NCBI RefSeq assembly: GCF_014203425.1 | Contig: NZ_JACHJC010000001.1 | Span: 1,364,001 to 1,428,000 of the forward strand | Length of the DNA stretch: 64,000 nucleotides | Direction of reading: 5' to 3' | DNA from: Micromonospora echinospora | Lineage (GTDB): Bacteria; Actinomycetota; Actinomycetes; Mycobacteriales; Micromonosporaceae | Shown: piece after piece, positions 1 to 64,000 of the stretch | Layout of the letters: every line of letters begins with the position of its first letter | Numbering within the stretch: the stretch's first letter is position 1 | Made by a program: the position numbers and the translations under genes | The notes under the pieces: model-generated | Databases searched by the model: none | What the model saw: only the letters and a program-made list of their open reading frames with translations | Told to the model about the DNA's origin: nothing

Positions 1-562
1 CGGCGGCCCGCCAGCGCAGCGCGTACGCCACCTCACCGCCCTCGGAGTCGCCCCGCAGCACCGCCATCCCGGCCGGAGTCCGCAGGTGCGCCACGTCGTG
101 CTCCCGGTAGCAGAAGCCGTGCGGCAGCCAGCCCCGCACGTAGCCGGCGAGCTGCCGGGCGGAGAGCACCTTCACCATCCGGGTGCCCGGCCGGATCACC
201 GCCGAGGCCCGCACCCCGGCCAGCGTCGGGTCACCCGCCGCCGTGGGCTGCTGGCTGAGCCGGTGTACGTACGCCCAGCCCCGGTCGCGGTGCACCGGCA
301 TCAGCAGCGGCGCGTCCGTCTCGTCGGCCGGACCGTCGGCGCCGTGCACCGCGTCCACCTCGGTCGCGTGCACGAACCGGCGCCACGGGTAGCCGCCCCC
401 GGGCCGGGGACACCACTCGAACCCGGGCGCCTCGTCGGCGCTGAACAGCTCGTACGCCGCGCCCCGGGCGATCTCCTCGGCCGGGTGCACCCGGCCGGCG
501 TACGTCACGCGCAACCCGGCCCGGTCGGAAGCGGGCCCGCCGGTCTGGTCGGTGACGGTCAC
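1..562 (-). CDS. Partial hypothetical protein (3' end outside window)
   Basis: An open frame runs leftward from a GTG (complement of 560-562) to the window edge without a stop, giving about 187 residues of an incomplete protein. The translation is soluble-looking, starts VTVTDQTGG and contains W/R/Y-rich stretches such as GYVRGWLPHGFCYREHD. No signal peptide or membrane segment is visible, and I do not recognise the family. It is divergent from tatD, with about 90 bp between the two starts. Codon pattern (G/C third positions) supports coding. The GTG start is inferred because it opens the longest frame next to the intergenic space; no strong ribosome binding site precedes it. Confidence 0.6.
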   Translation of the reverse strand, partial: MTVTDQTGGPASDRAGLRVTYAGRVHPAEEIARGAAYELFSADEAPGFEWCPRPGGGYPWRRFVHATEVDAVHGADGPADETDAPLLMPVHRDRGWAYVHRLSQQPTAAGDPTLAGVRASAVIRPGTRMVKVLSARQLAGYVRGWLPHGFCYREHDVAHLRTPAGMAVLRGDSEGGEVAYALRWRAA

Positions 563-655
563 TCCAGGACGCTAAGCCCGCCAGATGTGGGGCGTGTGAA
601 CAGCCGGTGGCGGTCCGGGAACGCCGCCCCGGGCCGGTGTGTGATGCTGGCCGCG

Positions 656-1549
656 ATGACCGAGCAGACCGAGACCCGCAAGCAGCGCGCCGCCCGCCGG
701 GCCGGGGAGTTCCCGCCCGCACCCGAGCCGCTGCCCGTGCCCGTGCTGGACAGCCACACCCACCTCGACATCACCGTCGGCGAGTTCGGGACACCCCCGG
801 GCAGCACCCCCGGCGACGACCCGGTGGCCGCCGCGATCGACGTCGCCGCCCGGGCCGGCGTGGACCGGCTCGTCCAGGTCGGGGTGGACGTCGACTCGTC
901 CCGGTGGAGCGCCGACGTCGCCGACCGGTACGCCCCGGTGCTCGCCACCGTCGCGCTGCACCCGAACGAGGCGCCCCGGCTGGCCGACCTCGACGAGGCG
1001 CTGCGCGAGATCGAGACGCTCGCCGGCCGGGACCGGGTACGTGGCGTCGGCGAGACCGGCATGGACTTCTTCCGTACCGGCGACGAGGGGCGGGCCGCGC
1101 AGGAGGAGAGCTTCCGGGCGCACATCGCCATCGCCAAGCGGCACGGCAAGGCGCTCGTCATCCACGACCGCGACGCGCACGCCGACGTGCTGCGCATCGT
1201 CGACGACGAGGGTGCCCCGGACACCGTGGTCATGCACTGCTTCTCCGGCGACGCCGACTTCGCCCGCGAGTGCGTCCGGCGCGGATTCCTGCTCAGCTTC
1301 GCCGGCACCGTCACGTTCGGCAGCGCCGCCGCGCTGCGCGAGGCCGCCGCCGTCACCCCGCCCGCGCAGATGCTGGTGGAGACCGACGCGCCGTACCTCA
1401 CCCCGATGCCGCACCGGGGCCGGCCCAACGCCTCGTACCTGATCCCGCTGACCGTCCGCTTCCTCGCCGAGACCACCGGCGCCGACCTGGACACCCTCTG
1501 CGCCACCATCTCCACCAACGGTGAGCGCGCGTTCGGCCCGTGGCGTTAA
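656..1549 (+). CDS. tatD: TatD family metal-dependent deoxyribonuclease
   Basis: This is a 297-aa TIM-barrel hydrolase of the TatD/YcfH family, cytosolic metal-dependent DNases with 3'-5' exonuclease activity in characterised members. Visible motifs in order are the metal-binding HTHLD at residues 34-38, GVGETGMDFF in the middle, VIHDRDAH, HCFSGD and the C-terminal ETDAPYL. The frame stays open far upstream, but ATG 656 is chosen because it leaves only a normal short basic lead before the HTH motif; ATG 644 and GTG 641 are in-frame alternatives. A GATGCT hexamer lies 7 nt before 656, so the gene may be leaderless. The stop TAA falls inside the first GTTAAGAAGGGGCCC repeat. It is followed by ksgA, an order common in actinobacteria. 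Confidence 0.9.
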   Translation: MTEQTETRKQRAARRAGEFPPAPEPLPVPVLDSHTHLDITVGEFGTPPGSTPGDDPVAAAIDVAARAGVDRLVQVGVDVDSSRWSADVADRYAPVLATVALHPNEAPRLADLDEALREIETLAGRDRVRGVGETGMDFFRTGDEGRAAQEESFRAHIAIAKRHGKALVIHDRDAHADVLRIVDDEGAPDTVVMHCFSGDADFARECVRRGFLLSFAGTVTFGSAAALREAAAVTPPAQMLVETDAPYLTPMPHRGRPNASYLIPLTVRFLAETTGADLDTLCATISTNGERAFGPWR

Positions 1550-1595
1550 GAAGGGGCCCCTCCATATCGCGAGGCGTTAAGAAGGGGCCCTTCCT
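1545..1595. repeat. Two copies of a GTTAAGAAGGGGCCC palindromic repeat
   Basis: GTTAAGAAGGGGCCCCTCC begins at 1545 and GTTAAGAAGGGGCCCTTCC at 1576. The core AAGGGGCCCTT is self-complementary. The first copy supplies the TAA stop codon of tatD. The same core recurs in the larger hairpin element at 16439-16527, so this is a dispersed non-coding repeat and not local low complexity. It could act as a terminator for tatD, but no T tract follows. Confidence 0.75.
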
Positions 1596-1615
1596 TCCCC
1601 TCGGGCGGGGGCGCT

Positions 1616-1621
1616 TACGCT
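1616..1621 (+). promoter_or_regulatory. Putative -10 of a leaderless ksgA promoter
   Basis: TACGCT lies 7 nt before the GTG start of ksgA, the TANNNT-N7-start arrangement typical of leaderless actinobacterial transcripts. No Shine-Dalgarno sequence precedes the GTG, which agrees with this reading. Confidence 0.45.
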
Positions 1622-1628
1622 ACGGGGC

Positions 1629-2498
1629 GTGACCGGACTCCTCGGCCCGGCGGAGATCCGGGAACTCGCCGCGCGCCTCGGCGTCACGCCGACCAAGAAG
1701 CTCGGCCAGAACTTCGTGCACGACCCGAACACCGTGCGCCGCATCGTCACCACCGCCGGGTTGACCCCGGAGGACGTGGCGCTGGAGGTCGGCCCCGGGC
1801 TCGGCTCGCTCACGCTCGCCCTGCTCCCGGTCGCCGCGCACGTGCACGCCGTGGAACTCGACCCGGCGCTGGCCGCCGCGCTGCCGGAGACCGCCGCCCG
1901 CTTCGCCGGCGAGGCCGCCGCGAGGCTCACCGTCCACCCGGCCGACGCGCTGCGGGTCACCGCCGCCGACCTGGCCGACCCGGCACCGACCGCGCTGGTG
2001 GCGAACCTGCCCTACAACGTCGCCGTGCCGGTCGTGCTGCACCTGCTCGCCGAGCTGCCCACACTGCGGCACGGCCTGGTGATGGTGCAGAAGGAGGTCG
2101 CCGACCGGCTCGTCGCCGGTCCCGGCTCCAAGGTGTACGGCATCCCGTCGGTCAAACTCGCCTGGTACGCCCGCTCCCGGGCCGCCGGCAAGGTCCCGCC
2201 GAACGTGTTCTGGCCGGTGCCGAACGTCGACTCCGGCCTGGTCGCGTTCACCCGGCGCGAACCGCCCCGACCGGACGTACCCCGGAAGGCCGTCTTCGCT
2301 GTCGTCGACGCCGCGTTCGCCCAGCGCCGCAAGACGCTGCGCGCCGCCCTGGCCGGCTGGGCCGGCGGCGCGGACCGGGCCGCCGCGACGCTCGCCGCGG
2401 CCGGTGTCGACCCGGGCGCACGCGGCGAATCGCTCACCGTGGAGCAGTTCGCCGCCATCGCCGCGTCGGCCCCCGACGGCTCCGCCGCCGAGCAGTAG
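1629..2498 (+). CDS. rsmA: 16S rRNA (adenine1518/1519-N6) dimethyltransferase KsgA/RsmA
   Basis: A 289-aa class I SAM methyltransferase that dimethylates two adjacent adenines in helix 45 of 16S rRNA during late 30S assembly. Seen directly: the family opening KKLGQNF at residues 23-29, the SAM loop [11 protein letters not shown] near residue 56, the catalytic NLPYN at about 126, and the C-terminal RRKTLR block. Loss of the enzyme gives kasugamycin resistance in other bacteria. The GTG at 1629 is used because residues 1-22 match the usual short N-terminal lead and a leaderless-type -10 sits just upstream. ispE follows with a short gap, giving the common ksgA-ispE arrangement. Confidence 0.95.
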
Positions 2499-2535
2499 GC
2501 TGGCGCCGTTGCCCGACCCCGCCGAGGAGCTGACC

Positions 2536-2586
2536 GTGCAGAAGCCGTTCGACATCCGCCCGCGTCCAGGGGAGCTCACCCGGTGA
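2536..2586 (+). CDS. Possible 16-aa leader peptide overlapping ispE
   Basis: A GTG at 2536 preceded by GAGGAG (2524-2529, 6 nt spacing) opens a 16-residue frame, QKPFDIRPRPGELTR after the initiator. Its TGA overlaps the ispE GTG by four bases (GTGA). The near-ideal ribosome binding site and the exact coupling make it more than random, but so short a frame in GC-rich DNA can occur by chance. A TTG at 2509 would extend it to 25 residues. If real, it could couple translation of ispE to that of the leader. No function is claimed. Confidence 0.35.
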   Translation: MQKPFDIRPRPGELTR

Positions 2587-3536
2587 CCGAGGCATGGCGA
2601 CCGGAGGACGAGGACGGGCAGCGACGCGGGGCCAGCGGCCCGGTCAAGGTGCGGGTGCCCGCCAAGGTCAACCTGCATCTCGGGGTGGGACCGCTGCGCC
2701 GTGACGGCTACCACGAGCTGAACACCGTCTACCACGCGATCTCCATCTACGACGAGCTGACCGCCCGGCGCGGTGACACGCTCACCCTCACCATGGAAGG
2801 TGAGGGCGCCGGAGAGCTGGCGCTCGACGACACCAACCTGGCGCTGCGCGCCGCGCACGCGCTCGCCGGCTACGCGGGCGTCGCCCCGCATGCCCGGCTG
2901 CACCTGCGCAAGCAGATTCCGCTCGCGGGCGGGCTCGCCGGTGGCAGCGCCGACGCCGCCGCCGCGCTCGTCGCCTGCGACACGCTCTGGGGCACCGGGC
3001 TGTCCCGCGACGAACTCGCCGGCATCGCCGCCGACCTCGGCTCCGACGTGCCGTTCCTCATCCACGGCGGCACCGCGCTCGGCACCGGCCGGGGCGAGGC
3101 GGTCAGCCCGGTGCTGGCCCGCCCCACCTCCTGGCACTGGGTGGTGGCGATCGCCGACGGCGGCCTGTCCACCCCGGCCGCCTACCGGGAACTGGACCGG
3201 CTGCGTGACGCCGGCGCCGCCGGCACGCCGCTGGGCAGCACCGACGCGCTGCTCGGCGCGCTGCGCCAGCGCGACCCGCGGGTGCTCGCCGCCACGCTCG
3301 GCAACGACCTCCAGGACGCCGCCCTGACCATGCGTCCCTCGCTGGCCGAGACGCTCAAGGCGGGCGATGCGGCCGGCGCGCTGGCCGGCATCGTCTCCGG
3401 CTCCGGGCCCACCTGTGTCTTCCTCGCCGCCGGCGAGGCCGACGCGGGGCGGATCGCCGCCGAGCTGACCGCCGCCGGGGTGTGCCGGGAGGCCCGCGTC
3501 GCGCACGGACCGGTCGCCGGCGCCCGCGTGGTCTGA
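2583..3536 (+). CDS. ispE: 4-diphosphocytidyl-2-C-methyl-D-erythritol kinase
   Basis: A 317-aa GHMP-family kinase that phosphorylates CDP-methylerythritol in the MEP route to isoprenoid precursors. It has the N-terminal VPAKVNLHLGVG motif with GYHEL, the central phosphate-binding glycine-rich loop PLAGGLAGGSADAAAAL around residues 113-129, and the C-terminal SGSGPTCVFL motif. The start GTG at 2583 has AGGGGAG about 8 nt upstream and overlaps the preceding small frame. The length is normal for actinobacteria. It probably shares a transcript with ksgA; the long palindrome after its stop should end that transcript. Confidence 0.95.
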   Translation: MTEAWRPEDEDGQRRGASGPVKVRVPAKVNLHLGVGPLRRDGYHELNTVYHAISIYDELTARRGDTLTLTMEGEGAGELALDDTNLALRAAHALAGYAGVAPHARLHLRKQIPLAGGLAGGSADAAAALVACDTLWGTGLSRDELAGIAADLGSDVPFLIHGGTALGTGRGEAVSPVLARPTSWHWVVAIADGGLSTPAAYRELDRLRDAGAAGTPLGSTDALLGALRQRDPRVLAATLGNDLQDAALTMRPSLAETLKAGDAAGALAGIVSGSGPTCVFLAAGEADAGRIAAELTAAGVCREARVAHGPVAGARVV

Positions 3537-3550
3537 GGCCCCGTACCCTT

Positions 3551-3585
3551 GACTCAGGCGTCCCGGGCCCCGGGACGCCTGAGTC
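3551..3585. terminator. Perfect 17-bp palindrome between ispE and the ABC-F gene
   Basis: The arm GACTCAGGCGTCCCGGG at 3551-3567 pairs perfectly with 3569-3585, leaving a single central base. The hairpin ends 14 nt before the ABC-F start codon, so it lies in the 5' leader of that gene as well as 3' of ispE. There is no T tract, as is usual for terminators in this GC range. Attenuation of the ABC-F gene is an alternative role. Confidence 0.7.
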
Positions 3586-3599
3586 GTGAAAGGTGGGGA

Positions 3600-5399
<1,800 letters not shown>

Positions 5400-5496
5400 C
5401 CTGCCGCCGGGGTGGGGGGTGTGCGGCGTCACTGACCGGCGTACGGGACAATCACCGGTGGAACCCTCGTCCGAACGGTCTTTTGGAGACGCAGAG

Positions 5497-5952
5497 ATGG
5501 CCCACACCCCCGTCAACCACCCCGCGCGGCCGATCTACCGGGCGATCGGCGGGATCGTTGGTCTGTACTTCGTCGTCTTCGGCGGCCTCGGCGTCATCGC
5601 CAGCGCCGGTGGCGATTTCTTCGCCCAGGACGACACCAAGGTGCTCGGCCAGGGCACCAACATGGCGTTCTCGCTGGTGTCCGTGCTCGTCGGCGTGGTG
5701 ATCCTGGTCGGCACCGCGATCGGCCGCAACCTCGACGTGGCGGTCAACCAGTGGCTGGCCTACACCCTGATGGTGATCGGCCTGGGCTCGCTGGCGTTCC
5801 TGCAGACCGACGTCAACATCTTCAACTTCTCGATCATGACCGACGTCGTGGTCCTGACCCTGTCCCTGGTGCTCCTGATGGTCGGCATGTACGGCAAGGT
5901 CGGCTCCGACGACGAGCACGAGGCATGGCAGAAGGCCCGGCTGGTGCTCTGA
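5497..5952 (+). CDS. DUF4383 four-helix membrane protein, copy 1
   Basis: A 151-aa integral membrane protein with four hydrophobic segments (roughly residues 15-35, 57-77, 90-107 and 115-135). It opens with the cytosolic motif MAHTPVNHPARPIYR, which is typical of DUF4383. Function is unknown. Start ATG 5497 has GGAGA 8 nt upstream. It is clearly paralogous to the next gene (5' motif, segment spacing and the NFSxMT/S block), so the pair arose by tandem duplication. A strong hairpin directly after the stop separates the two transcripts. Confidence 0.85.
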   Translation: MAHTPVNHPARPIYRAIGGIVGLYFVVFGGLGVIASAGGDFFAQDDTKVLGQGTNMAFSLVSVLVGVVILVGTAIGRNLDVAVNQWLAYTLMVIGLGSLAFLQTDVNIFNFSIMTDVVVLTLSLVLLMVGMYGKVGSDDEHEAWQKARLVL

Positions 5953-5964
5953 CCCCTCTCGCAC

Positions 5965-6004
5965 GAAGGCCCGGCGCGCGGCGCGCCGGGCCTTCGGTGT
6001 TTTC
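5965..6004 (+). terminator. Rho-independent-type terminator after DUF4383 copy 1
   Basis: GAAGGCCCGGCGCGC at 5965-5979 pairs perfectly (15 bp) with 5981-5995, and a short GGTGTTTT run follows. It separates the two DUF4383 paralogues, implying separate transcripts. Confidence 0.85.
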
Positions 6005-6067
6005 CGGACGCGAACGGACAACCCAGGCGACAATTGCCCCGAATCAGTCACACGACTGGAGGGCACC

Positions 6068-6535
6068 ATGGCGCACTTCCCGGTGAACCACCCCGCGCGG
6101 CCCCTCTACCGGGTGCTGTCCGGGCTCATCGGCCTCTACATCCTGGTCTTCGGCGTCTACGGCGTCTTCCTGACCTGGGGCGAAGGACTGTTCGGGCGGG
6201 GCAGCGACTGGGCGCTGGGCCTGCGCACCAACCTGGCCTTCTCGCTGGTCTCGGTCGTCTTCGGCGCGGTCCTGCTGGTCGGCGCGTCCCGCCGCGACAA
6301 CCTCGGCCACTACATGAACCTCACCGCCGGCGCGGTCTTCCTGATCACCGGCATCCTGATGATGTCAGTGCTGCAGACCTCGGCGAACTTCCTGAACTTC
6401 TCGATGTCGACGGTCATCGTGTCGCTGCTGTTCGGGCTGGTCCTGCTCGCCACCGGCCTCTACGACAAGGTCGGCACCCCGGAGCAGTCCGAGGAGGAGC
6501 GGCAGCGCCGCTACCACCCGATCGCCGAGCGCTGA
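6068..6535 (+). CDS. DUF4383 four-helix membrane protein, copy 2
   Basis: A 155-aa paralogue of the preceding protein, sharing the opening MAHFPVNHPARPLYR and four hydrophobic segments, but with a longer charged C-terminal tail ending EEERQRRYHPIAER. ATG 6068 is preceded by GGAGGG at good spacing. Both copies have a GACAAT hexamer about 40-50 bp upstream that could be a -10 element. No enzyme motif is visible and the role is unknown; the conserved charged N-terminus suggests a partner-binding site on the cytosolic face. Confidence 0.85.
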   Translation: MAHFPVNHPARPLYRVLSGLIGLYILVFGVYGVFLTWGEGLFGRGSDWALGLRTNLAFSLVSVVFGAVLLVGASRRDNLGHYMNLTAGAVFLITGILMMSVLQTSANFLNFSMSTVIVSLLFGLVLLATGLYDKVGTPEQSEEERQRRYHPIAER

Positions 6536-6571
6536 ACCGGCTGTCGTCGCCGCCACCACGGGCGTCGCGGC

Positions 6572-7198
6572 TCATTCCCGCGTCGACGGGACCTCGTCGG
6601 CCCGGTCGGCCCGCGGACCGTGGAGCGCGCGAAGCGCGTCGAGTGCGACAGCGGTGAGAACGCTGCGGCCGACACCGGCACGGCCGAGCAACTCCATCCC
6701 CCGGGTGACCGCGACGAAGTAGACCGCCAGTGACTGCACGTTCGCGTCCTCCGGGAGATCCCCGTTCTCCCGGGCGTGTTCCAGGCATCCGGCGTAGATT
6801 CCGGCGAGCTGCTCGATGCCGGCTTTCGTGACAGTGGAGAGCGGATCCTCCTCGCCGGTCGACTCGACGAGCGCGCGCGTGGTGAGCGAGACCCGCCGGT
6901 CACTGCTGCTGAACTCGATCGCCATGCGGAGCATGTGACCCCGGATCCGTTCCAGCGGCGAAGCGCCGTCGTGCCCGAGCGCTTCCGAGACGGCGCGCGT
7001 CGCCTCCTCCCGATCCTCGGAGAGCGCCCGGAGGAACAGTTCCCGCTTTCCGCCGAACGCGTTGTAGAGGCTCTGCTTGCCCAGGCCGGTCGCCCGCACC
7101 AGGTCGTCGAGGGTCGAGGCGGCGAGGCCGTGCACGGCGAACACCTCACTGGCGCTGCTGACGACATCGCTCTCGACGAACTTGCGGGGACGGGGCAC
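6572..7198 (-). CDS. TetR family transcriptional regulator
   Basis: A 208-aa regulator with an N-terminal TetR helix-turn-helix (residues about 8-52: ASEVFAVHGLAASTLDD, then GLGKQSLYNAFGGKREL) and a helical ligand-binding C-terminal domain. It is divergent from the SnoaL-like gene and very probably controls it and itself through the palindrome at 7216-7231. The GTG start is supported by TAGGCT exactly 6 nt upstream, a leaderless pattern. Ligand unknown. Confidence 0.9.
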   Translation of the reverse strand: MPRPRKFVESDVVSSASEVFAVHGLAASTLDDLVRATGLGKQSLYNAFGGKRELFLRALSEDREEATRAVSEALGHDGASPLERIRGHMLRMAIEFSSSDRRVSLTTRALVESTGEEDPLSTVTKAGIEQLAGIYAGCLEHARENGDLPEDANVQSLAVYFVAVTRGMELLGRAGVGRSVLTAVALDALRALHGPRADRADEVPSTRE

Positions 7199-7204
7199 GT
7201 GGGC

Positions 7205-7244
7205 AGCCTACGTTATTGACCAACTGGTCAAAAACTTGTTAACG
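7205..7244. promoter_or_regulatory. TetR operator and divergent promoters
   Basis: TTGACCA-AC-TGGTCAA (7216-7231) is a perfect 7-bp inverted repeat with a 2-bp centre, placed between the tetR start and the SnoaL-like gene. TTGACC at 7216 can serve as the rightward -35 element, with TTAACG at 7239 as a weak -10. On the other strand TAGGCT (7210-7205) is the -10 for tetR. Repressor bound to the palindrome would block the rightward promoter. Confidence 0.6.
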
Positions 7245-7308
7245 TGGCTGCGGCGCGCATCGATGAGAACTGTTTCCCGCTGCGGCACGACAATCAAGGA
7301 CGGGCAGA

Positions 7309-7767
7309 ATGAAGAGCAACGAAGAGATCGTTCGCGAGGCATACCGGCTGGCGGAAGGGGACGTCCTCGACGGACCCGGCTTTCGCGCCCTGTTCACCGA
7401 GAACGGAACGTTCAACGACGTGCCCAATGGGCTGACCTTCCGCGGGGACCAGATTCCTCAGGCGCTGACGGGCTTCGCCAGCGTCTTTCCCGACGTCCAC
7501 CGCGAGCTGCTCGACGTGCATGCTCTCGGTGATGTCGTCGCCGTCGAACTACGAATTCAGGGAACCCACCTCGGCGGTTTCCCCACCCCGGCCGGCGAGA
7601 TCCCGCCGACCGGCAACCGGATCGACGTGCCGACGGCTGATCTCTGGCATCTCCGTGACGGAAAGATCGAAAGGTTCGACTGCTACAACGCGGCGAACGT
7701 GCTGCTCGCCCAGATCGGTGCCGCCCCCGACTTCGACTCGGCGATCGCGGCTGCCGCAGGGGCTTAG
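7309..7767 (+). CDS. SnoaL-like / nuclear transport factor 2 fold protein
   Basis: A 152-aa soluble protein with the NTF2-like cone fold pattern of SnoaL and ester-cyclase families: N-terminal helices (SNEEIVREAYRLAEGD), a short FTENGTFNDVP segment, and the C-terminal strands with LWHLRDGKIERFDCYNAANVLLAQIG. Members include polyketide cyclases and many uncharacterised proteins, so the reaction cannot be named. It has AAGGACGGG upstream of ATG 7309. Its expression is likely repressed by the divergent TetR protein, suggesting a role in handling a small molecule. Confidence 0.75.
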   Translation: MKSNEEIVREAYRLAEGDVLDGPGFRALFTENGTFNDVPNGLTFRGDQIPQALTGFASVFPDVHRELLDVHALGDVVAVELRIQGTHLGGFPTPAGEIPPTGNRIDVPTADLWHLRDGKIERFDCYNAANVLLAQIGAAPDFDSAIAAAAGA

Positions 7768-7802
7768 CGCCACCGCCGCACCGCACGGGCCGAGGATCCA
7801 GC

Positions 7803-8477
7803 TCAACTCACGATCGGCCCCGGCTTCGAATCCAGGTGCGACAACCCGTTCCAGGCCAGATTCACCAGGTGCGCCGCCACCGTCTCCTTGCGCGGCTTGC
7901 GCACCTCCAGCCACCAGCGGCCGGTCAGCGCCACCATGCCCACCAGTGCCTGCGAGTAGAGCTCGGCCAGCTTCGGGTCGTACCCCCGGATGGAGAACTC
8001 GCCCGCCAGGATGTGCTCCACCTGGTGCGCCACGTCGTTCATCACGCTGCTGAAGTTGCCCGTCGCGGACATCAGCGGTGATTCGCGGACCAGCACCCGG
8101 AACCCGCTGGTCTCCTCCTCGATGTAGGTCAGCAACGTCAACGCGGCCTGCTCCAGCAGCTCCCTCGGATGACCCGCGGTCAGCGCCGTGGTGATTCGGT
8201 CCAGCAGGGCCCGGACCTCCCGGTCCACCACCACCGCGTAGAGCCCCTCCTTGCCGCCGAAGTGCTCGTAGACCACCGGCTTGGAGACCTTCGCACGCGC
8301 GGCGATCTCCTCGATCGAGGTCGCGTCGAAACCACGCTCGGCGAAGATCTGCCGGGCGATCGAGATCAACTGCTCGCGCCGCTGCGTCGCGGACATCCGC
8401 ACCCGGGACGGCTTCGCCGCCGGCGCGGGCCGCCGCCGGGCGCGGTCACTGCCGGGAACGTCGGTCACCCGCCCCAT
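7803..8477 (-). CDS. TetR/AcrR family transcriptional regulator
   Basis: A 224-aa regulator with a basic N-terminal extension of about 30 residues (RRRPAPAAKPSRVRM) ahead of a clear TetR domain (QIFAERGFDATSIEEIA, then AKVSKPVVYEHFGGKEGLY). The C-terminal domain includes GRWWLEVRKPRKETVAAHL. ATG at the complement of 8475-8477. It lies convergent to the SnoaL-like gene with 35 bp between stops, so it is not obviously connected with it. Targets unknown. Confidence 0.88.
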   Translation of the reverse strand: MGRVTDVPGSDRARRRPAPAAKPSRVRMSATQRREQLISIARQIFAERGFDATSIEEIAARAKVSKPVVYEHFGGKEGLYAVVVDREVRALLDRITTALTAGHPRELLEQAALTLLTYIEEETSGFRVLVRESPLMSATGNFSSVMNDVAHQVEHILAGEFSIRGYDPKLAELYSQALVGMVALTGRWWLEVRKPRKETVAAHLVNLAWNGLSHLDSKPGPIVS

Positions 8478-8541
8478 CCTGCCAGGCGAGGCGTACGCGG
8501 TCCGACCGGTCGATTTGTCGTACGCCAGTTCTAGTCCGGGG

Positions 8542-8825
8542 GTGACTCGCGGTGATCACTCGAACTCGCACGGCTCCTGTCGTGGCCGAAAGCCCGAGCT
8601 GCACGCCCAGGCGCTGGCACTGCGGCGTGCCGGCTGTCCCGTCGGGGAGATCGCGGAGCGGCTCGACGTCTCCAAGCCGGCGGCGTATCTCTGGACCCGG
8701 CACCTGTCGGAGCCGACTATCGCGGCTGCCTGACCATCCATGTGGTGGGCGGGAGCCGGCTCTACTGGAGGATCGAGGGGATCATGAAAGGAATGAGCAA
8801 TGAAGATCCACCACGTGACCGGTAA
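8542..8825 (+). pseudogene. Internally deleted helix-turn-helix gene remnant
   Basis: From GTG 8542 a frame encodes 63 residues with a good homeodomain-like HTH (RGRKPELHAQALALRRAG, then VGEIAERLDVSKPAAYLW) and stops at 8733. In another frame, starting near 8712 and stopping at 8825, the DNA encodes DYRGCLTIHVVGGSRLYWRI followed by EGIMKGM. From memory, a common actinobacterial family of about 200-230 aa starts with such an HTH and ends with a C-terminal block of this kind. Here both ends are kept but the middle is missing and the frames disagree, as expected after an internal deletion. The first 63 residues could still be made as a stand-alone small DNA-binding protein. Confidence 0.5.
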
Positions 8826-8840
8826 GGTGTAGGCAGCCGG

Positions 8841-8866
8841 CGGGCAGCTTGCTTTTTGCCCGTTTT
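8841..8866 (+). terminator. Small hairpin with T run before tRNA-Gln
   Basis: CGGGCA (8841-8846) pairs with TGCCCG (8857-8862), followed by TTTT. It lies 7 bp upstream of the tRNA. The stem is short, so the call is weak. It could end transcription from the decayed HTH gene. Confidence 0.3.
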
Positions 8867-8872
8867 CGACCG

Positions 8873-8943
8873 TCCCGGGTCGTCTAATGGCAGGACGTCA
8901 GGTTTTGGTCCTGATTATAGGGGTTCGAATCCTCTCCCGGGAG
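8873..8943 (+). tRNA. tRNA-Gln (anticodon TTG)
   Basis: A cloverleaf folds by eye: acceptor TCCCGGG with CCCGGGA (8936-8942) and discriminator G, a D arm containing CTAATGGCAGG, anticodon stem TCAGG/CCTGA around loop TTTTGGT (anticodon TTG), and a T arm with GGTTCGAATCC. CCA is not encoded. It lies 75 bp before the glmU start on the same strand. The HTH remnant just upstream suggests past insertion or deletion near the tRNA. Confidence 0.95.
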
Positions 8944-9018
8944 CTTCTGCTGTTTGCCCTCCCGCGGGTGGTTAGCATGACCGCGAGACTGTCGCCGTCC
9001 CGACGGGAGAGCCACGTC

Positions 9019-10482
9019 GTGTCCCAGCCCCACCTCCGCACAGTTGTCGTGCTCGCCGCCGGTGAGGGCAAGCGGATGAAGTCGTCCCTGCCCAAGGTGC
9101 TGCACCCGCTGCTCGGCCGTACCCTGCTCGGTCACGTCCTCGCCGCGGCCGCGCCGCTCGGCGCGGACCGCACCGTGGTGGTGGTCGGCCACGGCGCCGA
9201 CCAGGTCCGGGCGCACCTGACCGACGTGGCCCCGGCGGCGACGCCGGTGCTGCAGGAGCGCCAGCTCGGCACCGGGCACGCGGTCCGCATCGCGCTGGAC
9301 GCGGTGCCGGACGCCACCGGCACCGTCGTGGTGATCAACGGGGATGTGCCGCTGCTGCGGCCGGAGACGGTCCAGGCGCTCGTCGAGGCGCACGAGGGCG
9401 CCGCTGCGGCGGCGACAGTGCTGGCGGCCGAGGTGCCGGACCCGACCGGCCTGGGCCGGATCGTGCGGGACGTGCAGGGGCAGCTGGAGCAGATCGTGGA
9501 GGAGCGGGACGCCTCGCCCCAGCAGCGCGCGCTGCGGGAGATCAACGCGGGCATCTACGCGTTCGACGCGGCCCGGCTGCGGGAGGCGCTGGGCAAGCTC
9601 TCCACCGACAACGACCAGGGCGAGGAGTACCTGACCGACGTCTTCGCGCTGCTGCGCGACGCCGGGGAGCCGGTCGCGGTGCACTGCGCCGCCGACCACG
9701 TGGAGACGCTCGGCTGCAACGACCGGGTCGAGCTGTCCGCGCTGCGGCGGCTGCTGCGCGACCGGGTGAACGAGGGCTGGATGCGTACCGGGGTCAGCAT
9801 CCTCGACCCGCACACGACGTGGATCGACGTGACGGCGACCGTCGAGCGGGACGCGGTGATCGACCAGAACACGCAGTTGCAGGGTGCCACGGTGGTCGGC
9901 GAGGGCGCGCTCGTCGGCCCGGACACCACGCTCGTGGACACGGTGGTGGGCGCGGGCGCGAGCGTGGTGCGCTCCCACGCGGTCGGCGCCGAGGTGGGGC
10001 CGGAGGCCAGCGTGGGCCCGTACGCGTATCTGCGGCCGGAGTCGCGGCTGGGTCGCAAGGCGAAGGTCGGCACGTTCGTGGAGACCAAGAAGGCGTCGAT
10101 CGGTGACGGGTCGAAGGTGCCGCACCTGTCGTACGTGGGGGACGCGACGATCGGCGAGCACAGCAACATCGGCGCGGCCACTGTCTTCGTCAACTACGAC
10201 GGGGTGCGCAAGCACCACACCACCATCGGCAGTCACGCGCGTACCGGAGCGGACAACATGTTCGTGGCGCCGGTACGGGTCGGCGACGGCGCGTACACCG
10301 CTGCGGGTTCGGTGATCACCGGGGACGTGCCGCCGGGTGCGATGGCGGTGGCGCGGGGCCAGCAGCGCAACGTGGAGGGCTGGGTGCTGCGCAAGCGGGC
10401 CGGTACGGAGGCCGCGGAGGCGGCGCGGCGGGCCGGTGAGGATGCGGCGGAGACGGGCGGGGCCGCAAGGGAAGGTGACTGA
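9019..10482 (+). CDS. glmU: Bifunctional UDP-GlcNAc pyrophosphorylase / GlcN-1-P acetyltransferase
   Basis: A 487-aa enzyme that acetylates glucosamine-1-phosphate and then couples it to UTP, giving UDP-GlcNAc for peptidoglycan. The N-terminal nucleotidyltransferase half has LAAGEGKRMKS and NGDVPLL. The C-terminal half shows the left-handed beta-helix hexapeptide repeats and the acetyltransferase motif around FVNYDGVRKHHTTIG. GTG 9019 is preferred because GGGAG precedes it and because a -10-like TAGCAT (8973-8978) overlaps the alternative ATG at 8977. The C-terminal tail is Ala/Glu-rich. prs follows on the same strand, a frequent actinobacterial order. Confidence 0.93.
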   Translation: MSQPHLRTVVVLAAGEGKRMKSSLPKVLHPLLGRTLLGHVLAAAAPLGADRTVVVVGHGADQVRAHLTDVAPAATPVLQERQLGTGHAVRIALDAVPDATGTVVVINGDVPLLRPETVQALVEAHEGAAAAATVLAAEVPDPTGLGRIVRDVQGQLEQIVEERDASPQQRALREINAGIYAFDAARLREALGKLSTDNDQGEEYLTDVFALLRDAGEPVAVHCAADHVETLGCNDRVELSALRRLLRDRVNEGWMRTGVSILDPHTTWIDVTATVERDAVIDQNTQLQGATVVGEGALVGPDTTLVDTVVGAGASVVRSHAVGAEVGPEASVGPYAYLRPESRLGRKAKVGTFVETKKASIGDGSKVPHLSYVGDATIGEHSNIGAATVFVNYDGVRKHHTTIGSHARTGADNMFVAPVRVGDGAYTAAGSVITGDVPPGAMAVARGQQRNVEGWVLRKRAGTEAAEAARRAGEDAAETGGAAREGD

Positions 10483-10597
10483 CTCCACGGGGATCGGCGG
10501 GCCGTGGGTGGATCGCTGAACCGGGGGCATACTGCAACCGAACACTCCCCGGCCCACCGCCGCCGGGCACCACCGACATACGGGAGCAGACGGGCCC

Positions 10598-11578
10598 ATG
10601 GGCAGCATCGTCGCCGAAAACCGCAAGAGCCTGATGCTCTTCTCCGGGAGGGGTTTTCCGGAGCTGGCCAAGGAGATCGGTGAGGTGCTCGGCGTCGCGC
10701 CGACGCCGGCCGACGCGTACGACTTCGCCAACGGCGAGATCTTCGTCCGGTACAAGGACTCGGTTCGTGGTTCGGACGCCTTCGTGGTGCAGTCCGTGAC
10801 GCACGGCGTGAACACCTGGGTCATGGAGACCCTGATCATGGTCGACGCGCTGAAGCGCGGTTCGGCCAAGCGGATCACCGTGGTGCTGCCGTTCTACCCG
10901 TACGCGCGGCAGGACAAGAAGCACCGCGGCCGGGAGCCGATCTCGGCGCGGCTGATCGCCGACCTGCTCAAGACGGCCGGCGCGAACCGCATCCTGACCG
11001 TCGACCTGCACACCGCCCAGATCCAGGGCTTCTTCGACGGCCCGGTGGACCACCTGTTCGCCATGGACGTGCTGGCCGAGTACGTGGAGCACAAGTACGC
11101 GGGCCGGCCGATGACTGTGGTGGCGCCGGACTCGGGCCGGGTCCGTGTGGCGGAGCGCTGGACCGACCGGCTGGGCGGCTGCCCGCTGGCGTTCATCCAC
11201 AAGACCCGTGACCCGCTGAAGCCGAACCAGGTCGTGGCGAACCGGGTGGTCGGTGAGGTCGAGGGCCGGGTGTGCCTGATCGTGGACGACATGATCGACA
11301 CCGGCGGCACGATCACCAAGGCGGCGGACATCCTCAAGGAGCAGGGTGCGGCGGAGATCGTGGTCGCCTCGACGCACGCGCTGCTGTCCGACCCGGCGAC
11401 CGAGCGGCTGAAGAACAGCCCGATCAGTGAGGTCGTGGTGACGAACACGCTGCCGCTGCCGTCGGAGAAGCAGTTGGACAAGCTGACAGTGCTGTCGATC
11501 GCCCCGCTGCTGGCCCGGGCGATCCGTGAGGTCTTCGACGACGGTTCGGTGACCACCCTGTTCGGTGGCCTGAGCTGA
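10598..11578 (+). CDS. prs: Ribose-phosphate pyrophosphokinase (PRPP synthase)
   Basis: A 326-aa class I PRPP synthase making 5-phosphoribosyl diphosphate from ribose-5-phosphate and ATP for nucleotide, histidine and tryptophan synthesis. Motifs seen: FSGRGFPELAKEI near the start, YARQDKKHRGREPISA (ATP-binding flexible loop), DLHTAQIQGFF, APDSGR, and the PRPP loop VDDMIDTGGTI. Full length; ATG 10598 has CGGGAG about 14 nt upstream. It is separated from glmU by 115 bp that contain a CATACT hexamer, a plausible -10. Confidence 0.96.
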   Translation: MGSIVAENRKSLMLFSGRGFPELAKEIGEVLGVAPTPADAYDFANGEIFVRYKDSVRGSDAFVVQSVTHGVNTWVMETLIMVDALKRGSAKRITVVLPFYPYARQDKKHRGREPISARLIADLLKTAGANRILTVDLHTAQIQGFFDGPVDHLFAMDVLAEYVEHKYAGRPMTVVAPDSGRVRVAERWTDRLGGCPLAFIHKTRDPLKPNQVVANRVVGEVEGRVCLIVDDMIDTGGTITKAADILKEQGAAEIVVASTHALLSDPATERLKNSPISEVVVTNTLPLPSEKQLDKLTVLSIAPLLARAIREVFDDGSVTTLFGGLS

Positions 11579-11588
11579 TCGTTGCGGT

Positions 11589-11615
11589 CCGGTCGCCGGC
11601 ACGTCCGGCGGCCGG
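11589..11615 (+). terminator. GC-rich hairpin after prs
   Basis: CCGGTCGCCGG (11589-11599) pairs with 11605-11615 around a 5-nt loop, with one G-U pair. It follows the prs stop by 10 bp. No T tract. Confidence 0.5.
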
Positions 11616-11693
11616 GCCGATGCCCTGCGGAACAGGCGCGGCGGTGATATGGGGGACTGCCGGAAAGCCGGGAAAGCCCTCGGGTAGACTGGT

Positions 11694-11862
11694 GCGGTTG
11701 CCACGGCGAGGGTGCCCGGCGGGCTGCTGACAAGCACCGCACGGAGGCGCCGTCATCGACGCGGTGCTCCGGGCGGTCGTTCATGACCCTAGCCCCAGCG
11801 AGCCCCTCGCCCCAGCACCGCCAGACGACAAGCCGCCGCAGCGAAGCATCAGGAGTTTCCCC
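11694..11862 (+). promoter_or_regulatory. rplY promoter and long 5' leader
   Basis: TAGACT at 11694-11699 looks like a -10 hexamer, and the next 160 bases before the rplY GTG hold no convincing gene. The leader contains complementary GGTGCGG/GCACCGC and GCGGTGCTCC segments that could form alternative hairpins, a possible regulatory structure for a ribosomal protein gene. This is inference from inspection only. Confidence 0.35.
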
Positions 11863-12558
11863 GTGTCCGAGGTAAAGATCAGCGCCGAGCCCCGTACCGA
11901 GTTCGGCAAGGGTGGTGCCCGTCGTACCCGCCGGGCCGGCAAGGTGCCCGCCGTGCTGTACGGCCACGGCGAGAAGCCCAAGCACATCGCGCTTCCGGCG
12001 CGGGAGTTCGCCGCCGCGATCCGCAAGGGTGGCGCGAACCAGCTCTTCGCCATCGAGGTAAGCGACGGCACGCAGGTGCTGGCGCTGCCGAAGGCGATCC
12101 AGCGTGACCCGATCAAGGACACCTTCGAGCACGTGGACCTGCTGCTGGTCCGCCGGGGCGAGAAGGTCACCGTCGAGGTCCCGGTGCAGCTGACCGGTGA
12201 GGCCGCGAAGGACACCCTGATCGTGCACGACCACGACACGCTGTCGGTGACGGCCGACGCGACCAAGGTGCCGGACCACCTGGAGGCGTCGATCGAGGGC
12301 GCCGAGCCGGGCACCACGATCACCGCCGCCGACGTCGAGCTGCCGGCCGGCGTCGAGCTGGCCACCGACGACAGCACCGCTGTCGCCTCGGTGACCGCCG
12401 CTCCGACCGCCGAGCAGCTTGAGGCCACCCTCCCCGAGGTCGAGGAGGCCACCGAGGAGGCCGAGGCCGAGGCCGGCGAGGAGACCGCCGAGGGTGCCGA
12501 GGGCGCTCCGGCCGCCGAGGGCGAGGAGGCCCCGGCCGAGGCGAAGACCGAGGCCTGA
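11863..12558 (+). CDS. rplY: 50S ribosomal protein L25 / general stress protein CTC
   Basis: A 231-aa two-domain L25 of the TL5/CTC type, which binds 5S rRNA. The N-terminal L25 domain runs from [15 protein letters not shown] to about residue 95 ([20 protein letters not shown]). A beta-rich C-terminal domain follows, then an acidic Ala/Glu tail of about 45 residues (roughly 187-231). GTG 11863 is preceded by AGGAG at 8 nt. The upstream frame is open, but lacks L25 similarity. The acidic tail is a common actinobacterial extension. It is followed by pth, as in many bacteria. Confidence 0.93.
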
Positions 12559-12577
12559 CCGGTCCGCAAGGCTGTGC

Positions 12578-12610
12578 GACAGGCGTCCCCGGTTCCCGGG
12601 GGCGCCTGTC
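12578..12610 (+). terminator. Hairpin between rplY and pth
   Basis: GACAGGCGTCCCCGG (12578-12592) pairs with 12596-12610 over 15 bp with a single G-U pair and a 3-nt loop. It suggests that pth transcription is partly separate from rplY. Confidence 0.65.
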
Positions 12611-12658
12611 GGCGTATCGGGACGGCTGGTCGGGCGAGCGAGCGGGAAGGGACGTCGG

Positions 12659-13249
12659 GTGACGGACGAGGCGGGACCGTGGCTGGTGGTCGGCCTGGGC
12701 AACCCCGGCCGGGAGTACGCGAACAACCGGCACAACGTCGGGTTCATGGTGGCCGACCTGCTGGCGGCCCGGGTGGGCGCGAAGTTCGGGCGGCACAAGC
12801 GCGCGATGGCCGAGGCCGCCGAGGGGCGGCTGGGCTTCGGCGGCCCGAAGCTGGTGCTGCTCAAGCCGTTGACGTACATGAACCTGTCCGGCGGTCCGGT
12901 GGCCGGGCTGGCGCAGTTCCACAAGATCCCGCCGGCGCACGTGATCGCGGTGCACGACGAGCTGGACATCCCGTACGGGCAGGTGCGGGTGAAGTGCGGC
13001 GGTGGCGAGGGCGGCCACAACGGCCTGCGTTCGATGTCGAAGTCGCTCGGTACGAAGGACTACGTGCGGGTGCGGTTCGGCATCGGCCGGCCGCCGGGCC
13101 GGCAGGACCCGGCTGACTACGTACTCTCGGATTTCTCCTCGGCGGAGCGCAAGGAGCTGGAGTTCCTGGTGGACCGCGCGGCGGACGTGGTGGAGTCGGT
13201 GGTTCTCAAGGGTGTGGAGCCGACGCAGAACCTTTACCACGGGGGCTGA
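12659..13249 (+). CDS. pth: Peptidyl-tRNA hydrolase
   Basis: A 196-aa Pth that releases peptides from tRNAs dropped by ribosomes. Family motifs are intact: [19 protein letters not shown] near the start (catalytic His in NRHNVGF), [22 protein letters not shown] and [15 protein letters not shown] 12659 follows GGGAAGGGA at about 8 nt. Length is normal. The following cysQ gene starts 56 bp later, so the two may be cotranscribed, though functionally unrelated. Confidence 0.95.
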
Positions 13250-13305
13250 CCGGCGGTCGGTGGTCAGCGGCTCGGGTGGCGGAGCGAAGGGGCGACAGGA
13301 GCATC

Positions 13306-14139
13306 ATGGGCAGTCCTCCGATGACCGACGGCGGCTTCGCCCGGTGGCTGGCGTCGCGGGCCGGCCAGGCGTTGACGGCGTTGCGTACGGAGATGGGGTT
13401 CGCCGACGCGGGAGCGCTCCGGTCGGCCGGGGACAAGGTCTCGCACGACCTGATCCGCACGGAGCTGGCGAGGTGGCGGCCGGCGGACGCGGTGCTGTCG
13501 GAGGAGGACGAGGGCGCTCGGCTGGCCTGGACGGCGGAGGTGACGAGCGAGGCGTTGTTTCGCCTGACCGCCGACCGCGTCTGGATCATCGATCCGCTGG
13601 ACGGCACCCGGGAGTACGCGGAGGAGGGGCGCGCGGACTGGGCGGTGCACGTGGCGCTCTGGTCGCGTAACGCGTCGAAGCCGCACGGTCTGGTAGCGGG
13701 CGCGGTGGGCCTGCCGGCCCAGCACCGGGTGCTCGGCACGGATCATCCGCCGGCCTACCCGCCGATGACGGTGGAGGCCGCCGTGGGCGGCAGCCGGCGG
13801 GTCATCCGGTTGGCTGCCAGTCGTAGCCGTCCGCCGGTTTTCCTGACCGATCTGGCAGAGGACGTCGGCGCTCATCTGGTCCCGATGGGCTCGGCGGGCG
13901 CGAAGATCGCCGCCGTGGTCACCGGTGAGGTCGACGCGTACATCCACGCGGGCGGTCAGTACGAGTGGGATTCGGCCGCTCCGGTCGCTGTGGCGACGGC
14001 CACCGGTCTGCATGCTTCCCGGATCGACGGTTCTGCGCTGAAATACAACGAGGCCGACCCGCGCCTACCGGATCTGCTGGTCTGCCGCAAGGATCTCGCG
14101 AGTCGGTTGCTTGCAGCGTTGCAGCGGCATTCCGGGTAA
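13306..14139 (+). CDS. cysQ: 3'(2'),5'-bisphosphate nucleotidase CysQ
   Basis: A 277-aa inositol-monophosphatase-fold enzyme, probably hydrolysing PAP (3'-phosphoadenosine 5'-phosphate) to AMP. Motifs are SEEDEG (metal ligand), IIDPLDGTREYAE (metal- and lithium-sensitive motif) and YEWDSAAPVAVATATG. The position directly before cysD and cysN supports the sulfur role over inositol phosphate hydrolysis. ATG 13306 has AGGAG only 4 nt upstream; the next in-frame ATG 13321 is an alternative. Confidence 0.85.
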   Translation: MGSPPMTDGGFARWLASRAGQALTALRTEMGFADAGALRSAGDKVSHDLIRTELARWRPADAVLSEEDEGARLAWTAEVTSEALFRLTADRVWIIDPLDGTREYAEEGRADWAVHVALWSRNASKPHGLVAGAVGLPAQHRVLGTDHPPAYPPMTVEAAVGGSRRVIRLAASRSRPPVFLTDLAEDVGAHLVPMGSAGAKIAAVVTGEVDAYIHAGGQYEWDSAAPVAVATATGLHASRIDGSALKYNEADPRLPDLLVCRKDLASRLLAALQRHSG

Positions 14140-14218
14140 CCTGAGCGTTCTTCTTCACGACTCCGACCTGAAAGGTCTGGAATCCGATGTGCGGATCCGA
14201 GCGAATCGAGTTCGTGTC

Positions 14219-15130
14219 ATGACGTCCCCCGCCGCGTACCAGGTGTCGCACCTCGACGCCCTCGAGGCGGAGAGCATCTTCGTGATGCGTGAGGTGGTCG
14301 CCGAGATGGAGCGGCCGGTGCTGCTCTTCTCCGGCGGCAAGGACTCGATCGTGATGCTCCGGTTGGCCCAGAAGGCGTTCGCGCCGGCCAACATCCCCTT
14401 CCCGGTGATGCACGTGGACACCGGGCACAACTTCCCCGAGGTACTCGACTACCGCGATCAGCGGGTGGCCGAGCTGGGCCTGCAGCTGATCGTGGCGAGC
14501 GTGCCGGAGGCGCTGAACAAGGGCCTGGTCCGCGAGTCCGCCGACGGCATGCGTAACCGCATCCAGACGCCGGTGCTGTTGGAGGCGGTCGAGAAGCACC
14601 GCTTCGACGCGCTGTTCGGCGGCGCCCGGCGCGACGAGGAGAAGGCGCGGGCGAAGGAGCGGGTGTTCAGCTTCCGCGACGAGTTCGGCCAGTGGGACCC
14701 GAAGAACCAGCGTCCGGAGCTGTGGGCGCTGTACAACGGCCGGCACCACCCGGGCGAGTCGATCCGGGTGTTCCCGCTGTCGAACTGGACCGAGCTGGAC
14801 GTGTGGCACTACATCGCGCGGGAGCGGATTCCGCTGCCGTCGATCTACTACGCGCACGAGCGCGAGGTGATCGAGCGCGACGGCATGCTCTACGCGGTGA
14901 ACGAGTTCTTCCGGGCCCGCGCCGGTGAGCAGCCGTTCAAGACCCAGGTGCGGTACCGGACCGTGGGTGACGCCTCCTGCACCGCGGCGGTCCGCTCGGA
15001 CGCCGACACGGTGGAGAAGGTGATCGAGGAGGTGGCCGCGACGCGGATCACCGAGCGCGGCGCGACCCGCGGCGACGACCGGGTCAGCGAGGCCGCCATG
15101 GAGGACCGCAAGCGAGAGGGCTACTTCTGA
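14219..15130 (+). CDS. cysD: Sulfate adenylyltransferase subunit 2
   Basis: A 303-aa PP-loop ATP sulfurylase subunit forming adenosine 5'-phosphosulfate together with the CysN GTPase. The PP-loop LLFSGGKDSIVMLRLAQKAF lies near residues 36-55, followed by HVDTGHNFPE, and the C-terminus contains RYRTVGDASCTAAV. ATG 14219 is chosen because it gives the usual N-terminus (MTSPAAYQVSHLDALE); an in-frame GTG at 14189 is possible. No strong Shine-Dalgarno is visible. The stop TGA shares one base with the cysN ATG. Confidence 0.95.
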   Translation: MTSPAAYQVSHLDALEAESIFVMREVVAEMERPVLLFSGGKDSIVMLRLAQKAFAPANIPFPVMHVDTGHNFPEVLDYRDQRVAELGLQLIVASVPEALNKGLVRESADGMRNRIQTPVLLEAVEKHRFDALFGGARRDEEKARAKERVFSFRDEFGQWDPKNQRPELWALYNGRHHPGESIRVFPLSNWTELDVWHYIARERIPLPSIYYAHEREVIERDGMLYAVNEFFRARAGEQPFKTQVRYRTVGDASCTAAVRSDADTVEKVIEEVAATRITERGATRGDDRVSEAAMEDRKREGYF

Positions 15131-16431
15131 TGAGCGTCGAGACCCTGGCGCCGGCCGAGAGCGAGACCGCGCGGCCGATGGACCTGCTGCGGTTCGCCAC
15201 CGCGGGCAGCGTCGACGACGGCAAGTCGACGCTCATCGGCCGTCTGCTCTACGACACCAAGTCGCTGTTCACCGACCAACTCGCCGCGGTCGAGGCGGTC
15301 AGCGCGGCGCGTGGCGACGAGTACACCAACCTGGCGCTGCTCACCGACGGCCTGCGCGCCGAGCGGGAGCAGGGCATCACCATCGACGTGGCGTACCGCT
15401 ACTTCGCCACGCCGCGGCGCAAGTTCATCATCGCCGACACCCCGGGGCACATCCAGTACACCCGGAACATGGTCACCGGCGCCTCGACCGCCGACCTGGC
15501 GCTGATCCTGGTGGACGCGCGCAAGGGCCTGGTGGAGCAGTCCCGCCGGCACGCGTTCCTCTGCTCGCTGCTGCGGGTGCCGCACCTGGTTCTCTGTGTG
15601 AACAAGATGGACCTGGTCGACTGGTCGCAGGAGGTCTACGAGCGGATCGCCGACGAGTTCACCGCGTTCGCGGCGAAGCTCGACGTGCCGGACCTGACAG
15701 TGGTGCCGGTCTCCGCGCTCAAGGGCGACAACATCGTCACCCGCTCGGAGAACATGCCGTGGTACGAGGGGCCGTCGCTGCTGCACCACCTGGAGCGGGT
15801 GCACATCGCCTCGGACCGCAACCTGGTCGACGTGCGGTTCCCGGTGCAGTACGTGATCCGGCCGCAGTCCACCACCGTCACCGACTACCGGGGCTACGCC
15901 GGGCAGGTGGCCTCGGGCGTGCTCAAGCCGGGCGACGAGGTGATGGTGCTGCCGTCCGGGTTCACCAGCCGCATCGCCGCTGTGGAGACCGCCGACGGCC
16001 CGGTGGACGAGGCGTTCCCGCCGATGTCGGTGACGGTCCGGCTGACCGACGAGCTGGACATCTCCCGTGGTGACATGATCTGCCGGCCGAACAACGCCCC
16101 GACGGCCGTGCAGGACATCGAGGCGATGGTCTGCTGGATGGACGAGACCCGCCCGTTGCAGGTCGGCGGCAAGTACGCGATCAAGCACACCACCCGCTCG
16201 GCGCGGGCGATCGTGCGCGGCCTGCACTACCGGCTGGACATCAACTCGCTGCACCGGGACGAGACGGTGGGGGAGTTGAAGCTCAACGAGATCGGCCGGG
16301 TCCGGCTGCGGACCACAGTGCCGCTGCTCGCCGACGAGTACCGCCGCAACCGCACCACCGGCGGCTTCGTGATCATCGACGAGGCCACGAACCGTACGGT
16401 CGGCGCCGGCATGATCGTCGAGGCCGGCTGA
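15130..16431 (+). CDS. cysN: Sulfate adenylyltransferase subunit 1 (GTPase)
   Basis: A 433-aa EF-Tu-like GTPase that drives APS formation by CysD. G1 motif AGSVDDGKST lies around residue 25, with DTPGHIQYTRNM (G3) and CVNKMDLV (G4). The length ends after the beta-barrel domains, so there is no fused CysC APS-kinase domain as in mycobacterial CysNC. It overlaps cysD by one base, implying translational coupling. No APS/PAPS reductase or sulfite reductase is present in this window. Transcription should end at the hairpin repeat 8 bp downstream. Confidence 0.95.
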   Translation: MSVETLAPAESETARPMDLLRFATAGSVDDGKSTLIGRLLYDTKSLFTDQLAAVEAVSAARGDEYTNLALLTDGLRAEREQGITIDVAYRYFATPRRKFIIADTPGHIQYTRNMVTGASTADLALILVDARKGLVEQSRRHAFLCSLLRVPHLVLCVNKMDLVDWSQEVYERIADEFTAFAAKLDVPDLTVVPVSALKGDNIVTRSENMPWYEGPSLLHHLERVHIASDRNLVDVRFPVQYVIRPQSTTVTDYRGYAGQVASGVLKPGDEVMVLPSGFTSRIAAVETADGPVDEAFPPMSVTVRLTDELDISRGDMICRPNNAPTAVQDIEAMVCWMDETRPLQVGGKYAIKHTTRSARAIVRGLHYRLDINSLHRDETVGELKLNEIGRVRLRTTVPLLADEYRRNRTTGGFVIIDEATNRTVGAGMIVEAG

Positions 16432-16438
16432 CCCCTGC

Positions 16439-16527
16439 GTGTAAGGAAGGGCCCCTTGTTAACAGCTCACTGTTAACAAGGGGCCCTTCCTCTACCGCAG
16501 GCGTTAATAGGGGGCCCTTCCTTACAC
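16439..16527. repeat. MITE-like nested inverted repeat between cysN and galK
   Basis: The 89-bp element begins GTGTAAGGAAGGGCCCC and ends with its exact reverse complement, giving terminal inverted repeats of 17 bp. Inside, a 22-bp perfect stem (16444-16465 with 16470-16491) encloses the loop CTCA. The core AAGGGGCCCTT equals that of the repeats after tatD. It fills nearly the whole gap between two convergent genes and can act as a bidirectional terminator. It carries no coding capacity, and its mobility is inferred from its shape. Confidence 0.8.
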
Positions 16528-16528
16528 C

Positions 16529-17698
16529 TCAGGCCAGGCGGGTCACGCCGCCTGCCGGGCGGACGGTGAGCGTGCCGGGCGCGGTGAAGCCGCGCTTCGC
16601 GTACGCCTCGGTGACGGCGGCGGCCACCGGATCGGCGGCGTCCGCGTCGACCAGGGCGAGCACGCAGCCGCCGAAGCCGCCGCCGGTCATCCGCGCGCCG
16701 TACGCCCCGGCGGACAGCGCCGCCTCGACCGCGGTGTCGATCTCCGGCACGGTGATCTCGAAGTCGTCGCGCATGGAGGCGTGCGAGGCGGTCAGCAGCG
16801 GGCCGGTGTCGCGGACCCGGCCGGCGCGCAGCAGCGCGACGGTGTCGAGCACCCGCTGGTTCTCGGTGACCACGTGCCGGACCCGGCGGCGGGTCTCGTC
16901 GTCGTCGAGGCGGGCCAGGGCGGCGTCGAGTTCGGCCACGTCGACGTCGCGCAGCGCGGCGACGCCGAGCGCGGCGGCGCCCTGTTCGCAGCTGCGGCGC
17001 CGGGCGGCGTACTCGCCGTCCGCGTGCCGGTGCGGCGCCCGGCTGTCGATGACCAGCACGGCCAGCCCGGCGGCGTCCAGGTCGAACGGGATCTGCTCGA
17101 CCTCCTCGGTGCGGCAGTCGAGGAACAGCGCGTGCCCCTCCCGGCCGCGGATCACGGCGGACTGGTCCATGATCCCGGTGGGCGCGCCGACGTAGTCGTT
17201 CTCGGCCCGCTGGGCGAGCCGGGGCCACGCCCGCGCGGGCAGGTCCAGGCCGCCGAGGTCGACCAGCGCCGCCAGCACCGCCGACTCGATGGCCGCCGAC
17301 GAGGAGAGCCCGGAGCCGACCGGCACGTCGGAGGCGACGGCGAGCCGCGCGCCCGGCACGTCGTGCCCGGCGGCGCGCAGCGCCCACACCACCCCGGCCA
17401 CGTAGGCGGCCCAGCCGTCGACGCCGCCGGGCTCGTCGGCCTCCGCGGCGCCGAACTCCACCGGCTCGTCGTCCAGCTCCGACCAGACCGTCCAGCGCCC
17501 GTCGGGGTCGGGCGCGGCGGCGACCACGGTACGCAGCGGCAGCGCGAAGGGCAGCACGAAGCCGTCGTTGTAGTCGGTGTGCTCGCCGATCAGGTTGACC
17601 CGCCCGGGCGCCGCCCAGCGGCCGGCCGGCTCGGTGCGGTACCGCTGCCGGAAACCGGCGGTGGCGCGGTCGGCGACCGTCGTGCCCGGCGCGCTCAC
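16529..17698 (-). CDS. galK: Galactokinase
   Basis: A 389-aa GHMP kinase that phosphorylates galactose at C1 in the Leloir pathway. Signature motifs are GRVNLIGEHTDYNDGF near the N-terminus, GSGLSSSAAIESAVL in the middle and GGGFGGCVLALV near the C-terminus. The start is taken as GTG at 17698 because the 10-bp sequence around it is the boundary of the tandem repeat and recreates an ancestral GTGA overlap with galE. A GTG at 17707 inside the repeat would add three residues. It lies downstream of galE on the same strand. No galT is present nearby. Confidence 0.93.
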   Translation of the reverse strand: MSAPGTTVADRATAGFRQRYRTEPAGRWAAPGRVNLIGEHTDYNDGFVLPFALPLRTVVAAAPDPDGRWTVWSELDDEPVEFGAAEADEPGGVDGWAAYVAGVVWALRAAGHDVPGARLAVASDVPVGSGLSSSAAIESAVLAALVDLGGLDLPARAWPRLAQRAENDYVGAPTGIMDQSAVIRGREGHALFLDCRTEEVEQIPFDLDAAGLAVLVIDSRAPHRHADGEYAARRRSCEQGAAALGVAALRDVDVAELDAALARLDDDETRRRVRHVVTENQRVLDTVALLRAGRVRDTGPLLTASHASMRDDFEITVPEIDTAVEAALSAGAYGARMTGGGFGGCVLALVDADAADPVAAAVTEAYAKRGFTAPGTLTVRPAGGVTRLA

Positions 17699-17886
17699 GC
17701 CGTGCACTCTTTCGTTCGCGACTGCGGGGCTCGCAACCCCGGCTCACTCCTCGCGCTCACGCCGTGCCTTCTTTCGTTCGCGACTGCGGGGCTCGCAACC
17801 CCGGCTCACTCCTCGCGCTCACGCCGTGCCTTCTTTCGTTCGCGACTGCGGGGCTCGCAACCCCGGCTCACTCCTCGCGCTCACGC
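17691..17886. repeat. Three tandem 62-bp repeats plus a 10-bp partial copy
   Basis: Units start at 17691, 17753 and 17815, each beginning GCGCTCACGC. A fourth GCGCTCACGC (17877-17886) closes the array. Copies 2 and 3 are identical; copy 1 differs at two bases (GTGCACTC versus GTGCCTTC). Each unit contains the inverted repeat GGGGCTCGCAACCCC. The array separates the galE stop from the galK start, and both codons lie in the repeated 10-bp boundary. In the gene direction each unit supplies GAGGAG followed by GTGA, so several start-like sites exist. Confidence 0.92.
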
Positions 17887-18855
17887 GACGTGTGCCCGGT
17901 AGAACGCCCACGCATCGCCGACCATGTCGTGCAGGGTGGGCTTGGCCGGCGTCCAGCCCAGTTCGTCGCGGGCCAGCGCGGAGGACGCGACCAGCTCCGC
18001 CGGGTCGCCCTCGCGGCGTGGGGCCACCTCGACCGGCACCGGGTGGCCGGTGACCTCGCGGACCACGTCGACCACCTGCCGGTTGGTGAAGCCGTTGCCG
18101 TTGCCCAGGTTGTAGATGCGGTGCCGGCCCGGGGTGGCCGCGTCGAGCGCGAGCAGGTGGGCGCGCGCCAGGTCTTCCACGTGGATGTAGTCGCGTACGC
18201 AGGTGCCGTCGATCGTGGGGTAGTCGTCGCCGAAGAGCTGGAGCTTCTCCCGCCGCCCGGCTGCGACGTCGAGCGCGATCGGGATGAGGTGTGTCTCCGG
18301 GTCGTGCCGTTCGCCGATGGCCTGCCCGTCGCGCAGGTACGCCCCGGCGACGTTGAAGTAGCGCAGCGAGACGGCGGCCAGGTCGTGCGCGATCGCCTCG
18401 GAGGTGAGCGCCATGTCGACGGCCAGCTTGGTCGCGCCGTAGGTGCTGGTGGGGGCCTTGACGGCGGTCTCCGGGATGGGCAGCTCGGTGGGGTTGCCGT
18501 AGACGGCGGCGGTGGAGGAGAAGACCATCCGGGGCACCCGGGCGGCGCGGACCGCGTCGATGAGCGCGATCGAGCCGACGGTGTTGGTGTGCCAGTACAG
18601 CTCGGGCCGGATCATCGACTCGCCGGCGGCGATCAGGGCGGCGAAGTGCAGCACGCCGTCGAACCCGGCGTCGGGGGTGAGCACCCGGGCGGCCTCGTGC
18701 ACCGGCAGGTCGACGTGGGTCGCCTCGGGGGCGAGGGCTTCCCGGTGACCGGTGCGCAGGTCGTCCAGCACGGTCACCTGGTGGCCGTGGTCGAGCAGCA
18801 TCCGGGTCACCACGCTGCCGATGTAGCCGGCGCCGCCGGTGACGAGCAGTTTCAC
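17881..18855 (-). CDS. galE: UDP-glucose 4-epimerase
   Basis: A 324-aa extended short-chain dehydrogenase that interconverts UDP-galactose and UDP-glucose with bound NAD. The Rossmann motif TGGAGYIGS is at residues 6-14. The catalytic Ser/Tyr-Lys set is seen as SSTAAVYG and TYGATK, and RYFNVAGA follows. GTG start with AGGAGG upstream. The stop TGA lies inside the repeat boundary shared with galK. The pair serves galactose catabolism or supply of UDP-Gal for cell-wall sugars. Confidence 0.94.
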   Translation of the reverse strand: MKLLVTGGAGYIGSVVTRMLLDHGHQVTVLDDLRTGHREALAPEATHVDLPVHEAARVLTPDAGFDGVLHFAALIAAGESMIRPELYWHTNTVGSIALIDAVRAARVPRMVFSSTAAVYGNPTELPIPETAVKAPTSTYGATKLAVDMALTSEAIAHDLAAVSLRYFNVAGAYLRDGQAIGERHDPETHLIPIALDVAAGRREKLQLFGDDYPTIDGTCVRDYIHVEDLARAHLLALDAATPGRHRIYNLGNGNGFTNRQVVDVVREVTGHPVPVEVAPRREGDPAELVASSALARDELGWTPAKPTLHDMVGDAWAFYRAHVA

Positions 18856-18964
18856 GTCGGTCGTCCTCCTGCCTGGGCCGCGTCGCGCGGCGGCCGTCCC
18901 GCGATCACCCTACGGCCGGGGGCGGTGTCGCGGCTGTCGAGTTGAGCCCGCCCCTATTCCATCA

Positions 18965-18980
18965 CAATCCTTCATGATTG
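18965..18980. promoter_or_regulatory. Possible operator in an AT-richer island
   Basis: CAATC-CTTCAT-GATTG is a 5-bp inverted repeat within a local AT-rich stretch between galE and the divergent CBS-protein gene. Placement suggests a regulator site for galE or the divergent gene. No regulator is assigned. Confidence 0.3.
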
Positions 18981-19022
18981 AACAGATCCGAACATTGGCC
19001 CGGGCGTACGGTGGCCGCTGTC

Positions 19023-19028
19023 TACCAT
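19023..19028 (+). promoter_or_regulatory. Putative -10 of leaderless CBS-protein gene
   Basis: TACCAT ends 7 nt before ATG 19036, and no ribosome binding site intervenes. Confidence 0.4.
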
Positions 19029-19035
19029 CCTTGTC

Positions 19036-20052
19036 ATGCGGGAGGGTGGTGGTCCCGGGCCCCGGCGGCGTCCGTCGGGGCGGCTCCGACGCGAACCCGG
19101 CCCGCTGGCCCGTACCGTGGCCCGCCTGGTGGTGCGGGCGGCCGACGGCGCCACCCGGCTGGTGACCGACCTGCTCGGCGCCAGCCCGGTCGCCGGACGG
19201 GAGCGGATCAGCGAGGCCGAGCTGCGGGATCTGGTCGCGGCGAACACTCTGCTCGACGCCGACGAGCGCCGGATCATCGACGAGGTGCTGGTGGCCGGCG
19301 CCCGGCTCGTACGCGAGGTGATGGTGCCCCGCACCGAGGTGGTCTTCCTCAGCGCCGCCCTGCCGCTGGCGCGGGCCCAGCGGCTGGTCCGGGACGACCC
19401 GCACACCCGCTACCCCGTGGTCGACGGCACGCACGACGACGTGGTCGGCATGGTGCACCTGCGGGACGTGCTGCTGCGCCCGGAGCCCGACCGGCCGCTG
19501 GCGGTGGGCGAGCTGACCCGCGAGGTGAAGCGCCTGCCGGACAGCAAGCGCGTGCTCGCGGCGCTGACCGAGATGCGCCGGGAGGGCCACCACCTGGCCG
19601 TGGTGATCGACGAGTACGGCGGCACCGCGGGCATCGTCACCTGCGAGGACCTGGTCGAGGAACTGGTCGGGGAGATCCGGGACGAGGAGCACGGCCCGCT
19701 CGAACCGGAGGCCGCCGGCCTGCCCGCTGTCGTGGACGGCCGGCTCAACCTGACCGACTTCGCCGAACGGACCGGCGTGCCGCTGCCCGCCGGCCCGTAC
19801 GAGACGGTGGGCGGGTTCGTGATGGCCGCGCTGGGCCGGCTGCCGGTGGCCGGGGACGAGGTGCCGGTGGCGGTCGACCCGGACGGCGGATCGGTACCGG
19901 CCGATCCGGCCGGCTGGTTGCTGCGGGTACTGACGCTCGACGGGCGGCGGGTGTCCCGCCTGGCGGTCTCCGCCGCGCGGCTGCCCGAGCCCCGGCGTGA
20001 GGTGAACGGTCCGCTTCCGCCCGTACCCGCCCGATCCACCGGCCCGTCATGA
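19036..20052 (+). CDS. CBS-pair / CorC-HlyC domain protein without membrane anchor
   Basis: A 338-aa protein with two CBS motifs (about residues 95-150 and 160-215: MVPRTEVVFL, then TRYPVVDGTHDDVVGMVHLRD and VIDEYGGTAGIVTCEDLVEE) and a C-terminal CorC/HlyC transporter-associated domain (about 225-305). The usual N-terminal DUF21 membrane domain of this family is absent: the first 60 residues are basic with only a weak hydrophobic stretch. It therefore resembles the CorC soluble form, linked to Mg/Co efflux or ion sensing in other bacteria. Not a haemolysin in any demonstrated sense. trpS follows 33 bp downstream. Confidence 0.8.
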   Translation: MREGGGPGPRRRPSGRLRREPGPLARTVARLVVRAADGATRLVTDLLGASPVAGRERISEAELRDLVAANTLLDADERRIIDEVLVAGARLVREVMVPRTEVVFLSAALPLARAQRLVRDDPHTRYPVVDGTHDDVVGMVHLRDVLLRPEPDRPLAVGELTREVKRLPDSKRVLAALTEMRREGHHLAVVIDEYGGTAGIVTCEDLVEELVGEIRDEEHGPLEPEAAGLPAVVDGRLNLTDFAERTGVPLPAGPYETVGGFVMAALGRLPVAGDEVPVAVDPDGGSVPADPAGWLLRVLTLDGRRVSRLAVSAARLPEPRREVNGPLPPVPARSTGPS

Positions 20053-21111
<1,059 letters not shown>

Positions 21112-21133
21112 CGGCCCGGTCGGGCGGGAACGG

Positions 21134-21721
21134 GTGACGCAGCCGGTGGCCGAAGGGGTGGCGCGCAACGTGGCGGGCAGTGACGCGGTGCCGGGCGGCG
21201 CAGACACGATCCAGATCGGGATCGCTGTCGACGTCCCCGAGCCCTGGGGCGGGATGCTCACCCGCCGCCGGGTCGAGGCCGGCGACCCGGCCGCCGTCCC
21301 CGCGCACGTCACCCTGCTCGGGCCCACCGAGATCCCGGTACGCGCGCTGCCCGCCGTCGAGGATCACCTGGCCCGGGTCGCCGCCGCGCACCTGCCGTTC
21401 ACCCTGCACCTGCGCGGCACCGGCACGTTCCGCCCGGTCACCCAGGTGGTGTTCGTGACGGTGGCGGCCGGGATCAGCGAGTGCGAGCTGCTGGCCGCCG
21501 CCATCAACTCGGCTCCCGAACTGCGGCGCGAGCTGCGTTTCCCCTACCACCCGCACGTCACGGTGGCCCAGGACGTGCCGACCGAGGTGCTCGACAAGGC
21601 GTACGAGGACCTGGCCGACTTCTCCGCGTTGTTCCAGGTGGAGGCGTTCACGCTGTTCTCGCACAGCGGGGCGACCCGGTGGCAGCCCCGCCGCGACTTC
21701 CGGCTCGGCGGGCAGAGCTGA
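21134..21721 (+). CDS. 2'-5' RNA ligase family protein (2H phosphoesterase)
   Basis: A 195-aa protein with the two H-x-T motifs of the 2H phosphoesterase fold, AHVTLLG in the N-terminal lobe and PHVTVAQ in the C-terminal lobe. Members include ThpR, which ligates or cleaves 2'-5' phosphodiester bonds in RNA, and cyclic phosphodiesterases. The in-vivo substrate is unknown. GTG 21134 gives an N-terminal tail of about 30 residues before the fold; later GTGs are possible. It sits 22 bp after trpS, so cotranscription is likely, an interesting pairing of tRNA-related enzymes. Confidence 0.8.
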   Translation: MTQPVAEGVARNVAGSDAVPGGADTIQIGIAVDVPEPWGGMLTRRRVEAGDPAAVPAHVTLLGPTEIPVRALPAVEDHLARVAAAHLPFTLHLRGTGTFRPVTQVVFVTVAAGISECELLAAAINSAPELRRELRFPYHPHVTVAQDVPTEVLDKAYEDLADFSALFQVEAFTLFSHSGATRWQPRRDFRLGGQS

Positions 21722-21777
21722 ACATCCGACCGGCCGGGGCACCTCCACCACAGGCGAAGATCGGCGAGGATGACGGG

Positions 21778-22719
21778 GTGAACGTCTTCGGCCGGATCGA
21801 GGCGGCGGTGGGGCGCCGCATCGACGCGGCGCGTGGCCGCTCGTCGGCCTTCGACCACGTCTGGCGGGCCGGGACGCTCTACGCCGACCTGCTCGCCGGT
21901 CGGCTCGCCGCCGCCATCGCGTACTACGGCTTCTTCGCCGTGTTCGCGCTCGCCCTGGTCGCGTACTGGATCTTCGGCGCGGTGCTGCGCGACAACGAGG
22001 AGGTCAGCCGCGCGGCGGCCCACTTCCTGGAAGAGAACCTGCCCTTCCTCGACCCGGCGCAGATCGCCGAGAGCAGCAACACCGTCGGCGTGGTCGGCCT
22101 GGTCATCCTGGTCTTCACCGGCATCGGCTGGGTGGAGGCGATCCGCTCCTCGCAGCGGCTGATGTACGGCTTCAACCAGCAGCCCGGCAACCTGGTGATG
22201 CGGCGCCTTGTCGACCTGGGCGTGCTGGTCGCCGTCTTCGTGCTGCTGTTCGTCTCGGTGGCCGCCGTCGACGCGCTGGAGTCGCTGCTGCGCTTCCTGC
22301 TGCGCAGCACCGGCTCGGTGGGCCTGACCACGATCAGCGCGGTGCTGAGCGTGCTCGTCAACGCCGTGCTCGCCGCCGCGATGCTGCTGGCCGTGCCCCG
22401 GCTGCGGATGAGCCGCCGGCGGCTGCGACCGGCGGTGCTCGCCGTCGCGATCGGGATCACCCTGCTCAACACCGTCGGTCGCTACTACGTGGTACGCACC
22501 GAGCGGAACCCGGCGTACACGGTGGTCGCCACCGCCGTGGGCCTGCTGCTCTACCTCTACCTGCTCAACCAGTTGGTGCTCTTCGGCGCGGCGCTCGCCG
22601 CGACCAGCCCGTACGGCCGGGTGGTGGACATGGCCGAGGGCGGGGCCCGGGAGGTGGACGTGGAGGCGGACGTGCTCGACGAGGAGACCGAGCCGGGAAC
22701 GCCGGGAGGGGCGGGATGA
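21778..22719 (+). CDS. YihY/BrkB family integral membrane protein
   Basis: A 313-aa protein with about six transmembrane segments between residues 45 and 275, and the family's amphipathic opening around AGTLYADLLAGRLAAAIAYY. The C-terminal 40 residues are acidic and cytosolic-looking (EVDVEADVLDEETEPG). The family was once called ribonuclease BN in error and its function is uncertain. GTG 21778 is preceded by GGCGAGG. Its stop overlaps the ATG of the GntR gene by four bases, so the two are translationally coupled. Confidence 0.85.
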   Translation: MNVFGRIEAAVGRRIDAARGRSSAFDHVWRAGTLYADLLAGRLAAAIAYYGFFAVFALALVAYWIFGAVLRDNEEVSRAAAHFLEENLPFLDPAQIAESSNTVGVVGLVILVFTGIGWVEAIRSSQRLMYGFNQQPGNLVMRRLVDLGVLVAVFVLLFVSVAAVDALESLLRFLLRSTGSVGLTTISAVLSVLVNAVLAAAMLLAVPRLRMSRRRLRPAVLAVAIGITLLNTVGRYYVVRTERNPAYTVVATAVGLLLYLYLLNQLVLFGAALAATSPYGRVVDMAEGGAREVDVEADVLDEETEPGTPGGAG

Positions 22720-23090
22720 GCGTGCGGATCCGGATCGACGTCGAGTCGGCGGTGCCGCCGTACGAGCAGGTGCGCGCGCAGTTCGCGGCGCGGATCGGCG
22801 ACGGGCGGCTGCCGGTGGGCACCCGGCTGCCCGCGGTGCGGCAGCTCGCGGCGGACCTGGGGCTGGCGGTGAACACGGTGGCGCGGGCCTACCGGGAGCT
22901 GGAGGCCGCCGGGCTGGTCCAGACGCGCGGCCGGCACGGCACGGTGGTCGCGCCGGGACGGGACGACGCCGCCGACCGGCTGCAGCAGGCCGCCGCCGGG
23001 TACGCCGCCGAGGCGCGCCGCCTGGGCGTACCGCCGGAGCGGGCGGTCGCCCTGGTCCGTGCGGCGCTGGACGCCGGTACGCGTGGCTGA
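22716..23090 (+). CDS. GntR family regulator, YtrA type
   Basis: A 124-aa regulator with an N-terminal winged helix (PPYEQVRAQFAARIGDG, LPAVRQLAADLGLAVNTVAR, AYRELEAAGLVQTRGRHGT) and a short C-terminal helical tail of about 45 residues. This is the YtrA subclass, which usually sits in operons with transporter genes. Here it overlaps the BrkB-like membrane gene by ATGA, so it may regulate that operon. No ABC ATPase gene is nearby. Confidence 0.88.
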   Translation: MSVRIRIDVESAVPPYEQVRAQFAARIGDGRLPVGTRLPAVRQLAADLGLAVNTVARAYRELEAAGLVQTRGRHGTVVAPGRDDAADRLQQAAAGYAAEARRLGVPPERAVALVRAALDAGTRG

Positions 23091-23163
23091 GCGCGGTCCC
23101 CTGAGCGGGGAGAGTCTCCGCCGATGCGGTCCCCGGGCGAGTCCCGGCGACGATGATGGGCCG

Positions 23164-23607
23164 GTGGGCGCACTCGTGACACTCGACCTGCCGGACGACT
23201 CGCCGATGCTCGGCCTGCCGTGGATCATCACGTTCGGCCCGCTCGGCGCTGATGACGAGTGGGAGCCGGTGGTCTGCGGCCCGTACGAGCGGGCGCACGC
23301 GCTGGCGCTGGCCGAGGCGGTGGTGGCCGAGGAGCAGCTGATGGCGGTGGTGGAGCCGCTGCTGCCGGCGCTCACGCCGGAGGAGATCCGGGGCGAGATC
23401 GCCGCGGCGCAGATCGCCGCCGAGGACGAGGCGGCCGAGATCGACCAGGCCGATCTGTACGGCGACTTCGAGGACGTCATCGACGAGGAGCTGGAACTGG
23501 CAGCCGAGCGGCAGCCCGAGCCCGAGCCGGCGAATCCGCCCGACCGGGAGGAGATCCGGGCCGGGTTCGCCCGGATCGCCGCGCTGCTCACCGCCAAGGG
23601 CGGCTGA
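23164..23607 (+). CDS. Hypothetical acidic protein
   Basis: A 147-aa soluble, strongly acidic protein (many Glu/Asp, Ala-rich) that starts VGALVTLDLPDDSPMLGLPW and includes the stretch EPVVCGPYERAHALALAEAV. There is no signal peptide or membrane segment. It has no catalytic motif I recognise, but the reading frame has clean actinobacterial codon bias. GTG 23164 is chosen; GTG 23176 is in frame. Located 73 bp after the GntR gene, and convergent with the VOC gene with only 6 bp between stops. Confidence 0.65.
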   Translation: MGALVTLDLPDDSPMLGLPWIITFGPLGADDEWEPVVCGPYERAHALALAEAVVAEEQLMAVVEPLLPALTPEEIRGEIAAAQIAAEDEAAEIDQADLYGDFEDVIDEELELAAERQPEPEPANPPDREEIRAGFARIAALLTAKGG

Positions 23608-23613
23608 GGACGC

Positions 23614-23976
23614 TCAGCGCGGCGGCCCGTCGAGCACGCAGAACTCGTTGTCCTCGGGGTCGACGAGCACCACGAACCCCTCCGCGCCGGTCTGCCCGAC
23701 GTCGGCGAGCCGGGCGCCGAGCCCGATCAGCCGCTTGACCTCCGCCGTCTGCCCCTCGTCGGCGACCAGGTCCAGGTGGAGCCGGTTCTTGCCGTGCTTC
23801 GGGGTGCCGCTGCCCTGCAACCAGACGGTCGGGCCGGGCCGGTCGGACGGCGGGTAGAGCTTCGCGTTGCCGTCGTCGCCCTGCGAGACCGTGTAGCCGA
23901 GGGCGGCGGACCAGAACCGGGCCATCCGGTCCAGGTCGCTGACGTCGAGGGTGTACTGCGCCACGCGTGCTGTCAT
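23614..23976 (-). CDS. VOC family protein (glyoxalase/bleomycin-resistance fold)
   Basis: A 120-aa protein with a beta-alpha-beta-beta-beta repeat of the vicinal oxygen chelate fold: it begins ARVAQYTLDVSDLDRMARFW, contains RLHLDLVADE, and ends FVVLVDPEDNEFCVLDGPPR. Ligand positions are partly recognisable (His in HLDL and Glu in NEFCV). Substrate unknown: the family includes lyases, dioxygenases and drug-binding proteins. It lies downstream of the GH13 gene on the same strand, but a hairpin separates them. Confidence 0.82.
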   Translation of the reverse strand: MTARVAQYTLDVSDLDRMARFWSAALGYTVSQGDDGNAKLYPPSDRPGPTVWLQGSGTPKHGKNRLHLDLVADEGQTAEVKRLIGLGARLADVGQTGAEGFVVLVDPEDNEFCVLDGPPR

Positions 23977-24005
23977 CCCCCGGTGGTACCCCGGGCCGCC
24001 GGGAT

Positions 24006-24048
24006 GGACACCGGCCCCCCGGGAGCGGACTCCCGAGGGGCCGGGTCC
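24006..24048 (-). terminator. Hairpin after GH13 glucosidase gene
   Basis: Interrupted inverted repeat: GGACaCCGGCCCC on the left faces GGGGCCGGGTCC on the right, with an inner GGGAG/CTCCC stem. It sits about 90 bp past the GH13 stop and upstream of the VOC start. No T tract on the transcribed strand. Confidence 0.5.
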
Positions 24049-24138
24049 ACCTCACCCCCCACCACAAGGGGTCGGCAGCCCAGCCGCCCGTCGGCGCGGG
24101 GCACAACGGACGGCCAGGTCGTTGGCGGGTTACCCGGC

Positions 24139-25773
24139 TCAGCGCCGTTCGAACCACGCAGCTGCGTCCACCGGCAGGACGTGTCCGTCGCCCCGCTCGG
24201 TGAGGTCGGCGCTCGCGACGACCGGGCGGCCGTGGCCGCTCACCGTCACGTCGGCGCCGCTGATGTTGACCACACAGGTCAGCTCGGTGTCCCCGGCGAC
24301 ACGGCGGAACGCCAGGACGCCGGGCTCGGTCTCCAGCCAGGTGATGCCGCCGACCTCGGCGAGCGCCGGGTGCTCGTGCCGGATCCGCAGCGCGGTCCGG
24401 TACAGCTCCAGCGTCGAGCCGGAGATCCCGGTCTGCGCGGCCACCGACAGGGACCGCCAGGTCGCCGGCGCGGGCAGCCAGCTCAGCTCGCTGCCGCCGG
24501 GCCCGAATCCGTACGGGGGCAGCTCGCCGCCCCACGGGATCGGCACCCGGCAACCGTCGCGGCTCTCCCCGGTACGCCGGAACGCCGGGTCCTGGCGCAG
24601 CTCGTCGGGGAGGTCCAGCACCTCCGGCAGCCCCAGTTCCTCGCCCTGGTAGACGTACGCGCAGCCGGGCAGCGCGAACATCAGCAGCGCGGCGGCGCGG
24701 GCGCGGCGCAGGCCGACCTCGCCGTCGCCGTACCGGGTGACGTGACGCTGCCGGTCGTGGTTGGACAGCACCCAGGTGGTCGGCGCGCCGACGATCGTCG
24801 ACTCGGCCAACGCGGTGTCGATCACCTTGCGGAACGAGTCGGCCGACCAGGTGGCGTCGAGGAAGTCGAAGCTGAACGCCTGGTGCAGCTCGTCCGGGCC
24901 GATGTACCGGGCCAGCCGCTGCGGAGTCTCGGCCCAGGCCTCGGCCACAGCCATCCGGCCACCCGGGTAGCTGTCCAGGATCGGGCGCCAGGCGCGGTAG
25001 ATGTCGTGCACCTCGTCCTGGTCGAAGTACGGCAGCCGGCCCTTGCCCAGCAGCTCGGACTGGCGCTGGCCGGTGGTCATCGAGTTGAAGCCGACGTCCG
25101 GCAGCCCTTCGGCCTTGATCATCCCGTGGGCCACGTCGATCCGGAAGCCGTCCACGCCCCGGTCCAGCCAGAAGCGCAGGATGTCCTCGAACTCGGCCCG
25201 CACCTCGGGGTGACGCCAGTTCAGGTCGGGCTGGGCCGGGTCGAACAGGTGCAGGTACCACTGGCCGTCGACCACGCGCGTCCAGGCCGGGCCGCCGAAG
25301 ATGCTCTCCCAGTCGTTCGGGGGCAGCTCGCCCTGCTCGCCCTTGCCGTCGGCGAACAGGTAGCGCTCGCGCTCCGGCGAGCCGGGGCCGGCGGCGAGCG
25401 CCGCGGCGAACCACGGGTGCGCGCTGGAGGTGTGGTTGGGCACCATGTCGACGATGATGCGCAGGCCGAGCGCGTGCGCGTCGGTGATCATCTCGTCGAA
25501 GTCGGTCAGGTTGCCGAACAGCGGGTCGACGTTGCGGTAGTCGGCCACGTCGTAGCCGGCGTCGACCTGGGGAGAGGTGTAGAACGGCGTCAGCCAGAGC
25601 GCGTCCACGCCGAGGTCACGCAGGTACGGCAGGCGCTGCCGGATGCCCTGGAGGTCACCGACGCCGTCGGAGTTCGCGTCGGCGAAGCTGCGGACGTACA
25701 CCTGGTAGACGACCGCGGACCGCCACCAGTCGTCGTCGGCGGGCCGTGGCGTGGGGGTGGTGGCGGAGGTCAT
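24139..25773 (-). CDS. GH13 alpha-glucosidase / oligo-1,6-glucosidase
   Basis: A 544-aa intracellular-type glycoside hydrolase family 13 enzyme with no signal peptide. The (beta/alpha)8 regions are visible in order: VDMVPNHTS, GFRIDVAHG (nucleophile Asp), MAVAEAW (acid/base Glu) and LSNHDRQRH (third Asp). It probably releases glucose from the nonreducing ends of maltodextrins taken up by the malEFG transporter nearby. The ATG at the complement of 25771-25773 is chosen as the first Met before the family opening DDWWRSAVVYQVYVRSFAD; the frame upstream is non-coding promoter. Inverted GCAAG/CTTGC sites upstream suggest control by the neighbouring LacI protein. Confidence 0.92.
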   Translation of the reverse strand: MTSATTPTPRPADDDWWRSAVVYQVYVRSFADANSDGVGDLQGIRQRLPYLRDLGVDALWLTPFYTSPQVDAGYDVADYRNVDPLFGNLTDFDEMITDAHALGLRIIVDMVPNHTSSAHPWFAAALAAGPGSPERERYLFADGKGEQGELPPNDWESIFGGPAWTRVVDGQWYLHLFDPAQPDLNWRHPEVRAEFEDILRFWLDRGVDGFRIDVAHGMIKAEGLPDVGFNSMTTGQRQSELLGKGRLPYFDQDEVHDIYRAWRPILDSYPGGRMAVAEAWAETPQRLARYIGPDELHQAFSFDFLDATWSADSFRKVIDTALAESTIVGAPTTWVLSNHDRQRHVTRYGDGEVGLRRARAAALLMFALPGCAYVYQGEELGLPEVLDLPDELRQDPAFRRTGESRDGCRVPIPWGGELPPYGFGPGGSELSWLPAPATWRSLSVAAQTGISGSTLELYRTALRIRHEHPALAEVGGITWLETEPGVLAFRRVAGDTELTCVVNISGADVTVSGHGRPVVASADLTERGDGHVLPVDAAAWFERR

Positions 25774-25832
25774 CGCTGTCGATTCCCGTTCTGTGGCGGC
25801 GCAGGGTGTCTGAGCAGAATGCCGCCATAGCC

Positions 25833-25861
25833 CTGCAAGAGTCAAGCATTCCTTGCGCAAG
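25833..25861. promoter_or_regulatory. CTTGC/GCAAG operator upstream of GH13 gene
   Basis: CTGCAAG at 25833 and the palindrome CTTGCGCAAG at 25852-25861 match the half-sites found between lacI and malE. LacI-family repressors bind short inverted repeats of this type, so this is a likely site for the adjacent regulator. Confidence 0.5.
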
Positions 25862-25934
25862 AAATGGCAACCATCACCCGCCGGCCTTCCAGGCCCTTCT
25901 CCCGCATCCCGAGACACCCACCAGCCCTTCGTGC

Positions 25935-25997
25935 GGTTGATCAAGGAGTTTGTGTCCCAGTTGGAGATCGACTCCGACCCAAACCCCTTGATCAACC
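25935..25997. repeat. 18-bp inverted repeat around GTTGATCAAGG
   Basis: GGTTGATCAAGGAGTTTG (25935-25952) and the reverse complement of 25980-25997 differ at one base. The 27-nt loop carries GGAGATCGACTCC. The element is in the promoter-side gap between the divergent halves of the maltodextrin locus, near the lacI stop, and may end lacI transcription. From memory, similar GATCAAGGGGTTTG palindromes recur in Micromonospora genomes; that should be checked by search. Confidence 0.65.
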
Positions 25998-26034
25998 GGG
26001 GGCGCGCGGGGCGCGGGGAGGGGGAGGGAGGTGG

Positions 26035-27108
26035 TCAGGCGGGGATGGGGAGTGGGGAGGAGGGGGTGGGGCGCTGGCGTTTCGGGGGGTCGGCGGGGCG
26101 GGTCACCGCGGTGGAGCCGCGTACCACCAGCTCGGGGCGGAACAGGTACTCCGAGTTCGGGGAGGGGTGGCCGTTGATCTCGTCGACCAGGGCCCGGACC
26201 GCGGCGACCGCCATGGCGGCGACCGGCTGGCGCACAGTGGTCAGCGGCGGGTCGGTGAAGGCCATGAGCGGCGAGTCGTCGTACCCGACCACGGAGATGT
26301 CGCCGGGCACCGAGAGTCCGCGCTGGCGGGCTGCCCGGATCGCGCCGAGCGCCATCAGGTCGGAGCCGCAGACCAGGCCGGTCACGCCGCGCTCGATGAG
26401 CCGGCCGGCGGCCGCCTCGCCGCCCTCCACGCCGAACAGCGACAGCTCGGTCAGCTCCGTCAGCTCGTCGGAGGGGATGTCGGTGAGGCGCCCCATCGCG
26501 GCCTTGTAGCCGGCGACCTTGCGCTGCACCGGCACGAACCGGTCCGGGCCGGTGATCAGGCCGATCCGGCGGTGCCCGAGCGCGACCAGGTGGGCGACTG
26601 CGAGTTCGGCGGACTCACGGTCGTCGCAGGAGACGAACGGCGCGGGGATGCCCGGGGCGTACCCGTTGATCATGACGATCGGCAGCGGCCGGGCCAGCAG
26701 CGTGCGGTAGCGGTCGTGGTCCGCGGCGGTGTCGGCGTGCAGGCCGGAGACGAAGACGATGCCGGAGACCTGCCGGTCCAGCAGCATCTCCACGTACTCG
26801 TCCTCGCGGACGCCGCCCGGGGTCTGCGTGCAGAGCACCGGGGTGTAGCCGGTCGGGGCGAGCGCGGACTCGATGATCTGGGCGAAGGCCGGGAAGATCG
26901 GGTTGTCCAGCTCGGGCACGACCAGGCCGACCAGCCCGGCGCTGCGCTTGCGCAGCCGGGCCGGGCGTTCGTAGCCGAGCACATCGAGAGCGGTGAGGAC
27001 CGCCTGCCGGGTCTCGGGGGCCACACCGGGGCGGTCATTGAGCACCCGCGACACCGTGGCCTCGCTGACTTCAGCCTGTTGGGCGATGTCGGACAGTCGA
27101 GCGCGCAT
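26035..27108 (-). CDS. LacI family transcriptional regulator of the maltodextrin genes
   Basis: A 357-aa repressor with an N-terminal LacI helix-turn-helix (LSDIAQQAEVSEATVSRVLN at residues 5-24) and hinge, followed by a type-1 periplasmic-binding fold that senses a sugar (LVGLVVPELDNPIFPAF, VCGSDLMALGAIRAAR, VVGYDDSPLM). It is divergent from malE and sits beside two GH13 genes, which supports a MalR-like role. The ATG at 27108 gives the classical N-terminus, and TAAAGT 7 nt upstream indicates a leaderless mRNA. The C-terminus ends in a basic Pro-rich tail. Confidence 0.9.
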   Translation of the reverse strand: MRARLSDIAQQAEVSEATVSRVLNDRPGVAPETRQAVLTALDVLGYERPARLRKRSAGLVGLVVPELDNPIFPAFAQIIESALAPTGYTPVLCTQTPGGVREDEYVEMLLDRQVSGIVFVSGLHADTAADHDRYRTLLARPLPIVMINGYAPGIPAPFVSCDDRESAELAVAHLVALGHRRIGLITGPDRFVPVQRKVAGYKAAMGRLTDIPSDELTELTELSLFGVEGGEAAAGRLIERGVTGLVCGSDLMALGAIRAARQRGLSVPGDISVVGYDDSPLMAFTDPPLTTVRQPVAAMAVAAVRALVDEINGHPSPNSEYLFRPELVVRGSTAVTRPADPPKRQRPTPSSPLPIPA

Positions 27109-27115
27109 GTGCGGC

Positions 27116-27156
27116 ACTTTAGCCCAACGGCAAAGTCTTGCGTACACTTCTGCAAG
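27116..27156. promoter_or_regulatory. lacI-malE divergent control region
   Basis: On the minus strand TAAAGT (27121-27116) is a leaderless -10 for lacI. CTTGCGTACACTTCTGCAAG at 27137-27156 is an inverted repeat (CTTGC-N10-GCAAG) covering the likely -35 region of lacI. A further GCAAC...CTTGC pair lies at 27171-27184. These are probable operators of the LacI-family protein, shared with the GH13 gene site. Confidence 0.55.
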
Positions 27157-27307
27157 CCCTTCCATTCTCTGCAACCTCTTGCTAACGTCCCCGCAACATG
27201 CGAGAGCAGCGGCGCAGCACCACGGCGCCGGTCAGCAAGAAATTTCAGAGGTTTCCACTGGCGGGCCGCCCTTCCCCCGGCGGGCCGCCATGACGACAGG
27301 AGTACCG

Positions 27308-28561
27308 ATGCGCATCCGTACCGCGGGTGTGGTCGCCGTCCTCGGCCTGGCGCTCGCCGCCTCCGGCTGTGGTGACAGCGGCAGCGACGACAAGCCGGCC
27401 GCCGGCGAGTCCGCCAAGGCGACCGGCGGCAAGCTGGTCATCTGGGCCGACGACAAGCGCACGGCCGCGCTCAAGCCGTTCGCCGAGGAGTTCGGCAAGG
27501 AGAACGGCGTGACCGTCGAGGTCCAGGCCGTCTCCAAGGACCTGCAGACCAACTTCGTCACCGCCTCGCAGCAGGGCAGCGGCCCGGACGTCGTGGTCGG
27601 CGCGCACGACTGGATCGGCAACCTGGTCCAGAACGGCGCCATCGACCCGGTGCAGCTCCCGGCCGAGCAGAAGGCCGGCTTCAACGAGACCGCCATCAAG
27701 GCCGTCACGTTCAACGGTCAGCTCTACGGGGTGCCCTACGCCACCGAGAACGTCGCGCTGATCCGCAACACCGAGCTGGCCCCCGAGGCGCCGAAGACGA
27801 TCGAGGACCTGGTCGCCGCCGGCAAGAAGCTCAAGGCCGAGAAGAAGGCCAGCGAGATCCTGTGCCTGCAGTCCGGCCAGAACGGCGACGCGTACCACAT
27901 CTACCCGCTCTACACCTCCGGCGGCGGCTACCTGTTCGGCACCACGGCGAACGGCGACTACGACCCGAAGGACCTGGGCGTGGGCAAGCCGGAGTCGATC
28001 GCTGCCTTCCAGAAGATCGCGAAGCTGGGTGAGAAGGGCGAGGGTGCGCTGAAGCGCTCCATCACCGGCGAGAACTCCATCGCCACCTTCACCGGCAAGA
28101 AGTGCGCGTTCCTGGTCTCCGGCCCGTGGGCCGTGGCCGACGCCAAGAAGGCCAACATCTCCTACGACATCTCCCCGGTCCCCGGCTTCGCCGGTGGCCA
28201 GGAGGCTCAGCCGTTCGTGGGCGTCCAGGCGTTCTACGTGGCCGCCAAGGGCAAGAACAAGGCCCTGGCCCAGGAGTTCGTCACCAACTACGTGACCAAG
28301 CCCGAGCTGGCCGTCGCGCTGTACAAGGCCGAGCCGCGCCCGCCGGCGCTGACCGCCGCCTTCGACCAGGTCAAGGGTGAGGACGCGGACCTGGCCAAGT
28401 TCTCCGAGGCCGGCAAGAACGGCCAGGTGCTCCCGGCGATCCCGGCCATGGCCGCGATCTGGGACCCGTTCGGCAAGGCGGAGGCCGCCATCATCGGCGG
28501 CGCCGACCCGGCCAAGACGATCACGGCCGCCGGCAAGACCATCCAGGGTCAGATCAAGTAA
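27308..28561 (+). CDS. malE: Maltodextrin ABC transporter substrate-binding lipoprotein
   Basis: A 417-aa extracellular solute-binding protein family 1 lipoprotein. The signal has a basic start (MRIRTAG), a hydrophobic core and the lipobox LAASGC with Cys at about residue 21, then a Ser/Asp-rich linker. The mature part begins GGKLVIWADDKRTAALKPFA and resembles MalE proteins. ATG 27308 follows AGGAG; an ATG at 27290 is in frame. The stop shares one base with malF. Together with malF and malG it should import maltose or maltodextrins for the GH13 enzymes on either side. Confidence 0.92.
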   Translation: MRIRTAGVVAVLGLALAASGCGDSGSDDKPAAGESAKATGGKLVIWADDKRTAALKPFAEEFGKENGVTVEVQAVSKDLQTNFVTASQQGSGPDVVVGAHDWIGNLVQNGAIDPVQLPAEQKAGFNETAIKAVTFNGQLYGVPYATENVALIRNTELAPEAPKTIEDLVAAGKKLKAEKKASEILCLQSGQNGDAYHIYPLYTSGGGYLFGTTANGDYDPKDLGVGKPESIAAFQKIAKLGEKGEGALKRSITGENSIATFTGKKCAFLVSGPWAVADAKKANISYDISPVPGFAGGQEAQPFVGVQAFYVAAKGKNKALAQEFVTNYVTKPELAVALYKAEPRPPALTAAFDQVKGEDADLAKFSEAGKNGQVLPAIPAMAAIWDPFGKAEAAIIGGADPAKTITAAGKTIQGQIK

Positions 28562-30204
28562 TGAGCGCGCCGCTGTCCGGCCCGGGGTCTGCACCGCAGG
28601 CCCCGGGCCGGGAGCCCGTACGCCGTGGGCTCCCGCGCACGTCCCGTACCGCGCGGCAAGACGCGCCGATCACCGCGACCGGCCTCGTCGTCAAGGTGGT
28701 CCTGCTCGGCCTGGTGGCCGGGATCGCGATCTGGGCGGCCTTCCCGCTCATCGAGGCCGAACACTGGATCGGGCTGGGCATCCTGGTGGCCACCACCGCC
28801 GGCCTGTTCTACCTCTACCTGAGCCGCCGGCACATCCCCGCCAAGTACCTGGTCCCCGGCACGCTCTTCCTGATCGCCTTCCAGGTCTTCCCGGTGCTCT
28901 ACACCGCGAGCACCGCGTTCACGAACTTCGGCGACGGCCACCGTGGCAGCAAGGACGACGCGATCGTCGCCGTGCAGACCTCCTCGGTGAAGCAGGTCCC
29001 CGGCTCGACCGAGTACAACCTCACCATCGCCACGAAGGGCGACCCGGCGACCGGCGCCCTGGTCTTCCTGCTCAGCGACCCGAAGACCAAGGACGTCTTC
29101 GCCGGCGACGCGGAAGGGCTGCGCAAGCTCGACGCCGCCGACGTCGAGTTGAGCAGCCTCAGCGGCAAGATCACCGCCGCGGACGGCTACACCCTGCTGA
29201 ACATCGGGCAGGCCAGCAGCCGCAGCGACGCCGTCACCGCGCTCATCGTGCCCACCGACGAGGGCGCCATCCGCTCCAACGGCCTCACCCGGGCCTACGA
29301 GGGCAAGGCGGTCCGGGCGTACGACGCCGGCTGCGACTGCGTCAAGGACAGCGAGACCGGCAAGACGTGGACCGCCGACGAGGGGTCCGGCTCCTTCGTC
29401 GCCGCCGACGGCGAGCGGCTCGCCCAGGGCTGGAAGGTCGACGTCGGGCTGAAGAACTTCGGCGCGGTGCTCACCGACCCGAACATCTCCGGGCCGTTCT
29501 TCGGCACGCTGGCCTGGAACTTCGCGTTCGCGATCGGTTCCACCGGCCTGACGTTCCTGCTCGGCATGGCCATCGCGCTCGCGCTGCACTCACCCCGGAT
29601 GCGCGGCACCAACTTCTACCGGGTGCTGCTGATCCTGCCGTACGCCATGCCGTCGTTCGCCATGTTGTTGATCTGGCGGGACATGTTCAACACCGACTTC
29701 GGCCTGCTCAACAACCTGTTCGGGCTGAACGTCGACTGGTTCGGCGGCAGCTGGTCGGCCCGGATCGCGGTGCTGCTGGTGCAGCTCTGGCTCGGCTACC
29801 CGTACATGTTCCTGGTGGCCACCGGCGCGTTGCAGGCCATCCCGCGGGAGCTGACCGAGGCGACCTCGGTCGACGGCGCGTCGCCCTGGCAGTCGTTCCG
29901 GGCGGTCACCCTGCCGCTGCTGCTGGTGGCGCTCTCGCCGCTGCTGATCGCGTCGTTCGCGTTCAACTTCAACAACGTCAACGCGATCCTGTTCACCACC
30001 GAGGGCGGCCCGTTCGCGCCGGACAACCCGCGCAACGGCGCCACCGACCTGCTGATCACCTACACGTACCGGCTCGCGTTCGGCGCACAGGGCGCCGAGT
30101 TCGGCCTGGCCGCCACCGTCTCGATCTTCATCTTCGCGATCGTGGCGACGGTGTCGGCGATCAGCTTCCGGCGGACCCGCAAGCAGGAGGAGGTGTACTC
30201 GTGA
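28561..30204 (+). CDS. malF: Maltodextrin ABC transporter permease MalF
   Basis: A 547-aa inner-membrane permease. A basic N-terminal tail of about 40 residues precedes three hydrophobic segments. A long extracytoplasmic region (about residues 125-310, corresponding to the MalF P2 loop) follows, then the conserved permease core. The EAA loop is visible as EATSVDGASPWQSFRAVTLP, which contacts the ATPase. One-base overlap with malE and four-base GTGA overlap with malG indicate one operon. No malK-type ATPase follows, so it probably uses a shared ATPase such as MsiK encoded elsewhere. Confidence 0.92.
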   Translation: MSAPLSGPGSAPQAPGREPVRRGLPRTSRTARQDAPITATGLVVKVVLLGLVAGIAIWAAFPLIEAEHWIGLGILVATTAGLFYLYLSRRHIPAKYLVPGTLFLIAFQVFPVLYTASTAFTNFGDGHRGSKDDAIVAVQTSSVKQVPGSTEYNLTIATKGDPATGALVFLLSDPKTKDVFAGDAEGLRKLDAADVELSSLSGKITAADGYTLLNIGQASSRSDAVTALIVPTDEGAIRSNGLTRAYEGKAVRAYDAGCDCVKDSETGKTWTADEGSGSFVAADGERLAQGWKVDVGLKNFGAVLTDPNISGPFFGTLAWNFAFAIGSTGLTFLLGMAIALALHSPRMRGTNFYRVLLILPYAMPSFAMLLIWRDMFNTDFGLLNNLFGLNVDWFGGSWSARIAVLLVQLWLGYPYMFLVATGALQAIPRELTEATSVDGASPWQSFRAVTLPLLLVALSPLLIASFAFNFNNVNAILFTTEGGPFAPDNPRNGATDLLITYTYRLAFGAQGAEFGLAATVSIFIFAIVATVSAISFRRTRKQEEVYS

Positions 30205-31100
30205 CCACAATCGCGAAGACGCCCGCGGCCACCCGCACGCCGGCCCGCCGCTCGCGTGGACGCTGGTTCGCGCAGGTCGGCTGGCGGCACGTGGTGGGCG
30301 TGCTGGCGGTGGCGTTCAGCCTCTTCCCGATCCTGTTCGTGATCTCGGCGGCGTTCAACCCGCTCGGCACGCTCTCCTCCACCGAGCTGCTGCCGACCGG
30401 GGCGTCGCTGGAGAACTTCACGAACCTGTTCGACCGGACCGCGTTCGGCCACTGGTTCCTCAACTCGCTGCTGCTCGCGGGTGTGGCCAGCTTCGCGTCG
30501 ATCTTCCTGTCGTCGCTCGCGGCGTACGCGTTCTCCCGGATGCGCTTCGCCGGACGCCGGGTGGGCCTGCTCGCGCTGCTGCTGATCCAGATGTTCCCGC
30601 AGTTCCTGGCGATCGTGGCGATCTTCCTGATCTTCACCACGCTCACCGACCTCTACCCGTCGATCGGGTTCAACACCCCGTGGGGCCTGTTCCTGCTCTA
30701 CATGGGTGGCGCGCTGGGCGCGAACACCTGGCTGATGAAGGGCTTCTTCGACACGCTGCCGAAGGAGCTGGACGAGTCGGCGACCATGGACGGCGCGTCG
30801 CACGTGCAGGTCTTCTTCCGGATCATGCTGCCGCTGGTGGCGCCGATCCTGGCGGTGACCGGCCTGCTCGCGTTCATCGGATCGATCAACGAGTTCATCA
30901 TCGCCAACGTGTTCCTCACCGAACCCGAGGCGAAGACGCTCGCGGTCGGCATGTACGGCCTGGTGGCCGGCGAGCGCAACAACAACTTCGGGATGTTCGC
31001 GGCGGGCACCCTGCTCACCGCGATCCCGACGGTGCTGGTGTTCCAACTGCTCCAGCGCTACATCGTCTCCGGACTCACCTCCGGAGCGGTAAAGGGCTGA
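30201..31100 (+). CDS. malG: Maltodextrin ABC transporter permease MalG
   Basis: A 299-aa permease with six transmembrane segments and the EAA motif near residues 190-210 (ELDESATMDGASHVQVFFRI). The GTG start at 30201 overlaps the malF stop as GTGA. The frame is open far upstream within malE and malF, but that region is a shadow of those genes. The C-terminus (YIVSGLTSGAVKG) matches the MalG ending known from E. coli-type systems. Partner of MalF in the membrane channel. Confidence 0.93.
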   Translation: MTTIAKTPAATRTPARRSRGRWFAQVGWRHVVGVLAVAFSLFPILFVISAAFNPLGTLSSTELLPTGASLENFTNLFDRTAFGHWFLNSLLLAGVASFASIFLSSLAAYAFSRMRFAGRRVGLLALLLIQMFPQFLAIVAIFLIFTTLTDLYPSIGFNTPWGLFLLYMGGALGANTWLMKGFFDTLPKELDESATMDGASHVQVFFRIMLPLVAPILAVTGLLAFIGSINEFIIANVFLTEPEAKTLAVGMYGLVAGERNNNFGMFAAGTLLTAIPTVLVFQLLQRYIVSGLTSGAVKG

Positions 31101-31166
31101 GCCTCCTCGGCTCACGCTGCGGCAAGGGCGTCGTGTCGGCGTACACCGGAGCGGTTTCCGGGCGGA

Positions 31167-31197
31167 CCGCCGCGGTCGGGTGAACCGGCCGCGGCGG
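31167..31197 (+). terminator. Hairpin after malG
   Basis: CCGCCGCGG (31167-31175) pairs perfectly with CCGCGGCGG (31189-31197) and can be extended inward with one mismatch. It lies between malG and the neopullulanase-like gene, so could attenuate read-through. No T tract. Confidence 0.45.
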
Positions 31198-31240
31198 GTG
31201 CCCGCCCCTCTCCCTGTCGGTAGACGCGAAAGGCAGCGCC

Positions 31241-33052
31241 ATGTCCCTTCAGCCGCACCACGACGGCTCCGCCACCTACGTCCCGGAGCAGGAGCCCGCG
31301 CTCGGGCAGACCGTTCCGGTCTTCGTCCGGGTCCCGGCCGGTTCCGGCGTCTCCCAGGTGCACGTGCGCACCACCGGCGACGGCGAGCCGCGCTTCGCCG
31401 AGGCGCGGGTCGACCGCACCGCGAACGGCGACGTGTGGTGGCGGGCCGACGTCGAGGTCCGCAACCCGGTCAGCAACTACCGCTTCCTGCTCGACGGCGA
31501 ACGCGGCGCCCGCTGGCTCAACGCGGCCGGGCTGTCCGGCCACGACGTGCCCGACAACGGCGACTTCAAGCTGGTCAGCTACGCCCCGCCGCCGGCCTGG
31601 GCCCGCGACGCGGTGATCTACCAGGTCTTCCCGGACCGGTTCGCCCGCTCGGCCGCCGCCGACGACCGGACCGCGCCGGACTGGGCGATTCCGTGCGACT
31701 GGGACACCCCGGTGATCGGCCGCGGCCCGGAGACGCCCCGCCAGTTCTACGGCGGCGACCTCGACGGCGTCACCGAACACCTGGACCACCTGGACCGGCT
31801 CGGCGTCAACACCGTCTACCTCACGCCGGTGTTCCCGGCGCGCTCCAACCACAGGTACGACGCGTCGAGCTTCGACACCGTCGACCCGCTGCTCGGCGGC
31901 GACGCGGCGCTGGCCCGGCTCGCCGACGCCGTGCACGCCCGGGGCTGGCGGCTGCTCGGCGACATCACCAGCAACCACACCGGCGACGCCCACGACTGGT
32001 TCACCGCCGCCGTCTCCGACGTGCACGCGCCGGAACGCGAGCTGTACTACTTCGACCTGCCCGGCTCGGACTACGAGTCGTGGAACGGGGTGAAGTCACT
32101 GCCGAAGCTGAACTGGGGCAGCGCGGAACTGCGCCGCCGGTTCGCCACCGCCGAGGACTCGCTGCTGCGCCGCTGGCTGTGCCCGCCGTACGGGCTGGAC
32201 GGCTGGCGGGTCGACGTGGCGAACATGACCGGGCGCCGCGGCGCGGACGCGTACACCCACGAGGTGGCGCGGCTGCTGCGCGAGGTGGTCGCGGAAACCC
32301 GCGCGGACGGGCTGCTGCTCGCCGAGCACGGCCACGACCACACCGGTGACCTGGACCGCGACGGCTGGCACGGGACGATGAACTACGTCGGCTTCACCGA
32401 CCCGGTCTGGTCCTGGCTGCGGCACGGCGACGACCCGGTGCCGAACTTCCTCGGCACTCCCGGCGGGGTACGGCGGCGCGACGCGGCGGCGGTGCTCGCC
32501 ACCATGAACACCTACCGGTCGCTGATCTCCTGGCGGTCGTACACGCACTCGTGGCAGCTGCTCGGCTCGCACGACTCGGCCCGGATCCGCACGGTGGTCG
32601 GTGACGCGGCACGGCAGGAGGTGGCGGCCGGGCTGCTCGCCACCCTGCCCGGCACGCCTGTGGTCTTCGCCGGGGACGAGCTGGGCCTGACCGGCACGAA
32701 CGGGGAGGGCTCACGTACCCCGATGCCGTGGCACCGGCCGGAGAGCTGGGACCGGCGCACGTTCGAGGCGTACCGGTCGTTGCTGACGCTGCGCCGCGAC
32801 GAGCCGGCGCTGCGCCACGGTGGCCTGCGCTGGGTGCACGCGGACGCGGACACGCTCGTCTTCCTGCGCGAGGCGCCCACATCGACGGTGCTGGTGCTGG
32901 CAAGGCGTGCCGCAGGCACCCCGGTACGCCTGCAAGGCGTGGGAGCCGCAGACAACGTCTACGGCAACGCCCCCGCCCTCCACCCCGACGCCGAGGGCGC
33001 GGTCACCCTCCCCGCCGAGGGCCCCACGTTCCAGGCGTGGCGCTTGCGCTGA
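31241..33052 (+). CDS. GH13 neopullulanase/cyclomaltodextrinase-like enzyme
   Basis: A 603-aa intracellular GH13 hydrolase. Residues 1-110 form an N-terminal beta domain of the CBM34 type (WWRADVEVRNPVSNYRFLLD), as in neopullulanases and maltogenic amylases. The catalytic barrel follows: AVIYQVFPDRFARS, GDITSNHTGD, GWRVDVANM (Asp nucleophile), LLLAEHGHD (Glu) and GSHDSAR (Asp). No signal peptide. It should open imported maltodextrins or cyclodextrins. ATG 31241 has GAAAGGCAG upstream. Same direction as malEFG, 140 bp downstream. Confidence 0.9.
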   Translation: MSLQPHHDGSATYVPEQEPALGQTVPVFVRVPAGSGVSQVHVRTTGDGEPRFAEARVDRTANGDVWWRADVEVRNPVSNYRFLLDGERGARWLNAAGLSGHDVPDNGDFKLVSYAPPPAWARDAVIYQVFPDRFARSAAADDRTAPDWAIPCDWDTPVIGRGPETPRQFYGGDLDGVTEHLDHLDRLGVNTVYLTPVFPARSNHRYDASSFDTVDPLLGGDAALARLADAVHARGWRLLGDITSNHTGDAHDWFTAAVSDVHAPERELYYFDLPGSDYESWNGVKSLPKLNWGSAELRRRFATAEDSLLRRWLCPPYGLDGWRVDVANMTGRRGADAYTHEVARLLREVVAETRADGLLLAEHGHDHTGDLDRDGWHGTMNYVGFTDPVWSWLRHGDDPVPNFLGTPGGVRRRDAAAVLATMNTYRSLISWRSYTHSWQLLGSHDSARIRTVVGDAARQEVAAGLLATLPGTPVVFAGDELGLTGTNGEGSRTPMPWHRPESWDRRTFEAYRSLLTLRRDEPALRHGGLRWVHADADTLVFLREAPTSTVLVLARRAAGTPVRLQGVGAADNVYGNAPALHPDAEGAVTLPAEGPTFQAWRLR

Positions 33053-33060
33053 ACTTCCGT

Positions 33061-33129
33061 CGATCTTGCGGTTGCGGCCCGTGTGGCGCGGCTTCTGCGC
33101 CGTTTGCCGGGGCGGCAACCGCAAGATCG
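33061..33129. repeat. 15-bp perfect inverted repeat (CGATCTTGCGGTTGC)
   Basis: CGATCTTGCGGTTGC at 33061-33075 matches the reverse complement of 33115-33129 exactly, with a 39-nt GC-rich centre that has its own GCGCGG..CCGTT complementarity. It starts 8 bp after the GH13 stop. It may terminate that gene, but its shape resembles a dispersed intergenic repeat. Confidence 0.65.
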
Positions 33130-33212
33130 CGGGGGAGCGCGGGGTCACGGTATGACGGCAGGTCGGCGGGGTCATTACTACAAAGCGTCGTTGATGGGGG
33201 AGGATGGGCGGC

Positions 33213-33554
33213 GTGGAAGCTCTTCGACTGATTCTTCTCTACGTCCATCTGATCGGTTTCGCGCTGCTGCTCGGCGGCGGGATCGCCCAGTACGTCTCCG
33301 GCAAGCTGCGCATCAACGCGGCCATGCTCTGGGGCGCGATCATCCAGGTCCTCACCGGCATCGGGCTGTCCGCTCCGCTGCGCGACGGAGACGAGCCGGC
33401 CCCGGCAAAGCTTGTTACCAAGTTGGTGCTCGCGCTGCTCATCTTCGTCATGGTCTTCTTCTCCCGTAAGCGGGAGACCGTCAACCGCGGCCACTTCCTC
33501 GCGATCGTCGGGTTGACGCTGGTCAACGCTGCCGTCGCGGTGTTCTGGCGTTAG
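33213..33554 (+). CDS. Small four-helix membrane protein
   Basis: A 113-aa protein with four hydrophobic segments (about residues 4-22, 30-47, 64-80 and 88-107), beginning VEALRLILLYVHLIGFALLL. I do not recognise a named family. GTG 33213 is chosen because GGGGGAGG lies about 9 nt upstream; ATG 33204 almost touches that site. The few charged residues between segments (SRKRETVNRGH) define a cytosolic loop. It stands alone between the maltodextrin and nucleoside loci. Confidence 0.75.
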   Translation: MEALRLILLYVHLIGFALLLGGGIAQYVSGKLRINAAMLWGAIIQVLTGIGLSAPLRDGDEPAPAKLVTKLVLALLIFVMVFFSRKRETVNRGHFLAIVGLTLVNAAVAVFWR

Positions 33555-33812
33555 TTCGCCGCGAGTCGGGGAAGCTTCGGGAAACGGACGTTCGCGACAC
33601 CACCGCGCACGCCCACCGGCCTGATTAGTGACCTGCCCCACGCAAGGGTTACACCGGGGTAACGGACGCTCAACAGTCGTGCACGATTGTCGGCCGGTGG
33701 GTGGGCGCGGGCGTACGCTCCCGTCCGTAACGTGGGACGCCGGCCGCACATCGCAGGCCGGCGAAGGGCTGCACGCCGCGCACGACGCGGTGTGCAAGGG
33801 GAAGGAGACGTC

Positions 33813-34901
33813 TTGCGCTCTGTGCGTGGGATGCGGATTGCCTCCGTCATTGCGGCGGGTGGACTCGTGCTGGGCGCTGCCGCGTGTGGTGAGGCTCCGG
33901 ACGACGACAACAACGCCGGCGGCGACGGTGGCAAGAAGTTCAGCGCCTGCATGGTGACTGACGTCGGCGGCGTCGACGACAAGTCCTTCAACGCCTCGGC
34001 CTGGAAGGGCCTGCAGGAGGCGCAGAAGGAGAACGACAAGATCGACATCAAGTACGTCCAGTCGAAGGCCGAGGCGGACTACGAGGTCAACCTGACCGGG
34101 TTCGTCAACCAGAAGTGCGACTTCATCCTGGCCGTCGGTGGCCTGATGTCGGACGCCACCAAGGCGGCGGCTGAGAAGAACCCGAACCAGCAGTTCGCCA
34201 TCGTCGACGCGAACCCGGGTGTGTCGAACGTCTACCCGATGCAGTTCGACACCGCGCAGGCCGGGTTCCAGGCCGGCTACCTGGCCGCCGGGATGAGCAA
34301 GTCCGGCAAGGTCGGCACCTACGGCGGCCTGCCGATCCCGCCGGTCACCATCTTCATGGACGGCTTCGCCGACGGCGTGGCGTACTACAACAAGACCAAG
34401 AGCAAGAACGTCCAGGTGCTGGGCTGGGACAAGGCCGCCCAGAAGGGCTCCTTCGCCAACTCGTTCGAGAAGCAGGACGAGGGCAAGAAGGTCTCCGACG
34501 CGCTCGTCGCGCAGGGCGCCGACATCGTGATGCCGGTCGCCGGTGGCGCCGGTCTCGGCACCACCTCCGCGGCCAAGGCCTCGGGCGGCAAGTACTCGGT
34601 CGTCTGGGTGGACATCGACGGCTGCGAGAGCACCCCGGACTGCTCGGCGATCCTGACCACCGTGGTCAAGAACATCCCGGACGCCGTCAAGGAGGCCACG
34701 CTGAAGGCCGCCGGTGGCGAGAAGCTCCAGTCCACGCCGGGCTTCGTGGGCACGCTCGCCAACAACGGCGTCTCGATCGCCCCGTACCACGACTTCGACA
34801 GCAAGGTCCCGGCGGACCTGAAGGCCGAGGTCGACAAGATCAAGGCGGACATCGCCGCCGGCACCATCACTGTCACCTCGAAGGCCCAGCCGACCAAGTG
34901 A
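33813..34901 (+). CDS. BMP/PnrA family nucleoside-binding lipoprotein
   Basis: A 362-aa basic-membrane-protein family lipoprotein, the substrate-binding part of a purine/pyrimidine nucleoside ABC importer. A basic start (RSVRGMR), a hydrophobic core and the lipobox LGAAAC are followed by an Asp/Asn/Gly-rich linker. The mature part has CMVTDVGGVDDKSFNASAW, typical of PnrA/BmpA, and GGLMSDATKAAA. The TTG at 33813 is preferred because AAGGAG sits 5 nt upstream; ATG 33831 lacks a site at good spacing and would still give a signal. The genes following encode its ATPase, permeases and salvage enzymes. Confidence 0.88.
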   Translation: MRSVRGMRIASVIAAGGLVLGAAACGEAPDDDNNAGGDGGKKFSACMVTDVGGVDDKSFNASAWKGLQEAQKENDKIDIKYVQSKAEADYEVNLTGFVNQKCDFILAVGGLMSDATKAAAEKNPNQQFAIVDANPGVSNVYPMQFDTAQAGFQAGYLAAGMSKSGKVGTYGGLPIPPVTIFMDGFADGVAYYNKTKSKNVQVLGWDKAAQKGSFANSFEKQDEGKKVSDALVAQGADIVMPVAGGAGLGTTSAAKASGGKYSVVWVDIDGCESTPDCSAILTTVVKNIPDAVKEATLKAAGGEKLQSTPGFVGTLANNGVSIAPYHDFDSKVPADLKAEVDKIKADIAAGTITVTSKAQPTK

Positions 34902-35110
34902 CAGTCCCGCCGGCCGCCACGGTGCGATCATCGGCAGCGGGGGCCGGCGGGCACCAGGCATGACGATCCGGCCGTCCCGGCGCAACGGGGTCCCGAACCC
35001 CGGCGCCGGGGCGGCCGATCACCTTGAATCCCCCGAACATCCCCACCCGGCGCGGTGGCGGCGCGGCAGGTCGCTACGCTGCACCATCGCTCGCACTCCA
35101 GGAGGTTGCG

Positions 35111-36675
<1,565 letters not shown>

Positions 36676-36679
<4 letters not shown>

Positions 36680-38040
36680 CCAACCCGAACCCCGTCTCGG
36701 GTTCCCCGGACAAGGAACCGGCGACCGAGGCGCAGGAGTCGCTGAGCGAGGCCCGGGCGACGCCGACGCAGCCGGCCGGTGACCCCGAGCAGACGGTGCC
36801 GGCCACCGCGACCGCGAAGAAGCCGGCCCCGGCGGGAGAATCCCGCCCCGGCATGGGCCGGATGTTCCTGGACAACCTCTGGGCGGCCAACACGCTCACC
36901 GTGACAGTGCTCGCGGTGCTGCTGGCCATGGTGGTCGGCGCGGTGCTGATCATCGTGTCCGACCCGGAGGTGCTGGCCACCTACAGCTACATCACGGCTC
37001 GCCCCTCGGACGCGCTGAACGCGAGCTGGACGGTGGTCAGCGAGGCGTACGCGAACCTGTTCAAGGGCGCGATCTTCGACCCGGACGCGGTCGGCTTCAC
37101 CGCCGTCATGAGCCCGATCTCGGAGACGCTCACCTACGCCGCGCCGCTCGTCTTCACCGGCCTGTCGGTGGCGCTCGCCTTCCGGGGCGGCCTGTTCAAC
37201 ATCGGCGCCCAGGGTCAGGCGACGATCGCCGTCATCCTGGCCGCCGTGGCCGGCTTCGCGCTGCCGCTGCCGCCCGTCGTGCACCTGCTGGTGGCGCTGA
37301 TCGCGGGCGCGCTCGGCGGCGCGCTCTGGGGCTTCATCCCCGGCATCCTCAAGGCCCGGGCCGGCGCGCACGAGGTGATCAACACGATCATGCTCAACTA
37401 CGTGGCGGTCTACTTCCTGTCCTGGATCATCGTCCAGAACGGGGTGCAGAACCCGAACCGGTCGGACGCGATCAGCAAGCCGGTCGACTCCACCGCGCAG
37501 CTGCCCCGCCTGCTCGGCGAGGACCTGCGGGTGCACGCCGGCATCCTGCTCGCGGTGGCGGCCACCTGGTTCATCGCCTGGCTGCTCAACCGCTCCACGC
37601 TCGGCTTCGAGCTGCGGGCGGTGGGCGCGAACCCGGACGCGGCCCGGACCGCCGGCATCAGCGTGACCAAGACGTACGTGCTGGTGATGGTGATCGCGGG
37701 CATGCTGGCCGGTCTGGGCGGCTCGACCATGGTGCTCGGCACCACTGCCAACGCGCTGACCCCGCTGGTGATCGCGCAGATCGGCTTCGACGGCATCCTG
37801 GTCGCGCTGCTCGGGCGTGTGAAGCCGTGGGGCGTGCTGCTGGCCGCGCTGCTGTTCGGCGCGCTCCAGGCCGGCGGCAACCGGATGCAGTCGTACTCCG
37901 GCATCTCGCTGGAACTGGTCACCGTGCTCCAGGCGCTCATCGTCATCTTCATCGCCGCGCCTGCCCTGGTGAAGACGATCTTCCAGCTCCGGGCGGCCCG
38001 CGCCGCCCGGTTGCAGACGAGCCTCGCGAAGGGCTGGTGA
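36676..38040 (+). CDS. Nucleoside ABC transporter permease 1
   Basis: A 454-aa membrane protein of the branched-chain/ribose permease superfamily (BPD_transp_2). A hydrophilic, Pro/Ala/Glu-rich N-terminal region of about 65 residues comes before the first membrane segment, then around ten segments. The conserved [16 protein letters not shown] motif and [17 protein letters not shown] are typical of nucleoside permeases next to BMP proteins. ATGA overlap with the ATPase gene. The next gene starts 3 bp after its stop. Confidence 0.9.
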
Positions 38041-38042
38041 GC

Positions 38043-39323
38043 ATGTCCACCACCGCTGTCCCCGAGGTCGCCGTTACCGCGGTCGACGAGGGTTTCTGGA
38101 CCCGGAACCGCAAGATCGGCGTGGTCCTGCTGGCGCTCGGCGTGCTCGCGGCGGTGCTGTTCGGCGCGCTCGCGACCAGTCAGCACGCGCGGTTCACGCT
38201 CAGCGAGACCGAGGGCGGCGCCGCCCTGGAGATCAACGGTACGGTCGGCGCGATCCTGTTCGGGCTGATCACCGCCGCGACCGGAGGCGCGCTGCTGGCC
38301 GGCGTGCACAAGCGCTGGTTCTCGCTGCTGCTCGGCGCCGGGCTGGTCGCCTTCGTGCTGAGCTTCCTGTGCTGGCAGGTCTCCGCCGCGCCCGAGGGCC
38401 GCAACTTCATGCCGCTGGTCAACGTCGTACGCGGCACGTTCATCCTGGCCCTGCCGCTGATCTTCGGCGCGCTCGCCGGTGTGCTCTGCGAGCGCTCCGG
38501 CGTGGTGAACGTGGCGATCGAGGGCCAGCTCCTGATGGGCGCGTTCTCCGGCGCGCTGTTCGGCAGCATGTCCGGCAGCGTCTGGGTGGGCCTGGTGGCC
38601 GCCGCCATCGGCGGCGCGTTCATCTCGTTCCTGCTGGCCGTGTTCTCCATCCGCTACCTGGTCGACCAGGTGGTTATGGGCATCGTGCTCAACCTGCTCG
38701 CGGTCGGCATCACCGGCTTCCTCTACGAGCGGCTGATGCAGACCGACGCGGCGAAGTACAACAGCGCGCCCCGGTTCGGCAACTGGGAGATCCCGCTGCT
38801 GTCCGACATCCCGCTGATCGGTCCGGCGCTGTTCCGGGGCAACATCTTCCTCTACCTCGGCCTGCTGCTGGTGCTGGTCATCCACCTGGCGCTGTTCCGT
38901 ACCCGGTGGGGGCTGCGGACCCGGTCGGTCGGCGAGCACCCGACCGCCGCCGACACGCTGGGCGTGAAGGTGCTGCGGCTGCGCTACCGCAACGTGATCC
39001 TGGCCGGTCTGGTGGCCGGCGTCGGCGGCGCCTCGTACACGCTGGCGCTCTACTCGTTCACCAAGAACATGATCGGCGGTAAGGGCTTCATCGCCCTGGC
39101 CGCGCTGATCTTCGGCCGGTGGAGCCCGACCGGCGCGCTGCTCGCGGCGCTCTTCTTCGGCTTCGCCGACCAGCTCGCCACCTACCTGGGCGCGATCGGC
39201 AGCAGCATCCCGAGCCAGTTCCTGGCGATGCTGCCCTACCTGGCGACGATCCTGGCCGTGGCCGGGCTGGTCGGCAAGGTCCGGGCGCCGGCCGCCGACG
39301 GCAAGCCGTACATCAAGGGCTGA
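38043..39323 (+). CDS. Nucleoside ABC transporter permease 2
   Basis: A 426-aa second BPD_transp_2 permease. It contains LCERSGVVNVAIEGQLLMGA and the cytoplasmic coupling loop RSVGEHPTAADTLGVKVLRL, both diagnostic for this permease family. The N-terminal 90 residues contain extra hydrophobic segments compared with the minimal family. ATG 38043 is preferred; GTG 38037 would overlap the previous stop. A hairpin follows its stop. Confidence 0.9.
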   Translation: MSTTAVPEVAVTAVDEGFWTRNRKIGVVLLALGVLAAVLFGALATSQHARFTLSETEGGAALEINGTVGAILFGLITAATGGALLAGVHKRWFSLLLGAGLVAFVLSFLCWQVSAAPEGRNFMPLVNVVRGTFILALPLIFGALAGVLCERSGVVNVAIEGQLLMGAFSGALFGSMSGSVWVGLVAAAIGGAFISFLLAVFSIRYLVDQVVMGIVLNLLAVGITGFLYERLMQTDAAKYNSAPRFGNWEIPLLSDIPLIGPALFRGNIFLYLGLLLVLVIHLALFRTRWGLRTRSVGEHPTAADTLGVKVLRLRYRNVILAGLVAGVGGASYTLALYSFTKNMIGGKGFIALAALIFGRWSPTGALLAALFFGFADQLATYLGAIGSSIPSQFLAMLPYLATILAVAGLVGKVRAPAADGKPYIKG

Positions 39324-39342
39324 CCGCCCGCCGCGACACCGT

Positions 39343-39366
39343 GCCCGGCGGGGCGACCCGCCGGGC
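39343..39366 (+). terminator. Hairpin after nucleoside permease genes
   Basis: GCCCGGCGGG (39343-39352) pairs perfectly with CCCGCCGGGC (39357-39366) over a GCGA tetraloop, a stable GNRA-type loop. It lies 20 bp past the permease stop and ahead of cdd, followed by TCGTCGTC. Confidence 0.7.
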
Positions 39367-39426
39367 ATCGTCGTCTCCGGCCGTGCCGCGACCGATCGGC
39401 GTGAATTGGGCAGAATGGGAGTCGTG

Positions 39427-40128
39427 ATGGAGATCGACTGGGAAGGGCTGCGCGCCGCCGCCACCGAAGTCATGCGGCACGCCTACGTGCCGTACTCGAA
39501 GTTCCCGGTGGGCGCCGCCGCGCTCGTCGACGACGGCCGCGTCGTGGTCGGCTGCAACGTGGAGAACGCCGGATACGGCGTCACGCTCTGCGCCGAGTGC
39601 GGCGTGGTCTCGCAACTGCACGCGACCGGCGGCGGCCGGATCGTGGCGCTGTCCTGCGTCGACGCCACCGGTGAGCCGCTGATGCCGTGCGGCCGGTGCC
39701 GGCAGCTGCTGTGGGAGCAGGGCGGGCCGGAGTGCCTGGTCGAGGCGAAGGGCGGGCCGCTGCGGATGGCCGAGCTGCTGCCGCACGCCTTCGACGTGGC
39801 CGACATCGAGGCGGTGACCGGCGAGCACCCGGTGCCTGTGGTGCCGGACCGGCTGGCGGCCTGGCGGGGCCGGGGCACCGTGTTCGTGCACCCGGACCTC
39901 TCGGCCGGGCAGCAGGTCTGGACGGCGTACTGGGAGCGGTCCTCCGGCGGCGCCGAGGACGCCGAGACCGGCGTGCTGGAGGAGGGCTCGACCTGGGACG
40001 ACACGGCGAGCGCGATCGAGTGGGGGCTGGCGCGAACGCCGCGCGTGGTGGTGGTGGACGCGTCCGGCACGGTCTTCTGGGCTGGTGAGGGTGAGCCTCC
40101 TACGGAGATTCCGGTTCGCTGGGGTTGA
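39427..40128 (+). CDS. cdd: Cytidine deaminase with C-terminal extension
   Basis: A 233-aa protein. Residues 1-130 are a complete homotetrameric-type cytidine deaminase: YSKFPVGAAAL, NVENAGYG, the zinc site LCAECG with Cys and catalytic Glu, and PCGRCRQ with the two other Cys ligands. It deaminates cytidine and deoxycytidine to the uridine forms. The usual length is about 130-140 aa. The further 95 residues (from about 138) contain VWTAYWERSSGG, TWDDTASAIEWGLA and VDASGTVFWAGEGEPP and match nothing I recognise. GGGAG lies 6 nt before ATG 39427; GTG 39424 or ATG 39415 are possible starts. Confidence 0.88.
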   Translation: MEIDWEGLRAAATEVMRHAYVPYSKFPVGAAALVDDGRVVVGCNVENAGYGVTLCAECGVVSQLHATGGGRIVALSCVDATGEPLMPCGRCRQLLWEQGGPECLVEAKGGPLRMAELLPHAFDVADIEAVTGEHPVPVVPDRLAAWRGRGTVFVHPDLSAGQQVWTAYWERSSGGAEDAETGVLEEGSTWDDTASAIEWGLARTPRVVVVDASGTVFWAGEGEPPTEIPVRWG

Positions 40129-40134
40129 GGTTGT

Positions 40135-40208
40135 GGGCCGGGGCCGACCGTGCCCGGCTCCGGGCGGTCAGGCTTGATCCCTCCGCCGGGCACGGTCGGC
40201 CCCGGCCC
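40135..40208 (+). terminator. Perfect 23-bp inverted repeat after cdd
   Basis: The arm at 40135-40157 (GGGCCGGGGCCGACCG then TGCCCGG) is the exact reverse complement of 40186-40208, with a 28-nt loop. It begins 6 bp after the cdd stop. Very stable in RNA; no T tract. Confidence 0.7.
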
Positions 40209-40273
40209 GACGTGGTCGCCGTTCGCGCGGGTGTGACCGCGGCGATTGTTGATCTATTGATGGGAACTCAAAG

Positions 40274-41554
40274 GTGAGTGCTTTTACGGCGGTTGACGTC
40301 ATTCGGGCCAAGCGGGACGGGGGTGTGCTGAGCGAGGGGCAGATCGACTGGGTGGTCGACGCGTACACGAAGGGTCTGGTCGCCGACGAGCAGATGTCCG
40401 CGCTGGCCATGGCGATCCTGCTGCGCGGCATGACCGCGCCGGAGATCGCCCGGTGGACCGCCGCCATGATCGCCAGCGGCGAGCGGCTCGACCTGTCGCC
40501 GGTGGCCCGGCCGACAGTCGACAAGCACTCCACCGGCGGCGTCGGTGACAAGATCACCCTGCCGTTGACCCCGCTGGTGGCCGCGTGCGGCGCGGCCGTC
40601 CCGCAGCTGTCCGGCCGGGGCCTGGGCCACACCGGCGGCACGCTGGACAAGCTGGAGTCGATCCCGGGCTGGCGGGCGGCGCTCACCAACGACGAGTTCA
40701 TCGCCCAGCTCCGCGACGTGGGCGCGGTGATCTGCGCGGCCGGCGACGGGCTCGCCCCGGCCGACCGCAAGCTGTACGCGCTGCGCGACGTCACCGGCAC
40801 CGTCGAGGCGATCCCGCTGATCGCCAGCTCGATCATGAGCAAGAAGATCGCCGAGGGCACCGGCGCGCTGGTGCTCGACGTGAAGGTCGGCTCCGGCGCG
40901 TTCATGAAGAACGCCGGCGACGCCCGCGAGCTGGCCCGCACCATGGTCGAGCTGGGCGGCGCGCACGGCGTCCGGACTGTCGCCCTGCTCACCGACATGT
41001 CCACGCCGCTCGGCCTGGCCGTCGGCAACGCGGTCGAGGTGACCGAGTCGGTGGAGGTGCTCGCCGGTGGCGGCCCGGCCGACGTGGTGGAGCTGACGCT
41101 GGCGCTGGCCCGGGAGATGCTCCACGCGGCCGGGCTGCCGGACGCCGACCCGGAGGCGGCGCTGCGGGACGGCCGGGCGATGGACTCCTGGCGCACGATG
41201 ATCCGGGCGCAGGGCGGCGACCCGGACGCGCCGATGCCCACGGCGAACGAGGTCGAGGTGGTAACCGCGGCCGAGGACGGCTGGGTCGCGGAGATGGACG
41301 CGTACGCGATCGGGGTGGCCGCCTGGCGGCTCGGCGCCGGCCGGGCCCGCAAGGAGGACCCGGTGAGCATCCCGTCCGGCGTGGTGCTGCACAAGCGCCG
41401 CGGTGACCGGGTACGTGTCGGCGACCCGCTGTTCGAGCTGCGCGCCGAGCACGCCGAGCGGATCCCGGCCGCGCTGGCCGAGGCGCGCGAGGCGGTGCGG
41501 ATCGCGCCGGACGCGCCGGAGGCGACGCCGCTCGTCATCGAGCGGATCGGCTGA
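40274..41554 (+). CDS. deoA: Thymidine phosphorylase
   Basis: A 426-aa pyrimidine nucleoside phosphorylase cleaving thymidine or deoxyuridine with phosphate. Motifs: the phosphate-binding KHSTGGVGDKITLPL and SGRGLGHTGGTLDKLESIPG, then LKVGSGAFMK-type DVKVGSGAFMKN, and the C-terminal lipoyl-like domain ending around GDRVRVGDPLFELRAE. GTG 40274 is the start, with AACTCAAAG before it (weak site). With cdd upstream this makes a pyrimidine salvage route for imported nucleosides. Confidence 0.95.
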   Translation: MSAFTAVDVIRAKRDGGVLSEGQIDWVVDAYTKGLVADEQMSALAMAILLRGMTAPEIARWTAAMIASGERLDLSPVARPTVDKHSTGGVGDKITLPLTPLVAACGAAVPQLSGRGLGHTGGTLDKLESIPGWRAALTNDEFIAQLRDVGAVICAAGDGLAPADRKLYALRDVTGTVEAIPLIASSIMSKKIAEGTGALVLDVKVGSGAFMKNAGDARELARTMVELGGAHGVRTVALLTDMSTPLGLAVGNAVEVTESVEVLAGGGPADVVELTLALAREMLHAAGLPDADPEAALRDGRAMDSWRTMIRAQGGDPDAPMPTANEVEVVTAAEDGWVAEMDAYAIGVAAWRLGAGRARKEDPVSIPSGVVLHKRRGDRVRVGDPLFELRAEHAERIPAALAEAREAVRIAPDAPEATPLVIERIG

Positions 41555-41642
41555 GGGCCATGGTGCCGGCCCGGTCGGAGTCGCTATCCTCCCAGGCCAG
41601 GGGGGACCGACCGGCGAGGACCCGAACAGACAGGGACTGACC

Positions 41643-42323
41643 GTGCGCGTACCCGCTCCCGACCCCCGGGCCGTCCGGGAGGCGAGCCTGGACGAGTTGT
41701 CCCGGCTGGGCCTCCCGCTGCCCCCGCCGCAGTTCCCGCTGGTCTGGGAGCCGGGCGACGAGATCGAGCTGCGTCCGACACCGGAGATCGAGGCCCGGAT
41801 CGCGGTGCTGCACGTGATCCTGGCCCGCTGCTTCGGCATGCCGGCGCAGGCGGCGACGAGCTGGCTGCTGGAGTCGCACCTGGTCGACTCGGTGACCCCG
41901 CCGGAGTGGCAGTTCGTGATGGGCGGCCGGGGCGACCACAGGTCGTTCGTGCTGCACCACGACGCGCTGTTCTCGCTGGCCTGGGTGCTCGGGCTGGCCA
42001 AGGAGCTGGACCCGACGGTGCCGGTGGACGAGCGGCTGGTCGAGCGGATGCCGAACCTGGTCGCCGGGGAGACGTTCGGCCAGTGGCGGGCCCGGATCCT
42101 GGCCGCGCCGCAACACCCCGGGGACGCCGCCGCGTTGCTCGACCTGCACTACTGCCTGGACTGGGCGTACCTGGAGACCGAAGAGGCCGGGCGCGCGCTG
42201 CCGGGGCTGGTGGACGCCAACGCGATCGGCCAGCGGCGGTGGGCGCTGGAGTGGGCGGTGGTGCTGCGCGGGCCGTACCACGACGAGCCGCCGGGCTGGG
42301 AAGAGGTCGACCTGTCCACCTGA
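41643..42323 (+). CDS. DUF4272 domain protein
   Basis: A 226-aa soluble protein with the DUF4272 pattern (RIAVLHVILARCFGMP, WVLGLAKELDPTVPVDERL, LLDLHYCLDWAYLE, WALEWAVVL). Function is unknown for the family. GTG 41643 is the first plausible start; a TATCCT hexamer about 55 bp upstream could be the -10. It is convergent with the rRNA methyltransferase gene with 6 bp between stops. Confidence 0.75.
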   Translation: MRVPAPDPRAVREASLDELSRLGLPLPPPQFPLVWEPGDEIELRPTPEIEARIAVLHVILARCFGMPAQAATSWLLESHLVDSVTPPEWQFVMGGRGDHRSFVLHHDALFSLAWVLGLAKELDPTVPVDERLVERMPNLVAGETFGQWRARILAAPQHPGDAAALLDLHYCLDWAYLETEEAGRALPGLVDANAIGQRRWALEWAVVLRGPYHDEPPGWEEVDLST

Positions 42324-42329
42324 GCCGGG

Positions 42330-43181
42330 TCAGCGCGGGCGGTGCACGCCGAGCCGGACCGAGAGCGTGACCGAAACAGGCTCGGGCAGCGCGGCGATGC
42401 GCACGCCGAGCCGTTCCGGCTCGGCGTGCCAGGCGCTCGGTCCCATCCCGACGAGCGTGGTGACCTCGGCGCGGGTGAGCATCAGCCGGGCCCGGTGCCC
42501 GGTTGCGGACTCCTCGCTGAAGTGGGCGCCGAGGCTGCCCGCGACCCGGTCGGCCTTCGCCGGGTCCACCCGCAGCAGGCCCAGCGCCTCGACCAGTTCG
42601 GCAAGGTGGTCGGCGGCCGGGGTGACGACGAGCAACGCGCCGCCGGGGTCGAGCACCCGGTGGAACTCCGGGCCGTTGCGTGGCGCGAACACGTTCAGCA
42701 GCACGGTCACCGACCGGTCGGCCAGCGGCAGGCGCTGCCAGGTGTCGGCGAGCGCGGCGGCGGCCCGCGGATGGGCGCGGGCCGCGCGGCGCAGCGCCGG
42801 CTTGGAGACGTCCAGGGCCAGGCCGGCGGCGTCCGGCAGCGCCGCCAGCACCGCCGCGAGGTAGTGCCCGGTCCCGGCGCCGGGTTCCACCACCAGGGGG
42901 TACGGGTCGAAGCCCGCGACGCGGACCGCGGTGTCGGCGAGCGCGGCGGCGACCGTGTCGTAGTGGCCGGCGGCGAGGAAGTCGGCGCGGGCGGCGACCA
43001 TGTCGGCGCTGTCCCCGGTGTGCGGGGAGCGGCCGGCGAGCAGGTTGACGTACCCCTGCCGGGCCGTGTCGAAGCTGTGCCCGCGCGGGCAGCGCAGGGC
43101 GCGGGTGGTGCCGGCGGTGGTCCCGGTGAGCGGCTCGGCGCAGACCGGGCAGCGCAGCCGGGCCAGGACGCGGTCGTCCAC
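42330..43181 (-). CDS. RlmA-type 23S rRNA (guanine) methyltransferase
   Basis: A 283-aa protein with an N-terminal zinc ribbon (LRCPVCAEPL, then RCPRGHSFDTARQGYVNLL) and a SAM-binding fold (LVVEPGAGTGHYLAAVL; VLLNVFAPRN). This is the RlmA(I)/RlmA(II) family; in Gram-positive bacteria RlmA(II)/TlrB methylates G748 of 23S rRNA and contributes to macrolide (tylosin) resistance. Which base this one modifies is inferred only from family. Its start lies 3 bp after the marR stop on the same strand, so it is cotranscribed with the regulator, suggesting drug-responsive expression. Confidence 0.85.
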   Translation of the reverse strand: MDDRVLARLRCPVCAEPLTGTTAGTTRALRCPRGHSFDTARQGYVNLLAGRSPHTGDSADMVAARADFLAAGHYDTVAAALADTAVRVAGFDPYPLVVEPGAGTGHYLAAVLAALPDAAGLALDVSKPALRRAARAHPRAAAALADTWQRLPLADRSVTVLLNVFAPRNGPEFHRVLDPGGALLVVTPAADHLAELVEALGLLRVDPAKADRVAGSLGAHFSEESATGHRARLMLTRAEVTTLVGMGPSAWHAEPERLGVRIAALPEPVSVTLSVRLGVHRPR

Positions 43182-43184
43182 GGC

Positions 43185-43670
43185 TCAGCCCTTCGCTTCC
43201 GGGTGGCCGGTGGGGCGGCCGGTGAGATGGTCGATCACCCGCTGGCTGAGCGTGCCGAGTGCGGACACCTCGGCCGGGGTGAGCCGGTCGATCAGGTGCC
43301 GGCGGACGGCCGCGACGTGTCCGGGCGCGGCGGCCTCGACGGCCTGGCGTCCGGCCGGGGTGAGCACGACGACCGAGCCGCGGCCGTCGGTGGCGCACTC
43401 CTCCCGGGTGACCAGGCCGCGTTGCTGCATCCGGGAGATGTGGTGGGACAGGCGGCTGCGGGACCAGAGCATCCGGTCGGCGAGTTCGCTGAGCCGTAGC
43501 CGCTGTTCGGGGGTCTCGGACAGGTCGCTGAGGACGTCGTAGTCCGGCTCGGAGAGACCGGCGTCCTGCATCAGTTCCCGGGCCAGTTCCAGGTCGAGCA
43601 GGCGGCGCATACGGCGGTAGCCGCGCCACGCGCGCTCCTCCTGTTCGTCCAGCCAGCGCGGTTCGTCCAT
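43185..43670 (-). CDS. MarR family transcriptional regulator
   Basis: A 161-aa winged-helix regulator: LDLELARELMQDAGLSEPDY, LRLSELADRMLWSRSRLSHH (recognition helix), MQQRGLVTREECATDGRGSVV (wing). It likely represses both itself with the methyltransferase gene and the divergent three-gene set, through the two TGACATGTCA palindromes. ATG at 43670; TAGGAT lies exactly 6 nt upstream, so the mRNA is probably leaderless. The ligand could be a drug or a redox-active aromatic, judging from the target genes. Confidence 0.9.
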   Translation of the reverse strand: MDEPRWLDEQEERAWRGYRRMRRLLDLELARELMQDAGLSEPDYDVLSDLSETPEQRLRLSELADRMLWSRSRLSHHISRMQQRGLVTREECATDGRGSVVVLTPAGRQAVEAAAPGHVAAVRRHLIDRLTPAEVSALGTLSQRVIDHLTGRPTGHPEAKG

Positions 43671-43676
43671 GCGCCG

Positions 43677-43733
43677 ATCCTACCGGTGTTGTTGACATGT
43701 CACCAAGTTGCGGTCTAGGTTGATGACATGTCA
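43677..43733. promoter_or_regulatory. Divergent leaderless promoters with two MarR palindromes
   Basis: TGACATGTCA occurs at 43693-43702 and 43724-43733, 31 bp (about three helical turns) apart. Rightward: -35 TTGACA (43692-43697), -10 TAGGTT (43716-43721), then 6 nt to ATG 43728. Leftward: -10 TAGGAT (43682-43677), then 6 nt to the marR ATG. One operator covers the rightward -35 and the other covers its start point and start codon. Confidence 0.7.
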
Positions 43734-44341
43734 ACCAAGATGCCGTCCCGGCTGGTGCGGCTGCTCGCCGGCTTGGCCCTGTTCGGCGTCAGCGTCGCGC
43801 TGATGGTCCGCGCCGACCTGGGGCTCGCGTCCTGGGACGTGCTGCACCAGGGCGTCGCCGACCGCACCGGCCTGCCGATGGGGCTCGTGGTCAACGGGGT
43901 GGCGCTGCTGGTGCTGCTGCTGTGGATCCCGCTACGGCAGCGTCCCGGCGTCGGCACGGTGGCGAACGTCGCGCTCGTCGGCGTGGCGCTCGACGCGACG
44001 CTGGCGGTGCTGCCGCCGCTCGAACCACTCGCCGGCCGCATCGGCCTGCTGGTCGCGGGCGTCGTGCTCAACGGCCTCGCCACCGCGCTCTACCTCGGCG
44101 CCCGGCTCGGCCCGGGCCCGCGCGACGGGCTGATGACCGGCCTGGCCGCCCGCGGCCTCCTGCTCGGCCCGGCGCGCACCGGGATCGAGGTGACAGTCCT
44201 GGCAGTCGGCTGGCTGCTCGGCGGCGCCCTCGGCCCTGGCACCCTGCTCTACGCGATCGCCATCGGGCCGATCGTCGCCTGGTTCGTCCCCCGACTCGCC
44301 GCGCCGTCCCCGGCCGCCACCCCGACAGGAGCCACCTCGCC

Positions 44342-44354
<13 letters not shown>
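43728..44354 (+). CDS. YczE/YitT-like integral membrane protein
   Basis: A 208-aa protein with five or six hydrophobic segments. It starts LVRLLAGLALFGVSVALMVR and includes ADLGLASWDVLHQG and GPRDGLMTGLAARG, which are typical of the YczE/YyaS family. The function of the family is unclear, though transport is often supposed. The start ATG lies inside the second MarR palindrome, with no ribosome binding site, so translation should be leaderless. Its 3' end overlaps the reductase gene by 13 bp. Confidence 0.8.
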
Positions 44355-45321
<967 letters not shown>

Positions 45322-45360
45322 ACCGGCCCGGTCCACCGCCGCGCCCCTGCCGGGGGTGAC

Positions 45361-45366
45361 TAGGGT
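45361..45366 (+). promoter_or_regulatory. Putative leaderless -10 of adenosine deaminase gene
   Basis: TAGGGT is followed by 6 nt and then ATG 45373. The 6 bases contain GGAG directly before the ATG, too close for a normal ribosome binding site, so a leaderless mRNA is the better reading. Confidence 0.45.
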
Positions 45367-45372
45367 CGGAGC

Positions 45373-46449
45373 ATGGTCGCAATCTCGTACGAGGACATCG
45401 TCAAGGTCCCGAAGGCGCTGCTGCACGATCACCTCGACGGCGGCCTGCGGCCCGCGACGATCGTCGAGCTGGCCGCCGAGGTCGGCCACGAACTGCCCAC
45501 CACCGACCCGGCGGCGCTCGGTGTCTGGTTCACCGAGGCGGCGAACTCCGGCTCGCTGGAGCGTTACCTGGAGACGTTCGCGCACACGGTGGCGGTCATG
45601 CAGACCGCCGGCGCGTTGCGCCGGGTCGCCCGCGAGTGCGCGCTGGACCTGGCCGCCGACGGCGTGGTCTACGCCGAGGTGCGGTTCGCCCCGGAGCAGC
45701 ACCTGGAGCAGAACCTGACGCTGGACGCGGTGGTCGACGCGGTGGTCACCGGGTTCCGGGAGGGCAGCGCGCTGGCCGCTGAGGCGGGCACCCCGATCCG
45801 GATCGGCACGCTGCTCACCGCGATGCGGCACGCCGCCCGCTCGCAGGAGATCGCCGAGCTGGCCGTGCGGCACCGCGACACCGGGGTGGTCGGCTTCGAC
45901 ATCGCCGGCGCCGAGGCGGGCTTCCCGCCCACCCGGCACCTGGACGCGTTCGAGTACCTCCAGCGGGAGAACTTCCACTTCACCATCCACGCCGGGGAGG
46001 CGTTCGGCCTGCCGTCGATCTGGCAGGCGATCCAGTGGTGCGGCGCCGATCGGCTCGGTCACGGCGTACGCATCGTCGACGACATCACCCCCGGCAACCC
46101 GCCGGTGCTGGGCCGACTGGCCGCGTACGTGCGGGACAAGCGCATCCCGCTGGAGCTGTGCCCGTCGTCGAACGTGCAGACCGGCGCGGCGGCCTCGATC
46201 GCCGACCACCCCATCGGCCTGCTGCGCGACCTGCGGTTCCGGGTGACCGTGAACACCGACAACCGGCTGATGAGCGGCACCTCGATGTCCCGGGAGATGG
46301 CGCTGCTGGTGGAGGCCTTCGGTTACGGCTGGAAGGAACTCCAGTGGTTCACCATCAACGCGATGAAGAGCGCGTTCATCCCGTTCGACGAGCGCCTGCG
46401 GATCATCGACGAGGTGATCAAGCCGGCGTACGCCGAGCTGATCGGCTGA
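45373..46449 (+). CDS. add: Adenosine deaminase
   Basis: A 358-aa metal-dependent amidohydrolase converting adenosine to inosine. Zinc ligands in [12 protein letters not shown], the catalytic region [27 protein letters not shown], and the PSSNVQTG and [10 protein letters not shown] stretches are all present. HDHLDGG replaces the more common HLHLDGA, a variant seen in actinobacterial Add. It completes purine nucleoside salvage for the importer encoded at 33.8-39.3 kb. Its stop directly abuts the convergent kinase stop. Confidence 0.94.
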
Positions 46450-47055
46450 TCACGACTGGCGGGGGTGGCCGGAGAGCAGCGCGGCCACCCCGCGCAGCAC
46501 CTGACCGGCCCGGGCCGCCTCGGCGCCCAGCCCGGTCTGCCGGCGCAGCACGGCCGGCTCGGCGCGCAGCAGCGCGACCCCGCGTCGCAGCAGCACCCGG
46601 GGCGCCTTGCGCTGCTCGGCGAGATCCCGGGCTAGGCGGCGCAGGAACGTCGCGCCGCGCGGGCGGCGCAGCGCGTACGCCCCGGCGAGCAGTCCCCGCC
46701 GCCGGCACTCGGCCACGATCTCGGCGGCAAAGATCCCCTCGGCGACAAAGATTGGCGATCCGTCGATGTCGAATGGCCGGGTGGCCACCCTGCGGTCCGC
46801 GCCGATCGCATAAACCGGCACTTCGGCCTTGCCCTCCCGGGCCAGTCGGGTGATTGTTTGCACCGCCATGTCCGCATCCCAGGACAGTGGGGACTCCCAA
46901 TCCACCTGTCCGTTCCGACGTGGACACGTAGGGTCATCGCCGTCCTTGTAGAAGTCGTCCAGGCAGAGCACCGGAAGTCCGGTTCGCTGCGCTATGTATG
47001 ACTTTCCTGACCCGGAAGGGCCAGCGAGCAGGACAACGCGATGCGGATGTTCCAT
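46450..47055 (-). CDS. Uridine kinase-like P-loop protein
   Basis: A 201-aa protein with Walker A GPSGSGKSYIAQ at residues 12-23, then LCLDDFYKDGDDP and VDWESPLSWDAD, which follow the uridine kinase pattern (Asp acting on the substrate). PIFVAEGIFAAEI resembles the Walker B region. The last 60 residues are Arg/Ala-rich and differ from canonical Udk. It may phosphorylate uridine or cytidine, in agreement with the surrounding salvage genes. It is divergent from the conservon operon and convergent with add, with no gap. Confidence 0.78.
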   Translation of the reverse strand: MEHPHRVVLLAGPSGSGKSYIAQRTGLPVLCLDDFYKDGDDPTCPRRNGQVDWESPLSWDADMAVQTITRLAREGKAEVPVYAIGADRRVATRPFDIDGSPIFVAEGIFAAEIVAECRRRGLLAGAYALRRPRGATFLRRLARDLAEQRKAPRVLLRRGVALLRAEPAVLRRQTGLGAEAARAGQVLRGVAALLSGHPRQS

Positions 47056-47247
47056 TACCTTCAGTGACTCCGGCCAGACGGATTGCTATCAAATTGCATC
47101 AACATCTCATCACACCTCCGGTGAGGGACAACCTGGTCTTTCTCTTTGCGAGGCGGCGTGATGGAATCTCGGAGGTCCGACCCGCCGGGTCGGTCGCTCG
47201 GCGTTGCCCTCAGGCAGCGTCGGGCGCAGTAATGCGAGGGCGGTGAC

Positions 47248-50200
47248 GTGAGCAAACGGCCAACGACGGCGGGCTCCTTCCTGTCGCGGCTGCGCCGGCC
47301 GATGAATCGGCTGCGCGACATGCCGATCTGGTCCAAGCTCGGTCTGATCATGATCGTGCCGACCATCGCCACGGTCGTGGTGGGCACCAGTGGTCTGGTC
47401 GACCATCTGGAGACGCTCAACAGTGCCAACCGGGCGGGGGATCTGGCCAACCTGATCGGCTACTCGGGTGACCTGGTCGACACCGTGCAGGACGAGCGGG
47501 TCGGCGCCGTGCTCTTCCTCGGCGCGAAGGAGTTCCAGACCCGGGCGCAGTACCAGGAGGGCTACAACCGGACCAACCAGCGGGTGGACCAGGCGAAGTC
47601 GCCCTACCTGCGGCAGCGTGGCGAGATCGACGACCTGCCCCGCAACTTCGTCGGGCTGCTCGACACGATCGACACCCAGCTGAAGGACCTCCCGGCGACC
47701 CGGAGCCAGGTGCTGAACGGCAAGCTCAAGATCAATGACGCCGACCAGGCGTACCGGCAGCTGATCGAGGACCTGCTGTCGATCCGCGACTCGGCCACCC
47801 AGCTCGCCGGTGACAACGACCTGAGCGACCGGATGCGCGCGGCCGGCGCGGTGGCCCGGCAGAAGGAATACCTGACCCAGCGCCGCGTGGTCGTCCACCA
47901 GGCGATCACCCAGAACCAGTACACCGCCGCGCTGCGCGAGCAGTTCATCGCCAGCGGCACCGGCCAGGCGCAGTCGCTCGCGACGTTCCAGGCGATCGCC
48001 ACCGAGCCGGACAAGCTGTTCTACGACCAGACCGTCTCCGGGCCCGACCTGCGCAAGGCGGACCGCTTCACGAGTTTCATCTCCAGCAACAACAACGGCT
48101 CGATGGCGAACGCCCCGTTCGGCCCGGACCAGTGGGACCAGACCATGGTCGCCAACGCCAAGCTGATGCGCGGCGTGGAGTCCCGCCTCGACGGCAACGT
48201 GGTCCGGCAGGCCGACGCGCTGCGCTCGGACACCCAGCGCCAGGTGTTCCTGGAGACCGGCCTGCTGCTCACCATGCTGCTGCTGGCCATCCTCTTCGCG
48301 TACCTGGTCGCCCGCTCGATGGCCCGCTCGCTGCGCGACCTGCGCCAAGGTGCCCTGGCGGTGGCCCAGTACGGGCTGCCACAGGCGGTCGCCCGGCTAC
48401 GCGACCCGCAGGTGACCGGCCAGCTCACCCCGGTGCAGCTGGCCAACCAGATCGCCGAGCCGCTGCCGGTGCGCAGCAAGGACGAGTTCGGCCAGGTGAC
48501 CGAGGCGTTCAACGCCGTCCACCTGGAGGCCGTCCGGACCGCCGCCGAGCAGGCCGCCCTGCGGGCGTCGGTCGCCACCATGTTCGTCAACCTGGCCCGC
48601 CGCTCGCAGATCCTGGTCGACCGGCTGATCGGCCACCTCGACCGGCTGGAGCGCGGCGAGGAGGACCCGGACCGGCTCGCCGAGCTGTTCCAGCTCGACC
48701 ACCTGGCCACCCGGATGCGCCGCAACGACGAGAACCTGCTGGTGCTCGCCGGCGCGGACTCCACGCGCGTGCAGCGCGAGCCCGCCGCTCTGATCGACGT
48801 GCTCCGCGCCGCCCAGTCCGAGGTCGAGCACTACACCCGGATCGAGTTCGGGGTGATCGACCGGGACATCGAGGTCGCCGCCCACGCGGTGAACGACCTC
48901 GTGCACCTGGTCGCCGAGCTGTTCGACAACGCGACCGCGTTCTCCCCGCCCGACTCCCAGGTCATGGTGGAGGCCCGCCGGGTCGGCGACCGCGCCTCGC
49001 TCTACGTGGAGGACCGGGGCATCGGCATCAGCCCGGAGCAGCTCCGTGACCTCAACGAGCGGCTGGCCACGCCGCCGCAGGTGGACGTCGCGGTCTCCCG
49101 GATGATGGGCCTGGTCGTGGTGGCGCGGCTGGCCGCCCGCCACGGCGTCCGGGTCGAGCTGCGACCGGGCACCGACCGGGGCACCGTCGCCGACGTCACG
49201 CTGCCCACCACGGTCCTGGTGCCGCGCGCCCTGGCCGGCCGCGGACAGCCGGGGCCGGCCCTTCCGGCCGCCGGTCCGCAGCAGAGCGGCCCGACCCCGG
49301 CCTTCGGCGCCCTGGCCGCCTTCGGCGGCAACCCGCAGAGCCTGCCGCCGGCCCCGCACCCGGGTGCCTCCGGCAACCAGGTCACGCTCGGCGGACGCGC
49401 CTTCGACCCGGCGCCGCGCAACGGCGCGGGCACCCCGGCGAACGCCGGTGGCGGTCGCGCCATGCCGGCCTGGTCCGACCTGACCGGGGCGAACCCGGGC
49501 GGCGGGGACGGCGGGTTCGGCTCCCGGCCCTCGTCCGGTTCCGGGTTCGAGCCGCTTCCCCAGCGGCGCAACCCGGCCGAGGGCGACCCGGGCACCAGCG
49601 GCCAGCAGCCGGCGATCCCACGCCAGCTGCCGAGCAGCCCCGAGGCGCGGCCCTACAGCCCGCCGCCGGTGTCGGCGCCGCCGCTGCCGCCGGTCTCCGG
49701 CGCCCCGGCCGCCGGGCAGGCGCTGCCGTACCGTCCGGTCTCGGCCGCCCCGGTCTCCGGTGACCCGTGGTCCGGCCGTCCGGTCTCGGCCGCCCCGGTC
49801 TCCGGTGACCCGTGGTCCGGCCGCCCGGTCTCCGCTGCGCCGGTTTCCGGCCAGCCCACGTCGGCCGTGCCGGTCTCCGGTCAGCCGACCGGTTACCAGG
49901 TATCCGCGCCGCCGGCGAACCAGCTGCCGGCGCGCCCGGTGACGCAGACGCCGATGCCGGGCGTGGGCGCGCCGCCGGTCTGGCCGCCGGTCGCGCCGCC
50001 TCCGGCCCCGGCCCCCGTGGTGCCGGAACGGCCCACCAGCGGCATGGACATGACCACCGAGCTGCCCCGGGTGCCGCGCACGGAAATGCCGGCCACCTCG
50101 CAGCCCGCGACCGGCCAGCCGCCCGCCACCCCGGCGACGAACCGGCCGGCCGCCACCCCGGCGGCCCGGCCGGGCCCGGCGCAGCAGCAGGGCAACCGCC

Positions 50201-50874
50201 AGCGGTACGCGGACGAGACGATGGAGCTGCCGATCTTCCGGGAGCTGGAGTCGGCGTGGTTCCGTACCCGCCGGCCCGGGCCCCACGAGGAGGCGGCGGC
50301 CCCGGCCCCGGCCCCGGCCGCGACGACGAACGGCGGCGCCGCCACCCAGCAGTTCGCCAAGGTGGACACCGCCGGCCGGCCGGTGCCGCAGCCGACACCC
50401 GCAACGACAGGTAACGCACCGATGGCACCCACTCCGACGGCCGGCGGAGCACCGCGTGACAACGGCGCGGCGAACGGGAACACCCGTCCCGCGTACGCCG
50501 GAGGGCTGCCCACCCGGCAGCCGACCGCGTCGCCGCAGTCCTCGCCCTGGCAGACCGCGGCCGACGACGGCTGGCGCGCCGCCTCGGCGGCCACCGAGGT
50601 GCCGGTCGCGGAAACCACCCAGAAGGGCCTGCCGAAGCGGAAGCCGATGGCCCAGCTCGTGCCCGGCAGCATCGACAAGCCTTCTGCCTCGGTGCAGCGG
50701 CGGACACCGGAGGGCGTCCGGGGTCTGCTCTCGGCCTACCATCGGGGCGTGCAGCGCGGGCGTAACACCGACAGCAACACGACCGGCCCGGAGGGCACTC
50801 CGGGCGGGCAGCAGTCCTCGCAGTCTGGCTCAGGCCCGGTGGCCGGGAGCGGGCAGAAGGAGCAACAAGGATGA
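47248..50874 (+). CDS. Conservon sensor: nitrate/nitrite-sensor-like histidine-kinase ATPase (CvnA type)
   Basis: A 1208-aa membrane protein. TM1 is at about residues 28-50 and TM2 at about 331-357, enclosing an extracytoplasmic NIT-like helical sensor ([20 protein letters not shown]). A HAMP-like region follows, then a HATPase_c domain near residues 550-650 with the N-box [14 protein letters not shown] and EDRGIGIS. No phosphoacceptor His box is evident. Residues 670-1120 are Pro/Ala-rich with an exact 15-residue repeat. The end carries [12 protein letters not shown] (about 994), TAADDGW (about 1103), [15 protein letters not shown] (1127) and YHRG, shared with the 795-aa protein nearby. Its ATGA overlap starts the roadblock gene. 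GTG 47248 follows GAGGGCGGTGA. Confidence 0.88.
49735..49824 (+). repeat. Two tandem 45-bp in-frame repeats in the sensor gene
   Basis: Units 49735-49779 and 49780-49824 are identical except for the last base, each encoding [15 protein letters not shown]. Degenerate PVSxxPVSG copies flank them. The repeat lies in the disordered linker between the ATPase domain and the C-terminal signature and is likely length-variable between strains. Confidence 0.9.
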
Positions 50875-51275
50875 CTACTACGCAGGATCTCGGATGGCTG
50901 CTCGCCAACTTCGCCGACCGGGTGCCCGGTGTGGCGCACGCGGTCGCGGTCTCGGCCGACGGCCTGCTTCTCGCCTCGTCCCGTGACCTTCCGCGGGACC
51001 GCGCCGACCAGCTCGCCGCGATCGCGTCCGGTCTGGTCAGCCTGACCCAGGGCGCGGCCCGCTGCTTCGAGGGCGGAGCGGTGTTGCAGACAGTCGTCGA
51101 GATGGACAACGGTTTCCTGTTCCTGATGTCCATCTCCGACGGTTCGTCGTTCGCGGTGCTGGCGGCGCGGAGCTGCGACGTGGGTCAGGTCGGGTACGAG
51201 ATGGCCCTGCTCGTGGACCGGGTGGGCGATGCCCTGACGCCACAGCCGCGTACGGCTGTGGGGATGATGGGCTGA
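50871..51275 (+). CDS. Roadblock/LC7 domain protein (CvnB type)
   Basis: A 134-aa roadblock fold protein: [55 protein letters not shown] and the final helix. In conservons this protein is thought to act with the downstream GTPase like MglB with MglA, as a GTPase-activating partner. Starts by ATGA overlap with the sensor gene. Cytosolic. Confidence 0.92.
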
Positions 51276-51375
51276 ATGACGCGCTGGCCGGTGGGTCAGG
51301 TGCGGGAACAACAACGACAGCGACGGATGTCACCGGGGCGAGCCGGTGCCGGGTACGAGGGAGGTGAGCGGCGAC

Positions 51376-51753
51376 ATGATGGATCGTGACGAGCCGACCG
51401 GCGCACTGGTCCGGCCGTACGCCGTCACCCGTGGTCGTACCCGTCCCCGGCTCGACATCGCCCTGGAGGCGCTCGTCGAGACGACGGTGCGCGGCCGAGC
51501 GGTTGCCACTGGCAATGGTGGCCACGGTCGTGAACACCAGTACATCGCCGCGTTGTGTGACGGACGTGTGCAGTCGCTCGCCGAAATCGCGGCGCGGATG
51601 CAGCTTCCGCTCGGCGTGGCCCGGGTGCTCATCGCCGACATGGCGACGGACGGCCTGGTCGCAGTCCACGAGCCGACCATCCTGGACGACTCCGACGACG
51701 CGATGGGCACTGAACTGCTGGAGAGGGTGCTGAGTGGACTTCGCAGGCTCTGA
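51376..51753 (+). CDS. DUF742 protein (CvnC type)
   Basis: A 125-aa DUF742 protein with LVRPYAVTRGRTRPR and a winged-helix-like middle (HQYIAALCDGRVQSLAEIAA, LPLGVARVLIADMA). It is the third standard member of a conservon; function unknown, possibly an adaptor. ATG 51376 follows GGAGGTGA at about 9 nt; ATG 51379 and GTG 51346 are alternatives. Its 3' end overlaps the GTPase start by 20 bp. The 100-bp gap before it is the only gap in the operon. Confidence 0.9.
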   Translation: MMDRDEPTGALVRPYAVTRGRTRPRLDIALEALVETTVRGRAVATGNGGHGREHQYIAALCDGRVQSLAEIAARMQLPLGVARVLIADMATDGLVAVHEPTILDDSDDAMGTELLERVLSGLRRL

Positions 51754-52348
51754 CATGTCGCACCGGCCGCCGGCCCCGAGCGGGCGCGTGACGTCGGCGA
51801 AGATCGTTATCGCCGGTGGGTTCGGCGTCGGCAAGACGACGCTGGTCGGCTCGGTCTCGGAGATCACGCCGCTGACCACCGAGGCGATCATGACCTCCGC
51901 CGGTGTCGGCGTCGACGACACCCGGCAGGTGCCGGGCAAGACGACGACCACGGTGGCGATGGACTTCGGTCGTATCTCGATCGACCGTGACCTGATCCTG
52001 TACCTCTTCGGTACGCCGGGTCAGACGCGGTTCTGGTTCATGTGGGACGAGTTGGTCCGGGGTGCGATCGGCGCGGTGGTGCTGGTCGACACCCGGCGGC
52101 TCGCCGACTGCTTCGCCGCCATCGACTTCTTCGAGCACCGGCGGCTGCCGTACCTGGTGGCCATCAACTGCTTCGACGGCATGCAGTACCACGATCCGCA
52201 GGACGTCCGGGACGCGCTGGCGATCTCCCGCGACGTGCCGGTGGTGCCGTGCGACGCCCGTAACCGGGAGTCCACGAAGCACGTGCTCATCTCGCTCGTC
52301 GAGTACGTGCTCACCATGCGGCGCTCGCGGGCCGTCGCGCCCGCCTGA
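51734..52348 (+). CDS. Conservon small GTPase (CvnD type)
   Basis: A 204-aa Ras-like/MglA-like GTPase. P-loop VIAGGFGVGKTTLVGSVSEI near residues 24-44, then FGTPGQTRFWFMWDELVRGA (switch II, G3 as LFGTPGQ), and a weakly conserved G4 (VAINCFDG in place of NKxD). This is usual for the family. It is likely activated at the membrane through the sensor and roadblock proteins. The GTG start is inside the DUF742 gene. A strong hairpin ends the operon 9 bp after the stop. Confidence 0.93.
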   Translation: MDFAGSDMSHRPPAPSGRVTSAKIVIAGGFGVGKTTLVGSVSEITPLTTEAIMTSAGVGVDDTRQVPGKTTTTVAMDFGRISIDRDLILYLFGTPGQTRFWFMWDELVRGAIGAVVLVDTRRLADCFAAIDFFEHRRLPYLVAINCFDGMQYHDPQDVRDALAISRDVPVVPCDARNRESTKHVLISLVEYVLTMRRSRAVAPA

Positions 52349-52357
52349 CCGACGCGC

Positions 52358-52394
52358 GGAAGCGCCCGGCGGCCTGAGGCCACCGGGCGCTTCC
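52358..52394 (+). terminator. Terminator after conservon operon
   Basis: GGAAGCGCCCGG (52358-52369) pairs perfectly with 52383-52394; the loop contains an additional GGCCTGAGGCC stem. It lies between the convergent conservon operon and the binding-protein gene and could serve both. Confidence 0.75.
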
Positions 52395-52470
52395 TGCCGT
52401 CCGGGGTCGGACACGGTACGCGGTCGCCCGGTGACCCTCCAGGTAGGACGGTCGCCGGGCGGCGCCCCGG

Positions 52471-53691
52471 TCAGGCGTACCGGGTCCAGCTGCCCCGGTA
52501 GACCTGGTAGACGGCGAGCGAGTCGCGCTCCATGCCGCCGTGCCGCCCGGCGCTGAACGCGTACCCGCCCGCGATGCCCTCGACGGTCTGCGCCTGGAGC
52601 AGGGCCCGCAGCCGGCCCCGGTCCAGGCTCGTCGCCATCCGCGCCGACATGGCGAGGAGCTGGAGCGCGTCCGAGGCGTACGGGGCGAAGTCAGGGCTGC
52701 CGCCGTGCCGCTGCGTGTAGCGGTTGGCGAAGTCCCGCCGGGCCAGCTGCGCAGTGGTGGTGGCGATCGCCCCGGAGATGTCCAGACAGGCCGGGTGCAC
52801 CGCGTACGCGCCCTCCACCGCGGCGGCGTTGGCGCCCTGCACGGTGTCGTCGGCGACCGCGCCGGCGTCGAAGAAGATCGGGCCGCGGTGCCCGGCGGCG
52901 CGGAGTTCCCGGGCCGCGGCGCCGGAGTCCGGCGCGGTGGCCCAGATGACCACTCCGTCCTCCGCGCCGCCCGTGACCCGGTCGGCGGCGGCGCGGAAGC
53001 GCCGGCCGGTCCCCGGCAGGCGGACCGTGCGGGCCAGGTCGGTGCTGCTGTCGGCCAGCGCGTCCCGCATCGCCCGCACACCCGAGTCGCCGTGCAGCCC
53101 GTCCGCGGCCAGCAGGGACACCCGCCGGACCCGCTTCGACTCGAACAGCTCCACCAGGCGGCCTGCCATGTCGACGGCGTCCGGGGTGAGCTTGTAGGTG
53201 AACGTGCGCTCGTCCAGCGGCAGCACGATGCGGTCACCGTAACCGAGCGACAGGAAGGGCGTCTTGACCCGCTGGGCGGCCGCAGCCAGGGCGGCGGAGG
53301 TCTCGCCGAGCACGCCGCCGATCAGCGCCTGCGCCCCGGCCCGGGTCAGGTCTGCGGCATGACGGGCCGCCACCTGAGGATTGCTGCCGTTGTCCAGGAT
53401 CTGGAGCCGGACCGACCGGACCAGGTTGCCGACCGGGATGCCGGTGCGGTTGAGCGAGTCGGCGGTGAGCTGCAGGGCCTGCCGCTGGGCGACGCCGAGC
53501 ACTGCCCCCGCGCCGGTCAGCTCCAGACTCGCGCCGACGATCAGGTCCTGGTCGCTCGGCGCGCTGCTGGACGGGCCGTCGTCCGGCCGCTGGCCCTGCG
53601 GCGCGCAACCCGCGAGCAGCAGGCTCCCGGCCGCGGCGGCGAGGACGCCCCGACGGGTGAGCACAGTGGAGTCGAACGCCGGTGTCGCCAT
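52471..53691 (-). CDS. Type-1 periplasmic-binding-fold lipoprotein (branched-chain amino acid receptor family)
   Basis: A 406-aa lipoprotein with a twin-arginine-like start (VLTRRGVLAAAAGSLLLAGC, Cys at about residue 29), a Ser/Pro/Asp linker, and a Leu/Ile/Val-binding-protein fold (LIVGASLELTGAGAVLG, AQALIGGVLGETSAALAAA, GVVIWATAPDSGAAA). There is no permease or ATPase gene beside it. Its closeness to the conservon sensor suggests that it may be a ligand-presenting receptor instead of a transport component; this is inference. It probably begins a minus-strand transcript separate from the 795-aa gene upstream. Confidence 0.82.
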   Translation of the reverse strand: MATPAFDSTVLTRRGVLAAAAGSLLLAGCAPQGQRPDDGPSSSAPSDQDLIVGASLELTGAGAVLGVAQRQALQLTADSLNRTGIPVGNLVRSVRLQILDNGSNPQVAARHAADLTRAGAQALIGGVLGETSAALAAAAQRVKTPFLSLGYGDRIVLPLDERTFTYKLTPDAVDMAGRLVELFESKRVRRVSLLAADGLHGDSGVRAMRDALADSSTDLARTVRLPGTGRRFRAAADRVTGGAEDGVVIWATAPDSGAAARELRAAGHRGPIFFDAGAVADDTVQGANAAAVEGAYAVHPACLDISGAIATTTAQLARRDFANRYTQRHGGSPDFAPYASDALQLLAMSARMATSLDRGRLRALLQAQTVEGIAGGYAFSAGRHGGMERDSLAVYQVYRGSWTRYA

Positions 53692-53826
53692 TGGAATCGC
53701 CTTCCCACCCCGGCGATCAGGCGCCGCCGCTGGTCCGCCGGGTATGTTCCCGGCCGGTCCGACCCAGCGTCAAATCACCCGGGTGTGGGATGAAACACCC
53801 CAACTGCGGACTCAGCGAACCCCCGA

Positions 53827-56214
53827 TCAGGAGCGGTAGCCGGCCGAGCGGTACTCGTACTCCCGGTCGTCCTCGCGGTCCCCGCTGTCGCGGGTGAAGT
53901 CCCAACCGCCGGCCGCCTCGCGGCCCGGACGGCCGCCCACGGCGAAGCCGCCGATCTCCTGGCCACGCCGCCAGCCCCGGAAGTATCCGGTGGTGTTCTC
54001 GGCGAGGCTCGCCGCGTTCCGGACGATCCGCAGGGGACGCTCCTCGCGCAGCGGAGAGCCCGGCACCAGGTTGGCCTGCGGCACCCGCTTCGGCAGGCCG
54101 GCCTTGGTCTCCGAGCCGACGGACGGGCGGGCGGCCTGCTCGGCCGCCTGCCAGCCGGTGTCCGCAGTGGTGGACCACTCCAGGTCGGCCTCGTCGCCGT
54201 GCCCGACGAACCAGGCGGACTTGGCCTGCGCGAAGATCAGCAGGTCGCCGTCGCCGTCGTCGGAGACCGGCGGCGGCCGGTGCTCCTTCGGCGCGGGACG
54301 CCGCTCGGGCAGGGCCGGAAGAGAGGCGCGGCTCGGGTCGCCATGGTCGACGAGGCGTAGCGGCGGCGTCTCCAGCCCCGGATCGGCCGGCCGGCTCATC
54401 TCGCCGAGCAGCGCCCGGTCGGCCAGCGGCGGAGGCTCCACCAGCCGCAGCATCGGCGGCTCCTGCGGGAGGTCGTCGGCGAGCCACGGCGGGGTGACCC
54501 GGCCCGGGTCGCTCGGCGCGTCCACGCCCCGCCCGTACGGGTAGGTGGTGCCCTCCCGCTCCCGGGCGGTGTCGTCCTCGTTGTTCACCAGCGGCCAGTT
54601 CGCCCGGGAGCCCGGTGGCGCGGCCTCCGGCGCCGGCGGGCGCGGAGCCGGCACCGGGATGCTCAGGTCGGTGGCGCTGAACCCGCCGGTCGGCGGTTCC
54701 TGGTGCTGATTGGTCTTGGGACGGGGCGGGATGACGGTGCGCTGCCGCTCCGCCCGCGCCTTGTTGATCGCCGCGGTGGTCAGCGTCGGGCGGAACGGCT
54801 CGCCGGCCTCGGCCGGTGGCACGGCGCCGCGCGGCGACGGGGCGATCGGGGTGATGCCGGGCGGCGGCGGGGGCGGCGCCGAGATCGGCCGGTTGGTGGG
54901 TCCGTCCACCCGCGACGGCAGCGGCGCGCCGGTCGGCTCGGGCCGGGACTGCGGTGCGGAGGCCGGGCGGCCCAGCGAGGCCGCCGGGGCCACGGGCGTC
55001 ACCGGGGCCGGGGCGACCGGCGGAGGCGTGACCGGAGCGGGTGCGACGGGCGGCGGGGCGAGCGGCCGGGGCGTCGTCGTGGCGGCCGGGCCGGAGACCG
55101 GCTCGGGCCGGCCGCGGCGCCCGCCGGGAACCGGCTCCGGGCGGCCACGTCGCCCGGTCGGCTCGGGTGCGCCGGTCGGCTCGGGACGACCACGGTGGGA
55201 CGCCGGCTCGGCGACCGGCTCGGGCTGGACCGGCCGCACCGCACGCAGGTCGGTGGCCGGGGACAGCTCGTCGACCTGCTCACCGCGTCGGGCGGCGGCC
55301 CGGCGGCCGATGGCGGGCGCGAGAGCGGGAGCGGTGCGTTCGGCGAGCGCGCCCACGAGCGCGTCGCATCCGGCGTCACAGGTCCGGACGGAGGCGACCG
55401 CCTGCCGTACCGTCTCGGCGACGGCGGCGGTGAGCGTCCGGTTGACGGTGGCCCGCCGGGGCGTCTCGGAGATGGCGACCCGCAACGCGGTCACCGCGTC
55501 GGAAACGGCGTCGGCGTCCGCCACACCCTCGGCGGCCAGATGGGCGACCACCGCGTCGGCGGTCAGCCCGCCGTCCCGGCCACGGGCCGCGGAACCGGTG
55601 AGCATCCCCGGCTCGGGCAGCGCGTCGAGAACCGCGAGGGCGACCCGGTCCGCCGGGTCCGGGTACGCGCGCAGCGCGGCCGGGTAGAGCTCGCGGAGCA
55701 CCTCGCGCAGCGTCACCGCGGCCGAGTGGCGGCCGCTCGCGAGCGCCGCGTGCGCGGCCAGGACCTGCGTGTATCCGGCGAGTTCACGCGGCGCCGGGAG
55801 GGTCACCGCGGAGAGCGCGCCGGCCTGCAGCGCGCGGGCCAGCCCGACCGCGCGGCGCTCGGCGGGCGAGGACTGCATCTCCTCCAGGGAGTCGTCGTCG
55901 GCGAAGCGCTCGGCGAAGTCGTCGACCGAGTCGTCGTCGGCGATCGCCAGCGGACGGCCGGCGGCGCTCAGCAGCGAGGTGACGATGTGGTCGTCGCTGT
56001 CCGCCGCGATGGCCGCGCCGCTCGGACCGCCGGACCGCTCCACCAGCAGCGCGACCAGCTGGGCGTACCCGGCGGCCTCGTCCCCGATCTCACAGACGTG
56101 CAGCAGACGGCCTGCGTCGTCGACCACAGCGGACGTCAGCGTCGTTCCGGCCGAAGCCGTTCGGTCGGCCGGATCTGCCGAGGCCAGACCGCAGTACACG
56201 CGCACGAGCGCCAC
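53827..56214 (-). CDS. IS110-transposase-like N-terminal domain protein with CvnA-type C-terminal signature
   Basis: A 795-aa protein starting at GTG 56214, with GGAGGAGG at about 9 nt. Residues 1-185 follow the outline of DEDD (IS110) transposase N-domains: TSAVVDDAGRLLHVCEI, AAGYAQLVALL, VTSLLSAAGRPLAI, then ERRAVGLARALQAGALSAV and a helical LREVLRELYPAALRAYPDP. The catalytic Asp/Glu positions look replaced (VYCGLAS where DxHK is expected). Residues 185-340 are Ala-rich helical; 340-640 are Pro/Arg low complexity with repeated RRGRPEP. The C-terminus has LLIFAQAKSAWF (about 658), TADTGW (about 688), GLPKRVPQANLVPGS (706) and YFRG (about 736), matching the conservon sensor's end. No terminal inverted repeats or zinc-ribbon domain, so not a mobile element. 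Function unknown. Confidence 0.75.
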   Translation of the reverse strand: MALVRVYCGLASADPADRTASAGTTLTSAVVDDAGRLLHVCEIGDEAAGYAQLVALLVERSGGPSGAAIAADSDDHIVTSLLSAAGRPLAIADDDSVDDFAERFADDDSLEEMQSSPAERRAVGLARALQAGALSAVTLPAPRELAGYTQVLAAHAALASGRHSAAVTLREVLRELYPAALRAYPDPADRVALAVLDALPEPGMLTGSAARGRDGGLTADAVVAHLAAEGVADADAVSDAVTALRVAISETPRRATVNRTLTAAVAETVRQAVASVRTCDAGCDALVGALAERTAPALAPAIGRRAAARRGEQVDELSPATDLRAVRPVQPEPVAEPASHRGRPEPTGAPEPTGRRGRPEPVPGGRRGRPEPVSGPAATTTPRPLAPPPVAPAPVTPPPVAPAPVTPVAPAASLGRPASAPQSRPEPTGAPLPSRVDGPTNRPISAPPPPPPGITPIAPSPRGAVPPAEAGEPFRPTLTTAAINKARAERQRTVIPPRPKTNQHQEPPTGGFSATDLSIPVPAPRPPAPEAAPPGSRANWPLVNNEDDTAREREGTTYPYGRGVDAPSDPGRVTPPWLADDLPQEPPMLRLVEPPPLADRALLGEMSRPADPGLETPPLRLVDHGDPSRASLPALPERRPAPKEHRPPPVSDDGDGDLLIFAQAKSAWFVGHGDEADLEWSTTADTGWQAAEQAARPSVGSETKAGLPKRVPQANLVPGSPLREERPLRIVRNAASLAENTTGYFRGWRRGQEIGGFAVGGRPGREAAGGWDFTRDSGDREDDREYEYRSAGYRS

Positions 56215-56278
56215 GGCGTCGTCCTCCTCCCGGGACACAGGTCTTGTTCTGCCAGAGACTGATGCTCCCCGCTCCGGG

Positions 56279-57247
56279 TCAGTCGCGCCAGTCCACAACC
56301 GCAGAGATCTTGCCGACAATGGTGCGCCAACCCAAACTTGCGGTTTGTGCCCCGATTTTCTTCAACCGGCGACGGCCGAGGAAACCACCGATTCCGCCAT
56401 TGACGGAAGCCCGCAGCGCCTCGTCCAGATCGTCCAGGCTGGAGCCGGCGGAGAGCATGTCCAGCACGGCTGGTAACCGCAGGGCGTACGCCAGGTCACG
56501 GGCGATCTCACCGGCTTCGATGAGCAACTCGTGGTCCCACGCGTCGTGGCCACCGCGCAGGTTCTCCACCACCAGGTCGAGTTCGTAGGTGTCCTCGTCC
56601 AGCGGAGCGATGTCGGCCGGTTCCAGCCGTTCGGACAATTCATTCCAGCTGTCCAGTTGGGACATGTCGTTGGGCGCGCCGGAGCGGATGAAAGAGACCA
56701 ATGACTCCGGGGTCTTGAACAGCAGGAGCCGGCCCTTGTGGGTGAGGAAGGCCGGCACCTCCTCGTCGCCCGCGGCGTCTTCGTCCTCGTCCTCGTCGTC
56801 TTCCTCGGCCTCTTCGTCGTCGTCCTCGGACTCGGCCTTGTCCTCGGCCGCGTCGTCGTCGGCCTTGCCCTTGCGGCGCCCCTTGGCGGCCTTCTCGGCC
56901 TTCTCGTCGTCCTCCTCGGCGGAGAGGGCGGCGAACTCCTCGTCGAGGATCACCACCTCCTCGTCGTCCTCGGTCTCGACGACCTGGCGACGGGCCAGGA
57001 AGGGGTCGTCCTGGTCGCGCTCGACGACGTCGGTCGGGGTCAGCTCGCGCGCCGGCCGGTACGCCCGCAGCGTGAAACCGGTGCCGGCGGGCAGCGCGAT
57101 CTCCACCGGGTCGATCCGCACCTCGTCCCAGAGCGCGCGGTTGACCGGCGGGCGGTCCGCCTCGACCTCGTCGGCTGCGGCGGGCGCCTCGGTGTCGTCG
57201 AGCTCGGGCTCGTCGGCGTCGGGCCGTTGGGGCGACTGGCGGGCCAC
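56279..57247 (-). CDS. Hypothetical acidic protein
   Basis: A 322-aa cytosolic protein. The N-terminal half (to about residue 190) holds RIDPVEIALPAGTGFTLRAY and very acidic stretches rich in Asp and Glu around a Lys-rich patch (KAAKGRRKGKAD). The C-terminal half is folded-looking: PAFLTHKGRLLLFKTPESLVSF, DLVVENLRGGHDAWDHELLI and AGEIARDLAYALRLPAVLDM. GTG 57247 follows GGAGG at 8 nt. It is 64 bp upstream of the 795-aa gene on the same strand, so the two are probably cotranscribed. I do not recognise a function. Confidence 0.7.
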   Translation of the reverse strand: MARQSPQRPDADEPELDDTEAPAAADEVEADRPPVNRALWDEVRIDPVEIALPAGTGFTLRAYRPARELTPTDVVERDQDDPFLARRQVVETEDDEEVVILDEEFAALSAEEDDEKAEKAAKGRRKGKADDDAAEDKAESEDDDEEAEEDDEDEDEDAAGDEEVPAFLTHKGRLLLFKTPESLVSFIRSGAPNDMSQLDSWNELSERLEPADIAPLDEDTYELDLVVENLRGGHDAWDHELLIEAGEIARDLAYALRLPAVLDMLSAGSSLDDLDEALRASVNGGIGGFLGRRRLKKIGAQTASLGWRTIVGKISAVVDWRD

Positions 57248-57378
57248 GCTGACCTCCGTGTGCGTTCGGTTGCCCACCCGGCGGCGTCGCGCCGCCGAGT
57301 GACTCTGCGCACATACCCTAGTGGGCGAACCGTTCCGGCCGGGAGCCGCACCCCATGGCGTTCCGGAGACCCGACAAG

Positions 57379-57384
57379 TAGCGT
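57379..57384 (+). promoter_or_regulatory. Putative leaderless -10 for padR
   Basis: TAGCGT is followed by 8 nt and ATG 57393. GTAGC-GTT-GCTAC (57378-57390) forms a small inverted repeat over this region that may be the PadR operator. Confidence 0.4.
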
Positions 57385-57392
57385 TGCTACGC

Positions 57393-57734
57393 ATGAAGGC
57401 GCAGGCGCTGCACGGACACCTCGACGCGCTGCTGCTCGCCGTGCTGGAACAGGGCCCGCGGCACGGCTACGCGATCATCGAGGCGCTTCGCGCCCGCAGC
57501 GGCGGGACGCTGGATCTGCCCACCGGCACCATCTATCCGGCGCTGCGCCGGCTGGAGCGGGCCGGGCTGGTGGCCAGCACGTGGAGCACCGTCAACGGCC
57601 GGGAACGCCGCACCTACGAGCTGACCGAGGCCGGTGGCCGGGCGCTGGCCGGGGAGCGGGCCGGCTGGCGCGAGTTCAGCGCCACCGTCGGCCGGTTCCT
57701 CGGGGCGGACGAGCCGCCCACGGCGCCGGCCTGA
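57393..57734 (+). CDS. PadR family transcriptional regulator
   Basis: A 113-aa winged-helix regulator of the short PadR (subfamily 2) type: HLDALLLAVLEQGPRHGYAI, LPTGTIYPALRRLERAGLVA and NGRERRTYELTEAGGRAL. ATG 57393 is supported by a leaderless-type -10. PadR genes of this type often sit beside a HAAS-domain membrane protein that they regulate. Here that partner is the next gene, but it is convergent. Confidence 0.88.
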   Translation: MKAQALHGHLDALLLAVLEQGPRHGYAIIEALRARSGGTLDLPTGTIYPALRRLERAGLVASTWSTVNGRERRTYELTEAGGRALAGERAGWREFSATVGRFLGADEPPTAPA

Positions 57735-57790
57735 CCCCGGCCGGCCGACCGGACCGGCCGGGCCGTGGGCCTGCCACTGCGGCCGGCGAG

Positions 57791-58480
57791 TCAGCCGGCC
57801 AGCCGCCGCTCGGCGAGCACCCAGCAGCGGGCGGCCCGGACCAGGGCGAACCAGGCCGCCGAGACCACCGTCGCCCCGATGATCATCGGGGGCCAGGTGA
57901 GCGCGGCGTCCCACAGCCCGACCGACCAGCCGAACAGCGCGCCCCCGGCGACCACACCGAGCGCCAGGGCGCCGGTCAGACCGAAACCGATCAGCCGGGC
58001 CGGACGGACGAGCCGGGGCGACCCCCACCGGGCGGTGAGCGGGCCGACGAGCAACGCGGCCAGCGCCAGCGCGGCGACCACACCCCAGATGACGTCCAGC
58101 CCGGCGGAGAGCAGCAGGTAGCTCGCCGGCGGCGGGGGACCGCCGCTCCAGCTCGACCCCTGCCAGGTCAGGTCACCGGCGGCGATCAGCACCACCGAGA
58201 TCAGGAGAGTGCGCAGCGCCAGCCCGCGCAGCGCCCCGGTGGCCAGCTCGGCCTGGAACTCCGGCACGAGCTGCCGGTCGCTGCCGAACTCGGCGACCGC
58301 CCGCCGCTCCGCCTCCGCGCGCGGCAGGCCCCCCTCCCGGTACGCCTCGACGGCGTCCTCCAACGCGTGCCGCGTCTCGGTCAGCAGGTCGGTCTTGAGC
58401 CGGTCCGGCCCGTACAGCCGCCCGGACAGCTCGCGCAGCCGGCGGTCGACCACTGCCTCGTCATGGACCCGCATGCGCAC
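57791..58480 (-). CDS. HAAS-type permease-prefix membrane protein
   Basis: A 229-aa protein. Residues 1-75 match the helical HAAS/permease-prefix domain (VVDRRLRELSGRLYGPDRLK, HALEDAVEAYREGGLPRAEA, ERRAVAEFGSD), which in other bacteria binds or accompanies PadR regulators. Four to five hydrophobic segments follow, ending with a basic tail. ATG 58480; ATG 58474 is also possible. Convergent with padR, with 56 bp between stops. Role unknown, probably envelope-stress or transport related. Confidence 0.78.
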   Translation of the reverse strand: MRMRVHDEAVVDRRLRELSGRLYGPDRLKTDLLTETRHALEDAVEAYREGGLPRAEAERRAVAEFGSDRQLVPEFQAELATGALRGLALRTLLISVVLIAAGDLTWQGSSWSGGPPPPASYLLLSAGLDVIWGVVAALALAALLVGPLTARWGSPRLVRPARLIGFGLTGALALGVVAGGALFGWSVGLWDAALTWPPMIIGATVVSAAWFALVRAARCWVLAERRLAG

Positions 58481-58563
58481 AAGCCTGCCATCGGGGACCG
58501 GTTGCCGCGTCGGGGGAAACCCCGATCGGATTCAGGGCCGCCCGGCGCACGCGGGCCGGCGCG

Positions 58564-60402
58564 CTACGGGGTGATCGCCAGGTAGCCGCGTTCGGCCGTC
58601 TGCTGCCGCAGCCACTGCTCCCGGTACCAGCCGGGACGGGCCACCAGCTCGTCGTGCCGGCCGCGTTGCACGACCCGGCCGCCGTCGAGCACCACGATCT
58701 CGTCCAGCGCGGCCAGGCCGCTGAGCCGGTGGCTGATCAGCAGCACCGAGTGCACGGCCGGGGTGGCGGCGAGCGCGGAGTCCAGCACCGCGTCGGCAGC
58801 CGCCGGGTCGAGCCCTTCGGTCGGCTCGTCGAGCACCAGCACCGGCGGGGCGGCCAGCAGCGCCCGGGCCAGCGCGAGGCGCTGCCGCTGCCCGCCGGAG
58901 AGCTGACCGCCCTGCTCACCGACCACAGTGTCCCAGCCGTCGGGCTGCTCGCGTACCCAGTCGAGCAGGCCGGCGGCCCGGGTGGCGGCGACCAGGTCCG
59001 CCTCGGTGGCGTCCGGGCGGCCGAGGAGCAGGTTCTCCCGGACCGTGGCGTGGAAGACGTACGCCTCGGCGAGCAGGCCGCCGACCACCCGGGGCAGGCG
59101 CTCGTCCGGGATCCCGGCCACCGGCGCGCCGCCGACGGTGACCTCGCCGGTGTCGGGGCGTACCGCGCCGGTGAGCACGGCGGCGAGCGTGCTCTTGCCG
59201 GCGCCGCTCGGCCCGACCACCGCCACCCGGCGGCCGGCCGGCAGGTCGAGGTCGAACCCGGCCAGCGCGGGGGCGGCGCCGGCCCGGTAGCGGACCGTCA
59301 CGTCGGCGAACTCCACGTCGTGGCCGTCGATCGCCGGCTGCGGCTCGCTCTGCGGCGCCGCGGCGGCGGGCTCGGCCAGCAGGTCGGCCACCCGGGCCAG
59401 CCCGGTCCGGAGCTGGGCCCGCTGGCGGGCCGCCGCGACGAGCGCGAGGGCCACCTCCACGGCGGCGAGCGACCCGACCGCGAGGACACCCACCAGGACC
59501 CCGCCGACCCCGGCCCGCAGCGCGACGGCGACCACCGCGGCGGCGGTGAGGCCACCCACGAGTACGCCAGTCGCGTCCACCGCGAAGCCGGTCGCGGCGA
59601 GCCGGCGCTCCAGCCGGGCCAGCCGTCCGGCCCGGCCCTCGGCGGCGGCGAGCGCGGCGCCGGTCGCCCCGAACGCGGCCAGGTCGGCGGCGCCGTGGGT
59701 GAGGTCGACCGCGTCCACCGCGAGCGCGCCGCGCAGCGGGGCGACCTCGTCGGCGGCGCGACGGGTGAGCCGGGTGGCGAGCGCGGGCAGCGCGACGCCG
59801 GCCACCAGCAGGCCGATCGCGAGCACACCGGCGGCCGGCGGTGAGATCAGCGCGGCGACGCCGACGGCGAGCACGCTGACCACCGCCGCCGCCGCTCCCG
59901 GCACGAGCACGCGCAGGAGCAGGTCCTGGGCCGCCTCCACGTCCGACACCAGGCGGCTCAGCGCGTCCCCGGTACGGCGGCCGGCGTCGCGGCGGGCGGC
60001 GAGCGTGGCGAACACCCGCGCCCGTACGTCGGTGATCATGCGGAGGACGGCGTCGTGCCCGGCGAGCCGTTCGGTGTACCGCAGCACACCGCGGCTGACC
60101 GCCAGCGCCCGGACCGCGACGATCGCCACCGTCAGCCGGTCCAGCGGCGGGCGGCCGGCCGCGCTCATCAGCAGCCAGGTGGCGGTGGCCATCAGCGCCA
60201 GGCCGGCGAACTCGGTCGCGGCGGCGAGCAGGCCGGCGCCGAGCAGGCGGCTCAGGTACGGCCGGGCCAGGCGCAGCACCGCCCGCTCGGCGCCGGGTCG
60301 GGCAGGCGAGGGCGGCTCCGGCGACCCGGACGGCTCCGCCGCGACCGGGGCGGGCCCGGCGGGCGTACGGCCCACCGGCGTCACGCCGTCGCCGGCGGTC
60401 AC
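58564..60402 (-). CDS. cydC: Thiol reductant ABC exporter subunit CydC
   Basis: A 612-aa fused transmembrane/ATPase protein that with CydD exports glutathione/cysteine-type reductants or otherwise supports cytochrome bd assembly. It has an N-terminal Pro-rich tail of about 35 residues, six membrane segments, then Walker A VGPSGAGKSTLAAVLTG and the signature LSGGQRQRLALARALL with LVLDEPTEGLD. GTG start; 31 bp after the cydD stop. Last gene of the cydABDC operon on the minus strand. Confidence 0.93.
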   Translation of the reverse strand: MTAGDGVTPVGRTPAGPAPVAAEPSGSPEPPSPARPGAERAVLRLARPYLSRLLGAGLLAAATEFAGLALMATATWLLMSAAGRPPLDRLTVAIVAVRALAVSRGVLRYTERLAGHDAVLRMITDVRARVFATLAARRDAGRRTGDALSRLVSDVEAAQDLLLRVLVPGAAAAVVSVLAVGVAALISPPAAGVLAIGLLVAGVALPALATRLTRRAADEVAPLRGALAVDAVDLTHGAADLAAFGATGAALAAAEGRAGRLARLERRLAATGFAVDATGVLVGGLTAAAVVAVALRAGVGGVLVGVLAVGSLAAVEVALALVAAARQRAQLRTGLARVADLLAEPAAAAPQSEPQPAIDGHDVEFADVTVRYRAGAAPALAGFDLDLPAGRRVAVVGPSGAGKSTLAAVLTGAVRPDTGEVTVGGAPVAGIPDERLPRVVGGLLAEAYVFHATVRENLLLGRPDATEADLVAATRAAGLLDWVREQPDGWDTVVGEQGGQLSGGQRQRLALARALLAAPPVLVLDEPTEGLDPAAADAVLDSALAATPAVHSVLLISHRLSGLAALDEIVVLDGGRVVQRGRHDELVARPGWYREQWLRQQTAERGYLAITP

Positions 60403-60433
60403 CGGGTCACCGCCGTGCGGGCGGGGGAGACGA

Positions 60434-62107
60434 TCATCGGGTCACCGCCGGGCCGGTCGGGTGCAGTTCGGTGACGCGGCCGTCCTCGACGCGCAGGATC
60501 CGGTCGGCGTCGGCCAGCAGCGCGGGCCGGTGCGCCACGAGCAGCGCGGTACGTCCGGCGACCAGTCGCCGGGTGGCGTCCAGCACCACCGCCTCGCTGG
60601 CGCTGTCCAGCCGCGCGGTCGGCTCGTCGAGGAGCACGATCGGGGCGTCCCGGAGGAACGCGCGGGCCAGCGCGACGCGTTGCCGCTGCCCGCTGGACAG
60701 GCCGTGGCCGCGCTCGCCGAGCCGGGTGTCCAGCCCGTCGGGCAGGGCGTCCACCACCTCGTCCAGCGCGGCGTCGGCGACCGCGGCGGCCAGCGCGTCG
60801 TCAGGGGTGTCCGGGGCGCCGAGGCGGATGTTGTCGGCCAGCGACCCGGCGAACAGGTGGGCCCGCTGCGGCACCCAGGCCAGCTCACGGCGCCAGGCGT
60901 CGAGGTCGATCTCGGCCAGGTCGACGCCGTCGACGGTGACCCGGCCGGAGGTCGGGGTGACGAAGCCGAGCAGCAGGTTCAGCAGCGTGCTCTTGCCCGC
61001 GCCGCTGGGCCCGATGACGGCGATCCGGTCACCGGGCCGGATGGTCAGCGTGACGTCGCGCAGCGCGGTGGTCCGGTCATACGCGACGCTCACGCCCTCG
61101 AAGCGGATCTCACTCCGGCCGCCCGGCGACGGACGCCGGGGCTCGGCGGCGGCGGGCGCGCCGGTGTCGGAGAGGGTGAGCGCCTCGTCCAGCGCGGTGA
61201 GCCCCTCCATGCTGGCGTGGAACCGGCTGCCCGCCGCCCGCAGCGGCAGGTACGCCTCCGGGGTGAGCAGTAGCACCAGCAGCGCTGTGGAGAGCGTCAG
61301 GCCGCCGCCGAGCAGCCGGATGCCGACCGGCACCGCGACGAGCGCGACGGAGAGCGTGGCGACCAGTTCCAGGACCAGCGCGGACAGGAACGCGATCCGC
61401 AGCGTCTTCATGGTGGCCTCGCGGTGGCCGTCGGCCATCCGGCGTACCACGTCGACCTGGCCCCGGGAGCGGCCGAACGCGCGCAGCGTGGGCAGCCCGG
61501 CCACCATGTCGAGGAAGTGCCCGCCGAGCAGCGACAGCCGCCGCCACTGCCGCTCGGTGGCGGCCTGCGCCTGCCAGCCCAGCAGCGCGCCGAAGATCGG
61601 GATGAGCGGGATGGTGAGCGCGATGATCAGCGCCGAGCTCCAGTCGGCGAACACGATCCGGGCCAGCACCGCCACCGGCACCGTGACGCTCAGCACGAGC
61701 TGCGGCAGGTAGCCGGTGAAGTACGGGTCGAGCGCGTCCAGGCCGCGCCCGGCCAGCGTGGCGAGCTGCCCGGCCCGCTGCCCGGCGACCCAGGTGGGGC
61801 CGTGCCGACCGACCGCGCCCAGCAGGTCGGCGCGCAGCGCCGCCTTGACCGTCGCGGCGGCCCGCGCCGCCACAGTGCCCTGCGCCCAGCTCACCAGCGC
61901 CCGCCCGGCGACCGCCGCCACGAACCCGGCCAGCGCCGGCCGGTGCAGCCGCCCGTCGAACGCGGCGGCCAGCAGCGTCGCCAGCGCGGTGGCCTGGGCG
62001 ATCACCAGCAGCGCGGTCAGGCCGCCCAGCGCCGCGAGCACGGCGAGGTCGCGCCGGGCCGCGGGGACCCGACGCAGCAGACGCGGGTCGAACGGGCGGC
62101 GGCTCAC
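60434..62107 (-). CDS. cydD: Thiol reductant ABC exporter subunit CydD
   Basis: A 557-aa half-transporter, partner of CydC. Six membrane segments, then IGPSGAGKSTLLNLLLG, the variant signature LSSGQRQRVALARAFL and VLLDEPTARLD. The GTG at 62107 is chosen because it overlaps the cydB stop as GTGA and yields the normal start SRRPFDPRLLRRVPAARRDL; the longer open frame runs into cydB. Present as a separate gene and not as the fused CydDC seen in some actinobacteria. Confidence 0.93.
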   Translation of the reverse strand: MSRRPFDPRLLRRVPAARRDLAVLAALGGLTALLVIAQATALATLLAAAFDGRLHRPALAGFVAAVAGRALVSWAQGTVAARAAATVKAALRADLLGAVGRHGPTWVAGQRAGQLATLAGRGLDALDPYFTGYLPQLVLSVTVPVAVLARIVFADWSSALIIALTIPLIPIFGALLGWQAQAATERQWRRLSLLGGHFLDMVAGLPTLRAFGRSRGQVDVVRRMADGHREATMKTLRIAFLSALVLELVATLSVALVAVPVGIRLLGGGLTLSTALLVLLLTPEAYLPLRAAGSRFHASMEGLTALDEALTLSDTGAPAAAEPRRPSPGGRSEIRFEGVSVAYDRTTALRDVTLTIRPGDRIAVIGPSGAGKSTLLNLLLGFVTPTSGRVTVDGVDLAEIDLDAWRRELAWVPQRAHLFAGSLADNIRLGAPDTPDDALAAAVADAALDEVVDALPDGLDTRLGERGHGLSSGQRQRVALARAFLRDAPIVLLDEPTARLDSASEAVVLDATRRLVAGRTALLVAHRPALLADADRILRVEDGRVTELHPTGPAVTR

Positions 62108-63111
62108 CAGTACACCGGTGCCCTGCCGTCGATCCGTCCCCGGAACACCCACCAGCACATCGCCTGAAAGCCTAGTAGGGCCGGCACGAGCGGTAACGCG
62201 AGCCATCCCAACAGTGCCAGCGTCGGTCGGCTGGCGGCCGCCTCGGCCACCGTCAGCGAGGCCGCCGGATCGGTGGTGGAGACCAGGATCCGGGGCCAGA
62301 GCGCGGCCCCGACCAGCGGCGCGGGCAGCGCCAGCGCCGTCGCGGTCGCGGCGAAGGCGATCCCGGCCCGGCCCCGCCGCAGCGCCGCGCGGGCCGCCAG
62401 CAGCGCCGCCACGAGCGCCAACGGCAGGAGTACGGCCACAGCCGGGCGCGCCACCGCGGCGCGTACCCGGTCGGAGAGCACGCCCAGGACGGTGGCCGAG
62501 GCGACGGCGACGAGCGCGGCGGGCACCAGGCCGCTCGCCAGCCGGGCCAGGGCGGAGGCGTCGGCGGCCGGCAGCCGCAGCGTGAGGAATGTCGCACCGT
62601 GCACCGCTACCAGCGCCAGCAGGGCCAGCGCGGCGGCGGCGACGAACGGGGTGGCGAGATGACCGGCACCGACCACGTGCCCGTCCGCGCCGAGCGGCAC
62701 GCCCTGGAGCAGCCCGCCGAGCACCGCGCCCCAGCCCAGCGCGGCCAGCACGCTGCCGACCACCACCACCCGGCCCCAGCCGGCGCGGGCCGCCTCGGAG
62801 GCGGGCCGGCTGCGCAACTGCACCCCGGCGGTCACCAGCACCACCCCGGTCAGCGCGGCGAGTACCGCCGGGTAGAAGCCGGAGAGCAGCTCGCCCTCCA
62901 GACGGGGGAACGCGCCGAACAGGATGCCGACGGCGGCCACGAGCCAGACCTCGTTGCCGAGGAAGAACGGCCCGAGCGCGGTGAGCGTGGCCCGGGGTCC
63001 CGGCGCCGGGGCGCGCCGGGCCAGCAGCAGGCCGACGCCGTAGTCGTAGCCGCCGAGCACGAGGTACGTGGCGAAGAAGAGGCCGAGCAGGGCGTACCAG
63101 GCGAGTTCCAC
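62104..63111 (-). CDS. cydB: Cytochrome bd ubiquinol oxidase subunit II
   Basis: A 335-aa membrane protein with eight to nine segments. It begins MELAWYALLGLFFATYLVLGG, includes YDYGVGLLLAR and FFLGNEVWLVAAVGILFGAFP (the EVWLVA motif typical of CydB), and ends with CWWVFRGRIDG. Forms the high-affinity quinol oxidase with CydA, used at low oxygen. ATG 63111 is 12 bp after the cydA stop; the end overlaps cydD. Confidence 0.95.
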   Translation of the reverse strand: MELAWYALLGLFFATYLVLGGYDYGVGLLLARRAPAPGPRATLTALGPFFLGNEVWLVAAVGILFGAFPRLEGELLSGFYPAVLAALTGVVLVTAGVQLRSRPASEAARAGWGRVVVVGSVLAALGWGAVLGGLLQGVPLGADGHVVGAGHLATPFVAAAALALLALVAVHGATFLTLRLPAADASALARLASGLVPAALVAVASATVLGVLSDRVRAAVARPAVAVLLPLALVAALLAARAALRRGRAGIAFAATATALALPAPLVGAALWPRILVSTTDPAASLTVAEAAASRPTLALLGWLALPLVPALLGFQAMCWWVFRGRIDGRAPVYW

Positions 63112-63123
63112 GGGCGGGCTCCC

Positions 63124-64000
63124 TCAGACGAGCACGGGCTGGTGGCGGGGGTCGGTGTCGGGCGCGGGCGGGCGGCCGAGGGCGGGGTCGTGCGCCCCGC
63201 GTGCGGCGTGCCGGGCCAGCAGCGTCCAGTTGGTCACCGCGAGCGCGCCGAGCAGGAGGCTGAACCCGATCAGCGAGGCGAGCATCAGGGCGGGCGAGAC
63301 CGGTGACACGGCCTGCGCGGTGGGCAGCAGCCCGTACGCCGCCCAGGGCTGGCGGCCCACCTCGCGGGCGATCCAGCCGAGCAGCATCGCCACGAACGGC
63401 AGCGGCAGGCCGAGCAGGATCAGCCAGAGCGGGAACCGCAGCCGGATGATCCAGTCGCGCCAGAGCAGCGGCAGCAGGAGCCAGACGGCGCCCAGCCCGA
63501 AGCCGATCAGGATCATGAAGCCGAGACCGACATTGGAGAGCACCGGCGGATCCCAGTCGCCGGGGCCGAACCGCGCGGTCCAGTCGGCGACGAGCGCGTC
63601 GCGGTCCGGGCCGCCGCCGAACTTGGTCGGCTGGACCTGCGTGACCGGCCCGAACTGGGCGAAGCCGAAGCCCTGGAGCAGGCTGACCGAGAGCGCCGCG
63701 GTGATCAGGCCGAGCCGCAGCGAGGTGCGGAACAGGGCGAAGTCGGGGGTACGCCGCAGCAGGTGCCAGGCGCTGACCGCGGCCATCAGCAGGCCGCCGG
63801 TGACCAGGCTCGCCGAGACGACGTGGCCGAACGCCATGCCGAACGTGGGATTGGTGAGCAGCGCGCCGAAGTCGGTGAGGTGGGCGACGCCGTCGCGGAC
63901 CTCGTACCCGACCGGGTTCTGCAGCCAGGCGTTCGCCACCATGATCCAGAACGCCGAGGCGTACGCGGTGATCGCCACGCCCCAGAGCAGCGCCAGGTGT
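63124..64000 (-). CDS. cydA: Cytochrome bd ubiquinol oxidase subunit I (partial)
   Basis: The C-terminal about 292 residues of CydA; the 5' part lies beyond the window end. Visible are SAFWIMVANAWLQNPVGYEV, FGHVVSASLVTGG (probable haem b595 His region), LLQGFGFAQFGPVTQVQPTK, NVGLGFMILIGFG (probable haem b558 Met) and DWIIRLRFPLWLILLGLPLP. The quinol-binding Q loop is of the short type. First gene of the cydABDC operon, so its promoter is outside the window. Confidence 0.93.
   Translation of the reverse strand, partial: HLALLWGVAITAYASAFWIMVANAWLQNPVGYEVRDGVAHLTDFGALLTNPTFGMAFGHVVSASLVTGGLLMAAVSAWHLLRRTPDFALFRTSLRLGLITAALSVSLLQGFGFAQFGPVTQVQPTKFGGGPDRDALVADWTARFGPGDWDPPVLSNVGLGFMILIGFGLGAVWLLLPLLWRDWIIRLRFPLWLILLGLPLPFVAMLLGWIAREVGRQPWAAYGLLPTAQAVSPVSPALMLASLIGFSLLLGALAVTNWTLLARHAARGAHDPALGRPPAPDTDPRHQPVLV

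Follow-up and report, generated by a model that had tools for sequence, protein, structure and literature searches.

TnpL, an apparently nuclease-dead IS110-type protein with a conservon sensor tail in Micromonosporaceae

A conservon and its convergent neighbor

The window analyzed here, a 64,000-nucleotide stretch of the Micromonospora echinospora genome (NZ_JACHJC010000001.1, positions 1,364,001 to 1,428,000), contains a conservon, or actinobacterial G-protein system (AGPS), on its forward strand. The first gene, cvnA (47248..50874, +), encodes a sensor kinase-like protein of 1208 aa with Pfam NIT (E 4e-42), HATPase_c (2e-14), and HAMP (8e-6) domains, ending in a C-terminal tail module (50227..50763, +) whose profile matches that of the TnpL tail described below. 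The cvnA stop codon is overlapped by the ATG of cvnB (ATGA), encoding a roadblock/LC7 protein (50871..51275, +; PF03259, 4.5e-23), and cvnC (DUF742; 51346..51753, +; PF05331, 3.7e-30) and cvnD, encoding a small Ras-like GTPase (51734..52348, +; PF03029, 7e-34, with weak Ras and GTP_EFTU matches), follow. On the CvnA side, a gene which we take from its sequence to be adenosine deaminase-like (ADA; 45373..46449, +) is present in 63 of the 80 named loci; it is a conserved neighbor that lies outside the proposed mechanism.

Convergent with the conservon is the gene of a protein that we call TnpL, a putative domesticated IS110 protein bearing the conservon tail (53827..56238, −). An earlier note on this DNA described it as a 795-aa protein at 53827-56214; the frame stands but the length does not, the conserved start being GTG 56238, which gives 803 aa (VSREEDDAVALV) and is also the start deposited for many homologues. 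TnpL comprises a predicted RuvC-like (RNase H fold) DEDD domain whose catalytic positions are replaced (residues 10-149; 55792..56211, −), a helical, coiled-coil-like region (residues 151-305; 55324..55788, −) with predicted helices at 151-184 and 267-302, a Pro-rich linker recognizable as less conserved in the conservation profile (residues 306-660; 54259..55323, −), and a C-terminal region with the shared tail (LLIF..SAWF, W..DTGW, GLPKRVPQANLVPGS, and YFRGWRRGQ; residues 661-803; 53830..54258, −). Median dN/dS over 2,831 non-independent pairs is 0.17 for the RuvC-like domain, 0.195 for the tail, and 0.48 for the linker: purifying selection acts on domain and tail, and the linker is looser. 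No Pfam family matches TnpL at E ≤ 1, with NIT, HAMP, HATPase, P450, and GAF all absent, and sequence searches of Pfam, NCBIfam, and PDB gave no useful match. Directly upstream lies a SatS-like gene (56279..57394, −), named from an NCBIfam SatS match of 40.7 bits that is far under the cut-off of 700.

Distribution and ancestry of TnpL

TnpL is present in all 87 Micromonosporaceae genomes sampled. The first homologue search scored 8000 candidates, and the locus set comprises 80 of 163 relatives. At E ≤ 1e-20 the N-terminus matches in 79 genomes, exactly once in each; this threshold missed 8 of the 87 family genomes. It gives no match in 310 genomes of other families, where divergent copies could escape it. 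The SatS-like gene lies directly upstream of TnpL in 80/80 named loci, and TnpL is convergent with the conservon in 71/71 loci that reach it. In two related genera, here g3 and g4, the N-terminus is only 27-32% identical and the tail is retained, as judged by a tail search over 20 of 21 sequence sets, all but L001.

The earlier note took the N-terminus to be IS110-like with its catalytic residues lost, and held that a fold other than an RNase-H-like DEDD domain would speak against this. The likeness is upheld by BLAST, by profile comparison, and by the predicted fold, for which the top Foldseek rows are IS110 recombinases; residues 6-184 of the 795-aa form align with an IS110 transposase at 35% identity (185 columns). 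The loss is borne out in the 11 TnpL rows listed. Ala or Thr replaces the first Asp of the DEDD motif, and Asp replaces the Glu. The third position lacks its Asp, while the fourth holds Arg in main-clade proteins, Ile in those of g4, and Asp in those of g3; the last two positions are alignment-dependent, g3 and g4 having an Asp within one residue of them. In a 32-row TnpL alignment (A3), A19 is conserved at ≥ 90% and D80, R128, and R129 are invariant. IS621, by comparison, needs all four DEDD residues. Searches at E ≤ 1 and at E ≤ 10 revealed no Tnp domain (PF02371), the part carrying the catalytic serine, in TnpL, and it scores 46-56 bits in four IS110 relatives. The RuvC-like domain has a mean net charge of −13.6 across 76 TnpL proteins, versus −1 to −3 in four IS110 relatives, and such strong acidity argues against nucleic-acid work.

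TnpL thus resembles the IS110 recombinases (IS117, IS621, ISCro4; PF01548 plus PF02371) in its RNase H fold followed by a helical region, but differs from them in its replaced DEDD positions, its acidity, and the presence of a Pro-rich linker and conservon tail in place of the Tnp domain. In IS621 the RuvC domain is followed by a dimerizing coiled coil; matches to the coiled-coil-like part of TnpL in VIA are Nop5-type coiled coils, not IS621. A mobile IS110 element would be expected in several copies at varied sites, whereas TnpL is single-copy with fixed synteny. Judged by its sequence, TnpL is an IS110-derived RuvC-like fold from which the active-site residues and the Tnp domain are gone.

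A tail shared by CvnA and TnpL

The two reading frames and four shared motifs reported in the earlier note were all located where it had placed them. In CvnA (+) the motifs lie at 50227-50262, 50548-50574 (WQTAADDGW), 50626-50670, and 50737-50763 (YHRGVQRGR), and in TnpL (−) at 54208-54243 (LLIFAQAKSAWF), 54151-54177 (WSTTADTGW), 54055-54099 (GLPKRVPQANLVPGS), and 53959-53985 (YFRGWRRGQ). The spacing from LVPGS to YxRG was measured as the 22 (CvnA) and 23 (TnpL) residues already reported, but that from GW to GLPKR, given as 17 versus 16, is 17 in both proteins. SAWF and GW are 102 residues apart in CvnA versus 17 in TnpL. Failure of the motifs to align across homologues had been named as grounds for doubt; 75 of 80 TnpL frames carry the tail, and the other five stop at contig ends.

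BLAST aligns CvnA and TnpL at 37% identity over 89 aa (E 2e-9), and comparison of the two tail profiles gives 39% over 71 columns (score 84.3, E 1.7e-13). Used alone to search 7.3 Gb of plasmids, the TnpL tail retrieved the tails of CvnA proteins from other families, with E down to 6e-6, and these proteins contain HATPase domains. Ten columns are invariant among 16 rows from four families, the stretch from GLPKR to RGQ has a mean net charge of +4.5, and the last motif forms a helix rich in Arg. On these sequence comparisons we regard the CvnA and TnpL tails as homologous.

Could the likeness reflect chance or low-complexity convergence, or TnpL be an ordinary transposase? The linkers of both proteins are Pro-rich, most homologues among those listed are named transposase by NCBI, and 300 column shuffles gave a single score, 137.3, that exceeded the true 84.3, the other 299 scoring ≤ 24.2. 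However, the outlier arose because gap columns were scrambled; when only columns at least 90% occupied were shuffled, the best of 200 reached 21.6 against a true 83.7. The shuffles and the tail searches together rule out chance or low complexity, and the single copy, the fixed synteny, the purifying selection, and the missing PF02371 rule out an ordinary mobile transposase, so that we give this whole explanation next to no credence.

The tail recurs on a Streptomyces protein that has no kinase domain, and no roadblock gene was seen beside it on the two plasmids examined. Two tail HMMs (192 and 202 frames listed at E ≤ 10) revealed no convincing third tail carrier near TnpL among 14,888 open frames taken from the window and its relatives' loci; apart from CvnA, TnpL, and a Streptomyces frame in L005, the matches listed are weak (E 0.004 or worse). 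With a Nonomuraea CvnA tail as query, all 120 matches listed, of 785, have a HATPase domain. Two frames joining a tail to a roadblock domain (P0294 and P0313) were set aside as evidence of natural fusion, resembling instead a CvnA end shifted into CvnB. AlphaFold2 modeled the tail part of P0294 with block pLDDT values of 42-73 and two short helices, with no confident docking.

A putative roadblock partner and the possible role of TnpL

TnpL has a roadblock gene of its own immediately after it in all 11 g3 and g4 genomes, and in 10/10 g3 loci the two genes share an ATGA overlap of the type that joins CvnA and CvnB in the window. The two of these 11 genes that were tested match PF03259 (59.4 and 68.6 bits, the cut-off being 23; E 3e-16 and 4e-19), the other nine being assigned by tblastn to these two, and the family is that of the MglB, CvnB, and MfpD roadblock proteins. 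The products are 41-43% identical to the window CvnB but paired with TnpL rather than with a sensor. About 176 kb separate the conservon of g4 from its TnpL-roadblock pair, and in two loci (L165 of g4 and L179 of g3), where the conservon is elsewhere or on another contig, the roadblock gene is the sole AGPS core gene found beside TnpL. In none of the 80 loci L011-L090, 69 of them with at least 1.5 kb after TnpL, does a roadblock gene run in the same direction as TnpL, so that a shared CvnB must be assumed in this clade. In a tree of CvnB, CvnC, and CvnD (29 rows, rooted on a paralogue), g3 and g4 form one clade (support 100) with the rest beside it (support 77), a topology which fits acquisition of the roadblock gene beside TnpL as well as its loss.

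The gene that bears the tail thus precedes a roadblock gene both for CvnA and, in g3 and g4, for TnpL, and from this order we infer that the tail is probably a docking module for roadblock proteins, a reading supported by the 11/11 pairing. In the mechanism we propose, the tail would be a short module to which a dimer of a CvnB/MglB-type roadblock protein binds. On CvnA the tail would hold this GTPase-regulating subunit at the membrane sensor, and on TnpL it would bring a roadblock protein onto a soluble scaffold dimerizing through the coiled coil. TnpL would pair with its own roadblock protein in g3 and g4 and, in Micromonospora and Actinoplanes, probably with the CvnB encoded by the conservon next to it. 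The outcome could be a second, kinase-independent input to the GTPase CvnD, or a reservoir competing with CvnA for the roadblock protein. What that protein does is disputed, a GAP function being given in PMC13343842 and a GEF function in a figure legend of PMC13015309. We consider it slightly more likely than not that TnpL is a nuclease-dead, IS110-derived scaffold which joins the AGPS through a CvnA tail.

The tail may instead dock another common partner, such as CvnC, CvnD, the CvnA kinase core, or the membrane, the roadblock gene of g3 and g4 being there for co-expression only. Because the genes of a conservon are all inherited together, their order does not reveal which of them encodes the partner, and the Arg-rich helix of the last motif, in its positively charged stretch, could touch lipid. 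However, no AGPS core gene other than the roadblock gene was found beside TnpL in L165 and L179, and the gene ATGA-coupled to CvnA also encodes a roadblock protein; we regard this alternative as unlikely, while giving it real weight. More doubtful is that TnpL serves as a nucleic-acid-binding output of the pathway, its IS110 fold still binding DNA or a bridge-like RNA and its tail bringing it to the GTPase module. IS110 recombinases do bind bridge RNA and DNA, and the portion of the AGPS paper seen lists four core and two accessory kinds of protein and no transcription factor, but the acidic domain, the replaced catalytic positions, and the undetected Tnp domain point the other way, and on its charge this role is disfavored. 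Least probable of the three is a decoy whose sensor tail only titrates the roadblock protein away from CvnA: the same tail on a separate convergent gene, with a long flexible linker and neither sensory nor kinase domain, would suit one, but selection on the fold is stronger than a pure decoy needs, and a dedicated roadblock partner gene accompanies TnpL in g3 and g4.

TnpL shares its C-terminal module with the CvnA sensors (PMC13343842, PMC8510531) but lacks their NIT, HAMP, and HATPase domains. Like the accessory proteins CvnE (a cytochrome P450) and CvnF (a GAF domain protein), it is a non-core protein encoded beside a conservon, but neither of their domains was found in it; CvnE and CvnF overwhelmingly accompany a CvnA without a sensory domain, according to section 6 of PMC13343842, whereas the window CvnA has one, NIT. 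The main text of PMC13343842 contains neither the word "transposase" nor the word "C-terminal", and in the literature searched we found neither a description of TnpL with a conservon tail nor a published definition of the CvnA tail module, which is defined here. A 2026 preprint describes the longer C-terminal domain of the CvnA homologue in Actinobacteria as lacking notable sequence conservation (PMC13015309), whereas the ten invariant columns of the tail point to an overlooked module.

More tentatively, and with the balance tilting somewhat against it, the AGPS tail may be a general, portable roadblock address tag, with which the Micromonosporaceae built a second, kinase-independent arm of a Ras-like GTPase pathway from a dead IS110 recombinase, in some genera with a dedicated roadblock subunit. 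If the tail does dock roadblock proteins, communication between sensor and GTPase module could be tested directly with a short peptide. TnpL, found in every sampled genome of one bacterial family and mostly in one conserved place, would be an example, in bacteria, of small-GTPase signaling having taken in a transposase fold.

A C-terminal tail common to CvnA and TnpL

The earlier note held that the C-terminal motifs of the conservon sensor CvnA (47248..50874) recur in TnpL, the IS110-derived protein encoded on the minus strand at 53827..56238, and by sequence comparison the likeness between the two tails is real. The motifs (SAWF, D-GW, GLPKR, LVPGS and YxRG) and most of the spacings stand as described, but the GW-to-GLPKR spacing, given there as differing by one residue, is 17 residues in CvnA and TnpL alike. 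BLAST aligns the two proteins at 37% over 89 aa (E 2e-9), and tail profiles built from 75 TnpL loci and 65 CvnA loci match each other with a score of 84.3 (E 1.7e-13, 39% over 71 columns). After column shuffling, 299 of 300 controls scored at most 24.2, the remaining one reaching 137.3 via scrambled gap columns; with well-occupied columns alone (n=200), the best control scored 21.6 against 83.7 for the true comparison.

As a tblastn query, the TnpL tail retrieves CvnA tails in Rhodococcus, Nocardia and Nonomuraea, which a TnpL-tail HMM recovers from 14,888 open frames at E 3e-10 to 1e-12; HATPase domains are present in all five of these tail-bearing proteins. Ten columns (W, T, G-L-P, R, P, L-V and G) are invariant across carriers in a 16-row alignment. 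The tail is present in 75/80 TnpL frames, the remaining five being truncated at contig ends, and in CvnA frames by the GLPxR pattern (64/65) or by AWF (65/65); in the sole GLPxR exception (locus L047) it sits in a separate frame. The Pro-rich linker of TnpL, otherwise loose, holds short conserved motifs at residues 481-509, 544-553 and 581-603 (803 numbering), around PFRPTLTTAAIN, SRANWPLVNN and VTPPWLADDLP, and these are possible further docking sites.

TnpL descends from the IS110 family and is neither CvnA, CvnE nor CvnF; it does not qualify as an active IS110 recombinase, given its replaced catalytic residues, missing Tnp domain and lack of mobility.

Synteny and distribution of TnpL

The window comes from a Micromonospora genome, at 1364001-1428000 of a single contig of 7,125,866 bases. 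The conservon (47248-52348, plus strand) consists of CvnA (NIT, HAMP, HATPase_c), CvnB (roadblock, 50871..51275), CvnC (DUF742) and CvnD (small GTPase). Convergent to it, beyond a periplasmic-binding-type gene (PF13458, 52471-53691, minus strand) lying between TnpL and CvnD, TnpL begins at a conserved GTG (56238), giving 803 aa. The end of a SatS-like gene (56279-57394, minus strand; NCBIfam SatS 40.7 bits against a cut-off of 700) lies 40 bases upstream of TnpL. In M. tuberculosis, satS and the adenosine deaminase gene are near neighbours, so TnpL and the conservon may sit between two old neighbours, the SatS-like gene and the adenosine deaminase-like gene (45373..46449).

A genome-contig scan yielded 163 TnpL relatives, of which 80 were kept, from Micromonospora, Verrucosispora, Salinispora, Plantactinospora, Mangrovihabitans, Actinoplanes-type genera, Couchioplanes and Hamadaea, among others. 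Membership in Micromonosporaceae was confirmed by look-up for two of the TnpL-bearing genera and is presumed for the others. The SatS-like gene lies upstream on the same strand in 80/80 loci, the adenosine deaminase-like gene is found in 63/80 and the periplasmic-binding gene in 25/80; CvnD, seen in 71/80, is downstream and convergent each time, the other nine loci stopping short of it. Most of the protein relatives listed are labelled transposase by NCBI, and those named by organism, among the best 120 of 898, are from Micromonospora.

At E <= 1e-20, the TnpL N-terminus matches 79 of 397 genomes of the order, once each, and none of the 310 genomes from other families. Eight of the 87 sampled family genomes have no such match, and a tail search found in each a 513-561-aa tail-bearing frame, confirmed as a divergent TnpL; TnpL is thus present in 87/87. 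The same search in eight genomes of other families gave matches in four, every one in frames of 795-1389 aa, and the one matched frame retrieved from each is CvnA-like and adjoins roadblock and GTPase genes. The window's own genome has six CvnA-like frames with the tail, two of them weak (E 0.0009 and 1e-6).

Pairing of TnpL with a roadblock gene

The decisive new fact, at the level of gene order, is the roadblock pairing of TnpL in g3 (10 genomes) and g4 (1 genome), two related genera whose TnpL is just 27-32% identical to the window protein at the N-terminus, with the tail intact. A second roadblock gene directly follows TnpL on the same strand in 11/11 of these genomes; two of them were searched against Pfam and match PF03259, scoring 59.4 and 68.6 bits. 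Its products share 75-77% identity between g3 and g4, compared with 41-43% to CvnB. In 10/10 g3 loci the stop codon of TnpL shares an ATGA with the start codon of the roadblock gene, exactly as at the CvnA-CvnB junction of the window; for the g4 gene, a TTG 15 bases past TnpL is the sole start candidate identified. The g4 pair lies ~176 kb from the conservon, and in one g3 genome (G099) pair and conservon are on different contigs. No such roadblock gene is seen on the TnpL strand in any of the 80 kept loci, in 69 of which the sequence extends 1.5 kb or more beyond TnpL. The CvnB+C+D tree places g3 and g4 together beside the rest of the family, so gain and loss of the TnpL-side roadblock gene are equally simple.

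Other tail carriers and a proposed docking role

The tail looks portable, since a Streptomyces plasmid frame (L005:4176-5390, 404 aa from a GTG start) carries it with no kinase domain and, judged by eye, a hydrophobic N-terminal segment. Its Streptomyces relatives (P0320, P0326, P0336) have 281-284 aa and are not marked partial. No roadblock gene is annotated next to the frame in two plasmids, and the following frame in L005 has no Pfam match. Two other Streptomyces open frames (database proteins P0294 and P0313) have a conservon tail and a roadblock domain in one frame, most likely through a CvnA end shifted into CvnB; in the predicted fold of a joined tail-roadblock database protein the tail forms two short helices, at block pLDDT 42-73, and does not dock clearly. 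Locus L167 (G142:C5, 5914-6921) holds a frame of 336 aa that combines a CvnA-like part with the tail and overlaps another frame matching roadblock; it may be a short or broken CvnA.

Among the open-licence papers listed, none describes TnpL or the shared tail in its title or abstract start. The main text of PMC13343842 and PMC8510531 lacks the words "transposase" and "C-terminal", and PMC13015309 states no notable conservation for the sensor's longer C-terminal domain. For the Mfp system, the CvnB homologue MfpD is reported to be a GAP of the GTPase (PMC13343842; title of PMC9769811), although a figure legend labels it a GEF (PMC13015309).

For TnpL, sequence analysis shows homology, fold, active-site loss, selection, synteny and gene pairing; docking, an effect on the GTPase and dimerisation are inferred. 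The simplest interpretation consistent with these results makes the tail a docking module for a roadblock dimer, whose gene is the one coupled to a tail-bearing gene both in the conservon and beside TnpL. On this view TnpL would act as a soluble, dimeric scaffold and give the roadblock protein a second docking place.
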